A DNA stretch of 43,508 nucleotides, taken from assembly GCA_017460625.1 (NCBI GenBank), contig JAFUAT010000005.1, positions 1 to 43,508 on the forward strand, in the 5' to 3' direction. Position 1 is the stretch's first letter; each line of letters opens with the position of its first letter. Made by a program: the position numbers and the translations under genes. Shown here in pieces: positions 1 to 43,508 of this stretch. Under the pieces are notes generated by a model, which worked only from the letters and a program-made list of their open reading frames with translations, made no database searches and was not told the DNA's origin. The stretch is from Candidatus Saccharimonadota bacterium. Its GTDB lineage: Bacteria > Patescibacteriota > Saccharimonadia > Saccharimonadales > Saccharimonadaceae.

Positions 1-84
1 ACTGGTGGCACTGGAGTCACTTTGGTTTCCTGAGCTTGGTAGTCTCCAGCCGGCTGGGCAGATGCTATATGGTGCATCTACACC
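1..84. repeat. 84-bp segment identical to 15638-15721
   Basis: The first 84 bases match 15638-15721 without a mismatch. Both copies encode the ICPAGWRLPS part of the FISUMP domain. Similarity continues to about position 440 (against about 16077) with scattered substitutions, then falls off in the N-terminal halves. The identical tract touches the window edge and may be longer. Confidence 0.9.
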
Positions 85-1032
85 GTTACCAGTAACATTT
101 GTTTTGTTACCTGCTGTAGCTGCGAGCCAAGAATAGTAGGAATTGCAAGGCTGAGTGGAAGTACAGTCCGCTTGATTCGTGGTGATATTACCAGAATTAT
201 AAACAAAGGCTTTTGTATCGTCATCAAACCCAGTTTCGCTAGATGCCGGGAGAGTGTAATAGTTCTCGCTCGGCACGTCACTCTTATCATTTGATAAGAC
301 TGTACCGCCAGCCAGGTTTAAATCACTCACCATCCAGCACTGGTCATCTGCCAGTCTTGCGATGGTATATAATTTCCCATCTCTCGAATCTGACACTACC
401 GCTGGCTCAGCCGTACAAAGATCTGGGTCTAAATTTTGCATATCTACCGTTAGTATCTTTGGCAAAACCGAAAAGTTCAAATCTGTAGAATAAGTTCCTG
501 GTTCTTGGTTATAAGAAGCCTTCGCGGCAAAGTTTAATGCCGTCAAATGATTATTTACCGCCGTAGAGCTAGAATTTATCGAATTGCCAGAAACGAACGG
601 GAAATAATTACCACTACCTACGCTAATCCCCCACTTGTCATCAACGAAAGTAGACTCGGTGTAGCCAGTAGTACCATTGCTAGGGAGAGTTTGAATCGTG
701 CTACCACTACCATCTTCATTGGTTAGATTAGAAGTACCGTTTTTTGAAGACATATAAAGTGTGTAACCACTCGGGTTGTTCGTACCAACGGTGATATTAA
801 GCGCCTGACTCGAAAAAGCCGTCCCCGACGGATTAAGAGCCAAAGCCACCGAAGACGATGGAATATTCACCGTCATGCTTGGCTTGATGTTGACATTATA
901 GTTGATATTGCCATTATTCGCCGCGAACGCTGACGAACTGCTTACGGCAAAGAGCGCAAGAACCGCAAAAACTGCGAGCGCACCCTTCCCGTATAAACTA
1001 AAGATTTTTGATTTTAATTTTAATGTAGTCAT
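1..1032 (-). CDS. FISUMP-type secreted surface protein, 3' end cut by window edge
   Basis: Open for 344 codons from an ATG at 1032 to the window edge, so the C-terminus is missing. Residues 1-38 are a Sec signal peptide (Lys-rich start, hydrophobic core, cleavage near AFA-AN). Residues about 40-195 form a Ser/Thr/Asn/Gly-rich, probably all-beta domain with a TNNPSGYTL motif and a closing GTYSTDLNF motif. From about residue 200 the Fibrobacter-succinogenes-major-paralogous (FISUMP) domain begins, with the cysteine-containing CW(M)xSDLNL region and an ICPAGWRLPS motif. The paralogue at 15314-16654 has the same order, so about 107 codons probably lie beyond the window. The Shine-Dalgarno is weak (GGGAGAGG, 12-14 nt upstream). 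Likely role: exported, surface-exposed adhesin or ligand-binding protein. Family assignment is good; function is inferred. Confidence 0.85.
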   Translation of the reverse strand, partial: MTTLKLKSKIFSLYGKGALAVFAVLALFAVSSSSAFAANNGNINYNVNIKPSMTVNIPSSSVALALNPSGTAFSSQALNITVGTNNPSGYTLYMSSKNGTSNLTNEDGSGSTIQTLPSNGTTGYTESTFVDDKWGISVGSGNYFPFVSGNSINSSSTAVNNHLTALNFAAKASYNQEPGTYSTDLNFSVLPKILTVDMQNLDPDLCTAEPAVVSDSRDGKLYTIARLADDQCWMVSDLNLAGGTVLSNDKSDVPSENYYTLPASSETGFDDDTKAFVYNSGNITTNQADCTSTQPCNSYYSWLAATAGNKTNVTGNGVDAPYSICPAGWRLPSSGNQSDSSATS

Positions 1033-1093
1033 TCTCTTGTATAACCTCTCCCGAGCCTTAAAACTCATGTTAAATTATTTCCCTAATGCTTTC

Positions 1094-1123
1094 ATTATAC
1101 CACAAGCAAAATAAAAATTTCAA
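1094..1123 (-). promoter_or_regulatory. Promoter of the truncated FISUMP gene
   Basis: The minus strand has TATAAT at 1099-1094 preceded by TGG (extended -10) and TTGAAA at 1123-1118, with 18-bp spacing. About 12 bp around the -10 (TATAATGAAA.CATTA) is shared with the promoter of the paralogue at 16708-16716. The predicted leader is about 55 nt. Confidence 0.75.
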
Positions 1124-1144
1124 GTACTTTTCGTTGTGAGTTTT

Positions 1145-1690
1145 CTAATAGTTACTGGCTTTTAGCTCAAAATACGCTTGCGGATGGCTACAAACTGGGC
1201 AAATTTCTGGTGCAGATTTTCCTACCACTACGTGACCACAGTTTCTACAAACCCAAATCGCATCACCATCTTTTGAAAATACCTTTTTCTCGCGCACATT
1301 AGAAAGTAACTTCCTGTAGCGTTCTTCATGAGTTTTTTCAATCGCCGCCACTTGCTCGAATTTCTCGGCGAGCTCCATAAATCCTTCTTCGCGCGCCGTT
1401 TCGGCAAAACCTTTGTACATATCCGTCCATTCGTAATTTTCACCTTCCGCGGCCGCTTCCAAATTCGTCTCAGTGTCTTCCATTGCCCCACCATGAAGCT
1501 CTTTGTACCACATTTTCGCGTGCTCTTTTTCGTTGTCAGCTGTCTCAGTAAAAATCGCCGCAATTTGTTCGTATCCGTCTTTCTTTGCCTTTGAAGCAAA
1601 GAAAGTATATTTATTTCTCGCTTCACTTTCTCCAGCAAAAGCCTTTTTTAGATTTTCTTCAGTTTTGGTACCTTTATATATAGTTTCCAT
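1145..1690 (-). CDS. rbr: Rubrerythrin
   Basis: Non-haem diiron peroxidase that detoxifies hydrogen peroxide in the cytoplasm of anaerobes and microaerophiles. The 181-residue protein has the ferritin-like four-helix domain first, with ExxE/ExxH-type iron ligands (E21, E54, H57, E97 region, E118 to H121 region), then a C-terminal rubredoxin domain with CxxC pairs at C148/C151 and C164/C167. Length is close to classical rubrerythrins (about 190). The ATG has an AAGGAG Shine-Dalgarno. It lies 14 nt after the short-chain dehydrogenase and has no promoter of its own, so the two are probably co-transcribed. This suggests an oxidative-stress or redox unit. Confidence 0.95.
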
Positions 1691-1704
1691 TTCACTCCTT
1701 TATA

Positions 1705-2466
1705 TTAAATAGCTGTATAGCCACCATCAACTGGCATAATCAGTCCAGTTACGTATGATGCTTCTTCAGAAGCTAGAAAAACCGCCGCTGCGTCTAGCTC
1801 GCCTGGCTTACCATAACGTTGCATTGGCACGTGAGTTTTGGCAAACTCTTGAAATCTAGGAGTATCAAGTACAGCCTTTGTAAGCTCAGTTTCGAAGTAG
1901 CCTGGACAAATTGCATTACAGGTAATCCCGGATGTGGCAAGTTCAGCTGCCACCGCACGAGTGAAGTTCACTACCGCACCTTTTGATGCGTGGTAAGCCA
2001 CAGTATGGATTTCGGTATTTCCAACCAAACCATACATAGATGCAATGTTGATAATGCGCCCATAATTATTCTTCTTCATGATATTTGCAAAAGCTCTCGT
2101 CATTTTAAAGACGCTTGTTTCGTCTGTAGCGATGGTAAAATCCCATTCTTCGTCGGTCATCTCGAGGACACCTTTATCCTTAGACGAACCAGCACAGTTC
2201 AAAAGAATATCTACACGCTTAAATTTCTTCTCGACTTCTTTTGCTGCGTTGTTAATATCTTCAGTAGAAGTAACGTCGCATTTAATTGGAAAAACTTCCT
2301 TTGCACCAGCTTTTTCTAGTTTTGGTTTAAACTCTTCAAGCCGCTCCATCCGTCGCGCCAAGATTACGAGCGTCGCTCCTTGCCTTGCAAACGCTAAAGC
2401 CATTTGTTGACCAAGTCCAGAAGACGCACCTGATACTACCGCGATTTTGTCCTTTAAGTTAAACAT
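1705..2466 (-). CDS. Short-chain dehydrogenase/reductase (SDR)
   Basis: NAD(P)-dependent oxidoreductase of the classical SDR type, 253 residues. The cofactor motif GASSGLG is at residues 13-19. The usual NNAG appears as NCAG at 90-93. The catalytic triad is S143, Y158 and K162, and PG near 188 plus the C-terminal PVDGG motif are present. It resembles FabG and gluconate 5-dehydrogenase-like enzymes; the substrate cannot be read from the sequence. The start is supported by an AAGGAGATAATAC leader before ATG. It is first in a two-gene unit with rubrerythrin. I am sure of the family and not of the substrate. Confidence 0.9.
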   Translation of the reverse strand: MFNLKDKIAVVSGASSGLGQQMALAFARQGATLVILARRMERLEEFKPKLEKAGAKEVFPIKCDVTSTEDINNAAKEVEKKFKRVDILLNCAGSSKDKGVLEMTDEEWDFTIATDETSVFKMTRAFANIMKKNNYGRIINIASMYGLVGNTEIHTVAYHASKGAVVNFTRAVAAELATSGITCNAICPGYFETELTKAVLDTPRFQEFAKTHVPMQRYGKPGELDAAAVFLASEEASYVTGLIMPVDGGYTAI

Positions 2467-2493
2467 GTATTATCTCCTTTTTTACTTTTAAAG

Positions 2494-2502
2494 ATTATAG
2501 CA
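2494..2502 (-). promoter_or_regulatory. Extended -10 promoter of the SDR-rubrerythrin unit
   Basis: TGCTATAAT reads on the minus strand, about 27 nt before the SDR start. No good -35 is visible. The leader contains the Shine-Dalgarno. Confidence 0.65.
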
Positions 2503-2545
2503 TTTTTTAGGAAAAAAATCTAGATCTAGTATAAAAAATTATTTA

Positions 2546-2554
2546 TGATATAAT
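2546..2554 (+). promoter_or_regulatory. Promoter of tRNA-Thr
   Basis: TGATATAAT lies 22 nt before the tRNA on the plus strand, inside a very AT-rich stretch. Confidence 0.6.
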
Positions 2555-2576
2555 ATATAAAATATATATTATATAA

Positions 2577-2652
2577 GCCGCGATAGCTCAGTTGGTAGAG
2601 CGCATCCATGGTAAGGATGAGGTCACCGGTTCAAACCCGGTTCGCGGCTCCA
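2577..2652 (+). tRNA. tRNA-Thr(GGT)
   Basis: A complete 76-nt cloverleaf. The acceptor GCCGCGA pairs with TCGCGGC, the anticodon stem CATCC/GGATG carries loop ATGGTAA with anticodon GGT (decodes ACC/ACU), the T arm has GGTTCAAACC, and the 3' CCA is encoded. Confidence 0.95.
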
Positions 2653-2734
2653 TTTTTATGCGAACTTACTCGCGTTACTCTTGAACAAATGGATCTTGCC
2701 GGACTTCTTCCAATCCGAGTAGACCGCTAAAAAT

Positions 2735-2776
2735 AGTGCGAATTTTGGTGATACTTGGCCGGATTCGCACTTTTTT
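2735..2776 (+). terminator. Hairpin with T-tract after tRNA-Thr
   Basis: AGTGCGAAT (2735-2743) pairs with ATTCGCACT (2763-2771), followed by TTTTT. The loop is long (19 nt). Confidence 0.55.
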
Positions 2777-2806
2777 GTTATTAGCCCACACTTTTGTTAT
2801 TAGCCC
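2768..2806. repeat. Two direct repeats of an 18-20-bp unit
   Basis: CACTTTTTTGTTATTAGCCC (2768-2787) and CACTTTTGTTATTAGCCC (2789-2806) differ only in T-tract length. The CACTTT start recalls the repeat unit at 18102-18169, but the rest is unrelated. Confidence 0.7.
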
Positions 2807-2897
2807 GAATTTTAGCAAAACTAATCAAAAAACCTCGGCGGGAACGAATCCAGACCGAGGCGCTGTATTTTAATGATACTCCACTTATGCGAAAATG

Positions 2898-3229
2898 TCA
2901 ATAGTTATTTGCGATTTTGTATGCGTCAATAATTTCATCATCCCTAAGCGCTTGCGTAACATTGCACTCATCAACCAAGGCTCTAGTTAATCTTTCGCTA
3001 AAGCCGACATAGGTCACATCTTTACCAGCCCTCTTTGCACATAATACTGCAGGTATTAAATCAGTATCAGAACTTACTAGAATGATTCGATCTACCACAT
3101 TTTTTAGAGCATGGGTCGAATATTGATGGCATGAAGATCTTGCTTATCCATAACTAGATCATGCTTAGCCAGAATCTCTGACGCTTTGTAAAGGAAATTT
3201 TGCCCGTCAATATAAACGATATTTCTCAC
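2898..3229 (-). pseudogene. Broken NYN-domain (LabA-like) protein gene
   Basis: Two fragments in different frames form the two ends of a NYN (PIN-like RNase) domain. The 5' fragment starts at GTG 3229, reads VRNIVYIDGQN and stops at 3104. The 3' fragment (about 3170-2898, open in the other frame) reads VVDRIILVSSDTD, then GKDVTYVGF. NYN proteins keep the acidic residues of IDGQN and S(G/S)D(S/T)D, and both are present. The roughly 50-70 residues that normally separate these motifs are missing, and a -1 shift joins the parts. I read this as an internal deletion plus frameshift, so the product is probably non-functional. Start choice rests on the -10 at 3241-3236, which places the GTG 6 nt downstream. 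Confidence 0.7.
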
Positions 3230-3235
3230 AACCCA

Positions 3236-3244
3236 ATTATACCA
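3236..3244 (-). promoter_or_regulatory. Leaderless-type promoter of the NYN gene
   Basis: TGGTATAAT ends 6 nt before GTG 3229. The promoter is intact although the gene is broken. Confidence 0.65.
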
Positions 3245-3338
3245 TATTTTTGGTTTATGGCATAATAGTTGGCGTATCGGCTGGATGGATATTCGGCGGG
3301 GCACTTTTCGGGTTGGCTTCTTCTACTCTTATAATAGC

Positions 3339-4004
3339 TTATTTGTCTTTTATAATACTAACAATTTCCTTACCGTCATTCATTGTACTTCTAATCGACT
3401 CCGGGGTAAGAGCCGAAATTACTTCAATCGTTCCCGCCACCATCGTAAGCGCCCCCATCGCAATAAACCAACCACCTTCAACGCTGTCGCAACAAATCAC
3501 AAAATACGGCCCTAAAATTAGTTCAATAACCGTTAGAGCTAGTTTAAACCACCACCAAAAATCTCTATGCTCACGTTTCTTAAACGTGTTAGAAGCTCCA
3601 AGCACTCCATTTAGTGTAGTAAAACCGCCCGCCATCAAATTGAGCACACGATTCATTAGATCCTGATTTAAAAGTAGCATAATCCCAAGCGCTAAAACCA
3701 CCAAATAAATAATATTCTCCATCGCCTGCATAAAAATCGCCATCTTTTGGAGCGATTTTTCTTTTTCATCCTTAATTTTATCATAATCTGCCTTTAAATA
3801 GCCGATTTTATAAAAAGACCAACAGGTAATTACCGCGCCGGCGATTGTAATACCAAGTGGCATCGCTACCGTGTCATTACCTTTTCCCTGAAGCGCCGCG
3901 ATGAACATCATAACCCCAGAAACCAACATCATAATTGACATCGCAAGTTTGTTTTTCATAAAAATGAGATAAACACTGATTCCGCGCTTCAAAAGTTTGC
4001 TCAT
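3339..4004 (-). CDS. Multi-pass membrane protein, DUF308/HdeD-like
   Basis: A 221-residue protein dominated by hydrophobic segments (about residues 18-40, 45-64, 92-112, 118-135, 150-172 and 178-197), with a charged loop (KADYDKIKDEKEKS) near 70-84. A repeated short pattern of Gly-containing helix, charged kink and helix, together with the LNGVLGAS and MALTMVAGTIE-type motifs, resembles DUF308 (HdeD) membrane proteins. No catalytic residues are visible. Function is unknown; HdeD relatives are linked to acid resistance in enterobacteria, which should not be transferred here. Its start is set by a -10 only 6 nt upstream. Family confidence is moderate. Confidence 0.75.
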   Translation of the reverse strand: MSKLLKRGISVYLIFMKNKLAMSIMMLVSGVMMFIAALQGKGNDTVAMPLGITIAGAVITCWSFYKIGYLKADYDKIKDEKEKSLQKMAIFMQAMENIIYLVVLALGIMLLLNQDLMNRVLNLMAGGFTTLNGVLGASNTFKKREHRDFWWWFKLALTVIELILGPYFVICCDSVEGGWFIAMGALTMVAGTIEVISALTPESIRSTMNDGKEIVSIIKDK

Positions 4005-4010
4005 ATATAA

Positions 4011-4019
4011 ATTATAACA
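4011..4019 (-). promoter_or_regulatory. Leaderless-type promoter of the DUF308-like gene
   Basis: TGTTATAAT on the minus strand ends 6 nt before ATG 4004. It is divergent from the tRNA-Tyr promoter 15 bp away. Confidence 0.7.
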
Positions 4020-4033
4020 TTTTTAAAAAAATA

Positions 4034-4042
4034 TGATATAAT
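4034..4042 (+). promoter_or_regulatory. Promoter of tRNA-Tyr
   Basis: TGATATAAT ends 11 nt before the tRNA on the plus strand. Confidence 0.65.
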
Positions 4043-4053
4043 AGAAACAACCT

Positions 4054-4138
4054 GCTGGAATCGTCTAGTGGCAATGACAAGAGACTGTAAATCTCTCGGC
4101 TTCGGCCTTCGTAGGTTCGAGTCCTACTTCCAGCACCA
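4054..4138 (+). tRNA. tRNA-Tyr(GTA)
   Basis: An 85-nt class II tRNA with a long variable arm (stem around GGCTTCGGCC). The acceptor GCTGGAA pairs with TTCCAGC, the anticodon loop CTGTAAA carries GTA, and the 3' CCA is encoded. Confidence 0.95.
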
Positions 4139-4256
4139 AAATTCGAATTGAAAGGCGCCATCTCGGCGTTTTTTCGTGCTCGCTCGTCCATTAGACGCGC
4201 TTCGCGCGAAGAAAACACCAATCTGGCGCCTTTCATTTTCGAATTTTTATTTTTGT
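4139..4256 (+). repeat. Long hairpin abutting the 3' end of tRNA-Tyr
   Basis: Outer arms 4139-4160 and 4224-4246 (AAATTCGAA..GAAAGGCGCCA and its complement) are nearly perfect over 22-23 bp. Inner arms 4165-4180 and 4204-4219 continue the pairing with wobble, leaving an apex of about 23 nt. It begins directly at the tRNA CCA and ends in GAATTTTTATTTTTG, so on the plus strand it can terminate tRNA-Tyr transcription. It is several times longer than an ordinary terminator. Confidence 0.8.
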
Positions 4257-4261
4257 TGCAC

Positions 4262-4292
4262 AAAAATTACCCCCGGACTTTCATCCGGGGGT
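4262..4292 (-). terminator. Terminator of the secreted protein gene
   Basis: Minus strand: ACCCCCGGA (4292-4284), loop, TCCGGGGGT (4277-4269), then AATTTTTG. It lies 15 nt after the stop of the gene at 4307-5551. Confidence 0.85.
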
Positions 4293-4306
4293 ACGCAAGA
4301 AAAAGG

Positions 4307-5551
4307 TTAAAAAGTCCAGTTTATTGTCTTTGCAGACGATAAACTTATTGTCGTAGTTCCTGCGTAATTGTTTACGCCGTAAACAATTACGTTTCCGTCT
4401 TTATAGCCGGCCACATATGAGCCAGTCAGACGATTCTTTGCCCCTCTCGGAACCAGCTTTACAGATACATCGTTTATTTTCCCGACAGGCGAAGTTAAAG
4501 TGAGCGTGCCATTATTATATTTGACACCCTTAACGGTCAACCCTATCGAGTTGATGTCGGCCGGCAATATCGTCAGTCTAAATTTATTAGACTGCAGTAA
4601 TGCCTTATCTGCTTTAAGTTTTCCGTTTTTTAGCGTAATCGTAAAATACGGAGTTTTTCCGCCGTAACCATTTACGTTTACATTATTGAAAAACTTTACA
4701 CTGTAATCGCTTGCCAAGAGTTCCGTCCCGTTACAATAGACTGAAATTTTAATGTCCGCAGTCTGGCTCTTATTAGAGCTAGCAGTCGATATCACATGCT
4801 TTTTTCCGTTGTAAACAACGGAGCTGGTGTTAAACACGGTGTAGACATTATTGTTAATCGTAACCGTATTTACCGCTGCTTCTTCGCTGGGAATAGGCAC
4901 AGGCGTCGGCGTAATTTCTTCTTCCGAAGAACCACCGCCTTCTGTTCCGCCCTGAGTTCCTTCGCCAGCATAAATAATTCTGCCAGCAGAATCTCTAGTA
5001 AACGGCACTTGCGAAAGTGTTCTCCAGTCGTAGAGCATCTCATCCCAAGCTTGCTTAGTCATAGTCGGGATCTTGCTTTCATCAATTCCAGTGGTCTTCG
5101 TATTATCTTTTCTTGAAGAAGATTTTTGTATAGGAATATATAATTCATTCTTGTACTCTGTCTTCGAGAAAAACTCAAATGAAGCAGTTTCTCCGTAGTC
5201 ATACATCAGCCATTCTGCCCCATCGGAGATAAAGAAACATCTCTGTACGTATTTCCCATCTTCGTCGGTTATATACGCGCAAATTGCGTCATAACCAGAA
5301 GCCGTGTACCACTCAGGCTGGTTGTAATACTTAAAACTACTGCCTCCCAGTGCATCAATTTCTTCAAAAGATTCAACTTCAAAATCCGGCTGGATTATCT
5401 CTACAGATTCAATTGAATCCTGGATAATTTCATCCGAATCTACAACGCAAAGCTCGTCGAACTCGTCAAAATCTTCTGCAAAAGCAGGAGTATTCACGAG
5501 CCCAAACACCAAAACAACAGCTACAATTATTGCAAAAACACTCTTTTTCAT
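4307..5551 (-). CDS. Secreted protein of unknown function
   Basis: 414 residues. Residues 1-25 form a signal peptide ending near AFA-ED. A very acidic stretch (about 26-65) follows, then a domain with aromatic motifs (about 68-150), a Gly/Glu/Pro linker around 195-220 (EGTQGGTEGGGSS, then TPTPVPIPSEE), and a C-terminal beta-rich region (about 225-414) with the motif VVYNGKKHV. The last part looks like Ig/YDG-type repeats of Firmicutes surface proteins, but I cannot name a family. No LPXTG or transmembrane anchor is present. It has an AAAGGAGG Shine-Dalgarno, a near-consensus promoter and a leader of about 105 nt, unlike its leaderless neighbours. Horizontal origin is possible but unproven. 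Confidence 0.85.
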   Translation of the reverse strand: MKKSVFAIIVAVVLVFGLVNTPAFAEDFDEFDELCVVDSDEIIQDSIESVEIIQPDFEVESFEEIDALGGSSFKYYNQPEWYTASGYDAICAYITDEDGKYVQRCFFISDGAEWLMYDYGETASFEFFSKTEYKNELYIPIQKSSSRKDNTKTTGIDESKIPTMTKQAWDEMLYDWRTLSQVPFTRDSAGRIIYAGEGTQGGTEGGGSSEEEITPTPVPIPSEEAAVNTVTINNNVYTVFNTSSVVYNGKKHVISTASSNKSQTADIKISVYCNGTELLASDYSVKFFNNVNVNGYGGKTPYFTITLKNGKLKADKALLQSNKFRLTILPADINSIGLTVKGVKYNNGTLTLTSPVGKINDVSVKLVPRGAKNRLTGSYVAGYKDGNVIVYGVNNYAGTTTISLSSAKTINWTF

Positions 5552-5664
5552 AGTTTTCCTCCTTTAGAAAAACTAGCCACCCTAAAAAAGTAGCAACAAC
5601 AGATACTAAAACCTTTTTTCTTGCTTTTAAACTACCTAAACCCTATAAAAGAGCCTATACTTAC

Positions 5665-5693
5665 ATTATATCACAAAACCTTAAAAAAGTCAA
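5665..5693 (-). promoter_or_regulatory. Near-consensus promoter of the secreted protein gene
   Basis: TTGACT (5693-5688), 17-bp spacer and TATAAT (5670-5665) with TGA just before the -10. The transcript leader to ATG 5551 is about 105 nt and shows no recognised riboswitch. Confidence 0.85.
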
Positions 5694-5704
5694 TATAAGC
5701 ACAA

Positions 5705-6556
5705 TCAAATTCGTTTTTGTCTAGTAGAAGATGGTCTACCTGCCGCCACTCTACGCCTAATTGTTGGGCTTTTGGTAGTAGTTCTCGCCGGAGTATTCAT
5801 CGCCACCCTAGCAGACCTTTTAATCGGTGTTTTAGGGGCGGTTCGAGCTGCAGGCACCGATGTGGTAACCTTACTAGAAGCCTTACCCACCGCAGTTTTA
5901 TTCATCGCGGCTTTTCTAGCTCGTTTTAATCTGGCCGTGTTGTCCTTTATCACCTGCTCTTCGATACGTGCCGTCGTCGCTGTAGCAGCTTCTGTATCAC
6001 CAGACGCCTCGTAAATTGCCAAAATTTGCCTGAGTGTTGCTATATTCGGATCTAGCTCGTACGCATTTTCAAGTGCTTCAATCGCTTTTTTCGTGTTCCC
6101 TAGCTTTTCTTCCGCTTTTGCAAGCGCCATAAACCTAGCCGGCACATCTCCTTCTAGAGAAATCGCTTGCAAAAACGCCATTTCCGCCTTTTCATATGCC
6201 CCAATCTCCAAATAAATGAGACCAGCATTATGAATAGACGCAGGATTATTGTCAAGCGACTGTGCAATCTCAAAACATTCCACCGCTTCATCAAATTTCT
6301 TGCTTTTAGCATACAGAATCCCTAAACGGTTATATGCCGCCGCATTTTTTTCGTCAAATTTTAGAATCGTCAGAAGCGCCTTTTCCGCACGCGAAGGTTT
6401 ATGCTCCTTCATTGAAGTCTGCGCTACTTGCCAAAGTTTCTTCATCTGCGCTTTATATTTTGGTGATTTTTCTTCAGCCGGTTTTACTCTAGGCTCCATC
6501 GGCATAAAGAAAGCCATAAAAGCGGCAAAAGCCAACAATATTAGTATTGCTACCAT
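5705..6556 (-). CDS. Membrane-anchored TPR protein with a basic tail
   Basis: 283 residues. The N-terminal hydrophobic helix (about 2-18) should anchor it in the membrane. Residues about 35-190 hold four to five tetratricopeptide repeats, with typical spacing of AAYNRLGILYAKSKKFDEA, NAGLIYLEIGAYEKA and ALAKAEEKLGNTKKA. Residues about 200-283 are low-complexity and strongly basic (Ala/Thr/Arg/Lys/Pro, ending RQKRI). TPRs are protein-interaction scaffolds; the partner is unknown. The tail could bind nucleic acid or acidic polymer (inference). Its -10 is 6 nt upstream, so the transcript should be leaderless. Confidence 0.85.
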   Translation of the reverse strand: MVAILILLAFAAFMAFFMPMEPRVKPAEEKSPKYKAQMKKLWQVAQTSMKEHKPSRAEKALLTILKFDEKNAAAYNRLGILYAKSKKFDEAVECFEIAQSLDNNPASIHNAGLIYLEIGAYEKAEMAFLQAISLEGDVPARFMALAKAEEKLGNTKKAIEALENAYELDPNIATLRQILAIYEASGDTEAATATTARIEEQVIKDNTARLKRARKAAMNKTAVGKASSKVTTSVPAARTAPKTPIKRSARVAMNTPARTTTKSPTIRRRVAAGRPSSTRQKRI

Positions 6557-6562
6557 ACATCC

Positions 6563-6571
6563 ATATTAGCA
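6563..6571 (-). promoter_or_regulatory. Leaderless-type promoter of the TPR gene
   Basis: TGCTAATAT on the minus strand ends 6 nt before ATG 6556. It sits in the 26-nt gap after the upstream gene. Confidence 0.55.
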
Positions 6572-6582
6572 CAAAAATTTTT

Positions 6583-7245
6583 CTAAATCAAATCTGCCAC
6601 TAGGTGGAGTTTTATATGTCCGTTTCGTTCAACATTCTCGTACGCAGTAATTAATTTCGGGATTTTAGTCAAAAAACCAGCCTTTCCAGTTTTAAAATAA
6701 GATTTATAAGACATCTCTATTGCGACAGCTAGAACTTCAAGCACGAATGCTCTCACCCCATCTTTTTTTGACGTTAAATCATTTGCAATCCCCACAAGAT
6801 CAGCAGGCCGTGCTATCACAAGCCGCCGCGCCAGCTCCATCACCTTTTTATCGGCAGATATTTTGTCAATTTGACTCACTCCACCCCGCCAAATAAAAAG
6901 CGCCCCCCGACTAAGAATCGTCGGCAAAAGTTTTGACGGATTATCCGTCACCAACACAAAATGTACATTCTCTCCCGGCTCTTCCAGAGTCTTCAAAATC
7001 GCATTTTCGGCATCAATTCCAAGCTTGTCCGCCGGCCGAATCACTACAAACCGATTTTCAAGTTGCTTCGTAGATAAACTAGCAATCATCTTTCGCATCT
7101 GTTCTATCGAAATCACGGTTTTTTCTTCCGGTTGATAAAAAACCGCATTTTTAATTGAAAACTCCGTGTTAGATGGTAAAACAAAAATCGCAGTACCTAC
7201 CTGACTGCTAATTTTCTCAATATCAGTTAGCGAGTCAAAAAACAT
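6583..7245 (-). CDS. DNA polymerase III delta-prime-like protein (clamp loader)
   Basis: Starting at ATG 7245 gives 220 residues; a longer frame to 7386 overlaps the pseudouridine synthase and is unlikely. AAGGAG lies 7 nt before this ATG, and the gene overlaps the upstream stop by 11 nt, indicating translational coupling. The segment AENAILKTLEEPGENVHF followed by LLPTILSR is the hallmark of the delta-prime/gamma clamp-loader AAA+ fold, including the SRC-like arginine region. The Walker A motif and zinc-binding cysteines are absent and the protein is shorter than HolB (about 330). It may be a minimal delta-prime subunit. The family call is fair; exact subunit identity is less certain. Confidence 0.75.
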   Translation of the reverse strand: MFFDSLTDIEKISSQVGTAIFVLPSNTEFSIKNAVFYQPEEKTVISIEQMRKMIASLSTKQLENRFVVIRPADKLGIDAENAILKTLEEPGENVHFVLVTDNPSKLLPTILSRGALFIWRGGVSQIDKISADKKVMELARRLVIARPADLVGIANDLTSKKDGVRAFVLEVLAVAIEMSYKSYFKTGKAGFLTKIPKLITAYENVERNGHIKLHLVADLI

Positions 7246-8116
7246 CCATAAACTCCTTTGGAAGTGGCGACTCAAAAGTTCGCCTATCGCCCCCAGGTAA
7301 AGTAATCTCAAGTTTGCCAGCGTGCAAAAACAGCCTATCTGCTTTTTCCTCGCCATAAACTGTGTCGCCCAAAATCGGATGTTCAAGATATTTCATATGA
7401 ACTCTGAGCTGATGTGTCCGCCCCGAAGTCGGCTTTAATTCCACCAAAGCATGTTTATCGTCAAATTTAAGCACTTTATAAAAAGTCTCTGATTCTTTTC
7501 CTCTAGGGTCTACCCGAAAAGTTGTCGGTCGTTTCAAATCTCTCGCAATCGGAAGGTCAAGACGCGCTTCCTTCAGCTTCGGCACCCCTGTTAAAACCGC
7601 GAAGTAGGTCTTGTGTGCCTTCCTATCCTGAAATTGGCGCCTTAGCATCGTCTGAGTCTCGGGATTTTTAGCCAAAATCACCACGCCAGACGTATCTCTA
7701 TCTAGCCGATGGACTAGTAACCCAAAATCTTCCAAAGTCTTTTCCGGACAATATTCACCCTTTGCCATCGAAAGTAGCCCCGCTGGTTTATTAAGAACCA
7801 GCACATTTTCATCTTCAAAAATCACTTCCGGCTTTACATCAGCATTTTTCATCGTTTCTGGTACATTCAAATCAATTTTTACGCCGTCTTTAAATTTCAA
7901 ATTTGGTTTTAAAACCGTTTCTCCATCTACTTTTACAAAACCATTTTTGATAAATTTTTGTAAAGTCGAACGATTATAGCTCTTATAGATATTCGCCATC
8001 ATCACATCTAAACGAATTTTTTCTTCCTTTTCAGGCTCGGCATCAGAAATCACGGTGTCACCATTGATCACCCTAGACATTTCTGGCTTGCTAAATTTCT
8101 TCCCCGTCCGAATCAT
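7235..8116 (-). CDS. RluA-family ribosomal large-subunit pseudouridine synthase
   Basis: Converts specific uridines of 23S rRNA (possibly tRNA) to pseudouridine. The 293-residue protein has an S4-like RNA-binding domain at about 34-82 and the catalytic domain after about 95. The active-site signature HRLDRDTSG is at 136-144 with catalytic D139. PTSGRTHQLRVH and LGDTVYG motifs follow. The first 33 residues are charged and poorly conserved, so the true start could be M13 or M39. A GAGGAG sequence lies 12 nt before the first ATG, next to the trpS stop, suggesting read-through from trpS. Which RNA site it modifies cannot be told. Confidence 0.92.
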   Translation of the reverse strand: MIRTGKKFSKPEMSRVINGDTVISDAEPEKEEKIRLDVMMANIYKSYNRSTLQKFIKNGFVKVDGETVLKPNLKFKDGVKIDLNVPETMKNADVKPEVIFEDENVLVLNKPAGLLSMAKGEYCPEKTLEDFGLLVHRLDRDTSGVVILAKNPETQTMLRRQFQDRKAHKTYFAVLTGVPKLKEARLDLPIARDLKRPTTFRVDPRGKESETFYKVLKFDDKHALVELKPTSGRTHQLRVHMKYLEHPILGDTVYGEEKADRLFLHAGKLEITLPGGDRRTFESPLPKEFMDVF

Positions 8117-8139
8117 TTAAAATAAGAACTCCTCATTTT

Positions 8140-9150
8140 TTACCGCAGCCCGACCGCCTTTTGAACGTCAAGCAGTTTCTGCCCTGCAACATCATTAGCA
8201 TAAATCTCGCCCTTTTTAAATAGTTCAAGTACGTCCTCGTCCGAAATCTCTGCCATTTTTGCCTGAAAACTAGAAAGCGCATTTGACACATCATCCGCAA
8301 CGGATTTTTTAAGCTCGCCATAGCGCGTCTCACCTTCCCACTCAGCCACCACTTCGCTAAGCGGTGTATCGGTAAGCAGCGACTTAATAAACAGTAAATT
8401 CGAAATCCCCGGTCGCGTGTCAAAATCAAATTTCACTTCTCCAAACGAATCCGTCGTTGCACTCATGATTTTCTTTGCCGCCTTTTCTGGCGCATCATCA
8501 AGCATAATTTTCGAATTCTCCGAGGCGGTAGATTTACTCATTTTTTTCTCTGGATTCACCAAATCCCGCACCCGAATCGGCTTTTCTACACCCATAAATT
8601 CCACTTGTTTTGCTGTCTCGACTGGCACAGTAAACACTTCACCGAATTTATTATTAAACCGCTCAGCCAAGTTCCGCGTTAGCTCAATGTGCTGGAATTG
8701 GTCCTCGCCAAGCGGTACATATTCAGCACTATATAACAAAATATCCGCCGCCATCAGCACTGGGTAGTCAAAAATTCCTACATTAGCGCTAGCTTTGCCC
8801 TCGGATTTTTCCTTATACTGCGTCATCCGACCCATTTCACCCATCGAAGCAACACAGTTCAAAATCCAGCAAAGCTCCGAATGAGCCGGCACGAAACTCT
8901 GCCTGTAAATATGCACATTTTCATTTACGACTAGCCCTGCCGCTAGATAATTTTTAAGCGTCCGAATGATGTTTTTCTGTAAATCCCCATCAATCTCCGA
9001 AATAATCGAATGAAGATCCGGTACAAAAATATTTACATTAAAATCTTTGGAATGTTTATTAGATAGACGCACCATCGGCAAAAGCGCACCAAGATAATTT
9101 CCAAGCGTCAACACCGAATTTGCTCTTATCCCAGTTAAAATCGTCTTCAT
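8140..9150 (-). CDS. trpS: Tryptophanyl-tRNA synthetase
   Basis: Charges tRNA-Trp with tryptophan; class Ic synthetase, 336 residues, the usual bacterial length. The HIGH-equivalent region LGNYLGAL is at 16-23, MGRMTQYKEK near 106-115 is a TrpRS signature, and KMSKS is at 203-207. The -10 TGCTAAAAT ends 6 nt before the ATG, so the mRNA should be leaderless, which leaves no room for a T-box or attenuator. It is divergent from tRNA-Ala through a symmetric promoter and followed by the pseudouridine synthase. Confidence 0.97.
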   Translation of the reverse strand: MKTILTGIRANSVLTLGNYLGALLPMVRLSNKHSKDFNVNIFVPDLHSIISEIDGDLQKNIIRTLKNYLAAGLVVNENVHIYRQSFVPAHSELCWILNCVASMGEMGRMTQYKEKSEGKASANVGIFDYPVLMAADILLYSAEYVPLGEDQFQHIELTRNLAERFNNKFGEVFTVPVETAKQVEFMGVEKPIRVRDLVNPEKKMSKSTASENSKIMLDDAPEKAAKKIMSATTDSFGEVKFDFDTRPGISNLLFIKSLLTDTPLSEVVAEWEGETRYGELKKSVADDVSNALSSFQAKMAEISDEDVLELFKKGEIYANDVAGQKLLDVQKAVGLR

Positions 9151-9155
9151 ACTTT

Positions 9156-9182
9156 TATTTTAGCACAGACTATGCTAAAATA
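9156..9182. promoter_or_regulatory. Symmetric divergent promoter of trpS (-) and tRNA-Ala (+)
   Basis: A 10-bp perfect inverted repeat (TATTTTAGCA at 9156-9165, TGCTAAAATA at 9173-9182) with a 7-bp centre places one extended -10 (TGCTAAAAT) on each strand. The minus -10 ends 6 nt before trpS; the plus -10 ends 8 nt before the tRNA. Confidence 0.8.
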
Positions 9183-9189
9183 AAACCAC

Positions 9190-9265
9190 GGGGTGTTAGC
9201 TCATCCGGTAGAGCGCAGCTATGGCATAGCTGAGGTGGCGAGTTCGAGTCTCGCACACTCCACCA
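9190..9265 (+). tRNA. tRNA-Ala(GGC)
   Basis: 76 nt. The acceptor GGGGTGT pairs with ACACTCC and contains the G3-U70 wobble that specifies alanine. Anticodon loop ATGGCAT carries GGC. The CCA is encoded. Confidence 0.95.
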
Positions 9266-9280
9266 CATTTAACCCGAAAC

Positions 9281-9311
9281 AAAAACACCTTTATTTAAAA
9301 AGGTGTTTTTT
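9281..9311. terminator. Bidirectional terminator between tRNA-Ala and the hydrolase gene
   Basis: AAAAACACCTTT (9281-9292) pairs with AAAGGTGTTTTT (9299-9310). T-runs follow on both strands, serving the converging tRNA (+) and hydrolase (-). Confidence 0.85.
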
Positions 9312-9325
9312 GACTTTTAAACGGT

Positions 9326-10276
9326 TTAGACTGTGATTAAATCCGCCTTGTCTAGGTCGTAATCGCCCAGAGAAACATGAACGATAGCTGGATTTTCGTA
9401 AGTACTATAATAATAAGTCTTAGAAGCGGTAGAGTAACCACCAGTATAAATAGTTTTTTCGTAGTTGGTTTCGTCCATCAGCGCTCCGCCATCAATCATG
9501 GCAACACCAGTCAGAGTATGAAACAGACGAGAAACGTTTTCGTCTTCGTTGTCTTTTACTGGATAGTGATTGTTAAGATAAGCAACCCGAACAAAACGAG
9601 ATGGAGAGTAATAATCGCCAGGAATGCCACGCATCATGGAGCCGCTACCTAGCGGAATAAGTTTGGTCTTTTCCCATTTGACATCAGCCGGGCGCTTTGG
9701 CGAAAGATTCATGTAATTTCTCAAATTTTCCATATGCCAACCAAAGCCAGGTTGATTAGTCAAAATATCCGTGTCATTGTGATGAATTTCCATACCGTTT
9801 TTGGTATATTCTACAACGATGGAGCGTTCGCGATCGCCGATAAGATAGTGAAGCTCGGAAACTGGAAATTTATCATTGATTGGCTTAGCTACAATGGCAG
9901 TGTTTTTCAAAGCCTCTTCAACTTCATTCACAGAAGAAAAGTTCATGGTCACCCAAAGCGGAAATTCATAGGCGGCAACATTAGTTTTGCCATCGACGGC
10001 GTATTCTTCATAGGCGCTGTATCCCGGGAAATTTAGTCCAGCAATAGCCAGCCCAGCTTCATTTGCACAATCAAAATAAAGCGGTGTATCATCCTCGACG
10101 ATGGCCATACCTATAATAGCGCCATACTGAGGCGATTGGTCACCTAGAAACGCGGACGGATAACTAAATTCGCGTGGTGTAATAACTACTTTTTGGCCAT
10201 AACCCATCGTCCAATCTAGGTTGCGACCAAAATACATTTCATTGTTTTTGCTGTTGAAACGGATTCCCGTGCACAT
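9326..10276 (-). CDS. Choloylglycine hydrolase family enzyme (bile salt hydrolase / penicillin V acylase-like)
   Basis: N-terminal-nucleophile hydrolase that cuts a linear amide bond; the family includes bile salt hydrolases, penicillin V acylases and N-acyl-homoserine lactone acylases. 316 residues is the usual length. After Met removal C2 is the nucleophile (MCTGIRF). Other conserved residues are present: R18 and D21 (GRNLDW), N82, N174 (TNQP) and R227 (SPSRFVR). No signal peptide, so cytoplasmic or released by lysis. The need for Cys at position 2 fixes the ATG, although AAGGA sits about 12 nt away. It has its own promoter and a terminator. The substrate cannot be read; a bile-salt role would suggest a gut or oral host. 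Confidence 0.92.
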   Translation of the reverse strand: MCTGIRFNSKNNEMYFGRNLDWTMGYGQKVVITPREFSYPSAFLGDQSPQYGAIIGMAIVEDDTPLYFDCANEAGLAIAGLNFPGYSAYEEYAVDGKTNVAAYEFPLWVTMNFSSVNEVEEALKNTAIVAKPINDKFPVSELHYLIGDRERSIVVEYTKNGMEIHHNDTDILTNQPGFGWHMENLRNYMNLSPKRPADVKWEKTKLIPLGSGSMMRGIPGDYYSPSRFVRVAYLNNHYPVKDNEDENVSRLFHTLTGVAMIDGGALMDETNYEKTIYTGGYSTASKTYYYSTYENPAIVHVSLGDYDLDKADLITV

Positions 10277-10305
10277 AAATAAATAGTTCCTTGATTATTT
10301 ATTTA

Positions 10306-10314
10306 ATTATAGCA
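10306..10314 (-). promoter_or_regulatory. Extended -10 promoter of the hydrolase gene
   Basis: TGCTATAAT on the minus strand, 29 nt before the ATG. Confidence 0.7.
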
Positions 10315-10340
10315 CAAGCGGGATAAAATGGGGGATTTTA

Positions 10341-11006
10341 TTATATACGATCAGCGTAAATTACAAGACGGTGAGAAGCATCACCATTACCATAACTAGT
10401 ACCAGTACAGGTCATAAAGGCTACACTGTAATTACTAGAATATTTCACGCCATTTACAATATCAGTAAGGTTAGCACGAGCGATATTAGCCATGTGGCTA
10501 CCAGTACAGTCATTATAACCATTATGACAAAGCTCCAAAGTCGTAGCACTGGTTTTCTTAAAAATCCGCACATCCTTCACGAGATAGGTAGTAATGGCGC
10601 CGTTTTCTTTTACAGAGATAGTCGAACCGATACCATGAGTGCCAAGATTTCCAAACAAATTAGAAGAGTTGTGAGCGTAAATCAAATTGTTAGTCTTATA
10701 AACATCGGTATAAGAAAGTGGAACAGCATCAAATGTAGCCTTATAGGCAGTAACCTGATAATCATAACCAGGATTATTAGAAGCTTTCACCGTGGTATTC
10801 TTTGGTGCAGTATAAGTATAAGAAGAAAAAGTAGCATTAGAAGCTAATGTCTCAAGAGATTCTTCGTTTACCGGAGTTTTTTCCTGAAGCAAAGAAACAG
10901 TCTCATCGGTATCAGGAACCACGTCGGCCTTGGTATCACCAAAAGTACCAGAGGTCAAAAGACCAATAGCCATTACAGATAATAAAACTAAAATATAATT
11001 CTTCAC
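10341..11006 (-). CDS. Sortase family protein (secreted or membrane-anchored)
   Basis: Transpeptidase family that normally joins surface proteins to the wall or to pilins. The 221-residue protein begins at a GTG (GGGAG about 7 nt before it). Residues 1-23 are a signal peptide or anchor, followed by a Thr/Glu-rich spacer to about 80 and the sortase core. The catalytic triad is recognisable: H112 (IYAHNSS), C200 (FMTCTG) and R213 (SHRLVIYAD). There is an extra cysteine pair near C160/C167. No LPXTG-bearing protein occurs in the window, so the substrate is unknown. It is separately transcribed from a perfect consensus promoter. Confidence 0.85.
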   Translation of the reverse strand: MKNYILVLLSVMAIGLLTSGTFGDTKADVVPDTDETVSLLQEKTPVNEESLETLASNATFSSYTYTAPKNTTVKASNNPGYDYQVTAYKATFDAVPLSYTDVYKTNNLIYAHNSSNLFGNLGTHGIGSTISVKENGAITTYLVKDVRIFKKTSATTLELCHNGYNDCTGSHMANIARANLTDIVNGVKYSSNYSVAFMTCTGTSYGNGDASHRLVIYADRI

Positions 11007-11035
11007 TCTATAACTCCCAATGTTATATTAAACCC

Positions 11036-11064
11036 ATTATATCATACTTATGCTAAAATGTCAA
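11036..11064 (-). promoter_or_regulatory. Consensus promoter of the sortase gene
   Basis: TTGACA (11064-11059), 17-bp spacer and TATAAT (11041-11036): the only perfect sigma-70-type match in the window. Confidence 0.9.
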
Positions 11065-11121
11065 GATTTTTACAGGTAAAAGCCCCCTAAGCGTGGCGTA
11101 CTTCCGTCTAAAGGAAAAATG

Positions 11122-11130
11122 TGATATAAT
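11122..11130 (+). promoter_or_regulatory. Extended -10 promoter of the HD-domain gene
   Basis: TGATATAAT on the plus strand, 42 nt before the ATG. The leader carries AAGGAGGG. Confidence 0.75.
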
Positions 11131-11172
11131 GAACAGATGTAGGTGGGCGTAGTTTAACAAGGAGGGTGAAAA

Positions 11173-12045
11173 ATGGAGAAAGATGCGCTATTTTTACTGT
11201 ATGAAAAAATCATGCGTAATGAGATTGCACTTCGCAGTGAAAGCGAAATCGCTAAGACCTATGGCGAGAGAATCATAGAGAGTACTTCAGAAATCTACGG
11301 AGCAACTCATCGAATTTTTATGAATTCTCAGTTGTCGTTTGTTTCTCGTTCCTACAATCATTTCTATGGTTTGTCGGACGATGAAGTATACGAATCCGTA
11401 GGAGCTCACACAAATCTTGCCAGAGCCATATTAAAAGAAGCGATTATGTACCATTATGGAGACATGTTTGGTAGAGATTTGCCGGACAATCTTCATACGA
11501 TAGACAGTTACACGTACAGAGACCTGGTTGACACCATGGATGTTCACGATTTGGCAGAAATCAAATATGGTGATAGTTCTGACAATGGCGCTCGTGACGA
11601 AGTATCAAAAAATCAACGAGAGCTTAAGTTCATTCGCGAGTATCTTGATACCTACCCGAAGAACGCACCGCTCAACAAGCTAAACATCACCGCTTTGATT
11701 CGCGCTATGCAAAAGCACAACACCCCTTCAGGAAAATTGCTCTACCTTTCGGACAAGGTAGCAGCACTGATTGTCACACTGACACTAGACTCGCTTGGTT
11801 CACCGCCGACGATGTCGATGGACTACGAACATGCTTCCGACAGAGACAAAGTCGAAATGTCGATGTGTGATTCCAATTTAGACGGTCGCTATAAAGCAAG
11901 CGAGATGTGGACGATTGATTTCTTTGAGCTAAGAGATCTTGTCAGTCTAGATCGCTCGTTTTTCTTTACGGGTATCATCGTAATGGCGACCTTAATGACA
12001 AACGAATGCTGGTATCGTTGGCGCGAAAAGTCGTATATTTCTTAA
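11173..12045 (+). CDS. HD-domain phosphohydrolase
   Basis: 290 residues, one of only two plus-strand proteins here. The metal-binding HD pattern is present: H79 (VGAHTNLAR), H125-D126 (DVHDLAEIKYGD) and D194 (YLSDKVAAL), with E129 and D134 nearby. The layout (H, then HDxxE, then a distant D preceded by Ser/Ala) resembles the YfbR/HDDC2 5'-nucleotidase group, so a nucleotide phosphatase is plausible. The first 65 residues are alpha-helical and not recognised. The start has AAGGAGGG eight nt upstream. It has its own promoter and a strong terminator, hence a monocistronic gene. Exact substrate unknown. Confidence 0.8.
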   Translation: MEKDALFLLYEKIMRNEIALRSESEIAKTYGERIIESTSEIYGATHRIFMNSQLSFVSRSYNHFYGLSDDEVYESVGAHTNLARAILKEAIMYHYGDMFGRDLPDNLHTIDSYTYRDLVDTMDVHDLAEIKYGDSSDNGARDEVSKNQRELKFIREYLDTYPKNAPLNKLNITALIRAMQKHNTPSGKLLYLSDKVAALIVTLTLDSLGSPPTMSMDYEHASDRDKVEMSMCDSNLDGRYKASEMWTIDFFELRDLVSLDRSFFFTGIIVMATLMTNECWYRWREKSYIS

Positions 12046-12060
12046 ACCCTACCTACAAAA

Positions 12061-12091
12061 ATCCCTGCCTATCAAGGCAGGGATATTTTTT
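12061..12091. terminator. Bidirectional terminator between the HD gene and tRNA-Ala(CGC)
   Basis: ATCCCTGCCT (12061-12070), loop ATCA, AGGCAGGGAT (12075-12084), then ATTTTTT on plus and TTTTTG on minus. Confidence 0.92.
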
Positions 12092-12100
12092 GCGAAAACG

Positions 12101-12176
12101 TGGTGGAGTGTAGGGGATTTGAACCCCTGACCTACTGATTGCGAACCAGTCGCTCTACCAACTGAGCTAACACCCC
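12101..12176 (-). tRNA. tRNA-Ala(CGC)
   Basis: 76 nt on the minus strand. The acceptor is identical to the other tRNA-Ala (GGGGTGT/ACACTCC, G3-U70). The anticodon stem ACTGG/TCAGT carries loop TTCGCAA with anticodon CGC (decodes GCG). CCA is encoded. Confidence 0.93.
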
Positions 12177-12185
12177 ATAGCGCAA

Positions 12186-12219
12186 AAGTAAATATTTACT
12201 TCACACTTCTATTATACCA
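12186..12219 (-). promoter_or_regulatory. Promoter and leader palindrome of tRNA-Ala(CGC)
   Basis: TGGTATAAT (12219-12211) lies 34 nt before the tRNA. The perfect 16-bp palindrome AAGTAAATATTTACTT (12186-12201) lies in the transcribed leader and could be a processing or operator site. Confidence 0.6.
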
Positions 12220-12260
12220 CATTTATTGCATCGATGACCCATCTAAAAGCTGGGGTGTAT

Positions 12261-13640
12261 TTATTCCGGAATCGGAAACTTCAGTGCCAATTCCTTTACC
12301 TCCGCCCGAATCGGCTCCAATTCATCCGCATAATCAGCCAATTTTTCTTCGGAGCCTGCTTTTTTGCAAATGTCCGCCACCTTTTTCATCCAGTCCGCCA
12401 GTTTCTCCATTTCGGCACCAGAGAGCCCCCGCGTCGTCATCGCTGGAGTACCAAGCCTTACTCCAGACGGGCGAAAAGCCCCGCCCTTATCGTGTGGCAA
12501 CGCATTCGCGTTTAAAGTTAGCCCCACTGCATCAAGCGCCTTTTCATAAATCTTCCCATCAAATCCAAAGCTTTTCACACAGTCAATTAAAATCAAATGG
12601 TTCTCCGTTCCATCCCCTTGAAGTACAAATGAATGCGCCTTTAATTTTTCCGCTAATATCTTGGCATTTTCAACGATTTTCGCCGCATAATCTTTAAAAG
12701 CAGGCGAGAGCGCTTCTTTAAACGCCACCGCCTTTGCTGCAATCACATGTTCTAACGGTCCGCCCTGCGTCCCTGGAAACACCGCTCTATCAATCAAAAT
12801 CGGAATGTTTTCAAGTGTATGCGCTGGCTTTTTTAGCGGCGAAGTGACTTTCCCCTTGGTGAGAATCAACCCGCCGCGTGGCCCACGCAGAGTCTTATGT
12901 GTAGTCGTCGTCATCACGTCAAACCCAAAATCTAGCGGGTTCGGATGCACTCCGCCAGCGATTAACCCCGCCACATGTGCCATATCCGCCATCAAAAGTA
13001 TCTCGTGCCCGTATTTTTTTGTCGCTTTTTTTCGTATCTCGGCAATTTTCTGAAAATCCGGCACCTTCATAAAAGCCGAATATCCAACCAAAATCACCTT
13101 TGGATCAGACGAAAGCGCTTTCTTCTCTAAATCCTGATAGTCAATGTCGCCTGTTTCATCAACTCCATACCCCACAAAATTATAAACATGCGCCGAAAGC
13201 GTCACAGGCGCCCCATGCGTCAAATGCCCACCAGCCGGAAGCGACATCCCAAGAATCGTATCTCCTGGCTCACACCAAGCAAAATACACCGCCGTATTTG
13301 CCTGTGCCCCCGAATGGGGTTGCACATTCGCATGGTCCGCATGAAACAGCCGACACGCCCTATCAATCGCTAATCTCTCAATTCTATCTACGTTCATTTG
13401 CCCGCCATAATACCGATAATTTGGCAAAATCTCCGTCGCGATTTTTTCTTCCCCCCACTCATTTTCAGAAAACCCAATTCCTTCAAAAGACGGATACCCT
13501 TCGGAATATTTGTTAGTAAGTACCGACCCCATCGCCTTCAAAACATTCGGCGACACATAATTCTCACTCGGAATCAGCTCCAGCCCTTCCATCTGGCGAG
13601 TTTTTTCATTTTCAATTAAATCAAGTACAAGTTCCTTCAT
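12261..13640 (-). CDS. glyA: Serine hydroxymethyltransferase
   Basis: PLP enzyme that converts serine and tetrahydrofolate to glycine and 5,10-methylene-THF. 459 residues, longer than the usual 415-420. The PLP-lysine is K249 in TTTTHKTLRGPRGG; HSGAQAN (109-115) and MADMAHVAGLIAGG (217-230) are canonical. Between LTNKYSEGYP (41-50) and RYYGG (76-80), normally separated by two to four residues, there is an insert of about 25 residues rich in Glu and Phe. AAGGAG precedes the ATG. It is third in the thyA-folA-glyA unit, with a 9-nt gap after folA, and supplies the methylene-THF consumed by ThyA. Confidence 0.96.
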   Translation of the reverse strand: MKELVLDLIENEKTRQMEGLELIPSENYVSPNVLKAMGSVLTNKYSEGYPSFEGIGFSENEWGEEKIATEILPNYRYYGGQMNVDRIERLAIDRACRLFHADHANVQPHSGAQANTAVYFAWCEPGDTILGMSLPAGGHLTHGAPVTLSAHVYNFVGYGVDETGDIDYQDLEKKALSSDPKVILVGYSAFMKVPDFQKIAEIRKKATKKYGHEILLMADMAHVAGLIAGGVHPNPLDFGFDVMTTTTHKTLRGPRGGLILTKGKVTSPLKKPAHTLENIPILIDRAVFPGTQGGPLEHVIAAKAVAFKEALSPAFKDYAAKIVENAKILAEKLKAHSFVLQGDGTENHLILIDCVKSFGFDGKIYEKALDAVGLTLNANALPHDKGGAFRPSGVRLGTPAMTTRGLSGAEMEKLADWMKKVADICKKAGSEEKLADYADELEPIRAEVKELALKFPIPE

Positions 13641-13649
13641 TTTTACTCC

Positions 13650-14120
13650 TTATTTTAATGTATATAATGAAATCTCGAAAGCTAGATCATTTTCCTTTCC
13701 TTCCTGAATTATTTGGCGGGTATATTTAGTTTTATCAAATTCCGGGAAAACCGTATCCGCCTCTGCTTCGGCATCTACTTCAGTCAGATAAATCTTCTTC
13801 GCATATTTCAAAAATTCAAAATAAACCATCCCGCCCCCAATCACAAAAATCTCTTCCGGCGTATCCTTGTTTTCTGCGATAAAAGCTCCAAGCTCGCTCA
13901 CGCTCTCATCCGCCCCCGGAACCGGATTTCTAGAAATCACGATGTTCGTTCTATCTTTCAACTTGCCAGGCAGCGACTCCCAAGTTTTTCGCCCCATCAC
14001 CACCTTGTGCCCTTTCGTCGTTTCGCGGAAAAACTTCATATCCGTCTTCAAACGAAAAATTAACTTTCCATCTTTGCCTAGCTCCCGATTTTTCCCAACG
14101 CATGCAATCAAACTAAACAT
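13650..14120 (-). CDS. folA: Dihydrofolate reductase
   Basis: NADPH-dependent reduction of dihydrofolate to tetrahydrofolate, recycling the product of thymidylate synthase. 156 residues, the normal size. Active-site D27 is present, VVMGRKTWESLP (40-51) is the conserved cofactor segment, IVISRNP and FVIGGGMVYFEFL are present, and YLTEVDAEAEADTVFP matches the C-terminal signature. Trp22 of the usual (I/L)PW motif is Phe here (KLIFRLKTD), a position that affects the active-site loop and antifolate contacts. A GGGGTG Shine-Dalgarno precedes the ATG. Between thyA and glyA in the thymidylate cluster. Confidence 0.95.
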   Translation of the reverse strand: MFSLIACVGKNRELGKDGKLIFRLKTDMKFFRETTKGHKVVMGRKTWESLPGKLKDRTNIVISRNPVPGADESVSELGAFIAENKDTPEEIFVIGGGMVYFEFLKYAKKIYLTEVDAEAEADTVFPEFDKTKYTRQIIQEGKENDLAFEISLYTLK

Positions 14121-14180
14121 TTTTCACCCCTGTTATAATTGACAAATTAGCATAAGTGTGATAAAATGGAATCATAGCGG

Positions 14181-15146
14181 TTACTCCGTGACTGGCATTT
14201 TAATTGTGCCAAGATTCTTGTAATCAATTAGCTTTATATCTTTCAACTCTTTCGACGAATCAAATTTATAAAAATCGTGTATTTCTGGGTTTAACCAAAG
14301 TTTTGGCGCATCCGGCAAAGTACCATTTTTTACCGCCGTGTCGTACCGCTCTATCTGTTCTTTAATTCCCGCTACTTGATTCTCATAAATATGCGCGTCG
14401 TTCGTGATGAAGGTAAATTGCCCCGGCTTCGCGCCAACGCACTGCGCTACCATGTAGCACAGCACCGCGTACTGCGCAATATTAAACGGCAACCCAAGCG
14501 GCACATCTGTAGAGCGCGAAGTTACGAGAAGGTTTAGCCGTCCATTAACCATATTCCACTGCGAATTCCACACGCAGGATGGCAGAGCCGCCGTTTCTAG
14601 CCACTCGTTTTGCCAAAGCGATAAAACCATTCGCCGATTCCCTGGGTTGTTTTTCAGAGTGTCAATCAAATTTTGGGTCAAACGATACCGCTTTACTATC
14701 CAGCCATAAGCCGTACCAATCGTATGGGCAAAATCTTCCGCTGGCTCGTTCGGATGATTCTCGTGAAAAATCTGATTCAAATTCCGCCCCTGGTACGTCC
14801 CATCTTCTGCGACTTCCCACTCGTCCCAAATCTTCACATTTCTATCCCTTAACCATCTTACATCGTTCGACGCCTGCTGATATATCCAGAGCAGCTCCAG
14901 CGTCGCCGTCTTAAACCCGACTTTCTTAGACACCAAAATCGGAAATTCTTCCGCAAGGTCAAATTGCAAAACCTGATGCGGCAACCGAATCGTCCGCGAC
15001 TCAGATTTCGCCTGCGCCGTGTGGTCCGGAATCGCATTTTTGACTCCCACCCCCCGAGTGTCCGTCTTTTTGTAGTTTAAAATTTTCTCACCATCAGCCA
15101 GAATCCGCCGGCACAGGTCAATGTACTGCTCATCAAATTTGCTCAT
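14181..15146 (-). CDS. thyA: Thymidylate synthase (ThyA type)
   Basis: Methylates dUMP to dTMP with methylene-THF, yielding dihydrofolate. The start is at ATG 15146 (321 residues) with GGAGG just upstream; the longer frame to 15203 runs through the promoter and is rejected. The nucleophile is C191 in LPSCVWNSQW. The His that follows Cys in the common PCH motif is Val, as in the Bacillus ThyA-like subgroup. The phosphate-binding RSTDVPLGLPFN (211-222) is intact. It is first in the thyA-folA-glyA unit, so the three enzymes together form a closed thymidylate cycle. Confidence 0.95.
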   Translation of the reverse strand: MSKFDEQYIDLCRRILADGEKILNYKKTDTRGVGVKNAIPDHTAQAKSESRTIRLPHQVLQFDLAEEFPILVSKKVGFKTATLELLWIYQQASNDVRWLRDRNVKIWDEWEVAEDGTYQGRNLNQIFHENHPNEPAEDFAHTIGTAYGWIVKRYRLTQNLIDTLKNNPGNRRMVLSLWQNEWLETAALPSCVWNSQWNMVNGRLNLLVTSRSTDVPLGLPFNIAQYAVLCYMVAQCVGAKPGQFTFITNDAHIYENQVAGIKEQIERYDTAVKNGTLPDAPKLWLNPEIHDFYKFDSSKELKDIKLIDYKNLGTIKMPVTE

Positions 15147-15165
15147 TTTACCTCCACTTTTCCTT

Positions 15166-15174
15166 ATTATATCA
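15166..15174 (-). promoter_or_regulatory. Promoter of the thyA-folA-glyA unit
   Basis: TGATATAAT on the minus strand ends 19 nt before ATG 15146, and GGAGG lies between them. This position fixes the thyA start. Confidence 0.8.
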
Positions 15175-15313
15175 CAATCCGAGGCGGCAGAGCGTTTTTC
15201 CACTTTGTGCTTCCACCCGCCTCTTTATCCTTTTTTGGACAGTGTGCAGAAAATCCGCAAAGTAATTTTTCCAGTTTTGAAGACGTGGAGAGAGGGAACT
15301 AGGAAAACTAGAA

Positions 15314-16654
15314 CTAACTCTCGCTCAGCACACAACGCACTGGGAATCCGTTACGACGACTGAGGTTACTCGCCGAATACACGTTGGACGAATTGAAGTA
15401 CAAGTTATAGGCGCTAGTCGACGAGTAAGACGACGACGACCAATAGTAGCCGTAGCTGCCCCCACTGTAGAACGAACTATTGCTGTAGTAGCCGGCGAGC
15501 AAGAAACTAGGCACTGTACCTGGACCCGCCTGGCTATAGAAGGTTGGGGCATTATCCGGATCCTCATAATAGTTACTGGAGCTCATGCCATACTTTATAG
15601 CCAGTTTATAGAAATCGCCTTTCTTGTAACCCGTAGTACTGGTGGCACTGGAGTCACTTTGGTTTCCTGAGCTTGGTAGTCTCCAGCCGGCTGGGCAGAT
15701 GCTATATGGTGCATCTACACCATTTCCAGTAACGTTTGTTTGGTTACCTGCTGTTGCTGCGAGCCAAGAATAGTAAGAATTGCAAGGCTGAGTAGAAGTA
15801 CAGTCTGCTTGATTCGTTGTAATATTGCCAGAATTATAAACAAAGGCTTTCGTATTGTCATCAAAGCCAGTTTTGCTAGATGCTGGGAGTGTATAATAGT
15901 TATCGCTCGGTACGTCGCTCTTGTCGCTTGAAAGCACTGTGCCACCAGCAAGATTTAGATTGCTAGTCATCCAACATTTGCCATCAGCTAGTCTTGCGAT
16001 GGTGTAGAGGTTGCCATCTCTGGTGTCTGATACGGTGATAGGCTCAGAAGTACAAAGAGTAGGATCTAGATTTTGCATGTCTATGGTTTTGACGTTTCCT
16101 ACTGCAGTGAAGTTTAGAGTGTTGCTGTAGGTACCAGACTGCATAGTGTAATCAGCTTTTGCGGCAAAGCCTAGAGTGGTAACATCATGATTTGCGGTAG
16201 TATCAGTAGTCTTTAGGACGGTGTCTGAGACGAATGGGAAATAGTTGCCAGTAGTACCAATGCGGTAACCCCAACGTTTGTTAGTAAAGGTTTCTTCTGT
16301 GTAGCCGGTTTCGCCATTATCGGCCAATGTATCCATATAGACAGTAGAATCTTCTTCGTTGGTAAGTTTTGAACTATCATCAAGAGACGTCATAATGAGT
16401 TTGTAGCCTGCTGAGTTGTTAGTGCTAACATCAACATTCAGGTCGCTAGTACCGAAGGTTTTACTAGCTGGATTTAGTGGGATAGAAATAGCGTTTGGAA
16501 CGGTGACATTAAGGACTGGAGTGATGGTAACGGAATAGTGTAAATCATTTTCTGCTGCGTATGCAGTATTAGCACCGACAGCTAAAACACCCGCAACCAT
16601 TAAAAATGTCGCTATATATAATATATATGTAGACCGTTTATTTAAAACACCCAT
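15314..16654 (-). CDS. FISUMP-type secreted surface protein (complete paralogue)
   Basis: 446 residues from ATG 16654, which has AAGGAG four nt upstream; a second in-frame ATG at 16669 is possible. A signal peptide ends near AYA-AE. Residues about 40-185 form the beta domain shared with the copy at 1-1032 (VSTNNSAGYKL and SGTYSNTLNF). The FISUMP domain follows: DGKCWMTSNLNLAGG, ICPAGWRLPS, and a Ser/Tyr-rich tail with YYWSSSSYSS and the closing GFPVRCV motif. The last 60 codons use TCG, AGC and TAC heavily, unlike the AT-ending codons upstream. No LPXTG or C-terminal anchor is present. Probably an exported adhesin or ligand binder; function not demonstrated by sequence. Confidence 0.88.
   Translation of the reverse strand: MGVLNKRSTYILYIATFLMVAGVLAVGANTAYAAENDLHYSVTITPVLNVTVPNAISIPLNPASKTFGTSDLNVDVSTNNSAGYKLIMTSLDDSSKLTNEEDSTVYMDTLADNGETGYTEETFTNKRWGYRIGTTGNYFPFVSDTVLKTTDTTANHDVTTLGFAAKADYTMQSGTYSNTLNFTAVGNVKTIDMQNLDPTLCTSEPITVSDTRDGNLYTIARLADGKCWMTSNLNLAGGTVLSSDKSDVPSDNYYTLPASSKTGFDDNTKAFVYNSGNITTNQADCTSTQPCNSYYSWLAATAGNQTNVTGNGVDAPYSICPAGWRLPSSGNQSDSSATSTTGYKKGDFYKLAIKYGMSSSNYYEDPDNAPTFYSQAGPGTVPSFLLAGYYSNSSFYSGGSYGYYWSSSSYSSTSAYNLYFNSSNVYSASNLSRRNGFPVRCVLSES
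15638..15721. repeat. 84-bp segment identical to 1-84
   Basis: Partner of the repeat at the window start, inside the FISUMP domain of the complete copy. Confidence 0.9.
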
Positions 16655-16707
16655 TAGTCTCCTTATCATGACCTCTCCAAAATTAATTTTATTATGTTAA
16701 TGTTTTC

Positions 16708-16716
16708 ATTATAGCA
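16708..16716 (-). promoter_or_regulatory. Promoter of the complete FISUMP gene
   Basis: TGCTATAAT, with the same downstream context (GAAA.CATTA) as the promoter of the copy at 1-1032. No clear -35 is visible. Confidence 0.7.
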
Positions 16717-16780
16717 CAAGTTTTTTATTTTGTGTGAATAATTTTCCACTAATTTCATCATTAACTCAAAATAAGCTTTG

Positions 16781-18064
16781 CTATGGACCCAAACACCCAA
16801 TCGGTATGACAAATACCCCGTCTGGACGACGATAGGCGATTTTGGCAGTACCAGATAAAACGGCCAAAAAGACAGGCTTCTGCGTTTCTGTTTCGTCTAT
16901 TAAGCTTGCGAATTTTAATAATTGCTTTGCCGCTGTATCAATAATATCTACGCCGTCACCTAATTTTATCTCTATGCCTGCCCATTTTCCATCTACGGTA
17001 TGCAGTATTGCATCACACTCCAAACCGTTTTTATCTCTATAATAGAACAGATTCCCCTCCATAGCCTCGATATACACCCGAAGGTCTCGCATCGCCAGAG
17101 ATTCAAAAATCAACCCAAAACTATTAAAATCTTTTAACAAATCCGACTCCGTAGCATACAAAGATGCAACGGCAAGCGACGGGTCAACCAAATTACGTTT
17201 TTTGCTTGTTCTGATATCTGTTTTACTTCGGAGTTTAGGACTCCACGCTTCTACATCATCAACAATGTGGATTTTCTCTAAAATTGCTAAATAATTTGCC
17301 ACAGTAACATCGCTAAGTGTAGCACCAGTATTCTGCGCTACATCAGTTACAACTGTACTAATCTTGGCTGGCTCAGATATCCCACGAGAAAGACTCCTTA
17401 AAAGCGCGCGCATTCTGCCAGGACTGTAATATTCTAATTCTTCGAACCCACCTTCTCGTTCAACAACAGCCTCTATATATTCTCTAGCTACTAGCGTAGG
17501 ATTCTTCGGATTTTTAATCACACTCTCTGGCCAACCACCCCTAGCACAAAGGTGAGCAATGTCTTCTATAACGTAGCTAGAAACACCAGATATCTCATTT
17601 TCCCCATCAAACAGACTTTTCAATGATACTGTGCCACTACTATCTTTAGACTCATACAAAGTCATCGGACGCATCTTGACTGTAGCTATCCGTCCAGCAC
17701 CAGAGTGACGAGGCTTAGACTTGCGTGGCGTGCAAGAACCCGTTAAAATATATTGACCCGACAAATGCGTATTATCTATATCAGTACGAATAGCATCCCA
17801 AATTTCCGGAAAATCTTGCCACTCATCAATCAACCGCGGTTTTTCTCCATTCAAAATAACATTCGGCTGTCCAAGTGCCGCTTCTATCATAGGCTTATTA
17901 GCAGGATCTTGAAGTTTAATGAAACTTTCTGAAAATTGTTCTGCAGTAGTGGATTTGCCACACCATTTGCAGCCGTCTATGCTAATAGCACCAAAAAAAC
18001 TAAGTTTATTCTTGATTTCTTGGTCTATAATTCTTGGTAAATATTCTTGTTTACTACCTGTCAT
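16781..18064 (-). CDS. AAA-family ATPase with DUF4143 C-terminal domain
   Basis: 427 residues. The N-terminal AAA_14-type domain has a Walker A at 31-39 (GCKWCGKST, with unusual Cys/Trp in place of the common GARQVGKTT), a Walker B at 78-83 (LIDEWQ) and the sensor-like YILTGS at 105-110. A winged-helix-like middle section follows, then a DUF4143 domain whose ECDAI..EIKLG segment matches a PD-(D/E)xK nuclease-like core. Proteins of this type are widespread and functionally obscure. The -10 lies 6 nt before the ATG (leaderless), and three 23-bp tandem repeats lie 38-105 nt upstream, which suggests autoregulation (inference). Confidence 0.88.
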   Translation of the reverse strand: MTGSKQEYLPRIIDQEIKNKLSFFGAISIDGCKWCGKSTTAEQFSESFIKLQDPANKPMIEAALGQPNVILNGEKPRLIDEWQDFPEIWDAIRTDIDNTHLSGQYILTGSCTPRKSKPRHSGAGRIATVKMRPMTLYESKDSSGTVSLKSLFDGENEISGVSSYVIEDIAHLCARGGWPESVIKNPKNPTLVAREYIEAVVEREGGFEELEYYSPGRMRALLRSLSRGISEPAKISTVVTDVAQNTGATLSDVTVANYLAILEKIHIVDDVEAWSPKLRSKTDIRTSKKRNLVDPSLAVASLYATESDLLKDFNSFGLIFESLAMRDLRVYIEAMEGNLFYYRDKNGLECDAILHTVDGKWAGIEIKLGDGVDIIDTAAKQLLKFASLIDETETQKPVFLAVLSGTAKIAYRRPDGVFVIPIGCLGP

Positions 18065-18070
18065 ATTAAC

Positions 18071-18079
18071 ATTATACCA
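18071..18079 (-). promoter_or_regulatory. Leaderless-type promoter of the DUF4143 ATPase
   Basis: TGGTATAAT on the minus strand ends 6 nt before ATG 18064. Confidence 0.75.
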
Positions 18080-18101
18080 TAAATATTATAAAATAGGGGT
18101 A

Positions 18102-18169
18102 ACTTGGCACTTTGGCGCAAAAATACTTGGCACTTTGGCGCAAAAATACTTGGCACTTTGGCGCAAAAT
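18102..18169. repeat. Three tandem 23-bp repeats upstream of the DUF4143 ATPase
   Basis: Copies at 18102-18124, 18125-18147 and 18148-18169 share TTGGCACTTTGGCGCAA plus an A-rich joint; the last is one base shorter. Spacing of 23 bp is about two helical turns, as in operator or iteron arrays. There are no spacers, so it is not CRISPR. Confidence 0.92.
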
Positions 18170-18170
18170 C

Positions 18171-18206
18171 AAAAAAAGAAATCAGACAAACGTCTGATTT
18201 CTTTTT
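18171..18206. terminator. Terminator of the ribosomal protein operon
   Basis: AAGAAATCAGAC (18176-18187), loop AAAC, GTCTGATTTCTT (18192-18203), with a T-run on each strand. It follows rpsI on the minus strand by about 22 nt. Confidence 0.88.
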
Positions 18207-18227
18207 AAATCTCCAGTTAGGAGTAAT

Positions 18228-18629
18228 TTAACGCTTAGAGAATTGTTCTTTCTTTCTCGCAGAACGAAGACCGTATTTCTTGCGTTCCTTTTCGCGTGGA
18301 TCGCGTTTCATCATGCCAGCCTTCTTTAGCATCGGGCGAAGGTCCGGAGCTTCTAAGACAAGTGCCTTAGAAATAGCTAGTTTAATAGCGTCCACCTGAC
18401 CTGCCAAACCACCACCTTTTACCAAGATTGTGATGTCATAGGCTTTTTGCTTTTCAGCAATAGCTAGTGGGTCAGTGATTTCCGCAAGATAAGTTTTGTT
18501 GTCAGAAAGATATTCGAGCGCTGGTTTGCCATTGATGGTCATTTCGCCTTTACCTGCATAAAGTCTAGCAGTAGCGGTAGCCGCCTTGCGCCGGCCCAGA
18601 CCATAAACATATTTCTTTGAGTCAGCCAT
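18228..18629 (-). CDS. rpsI: 30S ribosomal protein S9
   Basis: Small-subunit protein whose C-terminal tail reaches the P-site tRNA. 133 residues, with YGLGRRKAATATARL at the start and the conserved end KKYGLRSARKKEQFSKR. The stop of rplM and the start of rpsI overlap (TAATG). Last gene of the alpha-operon block. Confidence 0.98.
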   Translation of the reverse strand: MADSKKYVYGLGRRKAATATARLYAGKGEMTINGKPALEYLSDNKTYLAEITDPLAIAEKQKAYDITILVKGGGLAGQVDAIKLAISKALVLEAPDLRPMLKKAGMMKRDPREKERKKYGLRSARKKEQFSKR

Positions 18630-19054
18630 TATTTAATCTCCTTTGGGTTCTGAGCTGCGTGTGTATGCTCTGCACCAGCAAATACACGAAGTCTCTTTAG
18701 CCTATCTTGAGCTAGTTTATTCTTTGGCAACATTCCCTTGACAGCCGCCATGATTACTCTAGAAGGATCTTTTTCAATCACTTCTTCGAGTTTTAGCTCT
18801 TTCAAACCACCTGGGAATCCACTATGGTGATAATATTTCTTTTGCAGCATCTTGTCACCAGTGACTACCAAATCTTTTGCGTTGATTACTACGACAAAGT
18901 CGCCGTTATCGATGTGTGGAGTATAAGTGACTTTACTCTTCCCCATTAGCTTATCGGCAATTATTACCGCCAATTTACCAAGTGGCTGAGTAGATGCGTC
19001 AATCACCCACCATTCACGCTTGATTTCTGCTTGTTTCTGAGAATAAGTTTTCAT
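18629..19054 (-). CDS. rplM: 50S ribosomal protein L13
   Basis: Early-assembly large-subunit protein, 141 residues (usual 142). WWVIDASTQPLGKLA, HIDNGDFVVVINA and MLPKNKL are family signatures. It overlaps rplQ upstream and rpsI downstream by one base each, so translation is coupled. Confidence 0.98.
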   Translation of the reverse strand: MKTYSQKQAEIKREWWVIDASTQPLGKLAVIIADKLMGKSKVTYTPHIDNGDFVVVINAKDLVVTGDKMLQKKYYHHSGFPGGLKELKLEEVIEKDPSRVIMAAVKGMLPKNKLAQDRLKRLRVFAGAEHTHAAQNPKEIK

Positions 19055-19494
19055 TATTTATCCTCCTTTTTCGCAGGCTTTTTTGTAGATTCTTTTTTAG
19101 ACTCTTTAGCTGGTTTTTCGGTTTTCTTTTCTAGGTCGATGTCGTCGACAAATGAGATAGTACCCATTTCTGCGTTATCGCCCTTACGATATCCAGCGTG
19201 TTCGATTCTAAGGTATCCAGAATCTCTAGAAATTTGTGGTGCAATCACATCTACAAGTAGATTTGCCGCTTCTTGACTATTTAGTCGCGCAATAATCAAT
19301 CTACGGTTATTTAGACCACCTTTTCTTGCCTTAGTAATAAGTTTTTCGGTCTCACGACGAATTTCCTTCGCTCTCGCGAGAGTAGTTGTAATTGTCTGAT
19401 ACTCGATAAGGGAGCACATTAAGCCGCGACTAAGTGCCAACCTCTGATCGGTTTCTCGGCCAAACTTTCGGCCTTTATACTTATGTCGATGCAT
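19054..19494 (-). CDS. rplQ: 50S ribosomal protein L17
   Basis: 146 residues. The core MHRHKYKGRKFGRETDQR, LIEYQTITTTLARAKE and RNG-like RLGDNAEMG region match L17. The last 25 residues form a Lys/Glu-rich low-complexity tail (KPAKESKKESTKKPAKKEDK) absent from typical 120-residue L17. It starts one nt after the rpoA stop. Confidence 0.96.
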   Translation of the reverse strand: MHRHKYKGRKFGRETDQRLALSRGLMCSLIEYQTITTTLARAKEIRRETEKLITKARKGGLNNRRLIIARLNSQEAANLLVDVIAPQISRDSGYLRIEHAGYRKGDNAEMGTISFVDDIDLEKKTEKPAKESKKESTKKPAKKEDK

Positions 19495-19495
19495 A

Positions 19496-20449
19496 TTAAA
19501 TATTTAACTCCGTTAACTTTTCTTTTACTTCGTCTAATGCCTTCGAACCAAAGCCTTTCAAATCTTTGAGATCGCTCTCTGACAAAGTCACGAGATCACG
19601 AATGGTTTTGATGTCGTTATTAATAAGAGCATTAGCTGTTCTTGCCGAGAGATCAAGCTCTTCGATAGACATGGCAAGACCGCCATCATCATCTTCCTGC
19701 TTAAGCCCTGGAGCTGGGGTAGATTCTACCTTGGTTTTACCAGCAAGTGCAGTAAATTGATTTACTAGAATTGCTGCAGCCTCTTCAAATGCGTCTTCTG
19801 GGGTGATAGTACCGTCAGTTTCGATCGAAAGTGTCAACTGTTGCAAATTCGTATCCTGTCCTACACGAGTATTTTCTACTTTGTAGCGAACTCTAAGGAC
19901 TGGAGTAAATACTGCATCAATCGCAATCATATCCGAGTGAACGCGTTCTTCTGAACTTCGCTCAATTGTGAGATAGCCTCTACCAGATTCTACTACAAAG
20001 CGCATCTTTAGAACGAACTTTGGATCATCGATATGACAAATCACTTGGTTTGGATTTGCGATTTCTACGTCTGCTGGAAGTTTGATATCGCCAGCAACTA
20101 CCCGCTTTTCACCATCTTTTTCTGAAGATTGGTCGGCACCTCTAATCTCAAGTGTAAGTTCCACTGGATTATCAGTATGGAGTTTAAATCTAATATTCTT
20201 TAGATTTAGCATAATATCTACTACATCTTCGCGAATGCCAGGAATGGCAGCAAATTCATGCGTAGAGCCTTCAATCGAAAAAGCGGTGATTGCAGCACCT
20301 TTCACGCTAGAGAGTAAGACTCTTCTAAAAGAATTACCGAGCGTGTTTCCATAGCCGTAGTAAAGAGGGCGGATTACAAGGTCAGCCTTATTTTCGCCGG
20401 TCTTCTTGACTTCAGCTAGATTTGCTTCATGAATATTTTTTGTAGTCAT
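19496..20449 (-). CDS. rpoA: RNA polymerase alpha subunit
   Basis: 317 residues, usual length. The N-terminal domain (about 1-230) has GYGNTLGNSFRRVLLSS and PGIREDV for dimerisation and beta/beta-prime assembly. A flexible acidic linker (LKQEDDDGG) leads to the C-terminal domain (about 248-317) with the LDLSARTANALINNDIKTI helix pair that binds UP elements and activators. AAGGAG precedes the ATG. Canonical place between rpsD and rplQ. Confidence 0.98.
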   Translation of the reverse strand: MTTKNIHEANLAEVKKTGENKADLVIRPLYYGYGNTLGNSFRRVLLSSVKGAAITAFSIEGSTHEFAAIPGIREDVVDIMLNLKNIRFKLHTDNPVELTLEIRGADQSSEKDGEKRVVAGDIKLPADVEIANPNQVICHIDDPKFVLKMRFVVESGRGYLTIERSSEERVHSDMIAIDAVFTPVLRVRYKVENTRVGQDTNLQQLTLSIETDGTITPEDAFEEAAAILVNQFTALAGKTKVESTPAPGLKQEDDDGGLAMSIEELDLSARTANALINNDIKTIRDLVTLSESDLKDLKGFGSKALDEVKEKLTELNI

Positions 20450-20458
20450 TTATTCTCC

Positions 20459-21076
20459 TTAGCGTGAGTAATACTCAACGATTAATTGTTCATTGATACC
20501 GGCTTCCGCTTCTTCACGCTTTGGAAGTCCAGTCACTTCAATTTTCATTTTCTTCGCGTCGACCTTTAACCATGAAAGTGGCGTAGCGCCAGCTGCACTG
20601 ATGATATTCGGAAGATTCTTGAAATATTCGGTTTTTGCTGATTTTGGACGTACTTCTAGAACATCACCCGGGTTCAAGCGAATTGATGGAACATCAATTC
20701 TCCTACCATTCAAAGTAAAATGTCCATGCGAGACAAGCTGTCTTGCTTGACGACGAGTAGTAGCAAATCCTGCTCTAAAGACTGCATTATCTGCTCTTCT
20801 CTCTAAGAACTCAAGGAGTTTCTCGCCAGTTAGGCCTTCTGCCTTGGTAGCTTCACGCATTACCTTAGCAAATTGTTTCTCAAGAAGACCATACATACGA
20901 CGAACTTTTTGTTTTTCACGCATTTGAGTCAAATAGAGACTACCACCACGGACTCTTTTATCTCCATGCTCACCTGGAATACCTGGCTTTTTTGCCATAA
21001 TCTTATGAGCTTTAGGAGCAAGCGCAAAACTCTCGCGTCGACTCTGTTTAACAATTGGGGAAATATCTCTTGCCAT
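20459..21076 (-). CDS. rpsD: 30S ribosomal protein S4
   Basis: Primary 16S-binding assembly protein, 205 residues. The S4 RNA-binding domain is at about 95-160 (RADNAVFRAGFATTRRQARQLVSHGHF). The N-terminal zinc-binding cysteines found in many S4 proteins are absent, so this is the cysteine-free form. The start overlaps the rpsK stop by one base. Confidence 0.98.
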   Translation of the reverse strand: MARDISPIVKQSRRESFALAPKAHKIMAKKPGIPGEHGDKRVRGGSLYLTQMREKQKVRRMYGLLEKQFAKVMREATKAEGLTGEKLLEFLERRADNAVFRAGFATTRRQARQLVSHGHFTLNGRRIDVPSIRLNPGDVLEVRPKSAKTEYFKNLPNIISAAGATPLSWLKVDAKKMKIEVTGLPKREEAEAGINEQLIVEYYSR

Positions 21077-21525
21077 TACGGTTTCCTTTCTCCCTTAGGT
21101 CTAACTCCACCATGTGCAATTGGAGTTACATCAGTAATACTATCAATTCTGATACCAACTGTAGAAATTGCTCTGATTGCTGCATCACGACCTAAACCAA
21201 TCCCAGATACATAAACATCTACGGAGTTTAGCGCGTGATTCTTCTTAGCAATATCAAGTGCCTTTTCTGCGGCCACACCAGCTGCAAATGCAGTACCTTT
21301 CTTTGAACCTCTAAAGCCATTGGCTCCAGCGGACGAAGCAGAAAGCACAGCACCAGTTTTGTCAGTCACACTAATAATCGTATTATTAAAAGTGGCTTGA
21401 ATATGAACTGCGCCAGCATTTACAATTCTTTTGCCTTTTTTACCTTTGTTTGACTTTGGTCTGACTTCTGAAGTTTCAGAAGCAACAGTTTCAGTAGTCA
21501 AATTCTTTACTTCTTCTTCTGCCAT
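21076..21525 (-). CDS. rpsK: 30S ribosomal protein S11
   Basis: 149 residues. The core GAVHIQATFNNTIISVTDKTGAVLSASSAGANGFRGSKKGT and the C-terminal THIAHGGVRP-like TPIAHGGVRPKGERKP match S11. An acidic/basic N-terminal extension of about 20 residues (EEEVKNLTTETVASETSE) is added to the usual length of about 129. Follows rpsM by 9 nt. Confidence 0.97.
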   Translation of the reverse strand: MAEEEVKNLTTETVASETSEVRPKSNKGKKGKRIVNAGAVHIQATFNNTIISVTDKTGAVLSASSAGANGFRGSKKGTAFAAGVAAEKALDIAKKNHALNSVDVYVSGIGLGRDAAIRAISTVGIRIDSITDVTPIAHGGVRPKGERKP

Positions 21526-21534
21526 ACACTATCC

Positions 21535-21921
21535 TTAAGTCTTACTTGCTGCCTTAGGTTGTGCACCACCGACCGCGATCGCCTTACCCTTACGAGTACG
21601 TGCATTCGTACGAGTACGCTGGCCGTTGACTGGTAATTTAGCCTTGTGGCGGATACCTTTGTAGGAATTAATATCCTTTAATCGTTTAATATTATTGCTC
21701 ACGAGGCGTTTCAAATCACCCTCAACATGATATTTAGCAGATATAATGTCGTTGATTTTTTGTTCGTCAGCCTCGGTGAGATCTTTCACCCGAGTGGTAG
21801 GCTCGATTTTAGCCTCCGCAAGGATTTTTTTAGAAGTGGTACGTCCAATCCCATAAACGTAAGTGAGACCAATCCACACTTGTTTATCAGACGGAATTAC
21901 CACACTAGCTATTCTAGCCAT
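21535..21921 (-). CDS. rpsM: 30S ribosomal protein S13
   Basis: 128 residues. [21 protein letters not shown] and [12 protein letters not shown] at the N-terminus, [24 protein letters not shown] at the C-terminus. Contacts the P-site tRNA and the inter-subunit bridge. Starts 2 nt after the rpmJ stop. Confidence 0.98.
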
Positions 21922-21923
21922 GT

Positions 21924-22040
21924 TTAACCCTGCCTTTGCTTATTCTTAGGTTTTTTCTTATTGATGACTCTAAGTACACCTTTACGGCGGACAATGATGT
22001 CATCTGGGGAGATTTTTTTAACACTTGCACGTACTTTCAT
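21924..22040 (-). CDS. rpmJ: 50S ribosomal protein L36, cysteine-free form
   Basis: A 38-codon gene too short for length-filtered ORF listings. It begins [14 protein letters not shown] and ends KPKNKQRQG, which match L36. The four zinc ligands (CxxC and CxxxxH, usually around 11-32) are replaced: no Cys or His occurs. It sits between infA and rpsM, the canonical location, 2 nt before rpsM. Known zinc-free L36 paralogues are used under zinc limitation in some bacteria; here it seems the only copy in the operon. Confidence 0.93.
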
Positions 22041-22105
22041 AGTGTCAAAATATCCTTTCCTATTATGCTGCAACTCCACATTCTTGAAAATCACAGCGGT
22101 TAATA

Positions 22106-22330
22106 TTAATCTTTGAGTCTAAATGAAATACGGCCTTTCGTAAGATCGTAAGGCGTAAGCTCCACTTCAACTCTATCACCCGGCACGAGACGAATATAAT
22201 TCTTGCGCATTTTACCGCTCATGTGGGCAACAATAATATGACCATTCTCGAGTTCAACCCGAAACTGGGTATTCGGCAAAGCTTCAGCAACAATGCCAGT
22301 GAGTTTAATCACTTCCTTTTGACTAGCCAT
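22106..22330 (-). CDS. infA: Translation initiation factor IF-1
   Basis: 74 residues, an OB-fold that blocks the ribosomal A site during initiation. [24 protein letters not shown] and [18 protein letters not shown] are family signatures. Its promoter gives a leader of only about 6 nt. First gene of the block infA-rpmJ-rpsM-rpsK-rpsD-rpoA-rplQ-rplM-rpsI. Confidence 0.98.
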
Positions 22331-22343
22331 AAATTACTCTTTT

Positions 22344-22372
22344 ATTATATCGCATTTTCTAGCATTTGTAAA
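22344..22372 (-). promoter_or_regulatory. Promoter of the infA-rpsI ribosomal operon
   Basis: TTTACA (22372-22367), 17-bp spacer, TATAAT (22349-22344), 13 nt before the infA ATG. The -35 ends exactly at the outer base of the 152-bp palindrome. Confidence 0.75.
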
Positions 22373-22523
22373 GAATAAAATATACTAATTTTGCTTGCAT
22401 TTTTAAGGCTGAAAATTTGAAAAAATAGTGATGGAAAGCCGGTACTGAAATACCGGAAGGCTTCCATCAAATTATTTTTTTCAAATTTTCACCTTTGCAA
22501 GCAAAATTAGTATATTTTATTCT
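22372..22523. repeat. 152-bp palindromic element between the sortase and infA
   Basis: Perfect 28-bp terminal arms (22372-22399 and 22496-22523), then a second arm pair (GAAAATTTGAAAAAAT around 22411-22426 and 22473-22490), then a GC-richer inner hairpin (GATGGAAAGCC/GGCTTCCATC with GGTA..TACC at the tip). The right arm contains the last sense codon and stop codon of the sortase. It can act as a terminator in both directions (T-runs flank the inner hairpin). Size and perfect arms also suggest a MITE-like mobile palindrome. Confidence 0.88.
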
Positions 22524-23194
22524 ACTAATATCGCCCTGGTAAACTGCCTTGAAAGATAAGTGCTTTGCGCCTGTGACCATTCTCCCGTACAAGAAATCAA
22601 CGTCACAGACTCTTTTCCTGCCGTTGGCGTCTTAATCGCCGTAGCCATATAATCATTTGAATCACTAAGCGAAACTGCAATGTTTTCTACCACTGAATAG
22701 CGAAACTTCTTTCCATCCCCTCTTTCGATTGTAATTATATCGCCTTCGCTAAGCGTCGGTAAATCCTTAAATACACCCTGCACATGTGGTCCACCATTAT
22801 GTCCGTCAATCAAAAGCGTCCCGCCCTCGCCTGGTTTACCAGAATCGTAATACCAACCTACATCAAAGATATTATTTGGCGTCGAAAGTTCGCCAGCTTG
22901 ATTTATGCCCATTGGAAGTACTCTGGCATTTTTAATCCCAAGTTTGTCAATAGAGAGATATCTCGGCCGATCCGCCGCTACTGTGTATTCGGTAATTTCC
23001 TGTGCCGTCGGAGCAACTTCTACGAGTTCATCACCCATGTCCATCTGCACATCACGTTCGCTGCCTTCCTTTTCGGAATAATATTGATGCTCCCAGGTGG
23101 CAATTCTTATCAAAAATACTAGGAATATGACGCCAAAGATGGCCATGGCCACCCATTTAGCGATTGTCCACCCATTACGAATCTTAAGACTCAT
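22517..23194 (-). CDS. Sortase (class E/F-like)
   Basis: 225 residues with an N-terminal transmembrane anchor (about 12-32) and the sortase beta-barrel from about 75. The catalytic triad is H132 (LIDGHNGG), C202 (LISCTG) and R220 (QFTRAILV). The first residues overlap the secY end by 11 nt, implying coupled expression with the translocon. In most bacteria adk and map occupy this place. The last codon and stop lie in the 152-bp palindrome. Substrate motif unknown. Confidence 0.92.
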   Translation of the reverse strand: MSLKIRNGWTIAKWVAMAIFGVIFLVFLIRIATWEHQYYSEKEGSERDVQMDMGDELVEVAPTAQEITEYTVAADRPRYLSIDKLGIKNARVLPMGINQAGELSTPNNIFDVGWYYDSGKPGEGGTLLIDGHNGGPHVQGVFKDLPTLSEGDIITIERGDGKKFRYSVVENIAVSLSDSNDYMATAIKTPTAGKESVTLISCTGEWSQAQSTYLSRQFTRAILVE

Positions 23195-24608
23195 CTTTAA
23201 AATCGTCGTAAGTTATCATTAACGCTCTAGAATCTACCGACCTTAGATTCTCTAGTGCCACCGTCACTACAATAAGAAGCCCAGTACCAGAAATCGAAAG
23301 ACCAAGCGGAGCCCCAGTAGTTAAGATAAATACATAATCAGTTGCAAACGGCAGCATCGCAATCGCACCAAGCGCTAGCGCGCCAAAGAGATCTAGTCTC
23401 CTTACTACTCTAGATAGATATTCTGCAGTCCTCGCGCCTGGGCGTACTCCTTCAATGAACCCACCTTGCTTTTGCAAATTATCTGCAATCTCTTTTGTAT
23501 TGAAAATAATAGAAGTGTAGAAATATGTAAATGCAAACACCAAGATAAAGTACATTATAGGATATACAAACCATTGCCCAGTAATACCATCCGGATACAT
23601 AATCGAGTAATTAGATGCCGACGGAGCAGAAAACACCGTGACTAGCCATGTTCCTACTTCGTTACCAGAATCAAACGAAGTAATCACCTGTCCCACTAGC
23701 GCCGGCAAAGACAGAAATGCCGTCGCAAAAATCACCGGAATCACACCCGCAGCAATCAGCTTAATTGGCAAAATTGATTTGATTCCACCATAGCTAGAAT
23801 TACCACGCACTCTTTTAGCGTAATTAATTGTAATGATTCTCTGCGCTTCGTTTAGCTTCACCAAACAGTAAATCACGACTAGCATCGCAATGGCAAATCC
23901 TACAATAATCCAAAATACCGTCGCATTTACCGGAAATTCCATTCCAAACAAGTTAAGTGCTCCACTACTAGTATCACCAAGTGCCGAACCCAGCTGAGCC
24001 ATGGTATGAGGCAACTGTGAAATAATCGAAGCAAAGATAAGCGTAGAAATACCGTTACCAATACCTTGCTCGGTAATGAGCTCGCCCATCCACATTAATA
24101 TCACGGAGCCGGCCGTCATAGCTGTGACAGAAAGCACCCAATCCCCAACGCTAGGTGTAAAATCTGTAGAAATATTTGCCGAAATAGTAGATTGATACAA
24201 AATAAATATATATGCAATCGACTGGATAATCGCTAAAGGCACCGTAAGAATACGAGTCCATTGATTAATCTTTCTTCTACCAGTCTCACCGTCATTTGAG
24301 AGCTCTTCTAAACGCGGAATCGCCTTTGAAAGAAGCTGCATCACAATAGAACCAGTAATATAAGGCGAAAGCCCAACCAAAATAACACTAAATGAAGCTA
24401 GCCCACCACCAGAAATCAAATTCAAGAAGTTCGAAAAGTCCGACTTCTCAAGCAAATTTGATACGGCTTCTTTGAAAGTAGCAGCATCACCCATCGGTAC
24501 CGGAATTTGTGAAAGTAATCGATACGCCACAATAATACCCAGGATAATCAAAATTCTCTTGAGCATGTCTTTATTTTTGAAACTTCGGAAAATTGTCGAA
24601 AAATGCAT
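23184..24608 (-). CDS. secY: Protein translocase subunit SecY
   Basis: Channel of the Sec translocon in the cytoplasmic membrane, 474 residues with ten predicted helices. Recognisable parts are the plug-region GLASFSVILVGLSPYITGSI (about 69-88), LMWMGELITEQGIGNGIS (about 173-190), the cytoplasmic loop YAKRVRGNSSYGG and the C-terminal GFIEGVRPGARTAEYLSRVVRRL. It has a leader with AAGAGG. It serves the many signal-peptide proteins of the window. Confidence 0.98.
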   Translation of the reverse strand: MHFSTIFRSFKNKDMLKRILIILGIIVAYRLLSQIPVPMGDAATFKEAVSNLLEKSDFSNFLNLISGGGLASFSVILVGLSPYITGSIVMQLLSKAIPRLEELSNDGETGRRKINQWTRILTVPLAIIQSIAYIFILYQSTISANISTDFTPSVGDWVLSVTAMTAGSVILMWMGELITEQGIGNGISTLIFASIISQLPHTMAQLGSALGDTSSGALNLFGMEFPVNATVFWIIVGFAIAMLVVIYCLVKLNEAQRIITINYAKRVRGNSSYGGIKSILPIKLIAAGVIPVIFATAFLSLPALVGQVITSFDSGNEVGTWLVTVFSAPSASNYSIMYPDGITGQWFVYPIMYFILVFAFTYFYTSIIFNTKEIADNLQKQGGFIEGVRPGARTAEYLSRVVRRLDLFGALALGAIAMLPFATDYVFILTTGAPLGLSISGTGLLIVVTVALENLRSVDSRALMITYDDFKDES

Positions 24609-24634
24609 AAAACCTCTTGTAACTACTAAAAACT

Positions 24635-24643
24635 ATTTTAGCA
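24635..24643 (-). promoter_or_regulatory. Promoter of secY-sortase
   Basis: TGCTAAAAT on the minus strand, about 26 nt before ATG 24608. Confidence 0.65.
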
Positions 24644-24658
24644 CACAAAAATGTTTTT

Positions 24659-25894
24659 TTAAACCCTATTTATGACTTTATTATAGATTTCAATAAATTT
24701 CTCAGCCGTTACCTCTAGAGAATGGTCCGAAGCAATTTCGATTGACCTTTTTGCCATCTCTTCGCGCAAGGCATCATTAGAAAGTATATCACTCATCGCT
24801 TGAGCGATCGCATGAATATCACCAGGTTCCACCAGAAATCCATTAACCTTATTTTGACAAACTTCCGCCACCGCTCCACCATCTACAGCAATTAGCGGAA
24901 GCCCCGTTGCCGCCGCCTCAATAAGCACAATTCCTTGTGTTTCAATTTCACTTGCAGTCGCAAAAACATCTCCCATCCTATAAACATCATATAAATCAGG
25001 GCCTGTCACTTTGCCAAGAAATCTCACAGAATCCGAAATTTTTAATTTCCGTGCCAGATTCACAAGATTATTTTTGTCTACCCCGTCCCCAGCAATCACA
25101 AACAATGTCTTTGACAGCTTGTCAAGTTTATGCTTTTCTAGGAAATCAGCAAAACTCTTTATCACCGTCCCCACCTTTTTCTCCGGGTCAAGTCTTCCTA
25201 TATATAATATAATCGGTACGTCCTTAGGAATATTATATATATTATATATATTGTCACTGGTCTTCCCTGGCCGAAAACTCGTTAAATCGACCCCATTACT
25301 GATAGCTTTCACAGGAACACCGATATCTTTCCCATTAAGAAGTACCTTAAGCGATAACTCCGTCGGCATAGTCGCAAAGTCGCTCTTTTTAAGCCGCCTA
25401 ATAAAAAACTTAGATAGAGCCTTATTGGTCGGCTTTTCAATAAATTTAAAAAGATGCAAAGGCTCAGTCAAAACCTCTGGTTGATTATGCTCTGTTGCTA
25501 CTACTGGAATATGATTTTTTCTAGCGTATTTCGAAACGAACAATCCGACCGGATCAGCCCCCTGCACATGCACCACATCAGGCAAAAACTCCCGAAAAAT
25601 CTTTTTAATCTGATTACCAGGAAAAATCGATGCCCTTAAACTATATTTATAAAACCTTTTCTTTTTTTCTGGAACTGGGTGGATTTGGTCTGGATAGATC
25701 ATTAGCCTAGTAGAATCGAGATAATGAACTTTCACACCATCAAGCATACGAGTAGATTTTTTGCCAGTCTGGCTCGGCGTAATCACAACTACTTCATGAC
25801 CCATTCGAGCAAGCTGGCAAGCCAAATTATAAGAAAACATTGCTACGCCATTTATCATTGGATAAAATACAGGTGTGGCAATTAAAATTTTCAT
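24659..25894 (-). CDS. Glycosyltransferase family 4 protein
   Basis: 411 residues, GT-B fold retaining transferase. The N-terminal Rossmann domain starts MKILIATPVFYPMINGVA (nucleotide-independent acceptor half). The C-terminal donor half has ISNGVDLTSF (198-207), YIGRLDPEKK (231-240) and the EX7E pair E318/E326 in SEIETQGIVLIEAAATGLP. It resembles glycolipid or mannosyl transferases (PimB/ monoglucosyldiacylglycerol synthase type), so a membrane glycolipid or surface polysaccharide is plausible. It starts 10 nt after ctpA and is probably co-transcribed with it. Sugar donor and acceptor unknown. Confidence 0.92.
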   Translation of the reverse strand: MKILIATPVFYPMINGVAMFSYNLACQLARMGHEVVVITPSQTGKKSTRMLDGVKVHYLDSTRLMIYPDQIHPVPEKKKRFYKYSLRASIFPGNQIKKIFREFLPDVVHVQGADPVGLFVSKYARKNHIPVVATEHNQPEVLTEPLHLFKFIEKPTNKALSKFFIRRLKKSDFATMPTELSLKVLLNGKDIGVPVKAISNGVDLTSFRPGKTSDNIYNIYNIPKDVPIILYIGRLDPEKKVGTVIKSFADFLEKHKLDKLSKTLFVIAGDGVDKNNLVNLARKLKISDSVRFLGKVTGPDLYDVYRMGDVFATASEIETQGIVLIEAAATGLPLIAVDGGAVAEVCQNKVNGFLVEPGDIHAIAQAMSDILSNDALREEMAKRSIEIASDHSLEVTAEKFIEIYNKVINRV

Positions 25895-25904
25895 CTTTTA
25901 AGAC

Positions 25905-27161
25905 CTACAAAGACTTAGCTTTGTCCATCTGCGGATCCCGCATTTTATTGATATCTTCTTCTGTAAGCTCTACCACTACATCTGGTTCTACACCAGTTTT
26001 ATTAATGGAATTATTTTTAGGCGTAAGCCACTCCGCAATCGTCACCTTGAGCATCCCCCCATTAGACAAATCATACATCTTTTGTACTACGCCTTTGCCG
26101 TAAGTCGTCGTACCAACAATCTTTGCTTTGCCGTATTCCTTCAAAGCTGCTGCAGTAATTTCTGAAGCAGATGCCGTCGAACCATTTACTAGAACCACAG
26201 TTTCCATGTCTTTTAAAATCGCCTTACCAGAGCTAGTGGTCATCTTCTCTTCACCAAAGTGTGTAGATTCTTGCGTCAGCATTACTTGATTATCTAGCCA
26301 AAGGCTAAGTAGATCCTGCGCCGCCGACACATAGCCGCCGCCATTTCCACGAAGGTCCAAAATCACTTTATTGATACCCTTTTTCGAAAATCCATTAGCG
26401 ATTTTTTGGACTTCCGTTCCAGTATCGTTATCAAATCGAGTCACTGTAATAATCGCAGTATCACCTTCATATTTATCATAGACCGATACATTGTTTATTT
26501 CTTCGCGACGCATCTTGAAATCTTTTTCTTCACCATCACGAATCATTGTAACAGTCACTTCCGTACCAGCATCACCTCGCAAAACACTTGCAAGCTCTGT
26601 CGTCGAAGAAGCAGTAACCACTTCACCATTAACCTTATAAATAATATCCCCAATCATAACACCAGCACGAATTGCAGGATTATCCGGCAAAACTCTAAGC
26701 ACTCTCATGTACCCATCTCTTAGACCAAATTCTACACCAATACCAGCGCCTACATTTCCATGAAGAGCGGTATTAACATAGCTCGTGCTTTCTTCTTTAT
26801 CCATATAGACAGTATAAATATCGCCAAGCGCATCCACCATACCAGATTTAGCGCCTTCAATCAGTACATTTTTATCAATTTCTCCATTATAAGAGCCGGA
26901 TAATTTATTATAGACTTCATCAAGTTCAGACCAGTTATTACTGCCCCCACTAACACCAAAATATTGAGAAACGCCCGGGAACCAATATGGAAAATTAATT
27001 CCAACTATGGCACCAAAAACGGCAAGCACCGCACCAATAATAATTGCATTACCAAGGCTAACGCGTTTTTCTTTCCATTCTGGCTTATTTGTCATCTTTT
27101 TGTTTTTCTCCTTTTCATCACTCGACTTAAACTGCGAAAATTTTTCTAAATCCTTACTCAT
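25905..27161 (-). CDS. ctpA: C-terminal processing peptidase (S41)
   Basis: Membrane-anchored serine protease acting outside the membrane. 418 residues: basic cytoplasmic N-terminus, one transmembrane helix (about 38-58), PDZ domain (about 136-215) and peptidase domain. The catalytic Ser is S331 (STASASE) and the Lys is K356 (TTYGKGVVQ); LDLRGNGGGYVSAA is conserved. In Gram-positive and Gram-negative bacteria such enzymes cut or control cell-wall hydrolases, which fits its place just after the CHAP hydrolase and FtsEX. The -10 is 7 nt before the ATG (leaderless). Confidence 0.95.
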   Translation of the reverse strand: MSKDLEKFSQFKSSDEKEKNKKMTNKPEWKEKRVSLGNAIIIGAVLAVFGAIVGINFPYWFPGVSQYFGVSGGSNNWSELDEVYNKLSGSYNGEIDKNVLIEGAKSGMVDALGDIYTVYMDKEESTSYVNTALHGNVGAGIGVEFGLRDGYMRVLRVLPDNPAIRAGVMIGDIIYKVNGEVVTASSTTELASVLRGDAGTEVTVTMIRDGEEKDFKMRREEINNVSVYDKYEGDTAIITVTRFDNDTGTEVQKIANGFSKKGINKVILDLRGNGGGYVSAAQDLLSLWLDNQVMLTQESTHFGEEKMTTSSGKAILKDMETVVLVNGSTASASEITAAALKEYGKAKIVGTTTYGKGVVQKMYDLSNGGMLKVTIAEWLTPKNNSINKTGVEPDVVVELTEEDINKMRDPQMDKAKSL

Positions 27162-27168
27162 ATATATT

Positions 27169-27177
27169 ATTGTACCA
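27169..27177 (-). promoter_or_regulatory. Leaderless-type promoter of ctpA
   Basis: TGGTACAAT on the minus strand ends 7 nt before ATG 27161. Confidence 0.65.
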
Positions 27178-27187
27178 CAAAGTAAGG

Positions 27188-28336
27188 CTAATCAAAATGT
27201 AGGAACCACGTGCCCGCCGAACCAACATTATTTCTAGAACAGAAATCGCCAGGATAGCAACCAATCGCTGGCCAGTTGACATTATACTCCGTAACATTTA
27301 TCGAACCATCGGCGTTAATGCTTTCTACCCACATTACATGACCATATTCTGAACCAGTCTGAATTGCGATTGTATTTGCTGCAGGATTTCTATCTACGTA
27401 AGTTTTTATGCCGGTAGATGGAACAGTGTAGCCACTAGCATTCACATAAGAATACGCGTGTCCACCCCAAGTATTCACAATCCCCCATCTTTCTTGGGCT
27501 TTGTAACTAGCATAGCTAGTGCATTGACAAACCGCACCACCATAAGCTGAATACATCACATTATCCTGCGGGCAATTATAACGATATGGATAAGTATTGT
27601 TTGCACTCCAAGACCGAGAACCAAACCCAACCGTATTAGAAGGCGGAGTCCAAGCTAGAGCCTTTAATTGCTCTTCCCAGTACGAAGCAAGCGTCGAAGC
27701 TTCGTCGGCGTTTTTTTCGTATTCCGCCATCAGAGATTGCTGACTTTCACGCTTTGTGGCGATCAACGCACGTTTACTCGTCAAAGACTCCAAAGTCTGC
27801 TCTGCTTCGTCCTTCTTGGCTTGCAATTTGTCTTTCATATCCTTAACTCGCTCACTCGCCGCAGCAATCTCCTGTTTTGCTACATCCTCACGTGCTTGCT
27901 TCTCAGCGTAGTCAGAGATAGTTTTACTTCCAGCCAAAATCGTAATCGGCTCGGAATCACCACTAAAGTGCATATTAATTAGCATCTCAGCAAGTGCTGT
28001 CTGAGTTTCCGCTAATTTCTGCTCCGTCTCCGTAATTTGAGATTTAAGCTCCTTGATTTTTGCTTCACTACTAGAAATTTCACCAGACAAAGTGCCGATT
28101 TCCGAATTTAGTTGGTCGATCACCGCGCCAACCGAATCCGCTTTCTTAATATAGTCATTAGCCGCAGCTTGATTCTGTTGCATATTTGATTTCGCCGCTT
28201 CGCATTCACTGTCGCCAGGTTTACAATTGTACGCACTTGTCCTTGTCGCAAAAGTCACAATCAAAGCCGCAAGAGTCACAATAAAAGTATAACTAAATAT
28301 CTGTTTTACTTTTTTATTTAAAACAAATGCTTTCAT
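27188..28336 (-). CDS. Peptidoglycan hydrolase, coiled coil plus CHAP (PcsB-like)
   Basis: 382 residues: signal peptide (to about 35), long coiled coil (about 55-225) and a C-terminal CHAP amidase/endopeptidase domain. The catalytic Cys is C272 (CQCTSYASYKA), His is H333 (EYGHVMWVE), and N352 or E350 completes the site. The domain order and its position directly after ftsE-ftsX match PcsB/CwlO-type hydrolases that FtsEX activates across the membrane during division. Two extra Cys pairs occur (C38/C45 and C360/C366), perhaps disulfides. It has its own promoter in the 44-nt gap after ftsX. Confidence 0.92.
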   Translation of the reverse strand: MKAFVLNKKVKQIFSYTFIVTLAALIVTFATRTSAYNCKPGDSECEAAKSNMQQNQAAANDYIKKADSVGAVIDQLNSEIGTLSGEISSSEAKIKELKSQITETEQKLAETQTALAEMLINMHFSGDSEPITILAGSKTISDYAEKQAREDVAKQEIAAASERVKDMKDKLQAKKDEAEQTLESLTSKRALIATKRESQQSLMAEYEKNADEASTLASYWEEQLKALAWTPPSNTVGFGSRSWSANNTYPYRYNCPQDNVMYSAYGGAVCQCTSYASYKAQERWGIVNTWGGHAYSYVNASGYTVPSTGIKTYVDRNPAANTIAIQTGSEYGHVMWVESINADGSINVTEYNVNWPAIGCYPGDFCSRNNVGSAGTWFLHFD

Positions 28337-28342
28337 AATTTC

Positions 28343-28371
28343 ATGTTAACATAAACGCGATACAAATGCAA
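28343..28371 (-). promoter_or_regulatory. Leaderless-type promoter of the CHAP hydrolase
   Basis: TTGCAT (28371-28366), 17-bp spacer, TAACAT (28348-28343) with TGT before it; 6 nt separate the -10 from the ATG. Confidence 0.6.
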
Positions 28372-28380
28372 ACTATTAGT

Positions 28381-29418
28381 CTAGGCTTTATGTAAATATT
28401 TCGAGACGGCAAGCCCAGCGGAAATTCTACCAATAATAAGTCCGCTAGCAATAAACACAAGATAGACGAGTATTAATTTATTTGATTCTAGAATATCCAA
28501 AATTGCACTAACATTAATACCATATCCTGTGAGTTTTGGAGCAAAGAACATAAATCCGAAATAGCTCACCGTCGCAGCAATAACACCAGCAATCAACCCG
28601 CAAATCTCTGCCTCAACTAGAAACGGCCCACGAATAAATCCTTTATCCGCTCCCACAAGTTTCATCATGTAAATTTCTTCGCGTCTTGAAAAGATTGCCA
28701 TACGAATTGTTGAGAAAACAATCAAAATAGAAACCACCAAGAACACCACCGCAAGAATAATCCCGCCAGTTCTTGCGATTCTCGCCCATGAAGTGATAGT
28801 AGCAATCTCAGCTCTATTTACATCATAGGTTGGCGAAAGTTCAGTATCTAAGTTTTGCGAGAAAAGCGCATCCGTTTCAACAAGATTTTTGATGCTATCT
28901 ATATTATCAATATTATAAACTTTGATTCTCATCGTTCCCTGCATTTTTGAGATCATGAGTTTTCTCATTTCTTCGTCCAAGATGTTGGTTATCTCACTAC
29001 TCTCGGAATTCTCCGACAAGAATTTTTCATATTCCTGCTCCGAATTTGATACTTCAACATTTTTTATATTACTATCTTTAGAAATAATATTCGAAAGTTC
29101 CGTCAAAGTTTCGTCCGAAACATTTGGTTTTAGATAAATCGTAATGTCAATTTTGTCACGCATCATCTCGGCTGTATTTGTAAGAATAACACTAGCAACA
29201 ATCGTCACGAAAAGTATAATCATCGTAATCGCCATCACAATAGTCGCCGCACTAGACAGCCAAATATTTCTAAAAAAGCCTTTTGCGCCATATTTAACGA
29301 TTCGACTTTCGTTTCTAATCGGATGATGCTTTTTTGAACGATGCATCACTTTAAGGCCACGTTTTGATGCCTTTTTTAAAAGTTTATCATCTCTTTTTGA
29401 TTTATCTATTTCGCCCAT
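28381..29418 (-). CDS. ftsX: Cell division protein FtsX
   Basis: Permease-like partner of FtsE, 345 residues. A basic cytoplasmic N-terminus (about 1-45) precedes the first helix (about 52-75), then an extracellular domain of about 140 residues with an FtsX DITIYLKPNVSDETL start, then three helices (about 222-245, 272-295, 315-335). It passes ATP-driven movement of FtsE to the hydrolase outside. It starts 14 nt after ftsE, in the same transcript. Confidence 0.95.
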   Translation of the reverse strand: MGEIDKSKRDDKLLKKASKRGLKVMHRSKKHHPIRNESRIVKYGAKGFFRNIWLSSAATIVMAITMIILFVTIVASVILTNTAEMMRDKIDITIYLKPNVSDETLTELSNIISKDSNIKNVEVSNSEQEYEKFLSENSESSEITNILDEEMRKLMISKMQGTMRIKVYNIDNIDSIKNLVETDALFSQNLDTELSPTYDVNRAEIATITSWARIARTGGIILAVVFLVVSILIVFSTIRMAIFSRREEIYMMKLVGADKGFIRGPFLVEAEICGLIAGVIAATVSYFGFMFFAPKLTGYGINVSAILDILESNKLILVYLVFIASGLIIGRISAGLAVSKYLHKA

Positions 29419-29432
29419 CGTTTTTTGTTTTC

Positions 29433-30368
29433 CTAGATTACATTACTTTTTGCTATTTTTCTTCTTGGTGTCGTCCGTACAGCTCTCTTTATAGTTGGAC
29501 TCATACTCGCAGCCATCTTTGGCGTAGCAATCTTTTGCGCGGTAATCTTTTCGGTAGTGATCTTTTCCGTGGTAATCTTTGGCGCAGCAGGCTTTGCCAC
29601 TTTCGGCGCCTCCTTTGTTTCTTTCAAGGCATGTCCTGGCGCCTGAATAATTCTTTCTGGTTTTTCCGGCACAGGAGTTGCATCGAGTTTGTAAATACCG
29701 TTATTCTTTTGGTCGCTGATAATTCGACCGTCTTTTAGTGTCACGACCCGTTTCTGTAAATTATTCACGATGTTTTCATTGTGTGTTGTCACAAGGATAG
29801 TTGTGCCAAAATCATTAATTTTTCTAAGCAAATCTATAATTTCCTGCGTAGTCAACTTATCGAGTGAACCAGTCGGCTCATCTGCAATCAAAATCTTTGG
29901 CTGTCTAGCCACGCTTCTAGCAATCGAAACCCTCTGCCTTTGCCCACCAGAGAGCTGGCTTGGAAACTTCTTGGCCTGCGCAGATAAATCCACCAATTCC
30001 AAAACTTTTGGCACAGTTTTTCTAATATCCTTACCACTCATACCGATTATTTCGAGCGCAAAAGCAACATTTTCATAAACGGTTCTTCTAGGCAGCAACT
30101 TAAAATCCTGAAACACCACGCCAAGCCTTCTTCTATAACCCGGAATATGGCGTTTTTTCACATAATCAAGATCGATTCCACCAATGATAATTTTACCAGA
30201 ATCCGGAACTTCTTCTTTTGTTAGCATTTTTATAAGTGTAGATTTACCAGCCCCGGATTTACCCACTAAGAACACGAACTCATTCGGCTCAATATGCAAG
30301 GAAACATTATCAAGTGCCGGCTTCGCGTCACCTGGATATCGTTTCGTTACCGAATCGAGCAAAATCAT
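29433..30368 (-). CDS. ftsE: Cell division ATP-binding protein FtsE with a long C-terminal tail
   Basis: 311 residues against about 225 in most FtsE. The ABC domain is intact: Walker A GKSGAGKST (36-44), Q-loop Q87, signature LSGGQ (139-143), Walker B ILIADE (159-164) and H-loop H196. Residues about 230-311 are an added low-complexity tail of Ala, Pro, Thr and Lys with a repeated KITTE/KITAQ unit (about 272-292) and a basic end (RRKIAKSNVI). Similar tails are known in actinobacterial FtsE. With FtsX it activates the CHAP hydrolase encoded next. The -10 lies 6 nt before the ATG. Confidence 0.96.
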   Translation of the reverse strand: MILLDSVTKRYPGDAKPALDNVSLHIEPNEFVFLVGKSGAGKSTLIKMLTKEEVPDSGKIIIGGIDLDYVKKRHIPGYRRRLGVVFQDFKLLPRRTVYENVAFALEIIGMSGKDIRKTVPKVLELVDLSAQAKKFPSQLSGGQRQRVSIARSVARQPKILIADEPTGSLDKLTTQEIIDLLRKINDFGTTILVTTHNENIVNNLQKRVVTLKDGRIISDQKNNGIYKLDATPVPEKPERIIQAPGHALKETKEAPKVAKPAAPKITTEKITTEKITAQKIATPKMAASMSPTIKRAVRTTPRRKIAKSNVI

Positions 30369-30374
30369 ACTTAT

Positions 30375-30402
30375 ATTTTAGCATAAACAATATAAAGTTC
30401 AA
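30375..30402 (-). promoter_or_regulatory. Leaderless-type promoter of ftsE-ftsX
   Basis: TTGAAC (30402-30397), 16-bp spacer and TAAAAT (30380-30375) with TGC before it; 6 nt to ATG 30368. Confidence 0.75.
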
Positions 30403-30416
30403 GTTTTATTCCGAAA

Positions 30417-32834
30417 TTATGATATCTTTTCAAGTTCTTGCATCATTTTTTCATCAACCTTTTTCTTAAATTCCAAGTGGAAAGAAATATGTTTGATTTC
30501 TTCCGGTTGATAAATCGCAAGCGGTGTGATAATCGCACTGTTGTCATAAGAATCCGTTATTTCAAAGATTCTATCGTAAATTTCTTCATAAGATTTTTTA
30601 GTTTCAATCGTCAAATCTCTTTTGTCTACTACTGGTCTCACGTCTATATCAGGAGTCGCATTCGAAAATTCTACCAGTGCATCAAAATCTAGTTCAATCC
30701 CAGCCAAGAAGTCACCGAGTTTAAAGGCTCTTCTTACCGAATTTTTAAATTCTCCGACTACGCCAAAGATGACAGACTTTTTATCACAGATATCATCACT
30801 GCTATTCGTTCTATCATCATATATAATTACTGCCGAACGTTTCTTCTCGAACGGCAAAGCAAAAACTTCTTTGTCACTATTAAATGTGCAAAGTTCCAAA
30901 AATCTCACAGGTATATTTAGGCTATTAAACAGTTCTTCCGCGTAATGCTTCGCCTTGTAATAAGCTGTGCCACTGGTTTTTCTCTCCGCAAGCACCATGC
31001 CAAGCCGCATCCTTTCAACTGGTACGTTTTCTTTGTCAAGCCCATCTTTCTTTTGATAGACCTTATTTATTTCGAAAATTGCAAATTTATCTACCGGCAA
31101 TTTTTGATTGATATAAGCCTTCTCGAGCAAACTCGGTACAATCGACTGTCTAACATATTGTAGTTCTGGCGAAATCGAATTGACAATTTTGTAAGAATTT
31201 TTTACATCGACTCCAGCTTTTTCTAGTAATTTTCCACTCACAAAGCTGTAAGTTAATACTTCATTTGCCCCAAAACTTTTAAGTGTCTGTCGGACTCTCG
31301 TTTTTAGCTCCAAAGATTCGTTTCTTCCAGGCGTACCATGAAGTGGTAAAACTGGCGTAATATTATCATACCCTAGAAGGCGTCCCACCTCTTCAATAAT
31401 GTCTTCTTTAATATGAATATCCGTCCGCCACAAAGGCACTTTGACAAGCAGACTTGAAGCAGCTGTTCTCGAGGAAGTACGGAGCGCAACTTCAAATCCC
31501 ACATTCTCTAGTGTCTTTTTAATCAGTGCGTCTTCATATTCTGTCCCAAGCAACCCATTTATTTCATCCGTCGATATTTCTACTTCGATTTGTTTTTCTG
31601 ACCGTTTCAAAGTATCAGCCACTGCCGCAACTTTGTAACCGTCTTCTAGCATCTGATAAGCCGCTTCTGCTACTTTCAAACATTGATATGGCGGTTGCCC
31701 TTTGGTAAACCTAGTAATCGCTTCCGAAAAAATCCCATGCGCCATTTGAGTTTTACGCATATTGTATAAACTAAACGTTGCCGACTCGATAATAATGTTA
31801 CGAGTAGTATCATCAACCATTGTAGATTTGCCACCCATCGCACCAGCGAGCGCCACTGGTGTTTCACCGCTACAAATTACAATATCATCATGGTTCAGTA
31901 CAACTTCTGCGTCATCTAGAAGTACTAATTTTTCACCATCACGCGCAAGCCTTACCACAATTTCTGGTTTTTCTTTTCCGCCAACTTTTACAAATTTATC
32001 ATAATCAAAAGCATGTAGCGGCTGGCCAGTAAGAAGCATCAGATAATTTGTCACATCCACAATCGGCGAAATCGGTTTCATGCCAGATTTAGAAAGTAAT
32101 GTATCGAAGATACTTAAGTATTTCTTCTTTATTTCTCCATGCTTTTCAAGCACAACTGCTGAGTAACGAGCGCAAATACCATCGTCTCTTATTTGAACTT
32201 TTATATCATTTCCTGGCTTCAAGTTCGTATCCTGATATTCAAAATCAAAGCTCTTACCAAGAATCCCCGCCACTTCTCTAGCAAAGCCTATTATACCAAA
32301 AGTATCAGGGCGATGCGTCAGTGATTTATTCTCAATCTCCAAAATTTTATCATTTAGTTCAAAAATGTCGCTCAGTTTATCACCTGGCCGCGCCATATCC
32401 GGATCAATCTCGACAATTCCAGAATGGTCATCGCCAAAATCAAGTTCGTCCGCCCCTGCAAGCATACCATTAGACTCATATTTGCCAAGCATTTTTCGCT
32501 TGCCAATCACAAATGGCGAATCTTCATGCACCGAAGCCGGCACAATCGCACCCGGTTTAATCCAAACCGCAAGCATCCCTTCACGCACATTTGGCGCACC
32601 ACAAACCACTTGCACAGTCTCTTTTTCACCAACATTTATTTGACAAAGTGTCAAATGTGTTTCAGGTATCTTTTCAGCAGTGACTACTTCAACGATATAT
32701 ATATTATCGTATTTTTTCGTCTCGTCTATCACTCCTTCAACTTCAACCAACCGCGCACCAATTAAAGAAATCAGTTCCTCGTCAGATACTTCCGGGTTTA
32801 CGTATTTTTTTATCCAGTTCAACGAAATTTTCAT
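30417..32834 (-). CDS. pheT: Phenylalanyl-tRNA synthetase beta subunit
   Basis: 805 residues, the usual size. Domains in order: N-terminal tRNA-binding OB domain (EMAP type, about 40-155), B3/B4 editing domain (about 205-390), B5 domain (about 400-480), catalytic-like core, and a C-terminal FDX-ACB (RRM-like) domain (about 715-805) that binds the tRNA-Phe anticodon. The pheS stop is 16 nt upstream, with AAGGAAGGGG between, so the alpha2-beta2 enzyme is made from one transcript. Confidence 0.97.
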   Translation of the reverse strand: MKISLNWIKKYVNPEVSDEELISLIGARLVEVEGVIDETKKYDNIYIVEVVTAEKIPETHLTLCQINVGEKETVQVVCGAPNVREGMLAVWIKPGAIVPASVHEDSPFVIGKRKMLGKYESNGMLAGADELDFGDDHSGIVEIDPDMARPGDKLSDIFELNDKILEIENKSLTHRPDTFGIIGFAREVAGILGKSFDFEYQDTNLKPGNDIKVQIRDDGICARYSAVVLEKHGEIKKKYLSIFDTLLSKSGMKPISPIVDVTNYLMLLTGQPLHAFDYDKFVKVGGKEKPEIVVRLARDGEKLVLLDDAEVVLNHDDIVICSGETPVALAGAMGGKSTMVDDTTRNIIIESATFSLYNMRKTQMAHGIFSEAITRFTKGQPPYQCLKVAEAAYQMLEDGYKVAAVADTLKRSEKQIEVEISTDEINGLLGTEYEDALIKKTLENVGFEVALRTSSRTAASSLLVKVPLWRTDIHIKEDIIEEVGRLLGYDNITPVLPLHGTPGRNESLELKTRVRQTLKSFGANEVLTYSFVSGKLLEKAGVDVKNSYKIVNSISPELQYVRQSIVPSLLEKAYINQKLPVDKFAIFEINKVYQKKDGLDKENVPVERMRLGMVLAERKTSGTAYYKAKHYAEELFNSLNIPVRFLELCTFNSDKEVFALPFEKKRSAVIIYDDRTNSSDDICDKKSVIFGVVGEFKNSVRRAFKLGDFLAGIELDFDALVEFSNATPDIDVRPVVDKRDLTIETKKSYEEIYDRIFEITDSYDNSAIITPLAIYQPEEIKHISFHLEFKKKVDEKMMQELEKIS

Positions 32835-32850
32835 TTACCCCTTCCTTTCC

Positions 32851-33810
32851 CTACTTAAAATTCCTTAAAAATTGCAAATTGCCAGACTCAAAATGTCTTA
32901 CATCGTTAAGCCCATAGCGAAGCATCACCAAACGATCAATTCCACCACCCCATGCAAAACCATGATAAACTTCTGGGTCAATTCCTGCCATCTTAAGGAC
33001 ATTTGGATGAATCATTCCACATCCAAGCATCTCAAGGAAATCACCTTTCTTTCCGCCAAGTGATTTTGGTTTTTCAATCATAAATTCAAGAGACGGCTCT
33101 GTAAATGGAAAATAACCTGGCTGCGTCCGAATATTTAGCTTTTGTTCGTAATACTTTTCGAAAAATTCTCTTAAGATTCCAAGCATTTGCCCCATTGTAC
33201 AATCACGAGAAACATAGACGCCTTCACACTGGTAAAAAGTGTGTTCGTGCGTTGCATCTACATCTTCATTTCGATAAACTCTCCCAGGCACTACTACAGC
33301 TATTTCTTTCCCTTCATCTAAACGAGATTTGAATTTTTTCAGAACTCGATTTTGCATTGTAGAAGTATGTGCTGGCGGAATAAATCCTTCCTCGGTCCGA
33401 AATGTATCATACCCATCACGAGCTGGATGTTCTTTTGCAAAGTTCAACGAGTCAAACATATGATATTCGTCATCAAGCTGACGACTTTCCACGGCGTCAA
33501 AGCCCATAGATTGATAAATCGAAATAACTCTATCAAGCTCCACCATCAAGGGATGCAAAGATCCTTCAAGTACCGAATATAATTCTGGGAGCTTTTCATT
33601 CGGAGCACACGGCGCACTAATATCAAGCGGCAAAACTTCTGCATCGAATTGAGCTTCTTCAGCCTTCATAATCTGGTCAAGCAAAGCCATTTTTTTAGCA
33701 TTTAGTGAGCGACCAAATTCCCCCCGCTTCTCTGGCGCGATGTCTTTTATTTTGGCATATTCTGCATTAAGTTTTTTGAGCTCTTTTTTTAACTTTTCCA
33801 ACTCTTCCAT
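32851..33810 (-). CDS. pheS: Phenylalanyl-tRNA synthetase alpha subunit
   Basis: Catalytic class II subunit, 319 residues. A shortened N-terminal coiled coil (about 1-60) precedes the catalytic domain. Class II motifs are visible: DSLNFAKEHPARDGYDTF (motif 1 area), FYQCEGV and YFPFTEPSLEF (motif 2 area), and GFAWGGGIDRLVMLRYGL (motif 3). The -10 lies 10 nt before the ATG; no T-box leader is possible. Confidence 0.97.
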   Translation of the reverse strand: MEELEKLKKELKKLNAEYAKIKDIAPEKRGEFGRSLNAKKMALLDQIMKAEEAQFDAEVLPLDISAPCAPNEKLPELYSVLEGSLHPLMVELDRVISIYQSMGFDAVESRQLDDEYHMFDSLNFAKEHPARDGYDTFRTEEGFIPPAHTSTMQNRVLKKFKSRLDEGKEIAVVVPGRVYRNEDVDATHEHTFYQCEGVYVSRDCTMGQMLGILREFFEKYYEQKLNIRTQPGYFPFTEPSLEFMIEKPKSLGGKKGDFLEMLGCGMIHPNVLKMAGIDPEVYHGFAWGGGIDRLVMLRYGLNDVRHFESGNLQFLRNFK

Positions 33811-33820
33811 ACTGTATAAT

Positions 33821-33829
33821 ATTATACCA
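33821..33829 (-). promoter_or_regulatory. Promoter of pheS-pheT
   Basis: TGGTATAAT on the minus strand, 10 nt before ATG 33810, giving at most a 3-4 nt leader. Confidence 0.7.
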
Positions 33830-33836
33830 CAAAATC

Positions 33837-36794
33837 TTAAGAAACAATTTCTTGACGATTTCTGAGCGCTCGGTATTCTGTTTCTTTTTTATACCAAGCC
33901 AAAAGTTCCATCGACAATTGATCGTTATGCGCTTTTAAAATAGGCTCATTGGATTCAAATGCTAAATCTCCAAAATAAAATCTGTCCGAAGAATCATAAT
34001 TTGCTATCATAGTAAGATAATCTCCATACGAAAGTGCGAGTTCAACTTCCCATTTATTCATGCCAGAAATTCTCGCCAGAATCCCAGCTCTTGAGTTATC
34101 CTTCGGATGTTTAGCGTAATACCTTTCTTCTACCTTTGATACCGCACTTTGTTCTTCAGAGAGCAAAGACTTTACTTCGTTATATAATATATACCCAGAA
34201 TATTCCCCCACATTTTCATTTCCTAAATCACCAAAAGTATATTCCGCGCCCGTTGCAATATTATCTTCGACTCCCTTGCAAGAATCATAAAGTTCTACTA
34301 CGCCTAGTATGTCGGTAATTTTCTTAAAAAATTGGTGAAAAATATTTTTATCATATTTACTATTTTTAGAAACATCGCAGACTTCTGCACTTTTTACACC
34401 TACGCTAGTATAACGGTTCATACCAAGCATTACAAACATATTTTCATCGCTACCATCCAAAATATTCCCTTCATCATCAAGTGAACTACCTACAGCCGGA
34501 GAAGCCTTCCAATCGTCAAGTGTATACTCCATATATTCAGTACTTACAGTATTGTGCGTCGTACCATATAGATCACATTCCACATTCACAGTTCCAGCCG
34601 TTTCGCAATTTAATCCACTCATAGTAGTGAATTTCTGGTCTGCACCTTCTGCGGTCGCAGAGCCCATCAGATTTGCTACTGCCGTGCCAGCCACATCCGC
34701 GGTTGTGTTCACCGCCGAAAGCATACCACCGCCAGAATTTCGAAGCATTGCCGTAGCTAAATTATGAACAATGTTACCAAAAAAAGTATTGGATGATGAA
34801 ATATCAAACGGGCTAAGAGTTGCTCTTTCAGCTTCCGCTCGTCTCGCAACAGTTTCTTCGACAACTTTATCATAACTTGCAATCTTAGAAGCATCTGAAG
34901 GCATTGCACCAATTGTACGCATATTTATCGTATTTGAAAGGAAAGAACCCCCCTCGATCACCCGATTCCCGCCAATCACACTTTGGAATACATCTGAATT
35001 TTTTTGCACCATTGCAAGATCAATGCTCTTATCTGCTTTTTCTACTTCACTCATATCTTCTGGATCTTCAATCCCATTTCTTACTGCAGAAGTAACTGTC
35101 TTTTTCCCATCCGCCGAAACTACAGTTGTATTTACAATGTCTTTATCAAATAAGCCTGTAACTTTAAGAACTCTATCTCGTCCAAAGTTTGCCGCTTCTT
35201 CCGCAGAATATTTGCTTTCACCCACAGCAGCCTTGAAATTTTCAGTTTCTAGAATAGACAATTCAGCACTCTCCATACCACCAGTTTCTACATTTTGATA
35301 TTCCACGGATTTTTTCTTGTTAAGTACATTCATTAATTCATTTACTGGCCCATCACCATCAATCATTGCCCTTTGTATTGGTTCTTCAATTACCATAAAC
35401 GAATTTGCCGCAAGATATGGTTCACTGGCAGAAACGGACGAATTCAAAAGTTCCGCCGCTCGGTTTTTTGCGTTGCTCGTATAATCAGGAATCAGCCGTC
35501 TAAAGAAAGTTTTAATCCCGTTCGAACCAGTAGTTGATTCATCTTCATCAGCGGGATGCCAATCCTCGATATACTCTTTCGTATCATTCGTCACACTACC
35601 TACGATACTATCTGCGTCACTTTTATTTGATTCGTTATCATAAAATGAACCACCGCCAGTACCATCTGTATTATATGAGTTCTCGCTCGGCATTATTAAA
35701 TTTGCAATCGCATGCTTCAAGCTTTCAAAAATCCCCACAGGCGATTTATCTTCGTGTTTTCCACCCACAGACAAATCCGTGTCATTATCAAGTGCTTGAT
35801 TCATTAAATCCACAAATGATGCTTCATCCGCTTGATAATCGCCAGTTTTTTCCCAACTGTTAAAATTCCCGCGCGAAAGCCCCATTTCTTTAAATGTTTT
35901 ATTTACATCTTCACCATAATAAAACTTCGCCGAAATATCTGCCGCCTTGCTGTAATCTGCATATAGTTCTGGATCGGACTCCACCTTCGCCACAAAATCG
36001 CCAGCTTTGATTAAATTACCTTTAAAAAGAAACGCCAGCTCACCCTCATCATCACTCGAATAAGTAAATCCACTCGCTGCTGCCACCAGTCCGTTTTTTT
36101 CTTCAATATTAGCGATATAATTATTGGTTTTAATAAAATCGCCGTTTGCTGTCACTTGTCCAACATCAACTCCATTAAGAGCCAAATCTTTTGCATAGTT
36201 TTCTGGGAATTTACCATTTGCCGCAAGCTCCGCCGTCACGTATTCACCTTGTTTTTCGAGAATTCCAATTGTATCATCAAAGCCAAGTGCTTTTATCAGA
36301 TTAGCATTAATCGTTCCGATAATCATAAGTGGAGCACCAATAACAAGAGCAATAATTCCAACAAACAATAACACAATTAAAAGAATCGGCGCCGCCGCAA
36401 TTAAACCCTTCGGGATATGAAAACCAGATTTTTCATCTCCAGATTCATTACTCTGAGATTTGTTTCGCGAATACAAGCTGTCTCCAGACTCTCTTTCACT
36501 TGCCTTTTCGGCAGAGTTTGCTCCTTCTTGAACTGAATTTTTAAGTCCGCCTTTACTACTACCTGTCGCACCTCCGCTAACCTGACCACCACCAGCTTTA
36601 GCACCGCTAGCTTTAGTACCACCAGCCTTAGCACCCCCAGTCTTAACGCCACCCGCTAAACTAGCAAGTTGCTCAATCTGACCGAGTGCTTCCTGGGCCC
36701 TGCCGCTTTTCCCTTTCAAAAAATCTGGCTGAATTTCGTCATCAGCAGATTCCATATTATTATATGGATTACTGGCACTCATTTTGTCATCCAT
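33837..36794 (-). CDS. Large single-pass membrane protein of unknown function
   Basis: 985 residues, the longest gene here. Residues 1-125 are hydrophilic and low-complexity, with Gly/Ala/Lys repeats (GGAKAGGTKASGAKAGG at about 53-69) and Ser/Glu-rich text. One hydrophobic stretch (about 130-160) crosses the membrane. The remaining 820 residues should be outside and carry few cysteines, two of them near the CETAGTVNVECD segment. I recognise no family. A giant extracellular domain with a disordered cytoplasmic end could be part of an envelope-spanning apparatus, such as a type IV secretion-like or attachment system (inference only). The -10 is 7 nt before the ATG. Confidence 0.85.
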   Translation of the reverse strand: MDDKMSASNPYNNMESADDEIQPDFLKGKSGRAQEALGQIEQLASLAGGVKTGGAKAGGTKASGAKAGGGQVSGGATGSSKGGLKNSVQEGANSAEKASERESGDSLYSRNKSQSNESGDEKSGFHIPKGLIAAAPILLIVLLFVGIIALVIGAPLMIIGTINANLIKALGFDDTIGILEKQGEYVTAELAANGKFPENYAKDLALNGVDVGQVTANGDFIKTNNYIANIEEKNGLVAAASGFTYSSDDEGELAFLFKGNLIKAGDFVAKVESDPELYADYSKAADISAKFYYGEDVNKTFKEMGLSRGNFNSWEKTGDYQADEASFVDLMNQALDNDTDLSVGGKHEDKSPVGIFESLKHAIANLIMPSENSYNTDGTGGGSFYDNESNKSDADSIVGSVTNDTKEYIEDWHPADEDESTTGSNGIKTFFRRLIPDYTSNAKNRAAELLNSSVSASEPYLAANSFMVIEEPIQRAMIDGDGPVNELMNVLNKKKSVEYQNVETGGMESAELSILETENFKAAVGESKYSAEEAANFGRDRVLKVTGLFDKDIVNTTVVSADGKKTVTSAVRNGIEDPEDMSEVEKADKSIDLAMVQKNSDVFQSVIGGNRVIEGGSFLSNTINMRTIGAMPSDASKIASYDKVVEETVARRAEAERATLSPFDISSSNTFFGNIVHNLATAMLRNSGGGMLSAVNTTADVAGTAVANLMGSATAEGADQKFTTMSGLNCETAGTVNVECDLYGTTHNTVSTEYMEYTLDDWKASPAVGSSLDDEGNILDGSDENMFVMLGMNRYTSVGVKSAEVCDVSKNSKYDKNIFHQFFKKITDILGVVELYDSCKGVEDNIATGAEYTFGDLGNENVGEYSGYILYNEVKSLLSEEQSAVSKVEERYYAKHPKDNSRAGILARISGMNKWEVELALSYGDYLTMIANYDSSDRFYFGDLAFESNEPILKAHNDQLSMELLAWYKKETEYRALRNRQEIVS

Positions 36795-36801
36795 ATTATA
36801 T

Positions 36802-36807
36802 ATTATA
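36802..36807 (-). promoter_or_regulatory. Leaderless-type promoter of the 985-residue protein gene
   Basis: TATAAT on the minus strand ends 7 nt before ATG 36794. A second TATAAT directly adjoins the ATG (36800-36795). Confidence 0.6.
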
Positions 36808-36835
36808 TATCAATTATGCTTATTTTTCCAAAAAA

Positions 36836-37078
36836 TCAATCTCTCGATACTGGCATAAAAATAATTACCAGCGAAATAATTGCTAGTACAATTAATACAA
36901 TCCAAACCCAAGCAAATCTACCTGTCTTCTTTGTATCTCTAACATATTCAGAATCATCCGCAAAATCCGTCACTTCACCATCTGGCGCCGTTTCAACAGC
37001 CTTAGCTCTAAGATCGGCGGTAATTCTTCGCTCTAAATCAGTATTTTTATTATCTTCTTTATTTACAATAATTCCCAT
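36836..37078 (-). CDS. Small membrane protein of unknown function
   Basis: 80 residues: charged N-terminal half (about 1-50, many Asp/Glu/Lys/Arg) and one C-terminal transmembrane helix (about 53-75, WVWIVLIVLAIISLVIIF) ending MPVSRD. The ATG has AGGA eight nt upstream. Its promoter is divergent from that of the aquaporin-like gene. Same strand as the 985-residue gene and 41 nt before it, so the two could work together. Confidence 0.75.
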   Translation of the reverse strand: MGIIVNKEDNKNTDLERRITADLRAKAVETAPDGEVTDFADDSEYVRDTKKTGRFAWVWIVLIVLAIISLVIIFMPVSRD

Positions 37079-37105
37079 AATTTTTCCTAAATAAGTTATT
37101 TTTTG

Positions 37106-37133
37106 ATTATAACATATATTTTTGTGCTATAAT
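37106..37133. promoter_or_regulatory. Divergent promoters for the small membrane protein (-) and aquaporin-like gene (+)
   Basis: Minus: TGTTATAAT (37114-37106). Plus: TGCTATAAT (37125-37133). The two -10 elements are back to back, 16 bp apart. Confidence 0.75.
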
Positions 37134-37161
37134 AGGAATAATTATAAATTAAGGAGGAAAA

Positions 37162-38109
37162 ATGGCAACCAAGAAGCCAAAGTCGTCTTCAAAGTCAAAG
37201 ACTTCAAAGTCGACAAAATCAAAATCCGCTTCCACGACCACAGTAAAGTCCGTGTCCGAAGCTCCAGCTACCAAGACTGCGGTTACTACCAAGTCAGAAG
37301 CTATCACCAGCAAGCCAGAAGAGAAAAAGCCGATTTTTAAGGGTTTCTTCTCCAAAAAATACGAAGAAAACGAGAGCATTCTTACTATCTTCAAGGATCA
37401 CAAATTTTACGGTGCATTACTTGGTGAAATCATTGGCACAGCTCTAATTACATTGTTACTATTTGCATTATCGCTTATGGGTTTGTCCACCATTGCTACC
37501 TATTCATTTGCAGTAATCGCAATCTTTATTGGCGTTTATGCGTTTTCAGGTGCATGCCTTAACCCAATCATCACCGCCGGCATGATGGCATCTCGTCGCA
37601 TGTCCGTAATTCGCGGTGTTATGTACATCATCGCCGAAATCATCGGCGCATGGATTGGTTGGCTCATCTTCAATTCATTCCATCTAGCCGGTGGCGACAG
37701 CGCATACGCTATCCCAACTATGAGCGAAATCGCAGAAGGCAACTTCGGTATTGTCACAGCTATCGAATTTATGGCTGCCATCATCGTTGCGTTCTTCTAC
37801 GCTCGTGCTGTCAAATACAAACGCAGCATTTTCACCTTCGCTGCTATTGTAGCAGGCGGTTTCGCCTTTGTAATGGTAATTTCCTATGTAGTTTCTGCAG
37901 CTTTCCTAAGCCTAAGCAGTAACTTTATCGTCAACCCAGCCGCAGCTCTTATGTTCCAAATTTTCCCAACCTCTGGTGAAAACTTTGGCGAAATCTTCGG
38001 CGGCATTTGCCAGGCTCTCTCAGTCTACGCAATCTTGCCAATGGTTGGTGGTGTACTAGGTTTCTACCTATCAGATTTCACTGCTAAACTCTCCGGCGAA
38101 AACGAATAA
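37162..38109 (+). CDS. Divergent aquaporin/MIP-family channel with basic N-terminal tail
   Basis: 315 residues. Residues 1-78 are hydrophilic, at first almost only Lys, Ser and Thr. Then six helices with the MIP pattern: GEIIGTALITLLL (88-100) as helix 1, SGACLNPIITAG (129-140) as the first half-helix (NPI for NPA), and VNPAAAL (257-263) as the second. The Arg that normally follows the second NPA (NPAR) is Ala, so the aromatic/arginine selectivity filter is altered. Likely passes water, glycerol or another small neutral solute. AAGGAGG precedes the ATG. Confidence 0.82.
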   Translation: MATKKPKSSSKSKTSKSTKSKSASTTTVKSVSEAPATKTAVTTKSEAITSKPEEKKPIFKGFFSKKYEENESILTIFKDHKFYGALLGEIIGTALITLLLFALSLMGLSTIATYSFAVIAIFIGVYAFSGACLNPIITAGMMASRRMSVIRGVMYIIAEIIGAWIGWLIFNSFHLAGGDSAYAIPTMSEIAEGNFGIVTAIEFMAAIIVAFFYARAVKYKRSIFTFAAIVAGGFAFVMVISYVVSAAFLSLSSNFIVNPAAALMFQIFPTSGENFGEIFGGICQALSVYAILPMVGGVLGFYLSDFTAKLSGENE

Positions 38110-38146
38110 TTCGTCTAAAGTTTACAGAAAGTAATACTTAACACAT

Positions 38147-38180
38147 AAAAATAAGATGGCTCCTAGACCATCTTATTTTG
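38147..38180. terminator. Bidirectional terminator between the aquaporin-like gene and metG
   Basis: AAAATAAGATGG (38148-38159) pairs with CCATCTTATTTT (38168-38179), with T-runs on both strands. The right arm includes the metG stop codon. Confidence 0.9.
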
Positions 38181-39591
38181 TTTTCGGGAACAATGGTTCT
38201 TTTGGTGGTTCAATTTTTCCAGAAAAAACCTGAGCGATTCTTTCGGCAGTTTCCGGCAAAAACGGACTTAAGAGTTTCGCTGCTTCGAGTAAATCCATCA
38301 CTTCCGAACTCAGAACTTGATTTAATTCTGTAAGTTTTCCTTCTTTTGCTAAACTCCAAGGTTTATCTTCGTCAATTTTTCGATTAATTCCCTGAACTTT
38401 CTCCCACACAAAATCAAAAGCCCTTGAAAACTCAAATTTATCCATAAGTTCAGTATATTCTTTTGGCAACTCAGATTCAGGTAAATCCTTTAATTCAAAA
38501 TTATTTTTAAAGCAAAGCGTCGCAAGCCTTTGCACTAAGTTACCAAGATCATTAGCAAGTTCATTGTTATACGAATCTTCAAACTTTTCCCAGGTAAAAT
38601 CTGAATCCGAAAATGTATCTACATGCCTTAAAAAGAAGTAGCGAAAAGCTTCTGTCCCGTGCTTGTCAAGCACTTCAATCGGATCAATCACATTCCCAAT
38701 CGATTTAGACATCTTCTGGCCGTTAGAGAGAATCATACCATGAGAAACCAAAGTTCGCGGCAACTCAAGACCGAGCGCAAGTAGCATCGCCGGCCAAATA
38801 ATTGCATGAAATCTCAAAATATCCTTACCCACAAATTGCGCATAAGCAGGCCAAAAATCAGAAATGTCTTTTTCTGGAAAACCTAGCACGGTTATATAAT
38901 TAGCGAGCGCATCAATCCAAACATACATCACTTGAGAATCATCATCTGGTACTGGCACGCCCCAGGTGAGCTGTTCTTTTGGACGCGATATTGAAACATC
39001 TGGAGATTCATCTAGTAGTTTCAAAATTTCTTTTTCTCTAAATTCAGGCAAAATCAGCATTCTTTTTGACAAAATTGCTTCCCGAATTTGTTCTTTAAAA
39101 TCACTAATTCTAAGATAATAATTCTCTTCTTCAAGCTTTTCATATGGCTTTTGGTGATCTGGACAAATACCGTTGTTTTCTTTATATTCTTTTTCCGTTA
39201 CATAACGCTCACAGCCAGTACAATACCATCCCGCATACCGAGCCAAGTAAATATGATCCTTCAATTTGAGCCATATTTCCTGCACCTTTTTTTCGTGCTC
39301 AGTATCGGTAGTCCTTACAAAATCAGTATATTCTACATCAAGTTTTTTAATAAAATCCTTAAATTTTTGAGCATTTGCATCAACATAATCTTTAACTGGA
39401 ATATTTAGTTCTTTTGCCTTCTGGTAAATCTTATTACCGTGCTCATCCGTACCCGCCTGAAAACGAACTATGTTACCTAGCATCTTTTGATAACGCGAAC
39501 AAACATCCGCAAGGTAATAGTCCATCGCGTGTCCAGCGTGCGGTAAACCATTCAAATACGGAATCGCAGTAGTAATATAAATTTTTTCCAT
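38173..39591 (-). CDS. metG: Methionyl-tRNA synthetase
   Basis: Charges initiator and elongator tRNA-Met. 472 residues, lacking the C-terminal EMAP dimerisation domain of longer enzymes. HIGH motif is PHAGH (17-21), KMSKS is at 293-297. The connective peptide holds a single zinc knuckle with C124, C127, C143 and H146 (His in place of the fourth Cys). The -10 is 6 nt before the ATG (leaderless). Confidence 0.97.
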   Translation of the reverse strand: MEKIYITTAIPYLNGLPHAGHAMDYYLADVCSRYQKMLGNIVRFQAGTDEHGNKIYQKAKELNIPVKDYVDANAQKFKDFIKKLDVEYTDFVRTTDTEHEKKVQEIWLKLKDHIYLARYAGWYCTGCERYVTEKEYKENNGICPDHQKPYEKLEEENYYLRISDFKEQIREAILSKRMLILPEFREKEILKLLDESPDVSISRPKEQLTWGVPVPDDDSQVMYVWIDALANYITVLGFPEKDISDFWPAYAQFVGKDILRFHAIIWPAMLLALGLELPRTLVSHGMILSNGQKMSKSIGNVIDPIEVLDKHGTEAFRYFFLRHVDTFSDSDFTWEKFEDSYNNELANDLGNLVQRLATLCFKNNFELKDLPESELPKEYTELMDKFEFSRAFDFVWEKVQGINRKIDEDKPWSLAKEGKLTELNQVLSSEVMDLLEAAKLLSPFLPETAERIAQVFSGKIEPPKEPLFPKTK

Positions 39592-39597
39592 AAATAT

Positions 39598-39606
39598 ATT
39601 TTACAA
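39598..39606 (-). promoter_or_regulatory. Leaderless-type promoter of metG
   Basis: TTGTAAAAT on the minus strand ends 6 nt before ATG 39591. Confidence 0.6.
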
Positions 39607-39625
39607 TATTTTTTACAATATTACA

Positions 39626-39659
39626 ATAAACCTGGCACTTTCGAACGTACCAGGCTTAT
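39626..39659 (-). terminator. Stem-loop after the tail-anchored protein gene
   Basis: Arms 39659-39647 and 39638-39626 pair fully only as minus-strand RNA, through two G-U wobbles. The T-tract after it is weak (TTTATTGT). Confidence 0.6.
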
Positions 39660-39679
39660 CATGATAAATGTTTGTATGT

Positions 39680-40396
39680 TTATAGCAAACCAGTTGCAAG
39701 CATTACTATAACAGCTACAAGAACGACCACTACCAAACCCGCCACTACACAAAGCAGAATCAAAGTAGATTTGTTCATTTTAGTCTTCGCCATCAAATTA
39801 TCTAGGAAATTTGGTTTTTTGCCTGACGGAGTCTCTGGACCAGCTGTCATTGGATTTGCGCCAGGATTGGCTGGATCATTAAAGGCTACATTTTGTGGGG
39901 TAGCACCGCCTTGTGCAGGTACTGAAACTGCGCTACCAATAGAACCAGGTACTGGACCTGCCGCCTTGAGAGGCGCCTTTAATTCTTCTTCCACAGGATC
40001 CGGTGGTTTAGGACCTTCCGGAACTGTAATAGCAGTCGTATCGTCAATCACACCAGGATTTGTCGGCTGAGATTGAAACATTTGATTCATCGGAACTGTG
40101 CCAGCCTGAGCAGAAGCCGCGCCAGCTGGCGCTGACGCTGCACCAGGAGCTACCACTGGATTTACCGGTGGATTGAGAGCCGCGTTAGCAACATCAGGAT
40201 TGACTGAAGCAGCCGGAGTTGCTCCATCTCCCATTACTGGACTAGCTGGGCTCGGAATCGGACTAGCAGGCGCCGCAGGAGCAGGAGCTGCAGGAGCCAC
40301 CGAAGCCGCTGGAGCCGCTGGAGCTACTGGGGCTGGGCCAGCTGTTGGTCCAGTTGGAGCCGCAAGTTGTGTTGGTGTAGTATTTGTTGGATCCAT
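39680..40396 (-). CDS. Pro/Ala-rich tail-anchored membrane protein
   Basis: 238 residues. Residues 1-205 are low-complexity (Pro, Ala, Gly, Thr, Ser) with proline-alanine runs to about 50 and two MNQM/PxNP-like patches. Residues about 211-238 are one hydrophobic helix (TLILLCVVAGLVVVVLVAV) that ends the protein, so it is probably tail-anchored with the flexible part in the cytoplasm. No domain recognised. AAGGAAAAGAA precedes the ATG, with a leader of about 40 nt. The opposite frame is also open, from codon bias. Likely real because of promoter, SD and terminator-like hairpin. Confidence 0.75.
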   Translation of the reverse strand: MDPTNTTPTQLAAPTGPTAGPAPVAPAAPAASVAPAAPAPAAPASPIPSPASPVMGDGATPAASVNPDVANAALNPPVNPVVAPGAASAPAGAASAQAGTVPMNQMFQSQPTNPGVIDDTTAITVPEGPKPPDPVEEELKAPLKAAGPVPGSIGSAVSVPAQGGATPQNVAFNDPANPGANPMTAGPETPSGKKPNFLDNLMAKTKMNKSTLILLCVVAGLVVVVLVAVIVMLATGLL

Positions 40397-40441
40397 TTCT
40401 TTTCCTTTATATTAATTGCTTATTTCTAATGCTTACTTATC

Positions 40442-40450
40442 ATTATAACA
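40442..40450 (-). promoter_or_regulatory. Promoter of the tail-anchored protein gene
   Basis: TGTTATAAT on the minus strand, 45 nt before ATG 40396. Confidence 0.7.
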
Positions 40451-40464
40451 TTTTTTGAGAAAAA

Positions 40465-41385
40465 TCAAACCTTAATAATTACCGATTTAATTGCATCTTT
40501 TAATACATTAATTGATTTCTGAAGTTCAATCCCCTCTTTTTCAGAAATTTGAAGATCTAATCGACGAATCACACCAGTTCTACCAACCACCGTAGGCCAG
40601 CCGAAGCATACACCAGAAAAGCTATCAAATGAAGAAACTGGTAAAATTCTCATTTCATCGTTAAAAATTGAATTAAGAATCTGAATCACACATGTAGCAA
40701 TCCCGTAATACGTTGCGCCCTTCTTCTCAATTATAGTATAAGCTTCGTTTTTTACGAATTCAGAAATTCCGTCCCGCACATCGCCAGGAAGCATTTCTGC
40801 AATTTTTTGACCACCCGCATCAGCCAGCGACCAAAGCGTAAGTTCACTGTCGCCATGCTCACCCACTTGATAAGCATGTACGGATTTTGGATTGATATTT
40901 AAGTATCCAGATAACCTTTCTCGAAGTCTCGCCGAATCAAGTACAGTACCAGAGCCAATCACTCTCTCAGCCGGCAGACCAGAAAATTGCTGCGCAAAAT
41001 ACGTCATCACGTCCATTGGATTTGATACCATCAAAATAATTCCATCAAACCCACTAGCCATAATTTGTTGAATCATGTCTTTTAGAATATTGACGTTCTT
41101 ATTTAAAAGTTCCATGCGCGTTTCACCTGGTTTCTGAGCAGCTCCCGCCGTAATCACCACCACATCGCAATCTTTTGCATCTTTGTAGGTGCCATTTGAT
41201 ATTTTTAAATGCGAAGGAGCGACCGCCAAAGCGTCGCGAAGATCCATCGCTTCGCCTTCTGCGTCTTCCGACACAATATCCGTCAAAATGATTTCATTTA
41301 TTGCCGTTCTCTGGTTTAAAGCAGCAAATGCGATGCTTGCCCCAACGTTTCCAGTCCCGACAATCATGATTTTATTATTATCCAT
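40465..41385 (-). CDS. ldh: L-lactate dehydrogenase
   Basis: Reduces pyruvate to L-lactate and regenerates NAD, as expected for a fermentative reduced-genome bacterium. With the start at ATG 41385 there are 306 residues; a longer frame to 41424 includes the promoter. Rossmann motif GTGNVG (10-15). Q84 in AAQKPGETR marks lactate rather than malate dehydrogenase (Arg in malate dehydrogenases). Catalytic D150/R153 (VLDSARLR) and H177 (GEHGDSE) are present. The -10 is 7 nt before the ATG. Confidence 0.95.
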   Translation of the reverse strand: MDNNKIMIVGTGNVGASIAFAALNQRTAINEIILTDIVSEDAEGEAMDLRDALAVAPSHLKISNGTYKDAKDCDVVVITAGAAQKPGETRMELLNKNVNILKDMIQQIMASGFDGIILMVSNPMDVMTYFAQQFSGLPAERVIGSGTVLDSARLRERLSGYLNINPKSVHAYQVGEHGDSELTLWSLADAGGQKIAEMLPGDVRDGISEFVKNEAYTIIEKKGATYYGIATCVIQILNSIFNDEMRILPVSSFDSFSGVCFGWPTVVGRTGVIRRLDLQISEKEGIELQKSINVLKDAIKSVIIKV

Positions 41386-41392
41386 AATACAT

Positions 41393-41401
41393 ATTATACC
41401 A
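41393..41401 (-). promoter_or_regulatory. Leaderless-type promoter of ldh
   Basis: TGGTATAAT on the minus strand ends 7 nt before ATG 41385. It decides the start. Confidence 0.78.
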
Positions 41402-41435
41402 TAAGCATCAAAAGTTAAGACCAATTATCCTAAAT

Positions 41436-41453
41436 TAGGCAAATTTTTGCCTA
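41436..41453. other. Small stem-loop between sbcB and ldh
   Basis: TAGGCAAA and TTTGCCTA form a short stem. There is no clear T-tract, so terminator function is doubtful. Confidence 0.4.
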
Positions 41454-41475
41454 GATTATTTAATTAAGTTTAAGC

Positions 41476-42831
41476 CTAAAAAGAAGCTAGAGACTCCAAG
41501 TAAAGTCTCAGCTCTTCTTTAACAAAATCATCAGAAACCTGTTCTAGCTCTTGCAAATACTTCGGCACTTGCCGTTCAAGTCTCTTTAGCCGATATTTTT
41601 CCCATTCTTCCATTTCTTTTTCATCAAGCGTATTAGGAAAATTTCGTCCCTTGTAATGAAGTAAAAGCTCAGGCAATCTCGGATCATCAAAATCCGGATG
41701 AAAATCCGCCAACTGTTTTTCGTCTGCGTTTCGCACCGCTTCAACTTTTATTCGGTCTTTGTCATTTAAGAATCCATCATAGAGCGCCTGTTCTGGTTCC
41801 ACCGCCGGTGGAAACTCTGGTTTTTCCAAAAATTCCGCCCTGATTCTTTCTACAAATTCTGGATGCCGATTAAGGCTATCGAGATTCTCTTGTATCCTCT
41901 CCAGCGTCAAACCAATTTTTTCCCACCCATCACCTTTATTTAAAACCACGATTGGCGCCACCGCTGGGCATTTATTATAACAAAGCTCCTTTACAATGGG
42001 ATAAAAACTCTTTTTCTCGCCATTTTCGCTTTCCTGACTCAGTAACTCATCAAGATTGTATCTTAAATCATAAACGAGCACATTGCCATTTTTAGCCGGC
42101 GCAATCGGCACCACCACGGTAGCCTTATTAAACTCGCTACTATATCTACCAGAAACATAAACTACTGGCCGAGACGCGTCCAAGTTTATCATATTCATCA
42201 CCACCCGTTTGTTCCTGGCATCAAACAAAAATTTAAAAAGTTCCGGCTGTTTTTCTTTGATTAACTGCGCCACCGCAATTGTCGCATACACATCCGAAAG
42301 TGCATCATGCGCATGCTCGTGCGAAAGCCCATTTTCTTTGGTCAAATATTCGAGCCTATTACTAGCCTTTCCATTTTTATCAAATGGCCAATTAGTACCT
42401 TCTGGCCTAAGCGCTCGGGTCATTCTTACAACATCAAGCAAATCCCACCGACTTCTACCATCTTTCCATTCCCACTCATAGGGGTCATAAAAATTCCGCC
42501 AAAGCGTCGCTCGCATAAATTCATCGTCAAACCGCACGGTATTATATCCAACCGCACAAGTCCCCGGAGTAAAAATCTCATTCATGGCGATTTTACAAAA
42601 TTCCGGCTCAGAAATTCCATCAGAAAGTGTACTCTGCGGAGTAATCCCTGTCACATTTATAGCCATCGGACTAGGCAAAGCGTCGTCTGAAATTTTCACC
42701 AAAATATTAACTGGGTCCCCGATAGGTTCAAGTTCCAAGGTCGTCCTTTGACCCGCAAATTGCATTAACCTATCTTCCCGCGACTTTAGCCCACTAGTCT
42801 CGAGATCATAAAAGAAAAAGGTCTGTTCCAT
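41476..42831 (-). CDS. sbcB: Exodeoxyribonuclease I
   Basis: 3'-5' single-strand DNA exonuclease used in recombination and mismatch repair. 451 residues (E. coli about 475). The DEDDh catalytic set is present: D9 and E11 (YDLETSG), D102 (RFDDEF), H175 and D180 (HAHDALSDV). The SH3-like and C-terminal regions are conserved in order (VVYVSGRYSSEFNKATVVVPIAP). The -10 sits 7 nt before the ATG, exactly after the upstream stop codon. Confidence 0.95.
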   Translation of the reverse strand: MEQTFFFYDLETSGLKSREDRLMQFAGQRTTLELEPIGDPVNILVKISDDALPSPMAINVTGITPQSTLSDGISEPEFCKIAMNEIFTPGTCAVGYNTVRFDDEFMRATLWRNFYDPYEWEWKDGRSRWDLLDVVRMTRALRPEGTNWPFDKNGKASNRLEYLTKENGLSHEHAHDALSDVYATIAVAQLIKEKQPELFKFLFDARNKRVVMNMINLDASRPVVYVSGRYSSEFNKATVVVPIAPAKNGNVLVYDLRYNLDELLSQESENGEKKSFYPIVKELCYNKCPAVAPIVVLNKGDGWEKIGLTLERIQENLDSLNRHPEFVERIRAEFLEKPEFPPAVEPEQALYDGFLNDKDRIKVEAVRNADEKQLADFHPDFDDPRLPELLLHYKGRNFPNTLDEKEMEEWEKYRLKRLERQVPKYLQELEQVSDDFVKEELRLYLESLASF

Positions 42832-42838
42832 ATTATAT

Positions 42839-42844
42839 ATTATA
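42839..42844 (-). promoter_or_regulatory. Leaderless-type promoter of sbcB
   Basis: TATAAT on the minus strand begins at the first base after the TAG stop of the upstream gene and ends 7 nt before ATG 42831. Its -35 must lie inside the upstream gene. Confidence 0.65.
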
Positions 42845-43423
42845 CTAGGTGGAAGGATTTGCGACTACTGCAAAGTTTATCACATTTTTGTAATCACCAC
42901 TACGCTGTGTACTAGCTGCCGCCGCACCAATCTGCACGGTCGTTTGGAAAGTACCAGTATAACCACTGGCTGCAGTGCCAGCATCATCAGAAGTTTTGTT
43001 CAGAATAGTCTGGGTGCTTCTGTCAAGCGCTTTAAAACTCCCGGCATTTTTAATCTTGCAACCCCAGGTACCAGCAGTAAGTGCTGTAGCCCCATCAGTT
43101 GTCATAGAAAAGACATTATTAGCGTCCATTACTAGATTTGTCGTATTGTAAGTAGTGGCATTGCCTACGGTAGCAGACAAAGTGTATCCAGTAACGCTAT
43201 TGGTAGCAACTGTAGCCACAACGTCATTACTGAGTTTGTTAGTACCAGGCGCCAAATCTGTAATAGTAAAAGCATTGGTGTCTAGTGTTAGAGACAAAGA
43301 TGCATCAAAAGTAAATTCAACATCTGAGCTCTTTTGATATGTTACGACAGCGCTAGCATTATTAACCGCTACGACGCCGCCAAGGATTATTCCACAAGTT
43401 GTTATAATATGTTTGGCCTTCAT
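42845..43423 (-). CDS. Secreted one-domain protein related to the FISUMP N-terminal domain
   Basis: 192 residues with a signal peptide (cleavage near ASA-VV) and one Thr/Ala/Asn-rich beta domain. It shows the pattern of the N-terminal domain of the two FISUMP proteins: VATNSVTGYTL (compare VGTNNPSGYTL and VSTNNSAGYKL) and a closing SGDYKNVINFAVV (compare SGTYSNTLNFTAV). So it is a standalone version of that domain. There are few cysteines and no LPXTG. Possible roles are pilin-like subunit, adhesin or surface coat (inference). The -10 (TGATATGAT) is 6 nt before the ATG. Confidence 0.82.
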   Translation of the reverse strand: MKAKHIITTCGIILGGVVAVNNASAVVTYQKSSDVEFTFDASLSLTLDTNAFTITDLAPGTNKLSNDVVATVATNSVTGYTLSATVGNATTYNTTNLVMDANNVFSMTTDGATALTAGTWGCKIKNAGSFKALDRSTQTILNKTSDDAGTAASGYTGTFQTTVQIGAAAASTQRSGDYKNVINFAVVANPST

Positions 43424-43429
43424 AGTTCC

Positions 43430-43438
43430 ATCATATCA
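43430..43438 (-). promoter_or_regulatory. Leaderless-type promoter of the one-domain secreted protein
   Basis: TGATATGAT on the minus strand ends 6 nt before ATG 43423. Confidence 0.55.
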
Positions 43439-43474
43439 CGGTCTTTTTAAAAAAGCAATAACTTTTTGGATTTA

Positions 43475-43503
43475 AAAAGAAAAACCCCGGGCCAAGCCCG
43501 GGG
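43475..43503 (-). terminator. Terminator of a gene beyond the right edge
   Basis: CCCCGGGC (43503-43496 on minus) pairs with GCCCGGGG (43492-43485), then TTTTTCTTTTT. It ends a leftward transcript coming from outside the window. Confidence 0.9.
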
Positions 43504-43508
43504 CGATC

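Follow-up and report, generated by a model that had tools for sequence, protein, structure and literature searches.

The window analyzed here, a stretch of 43,508 nucleotides, contains between a sortase gene and infA a palindrome of 152 bp (22372-22523), and the question raised by this locus is whether such a structure is a fixed part of the junction or an element that arrived from elsewhere. The original prediction had described a near-perfect palindrome with perfect arms of 28 bp, one of them carrying the last codon and stop of the sortase and the other ending at the -35 of the infA promoter. Inverted-repeat analysis of the window bears out this description. The two outer arms, to which no strand is assigned, lie at 22372-22399 and 22496-22523, 96 nt apart, and are complementary at 28 of 28 positions, while a nested pair of arms of 21 nt (22405-22425 and 22476-22496) is 90% matched. 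The palindrome ranks first among the 22 inverted repeats of the window (arms of at least 14, distance of at most 300), and its minus strand folds at -74.3 kcal/mol, compared to a mean of -22.98 for shuffled sequences (z-score -14.58; 0 of 200 shuffles equal). The sortase gene (22517-23194, minus strand), recognized from its ORF and a Pfam Sortase match, ends within the arm at 22496-22523, which hosts its final 7 nt, namely the last codon, the stop and one more base. The other arm adjoins the promoter-like site of infA (TTTACA-17-TATAAT, 22344-22372, minus strand), which begins at 22372, the last base of the arm. The infA gene itself, encoding IF-1, lies downstream (22106-22330, minus strand; ORF list and Pfam). 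Elsewhere in the window, two short near-perfect palindromes with arms of 15-16 bp (18173-18206 and 9153-9185) resemble ordinary bidirectional terminators.

The original prediction had also proposed that the palindrome might be a mobile element, and that further copies should be sought in the same genome. A sequence search of this genome (G000; 711,783 bases in 14 contigs) returned four further strong copies, on contigs 14, 6, 12 and 4. We named the copies by contig, C2 being that of the window. All of them have in common a central hairpin of approximately 70-90 nt, and their outer arms of approximately 17-30 bp are unlike between copies and near-perfect complements within each copy. The copies on contigs 6, 12 and 4 are alike as far as CTACGG, beyond which the arms are unrelated. 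C2 and C14 also have an inner arm in common (CTAATTTTGCTTGC/CTAATTTGCTTGC), which indicates that part of an arm can travel with the element.

Across the genus, 26 out of 99 genomes show some match to the core, and 15 of them a strong one (E <= 1e-9), at many different loci. This patchy presence, together with the further copies in G000 and the empty sites in relatives described below, supports mobility. We folded 35 copies and one split copy of this family (family 1), and obtained a near-uniform pattern of a conserved core between matched, locus-specific arms; pairing is weaker in one of two neighboring copies of G048 (L056), in a few copies of G016 and in some copies at contig ends. In the window, the conserved core hairpin occupies 22405-22496 of the minus strand and bears at its apex the hairpin CCGGTATTTCAGTACCGG (22439-22456, minus strand), which is common to other stem families. 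The weak matches have only this 18-base tip in common and belong to other giant hairpins with different stems. In a collection of 84,980 species, exact matches to the tip come mainly from Candidatus Saccharibacteria, mostly from ruminant-gut assemblies. Those from other phyla, in genome contigs, come without the conserved stem. Spread via viruses was also considered, but the single exact tip match in viral contigs has no long stem and was taken as chance.

After exclusion of the split copy and of those cut by contig ends, the core of the window and 30 further copies were aligned (alignment A1). The alignment of these 31 cores is good: some stretches and loop positions are invariant, and 97.5% of the stem cells are paired. 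Overall, 96 cells are altered on both sides of the stem and 15 on one side only, and none of 500 shuffles, which leave the relatedness of the copies in, reached as high a value. Family 1 was seen between genes only, with 0 out of 36 copies inside a clear gene; in 7 of the 36, the nearest uncurated ORFs are a left-minus, right-plus pair, that is, the copy lies between divergent genes. Several copies of a single genome (G094; L069-L073 and L075-L077) have their outer arms in common and mostly lie beside related-looking genes of approximately 420-550 codons, and there the hairpin and the neighboring gene may be multiplying together.

The core that recurs at these unrelated loci is absent at orthologous sites of related genomes. 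The sortase-infA region could be matched in 166 of the 174 genus genomes searched, and we read the junction in 50 of these 166. Most of the 50 have 31-124 bases between the two genes and no long hairpin; some contain short palindromes, and rearrangement is seen in a few. The original prediction had suggested this comparison of junctions, and had expected of a fixed terminator a palindrome kept at this one place and without other copies. We found copies elsewhere and the site mostly empty, an outcome that goes against a fixed terminator. Giant hairpins occur at 10 of the 50 junctions, and their cores belong to several unrelated families: family 1 in G000 and G149, a second kind in G035 and G083, and other kinds in G009, G093, G088, G076, G046 and G094. 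As judged by eye, the arms resemble each other across some of these core families (AAAGATTAAAATAGC in G083, AAAGACTAAAATAGC in G009), and so some palindromes may predate the core.

Two other copies of G000 can be compared with empty sites. C14 sits between converging genes, and at this place in G149 the two stop codons directly abut (reading frames read by eye); the hairpin is also absent in G142 and G070. C4 sits between diverging genes, with near-exact empty flanks in G142, a shorter stretch without the core in G149 and a hairpin of another family in G083. None of the empty sites, in G149, G142 and G070 for C14 and in G142 for C4, contains a palindrome able to supply the arms. When C14 and C4 were compared by eye with their empty sites, no target duplication was seen, the boundaries being uncertain by a few bases. 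The site of C12 is occupied in relatives by an ordinary palindromic terminator (G149, G007, G142), by other giant hairpins (G070, G083, G035) or by neither. Near the site of the contig-6 hairpin of G000, the region upstream of nusA in G149 (L226) carries units resembling terminators, with A and T tracts and stems of the form GTCAGG..CCTGAC, and a similar unit is present in G007.

Several unrelated core families have a common architecture and common sites. Scanning of 425,160 of the 711,783 bases of G000 returned 26 inverted repeats with perfect arms of at least 14, about half of which are giant hairpins. Across all loci compared, those of relatives included, clustering by the inside sequence gave four families of at least three members, composed of 49, 11, 10 and 6 hairpins. 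We compared the arms of those members with arms of at least 15 (43, 6, 8 and 6, respectively). In the three smaller families, 0 out of 58 arm pairs reach the score of a 12-nt match, although the cores are alike. In family 1, where some arms are the conserved inner stem, 14 out of 903 pairs are similar. The F6 family (core CGCTCC...GGCC...AAGTCTTA) is found at five sites of G000, each with arms unrelated to those of the others. The core orientation of families 5 and 6, the homology of arms across families and the overlaps with stop codons were read by eye. In two query stretches (L239 and L251), further repeats, such as those at 2968-3052 and 4970-5064 in one query and at 1364-1461 in the other, recur often in relatives.

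Hairpins of the sister families also lie within genes and leave the reading frames open: mnmA contains two of them, and tsaD and an rsuA-like pseudouridine synthase gene one each. Compared with relatives, the length differs by multiples of 3 at the second mnmA site (C1b; 6 out of 6 relatives shown), at the rsuA-like site (C1c; 9 out of 9 shown) and at the tsaD site (C10) in the 3 of 10 relatives that match on both sides. In other species, the same mnmA, tsaD and rsuA-like sites are occupied by other families, so that sites are reused by different cores. A core can itself be entered. In the split copy (L080, contig 59 of G018), a 78-nt double hairpin (2520-2597) interrupts a family-1 core precisely at its loop, without an accompanying duplication; a second full copy of this insert was not found among the loci compared. 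Hairpin loops can therefore be entry points, but since C14 and C4 have empty sites without an earlier palindrome, entry into loops is not the sole route.

We then asked where the outer arms come from, since these are largely locus-specific and perfectly complementary, reach native start and stop codons and change in step. At the start of mnmA, comparison with G070 and G149 shows that the left arm takes in the start codon and ribosome-binding region of the native gene, and the right arm lies inside the gene and has the reverse complement of this stretch at its end; G142 has a short version at this site and G009 an independent one. Similarly, one arm of the contig-9 hairpin of G000 (C9) covers the end of a gene, with its stop and the preceding conserved codons EKI, an ending that is mostly kept in relatives. 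At the same gene end, G018 carries a different core whose arm also takes in the stop, and G006 has no hairpin. As the arms reach into neighboring start and stop codons, at least for the outer arms one of each pair is native flank and its partner an inverted copy. The sortase stop within the arm of the window fits the same pattern.

If the arms were matched through selection on an RNA, G-U pairs would be tolerated on the transcribed strand. In 35 copies (the split copy excluded), the outer arms form 49 G-U pairs on one strand and 48 on the other, and the forward strand is the more stable in 18 of the 35. This count, in which the direction of transcription was uncontrolled, thus shows no strand difference that would point to RNA-strand selection of the arms. 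The original prediction had also considered a double-stranded RNA processed by RNase III; with regard to this possibility, the equal counts and the in-frame sister copies argue that arm matching is kept at the DNA level. The same count in the core gives 93 and 57 G-U pairs on the two strands, and the core may thus be under strand-specific constraint.

Template switching between the arms of inverted repeats is described in the available portions of two sources as homogenizing the arms and inverting the spacers (PMC8604942; PMC8794818), and active matching of arms has been argued for the palindromes of Nematomorpha in the portion of the source at hand (PMC6649704). Both outcomes are present here. 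Homogenized arms are seen in the 28 paired positions of the window and in the 96 two-sided compared to 15 one-sided changes of the alignment. At the sortase-infA junction of G000 and G149, the arms show three differences by eye, each matched on the opposite arm, and the core is flipped between these same arms (84 out of 98 positions identical when turned, with the loop reversed). Recombination between the arms could be an alternative cause of this core inversion.

Our preferred reading, to which we assign a probability of roughly 0.6, is that the palindrome of the window arose by insertion of a small, mobile, non-coding hairpin (family 1) into a Saccharibacteria-type genome from the gut, with arms extended and homogenized by template switching. 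The hairpins are best read as palindromic selfish elements, comparable to the Rickettsia palindromic elements, whose arms are rewritten by template switching during replication. Once a core is in place, the DNA polymerase would switch template across the hairpin, each arm would be repeatedly rewritten from the opposite one, and the palindrome would grow outward by inverted copying of its flank. The core may be recognized or copied via its conserved tip and bulges rather than its ends, which is the least certain step. As a probable by-product, the hairpin would here shield infA from sortase read-through, and it may act as both terminator and insulator, as the original prediction suggested. Against this reading we count the inner arm common to C2 and C14, the 14 similar pairs of family-1 arms and the copies of G094 with common arms. 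No insertion event was caught, the closest relative being only 81% identical at the sortase-infA locus. A broader proposal, which we advance tentatively and would not bet on, is that of a class of mobile DNA recognized or copied by its hairpin tip and making its own ends out of target sequence: after placement of the core, the nascent strand would fold back over it and 15-30 flanking bases would be reverse-copied into perfect arms, with several unrelated core families behaving alike, flipping between their arms and lodging in frame inside essential genes.

Other explanations account for part of these observations. The cores could enter the loops of pre-existing local palindromes, mainly bidirectional terminators, in which case the arms would be the old palindrome and require no special copying. 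The interruption of the G018 core exactly at its loop without duplication is in line with this, as are the native terminators at the C12 site (G149, G007, G142), which are long palindromes, the arms that look alike around different cores at the infA junction and the short palindromes at the otherwise empty junctions of G051, G132 and G145. We consider it unlikely, however, because the empty C14 and C4 sites offer no source for the arms, the arms are longer at occupied junctions than at nearly all empty ones, and hairpins over start codons or within genes are not terminators. We hold it very improbable that the palindrome is a fixed terminator or insulator, selected as such and with its RNA stem kept by compensatory selection. 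Its position after the end of one gene and before the promoter of the next, its hairpin of -74 kcal/mol, the paired stems of the 31 cores and, at C12, its presence where relatives have a canonical-looking terminator all agree with that function. Yet no intrinsic terminator (G+C stem of at least 5 pairs and U-tract) was found in 22250-22600 with loops limited to 3-8, and arms selected as RNA should not have equal G-U pairs on both strands. A simple terminator was rejected as the sole reason for the palindrome, given the copies between divergent genes, the sister families in genes and the site being mostly empty in relatives.

The dispersed copies, the size and A+T-rich palindromic form, and the inner arm common to C2 and C14 would all suit a classical MITE whose terminal inverted repeats are acted on by a transposase supplied in trans and whose arms have merely diverged. 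As a rule, transposable elements keep their ends and lose their middles; the present hairpins reverse this rule, since their middles are kept and their ends are local. Moreover, the arm pairs remain matched while diverging, C14 and C4 show by eye no target duplication, and the Y1 transposase family is absent from G000 and found in 8 out of 170 genus genomes, which include none of the 15 genomes with strong family-1 matches. We therefore regard a classical MITE as quite improbable, and the MITE-like nature first suggested for the palindrome is, taken strictly, not supported. Profile searches for a possible autonomous partner covered PF01797 (Y1) and PF00078 (RVT_1). With the latter, G000 has two matches and 95 of the 170 genus genomes at least one, and a reverse transcriptase priming hairpin RNA from a target nick, with snap-back copying of the flank, would yield target-derived arms. 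This is highly improbable, because the carriers G016 and G018 are recorded without a match, the 95 recorded with one do not include G092, G095, G149 or G142 (some assemblies being incomplete and a few genomes of the genus perhaps not drawn), and no link was found between the RVT_1 genes and the hairpins. The two genes of G000 (L256, 1358-2524; L242, 1209-2459) each follow a gene of 304-318 codons and encode enzymes that we take to resemble those of diversity-generating retroelements. An artifact of assembly or amplification, such as a fold-back chimera, is scarcely credible: the assemblies are drafts and some copies lie near contig ends, but palindromes are orthologous across species, frames are kept through the insertions and cores are conserved in independently assembled genomes.

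Should template switching indeed prove to be the source of the arms, well over a hundred species of the genus could be compared for the natural traces of a mutational process that is otherwise studied with reporter assays. The in-frame copies also show how conserved enzymes of very small genomes can acquire new peptide segments.

Nothing was found in the open-licence literature on palindromic elements of Saccharibacteria or Patescibacteria, and Rfam covariance models matched the hairpins only below threshold, with microRNA-precursor families. The bacterial MITEs (Correia, ERIC, RUP) are likewise small, non-autonomous, dispersed stem-loop elements, but most are described, in the portions of the sources available, with terminal inverted repeats and target duplications, whereas we found neither conserved ends here nor, by eye, a duplication at C14 and C4. 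The REP and REPIN sequences moved by RAYT are also extragenic palindromes with a structured tip, but the present hairpins are several times longer, and this system was ruled out by the absence of a Y1 transposase in G000. In the accessible part of the source, the coding palindromes of Nematomorpha mitochondria are perfect inverted repeats with no excess of imperfect ones, for which template-switch repeat conversion was proposed (PMC6649704). The perfect repeats are shared with the present hairpins, but those are animal mitochondria and the same part describes no dispersed conserved core. The double-hairpin and palindromic elements of organelles are hairpin repeats with suggested mobility (PMC5910586), and differ in their organellar setting and in that the part of the source consulted describes no target-derived arms. 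The Rickettsia palindromic elements appear in the portions available as palindromic repeats of approximately 100-150 bp in small genomes, both intergenic and in frame within conserved genes (PMC10969869, PMC2229807). The 152-bp palindrome of the window and the in-frame sister families in mnmA, tsaD and the rsuA-like gene resemble them by description, not by sequence. The Rickettsia elements, according to the same portions, have terminal inverted repeats of 12 bp, whereas here the ends are locus-specific and the center is conserved, and family 1 was seen between genes only. We have not filed the palindrome under MITE, for want of conserved ends, nor under REP, in the absence of the transposase, nor as a Rickettsia element, the likeness being one of description. 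It is a real, mobile and family-forming hairpin, which in its behavior joins features of a Rickettsia palindromic element and of a template-switching palindrome.
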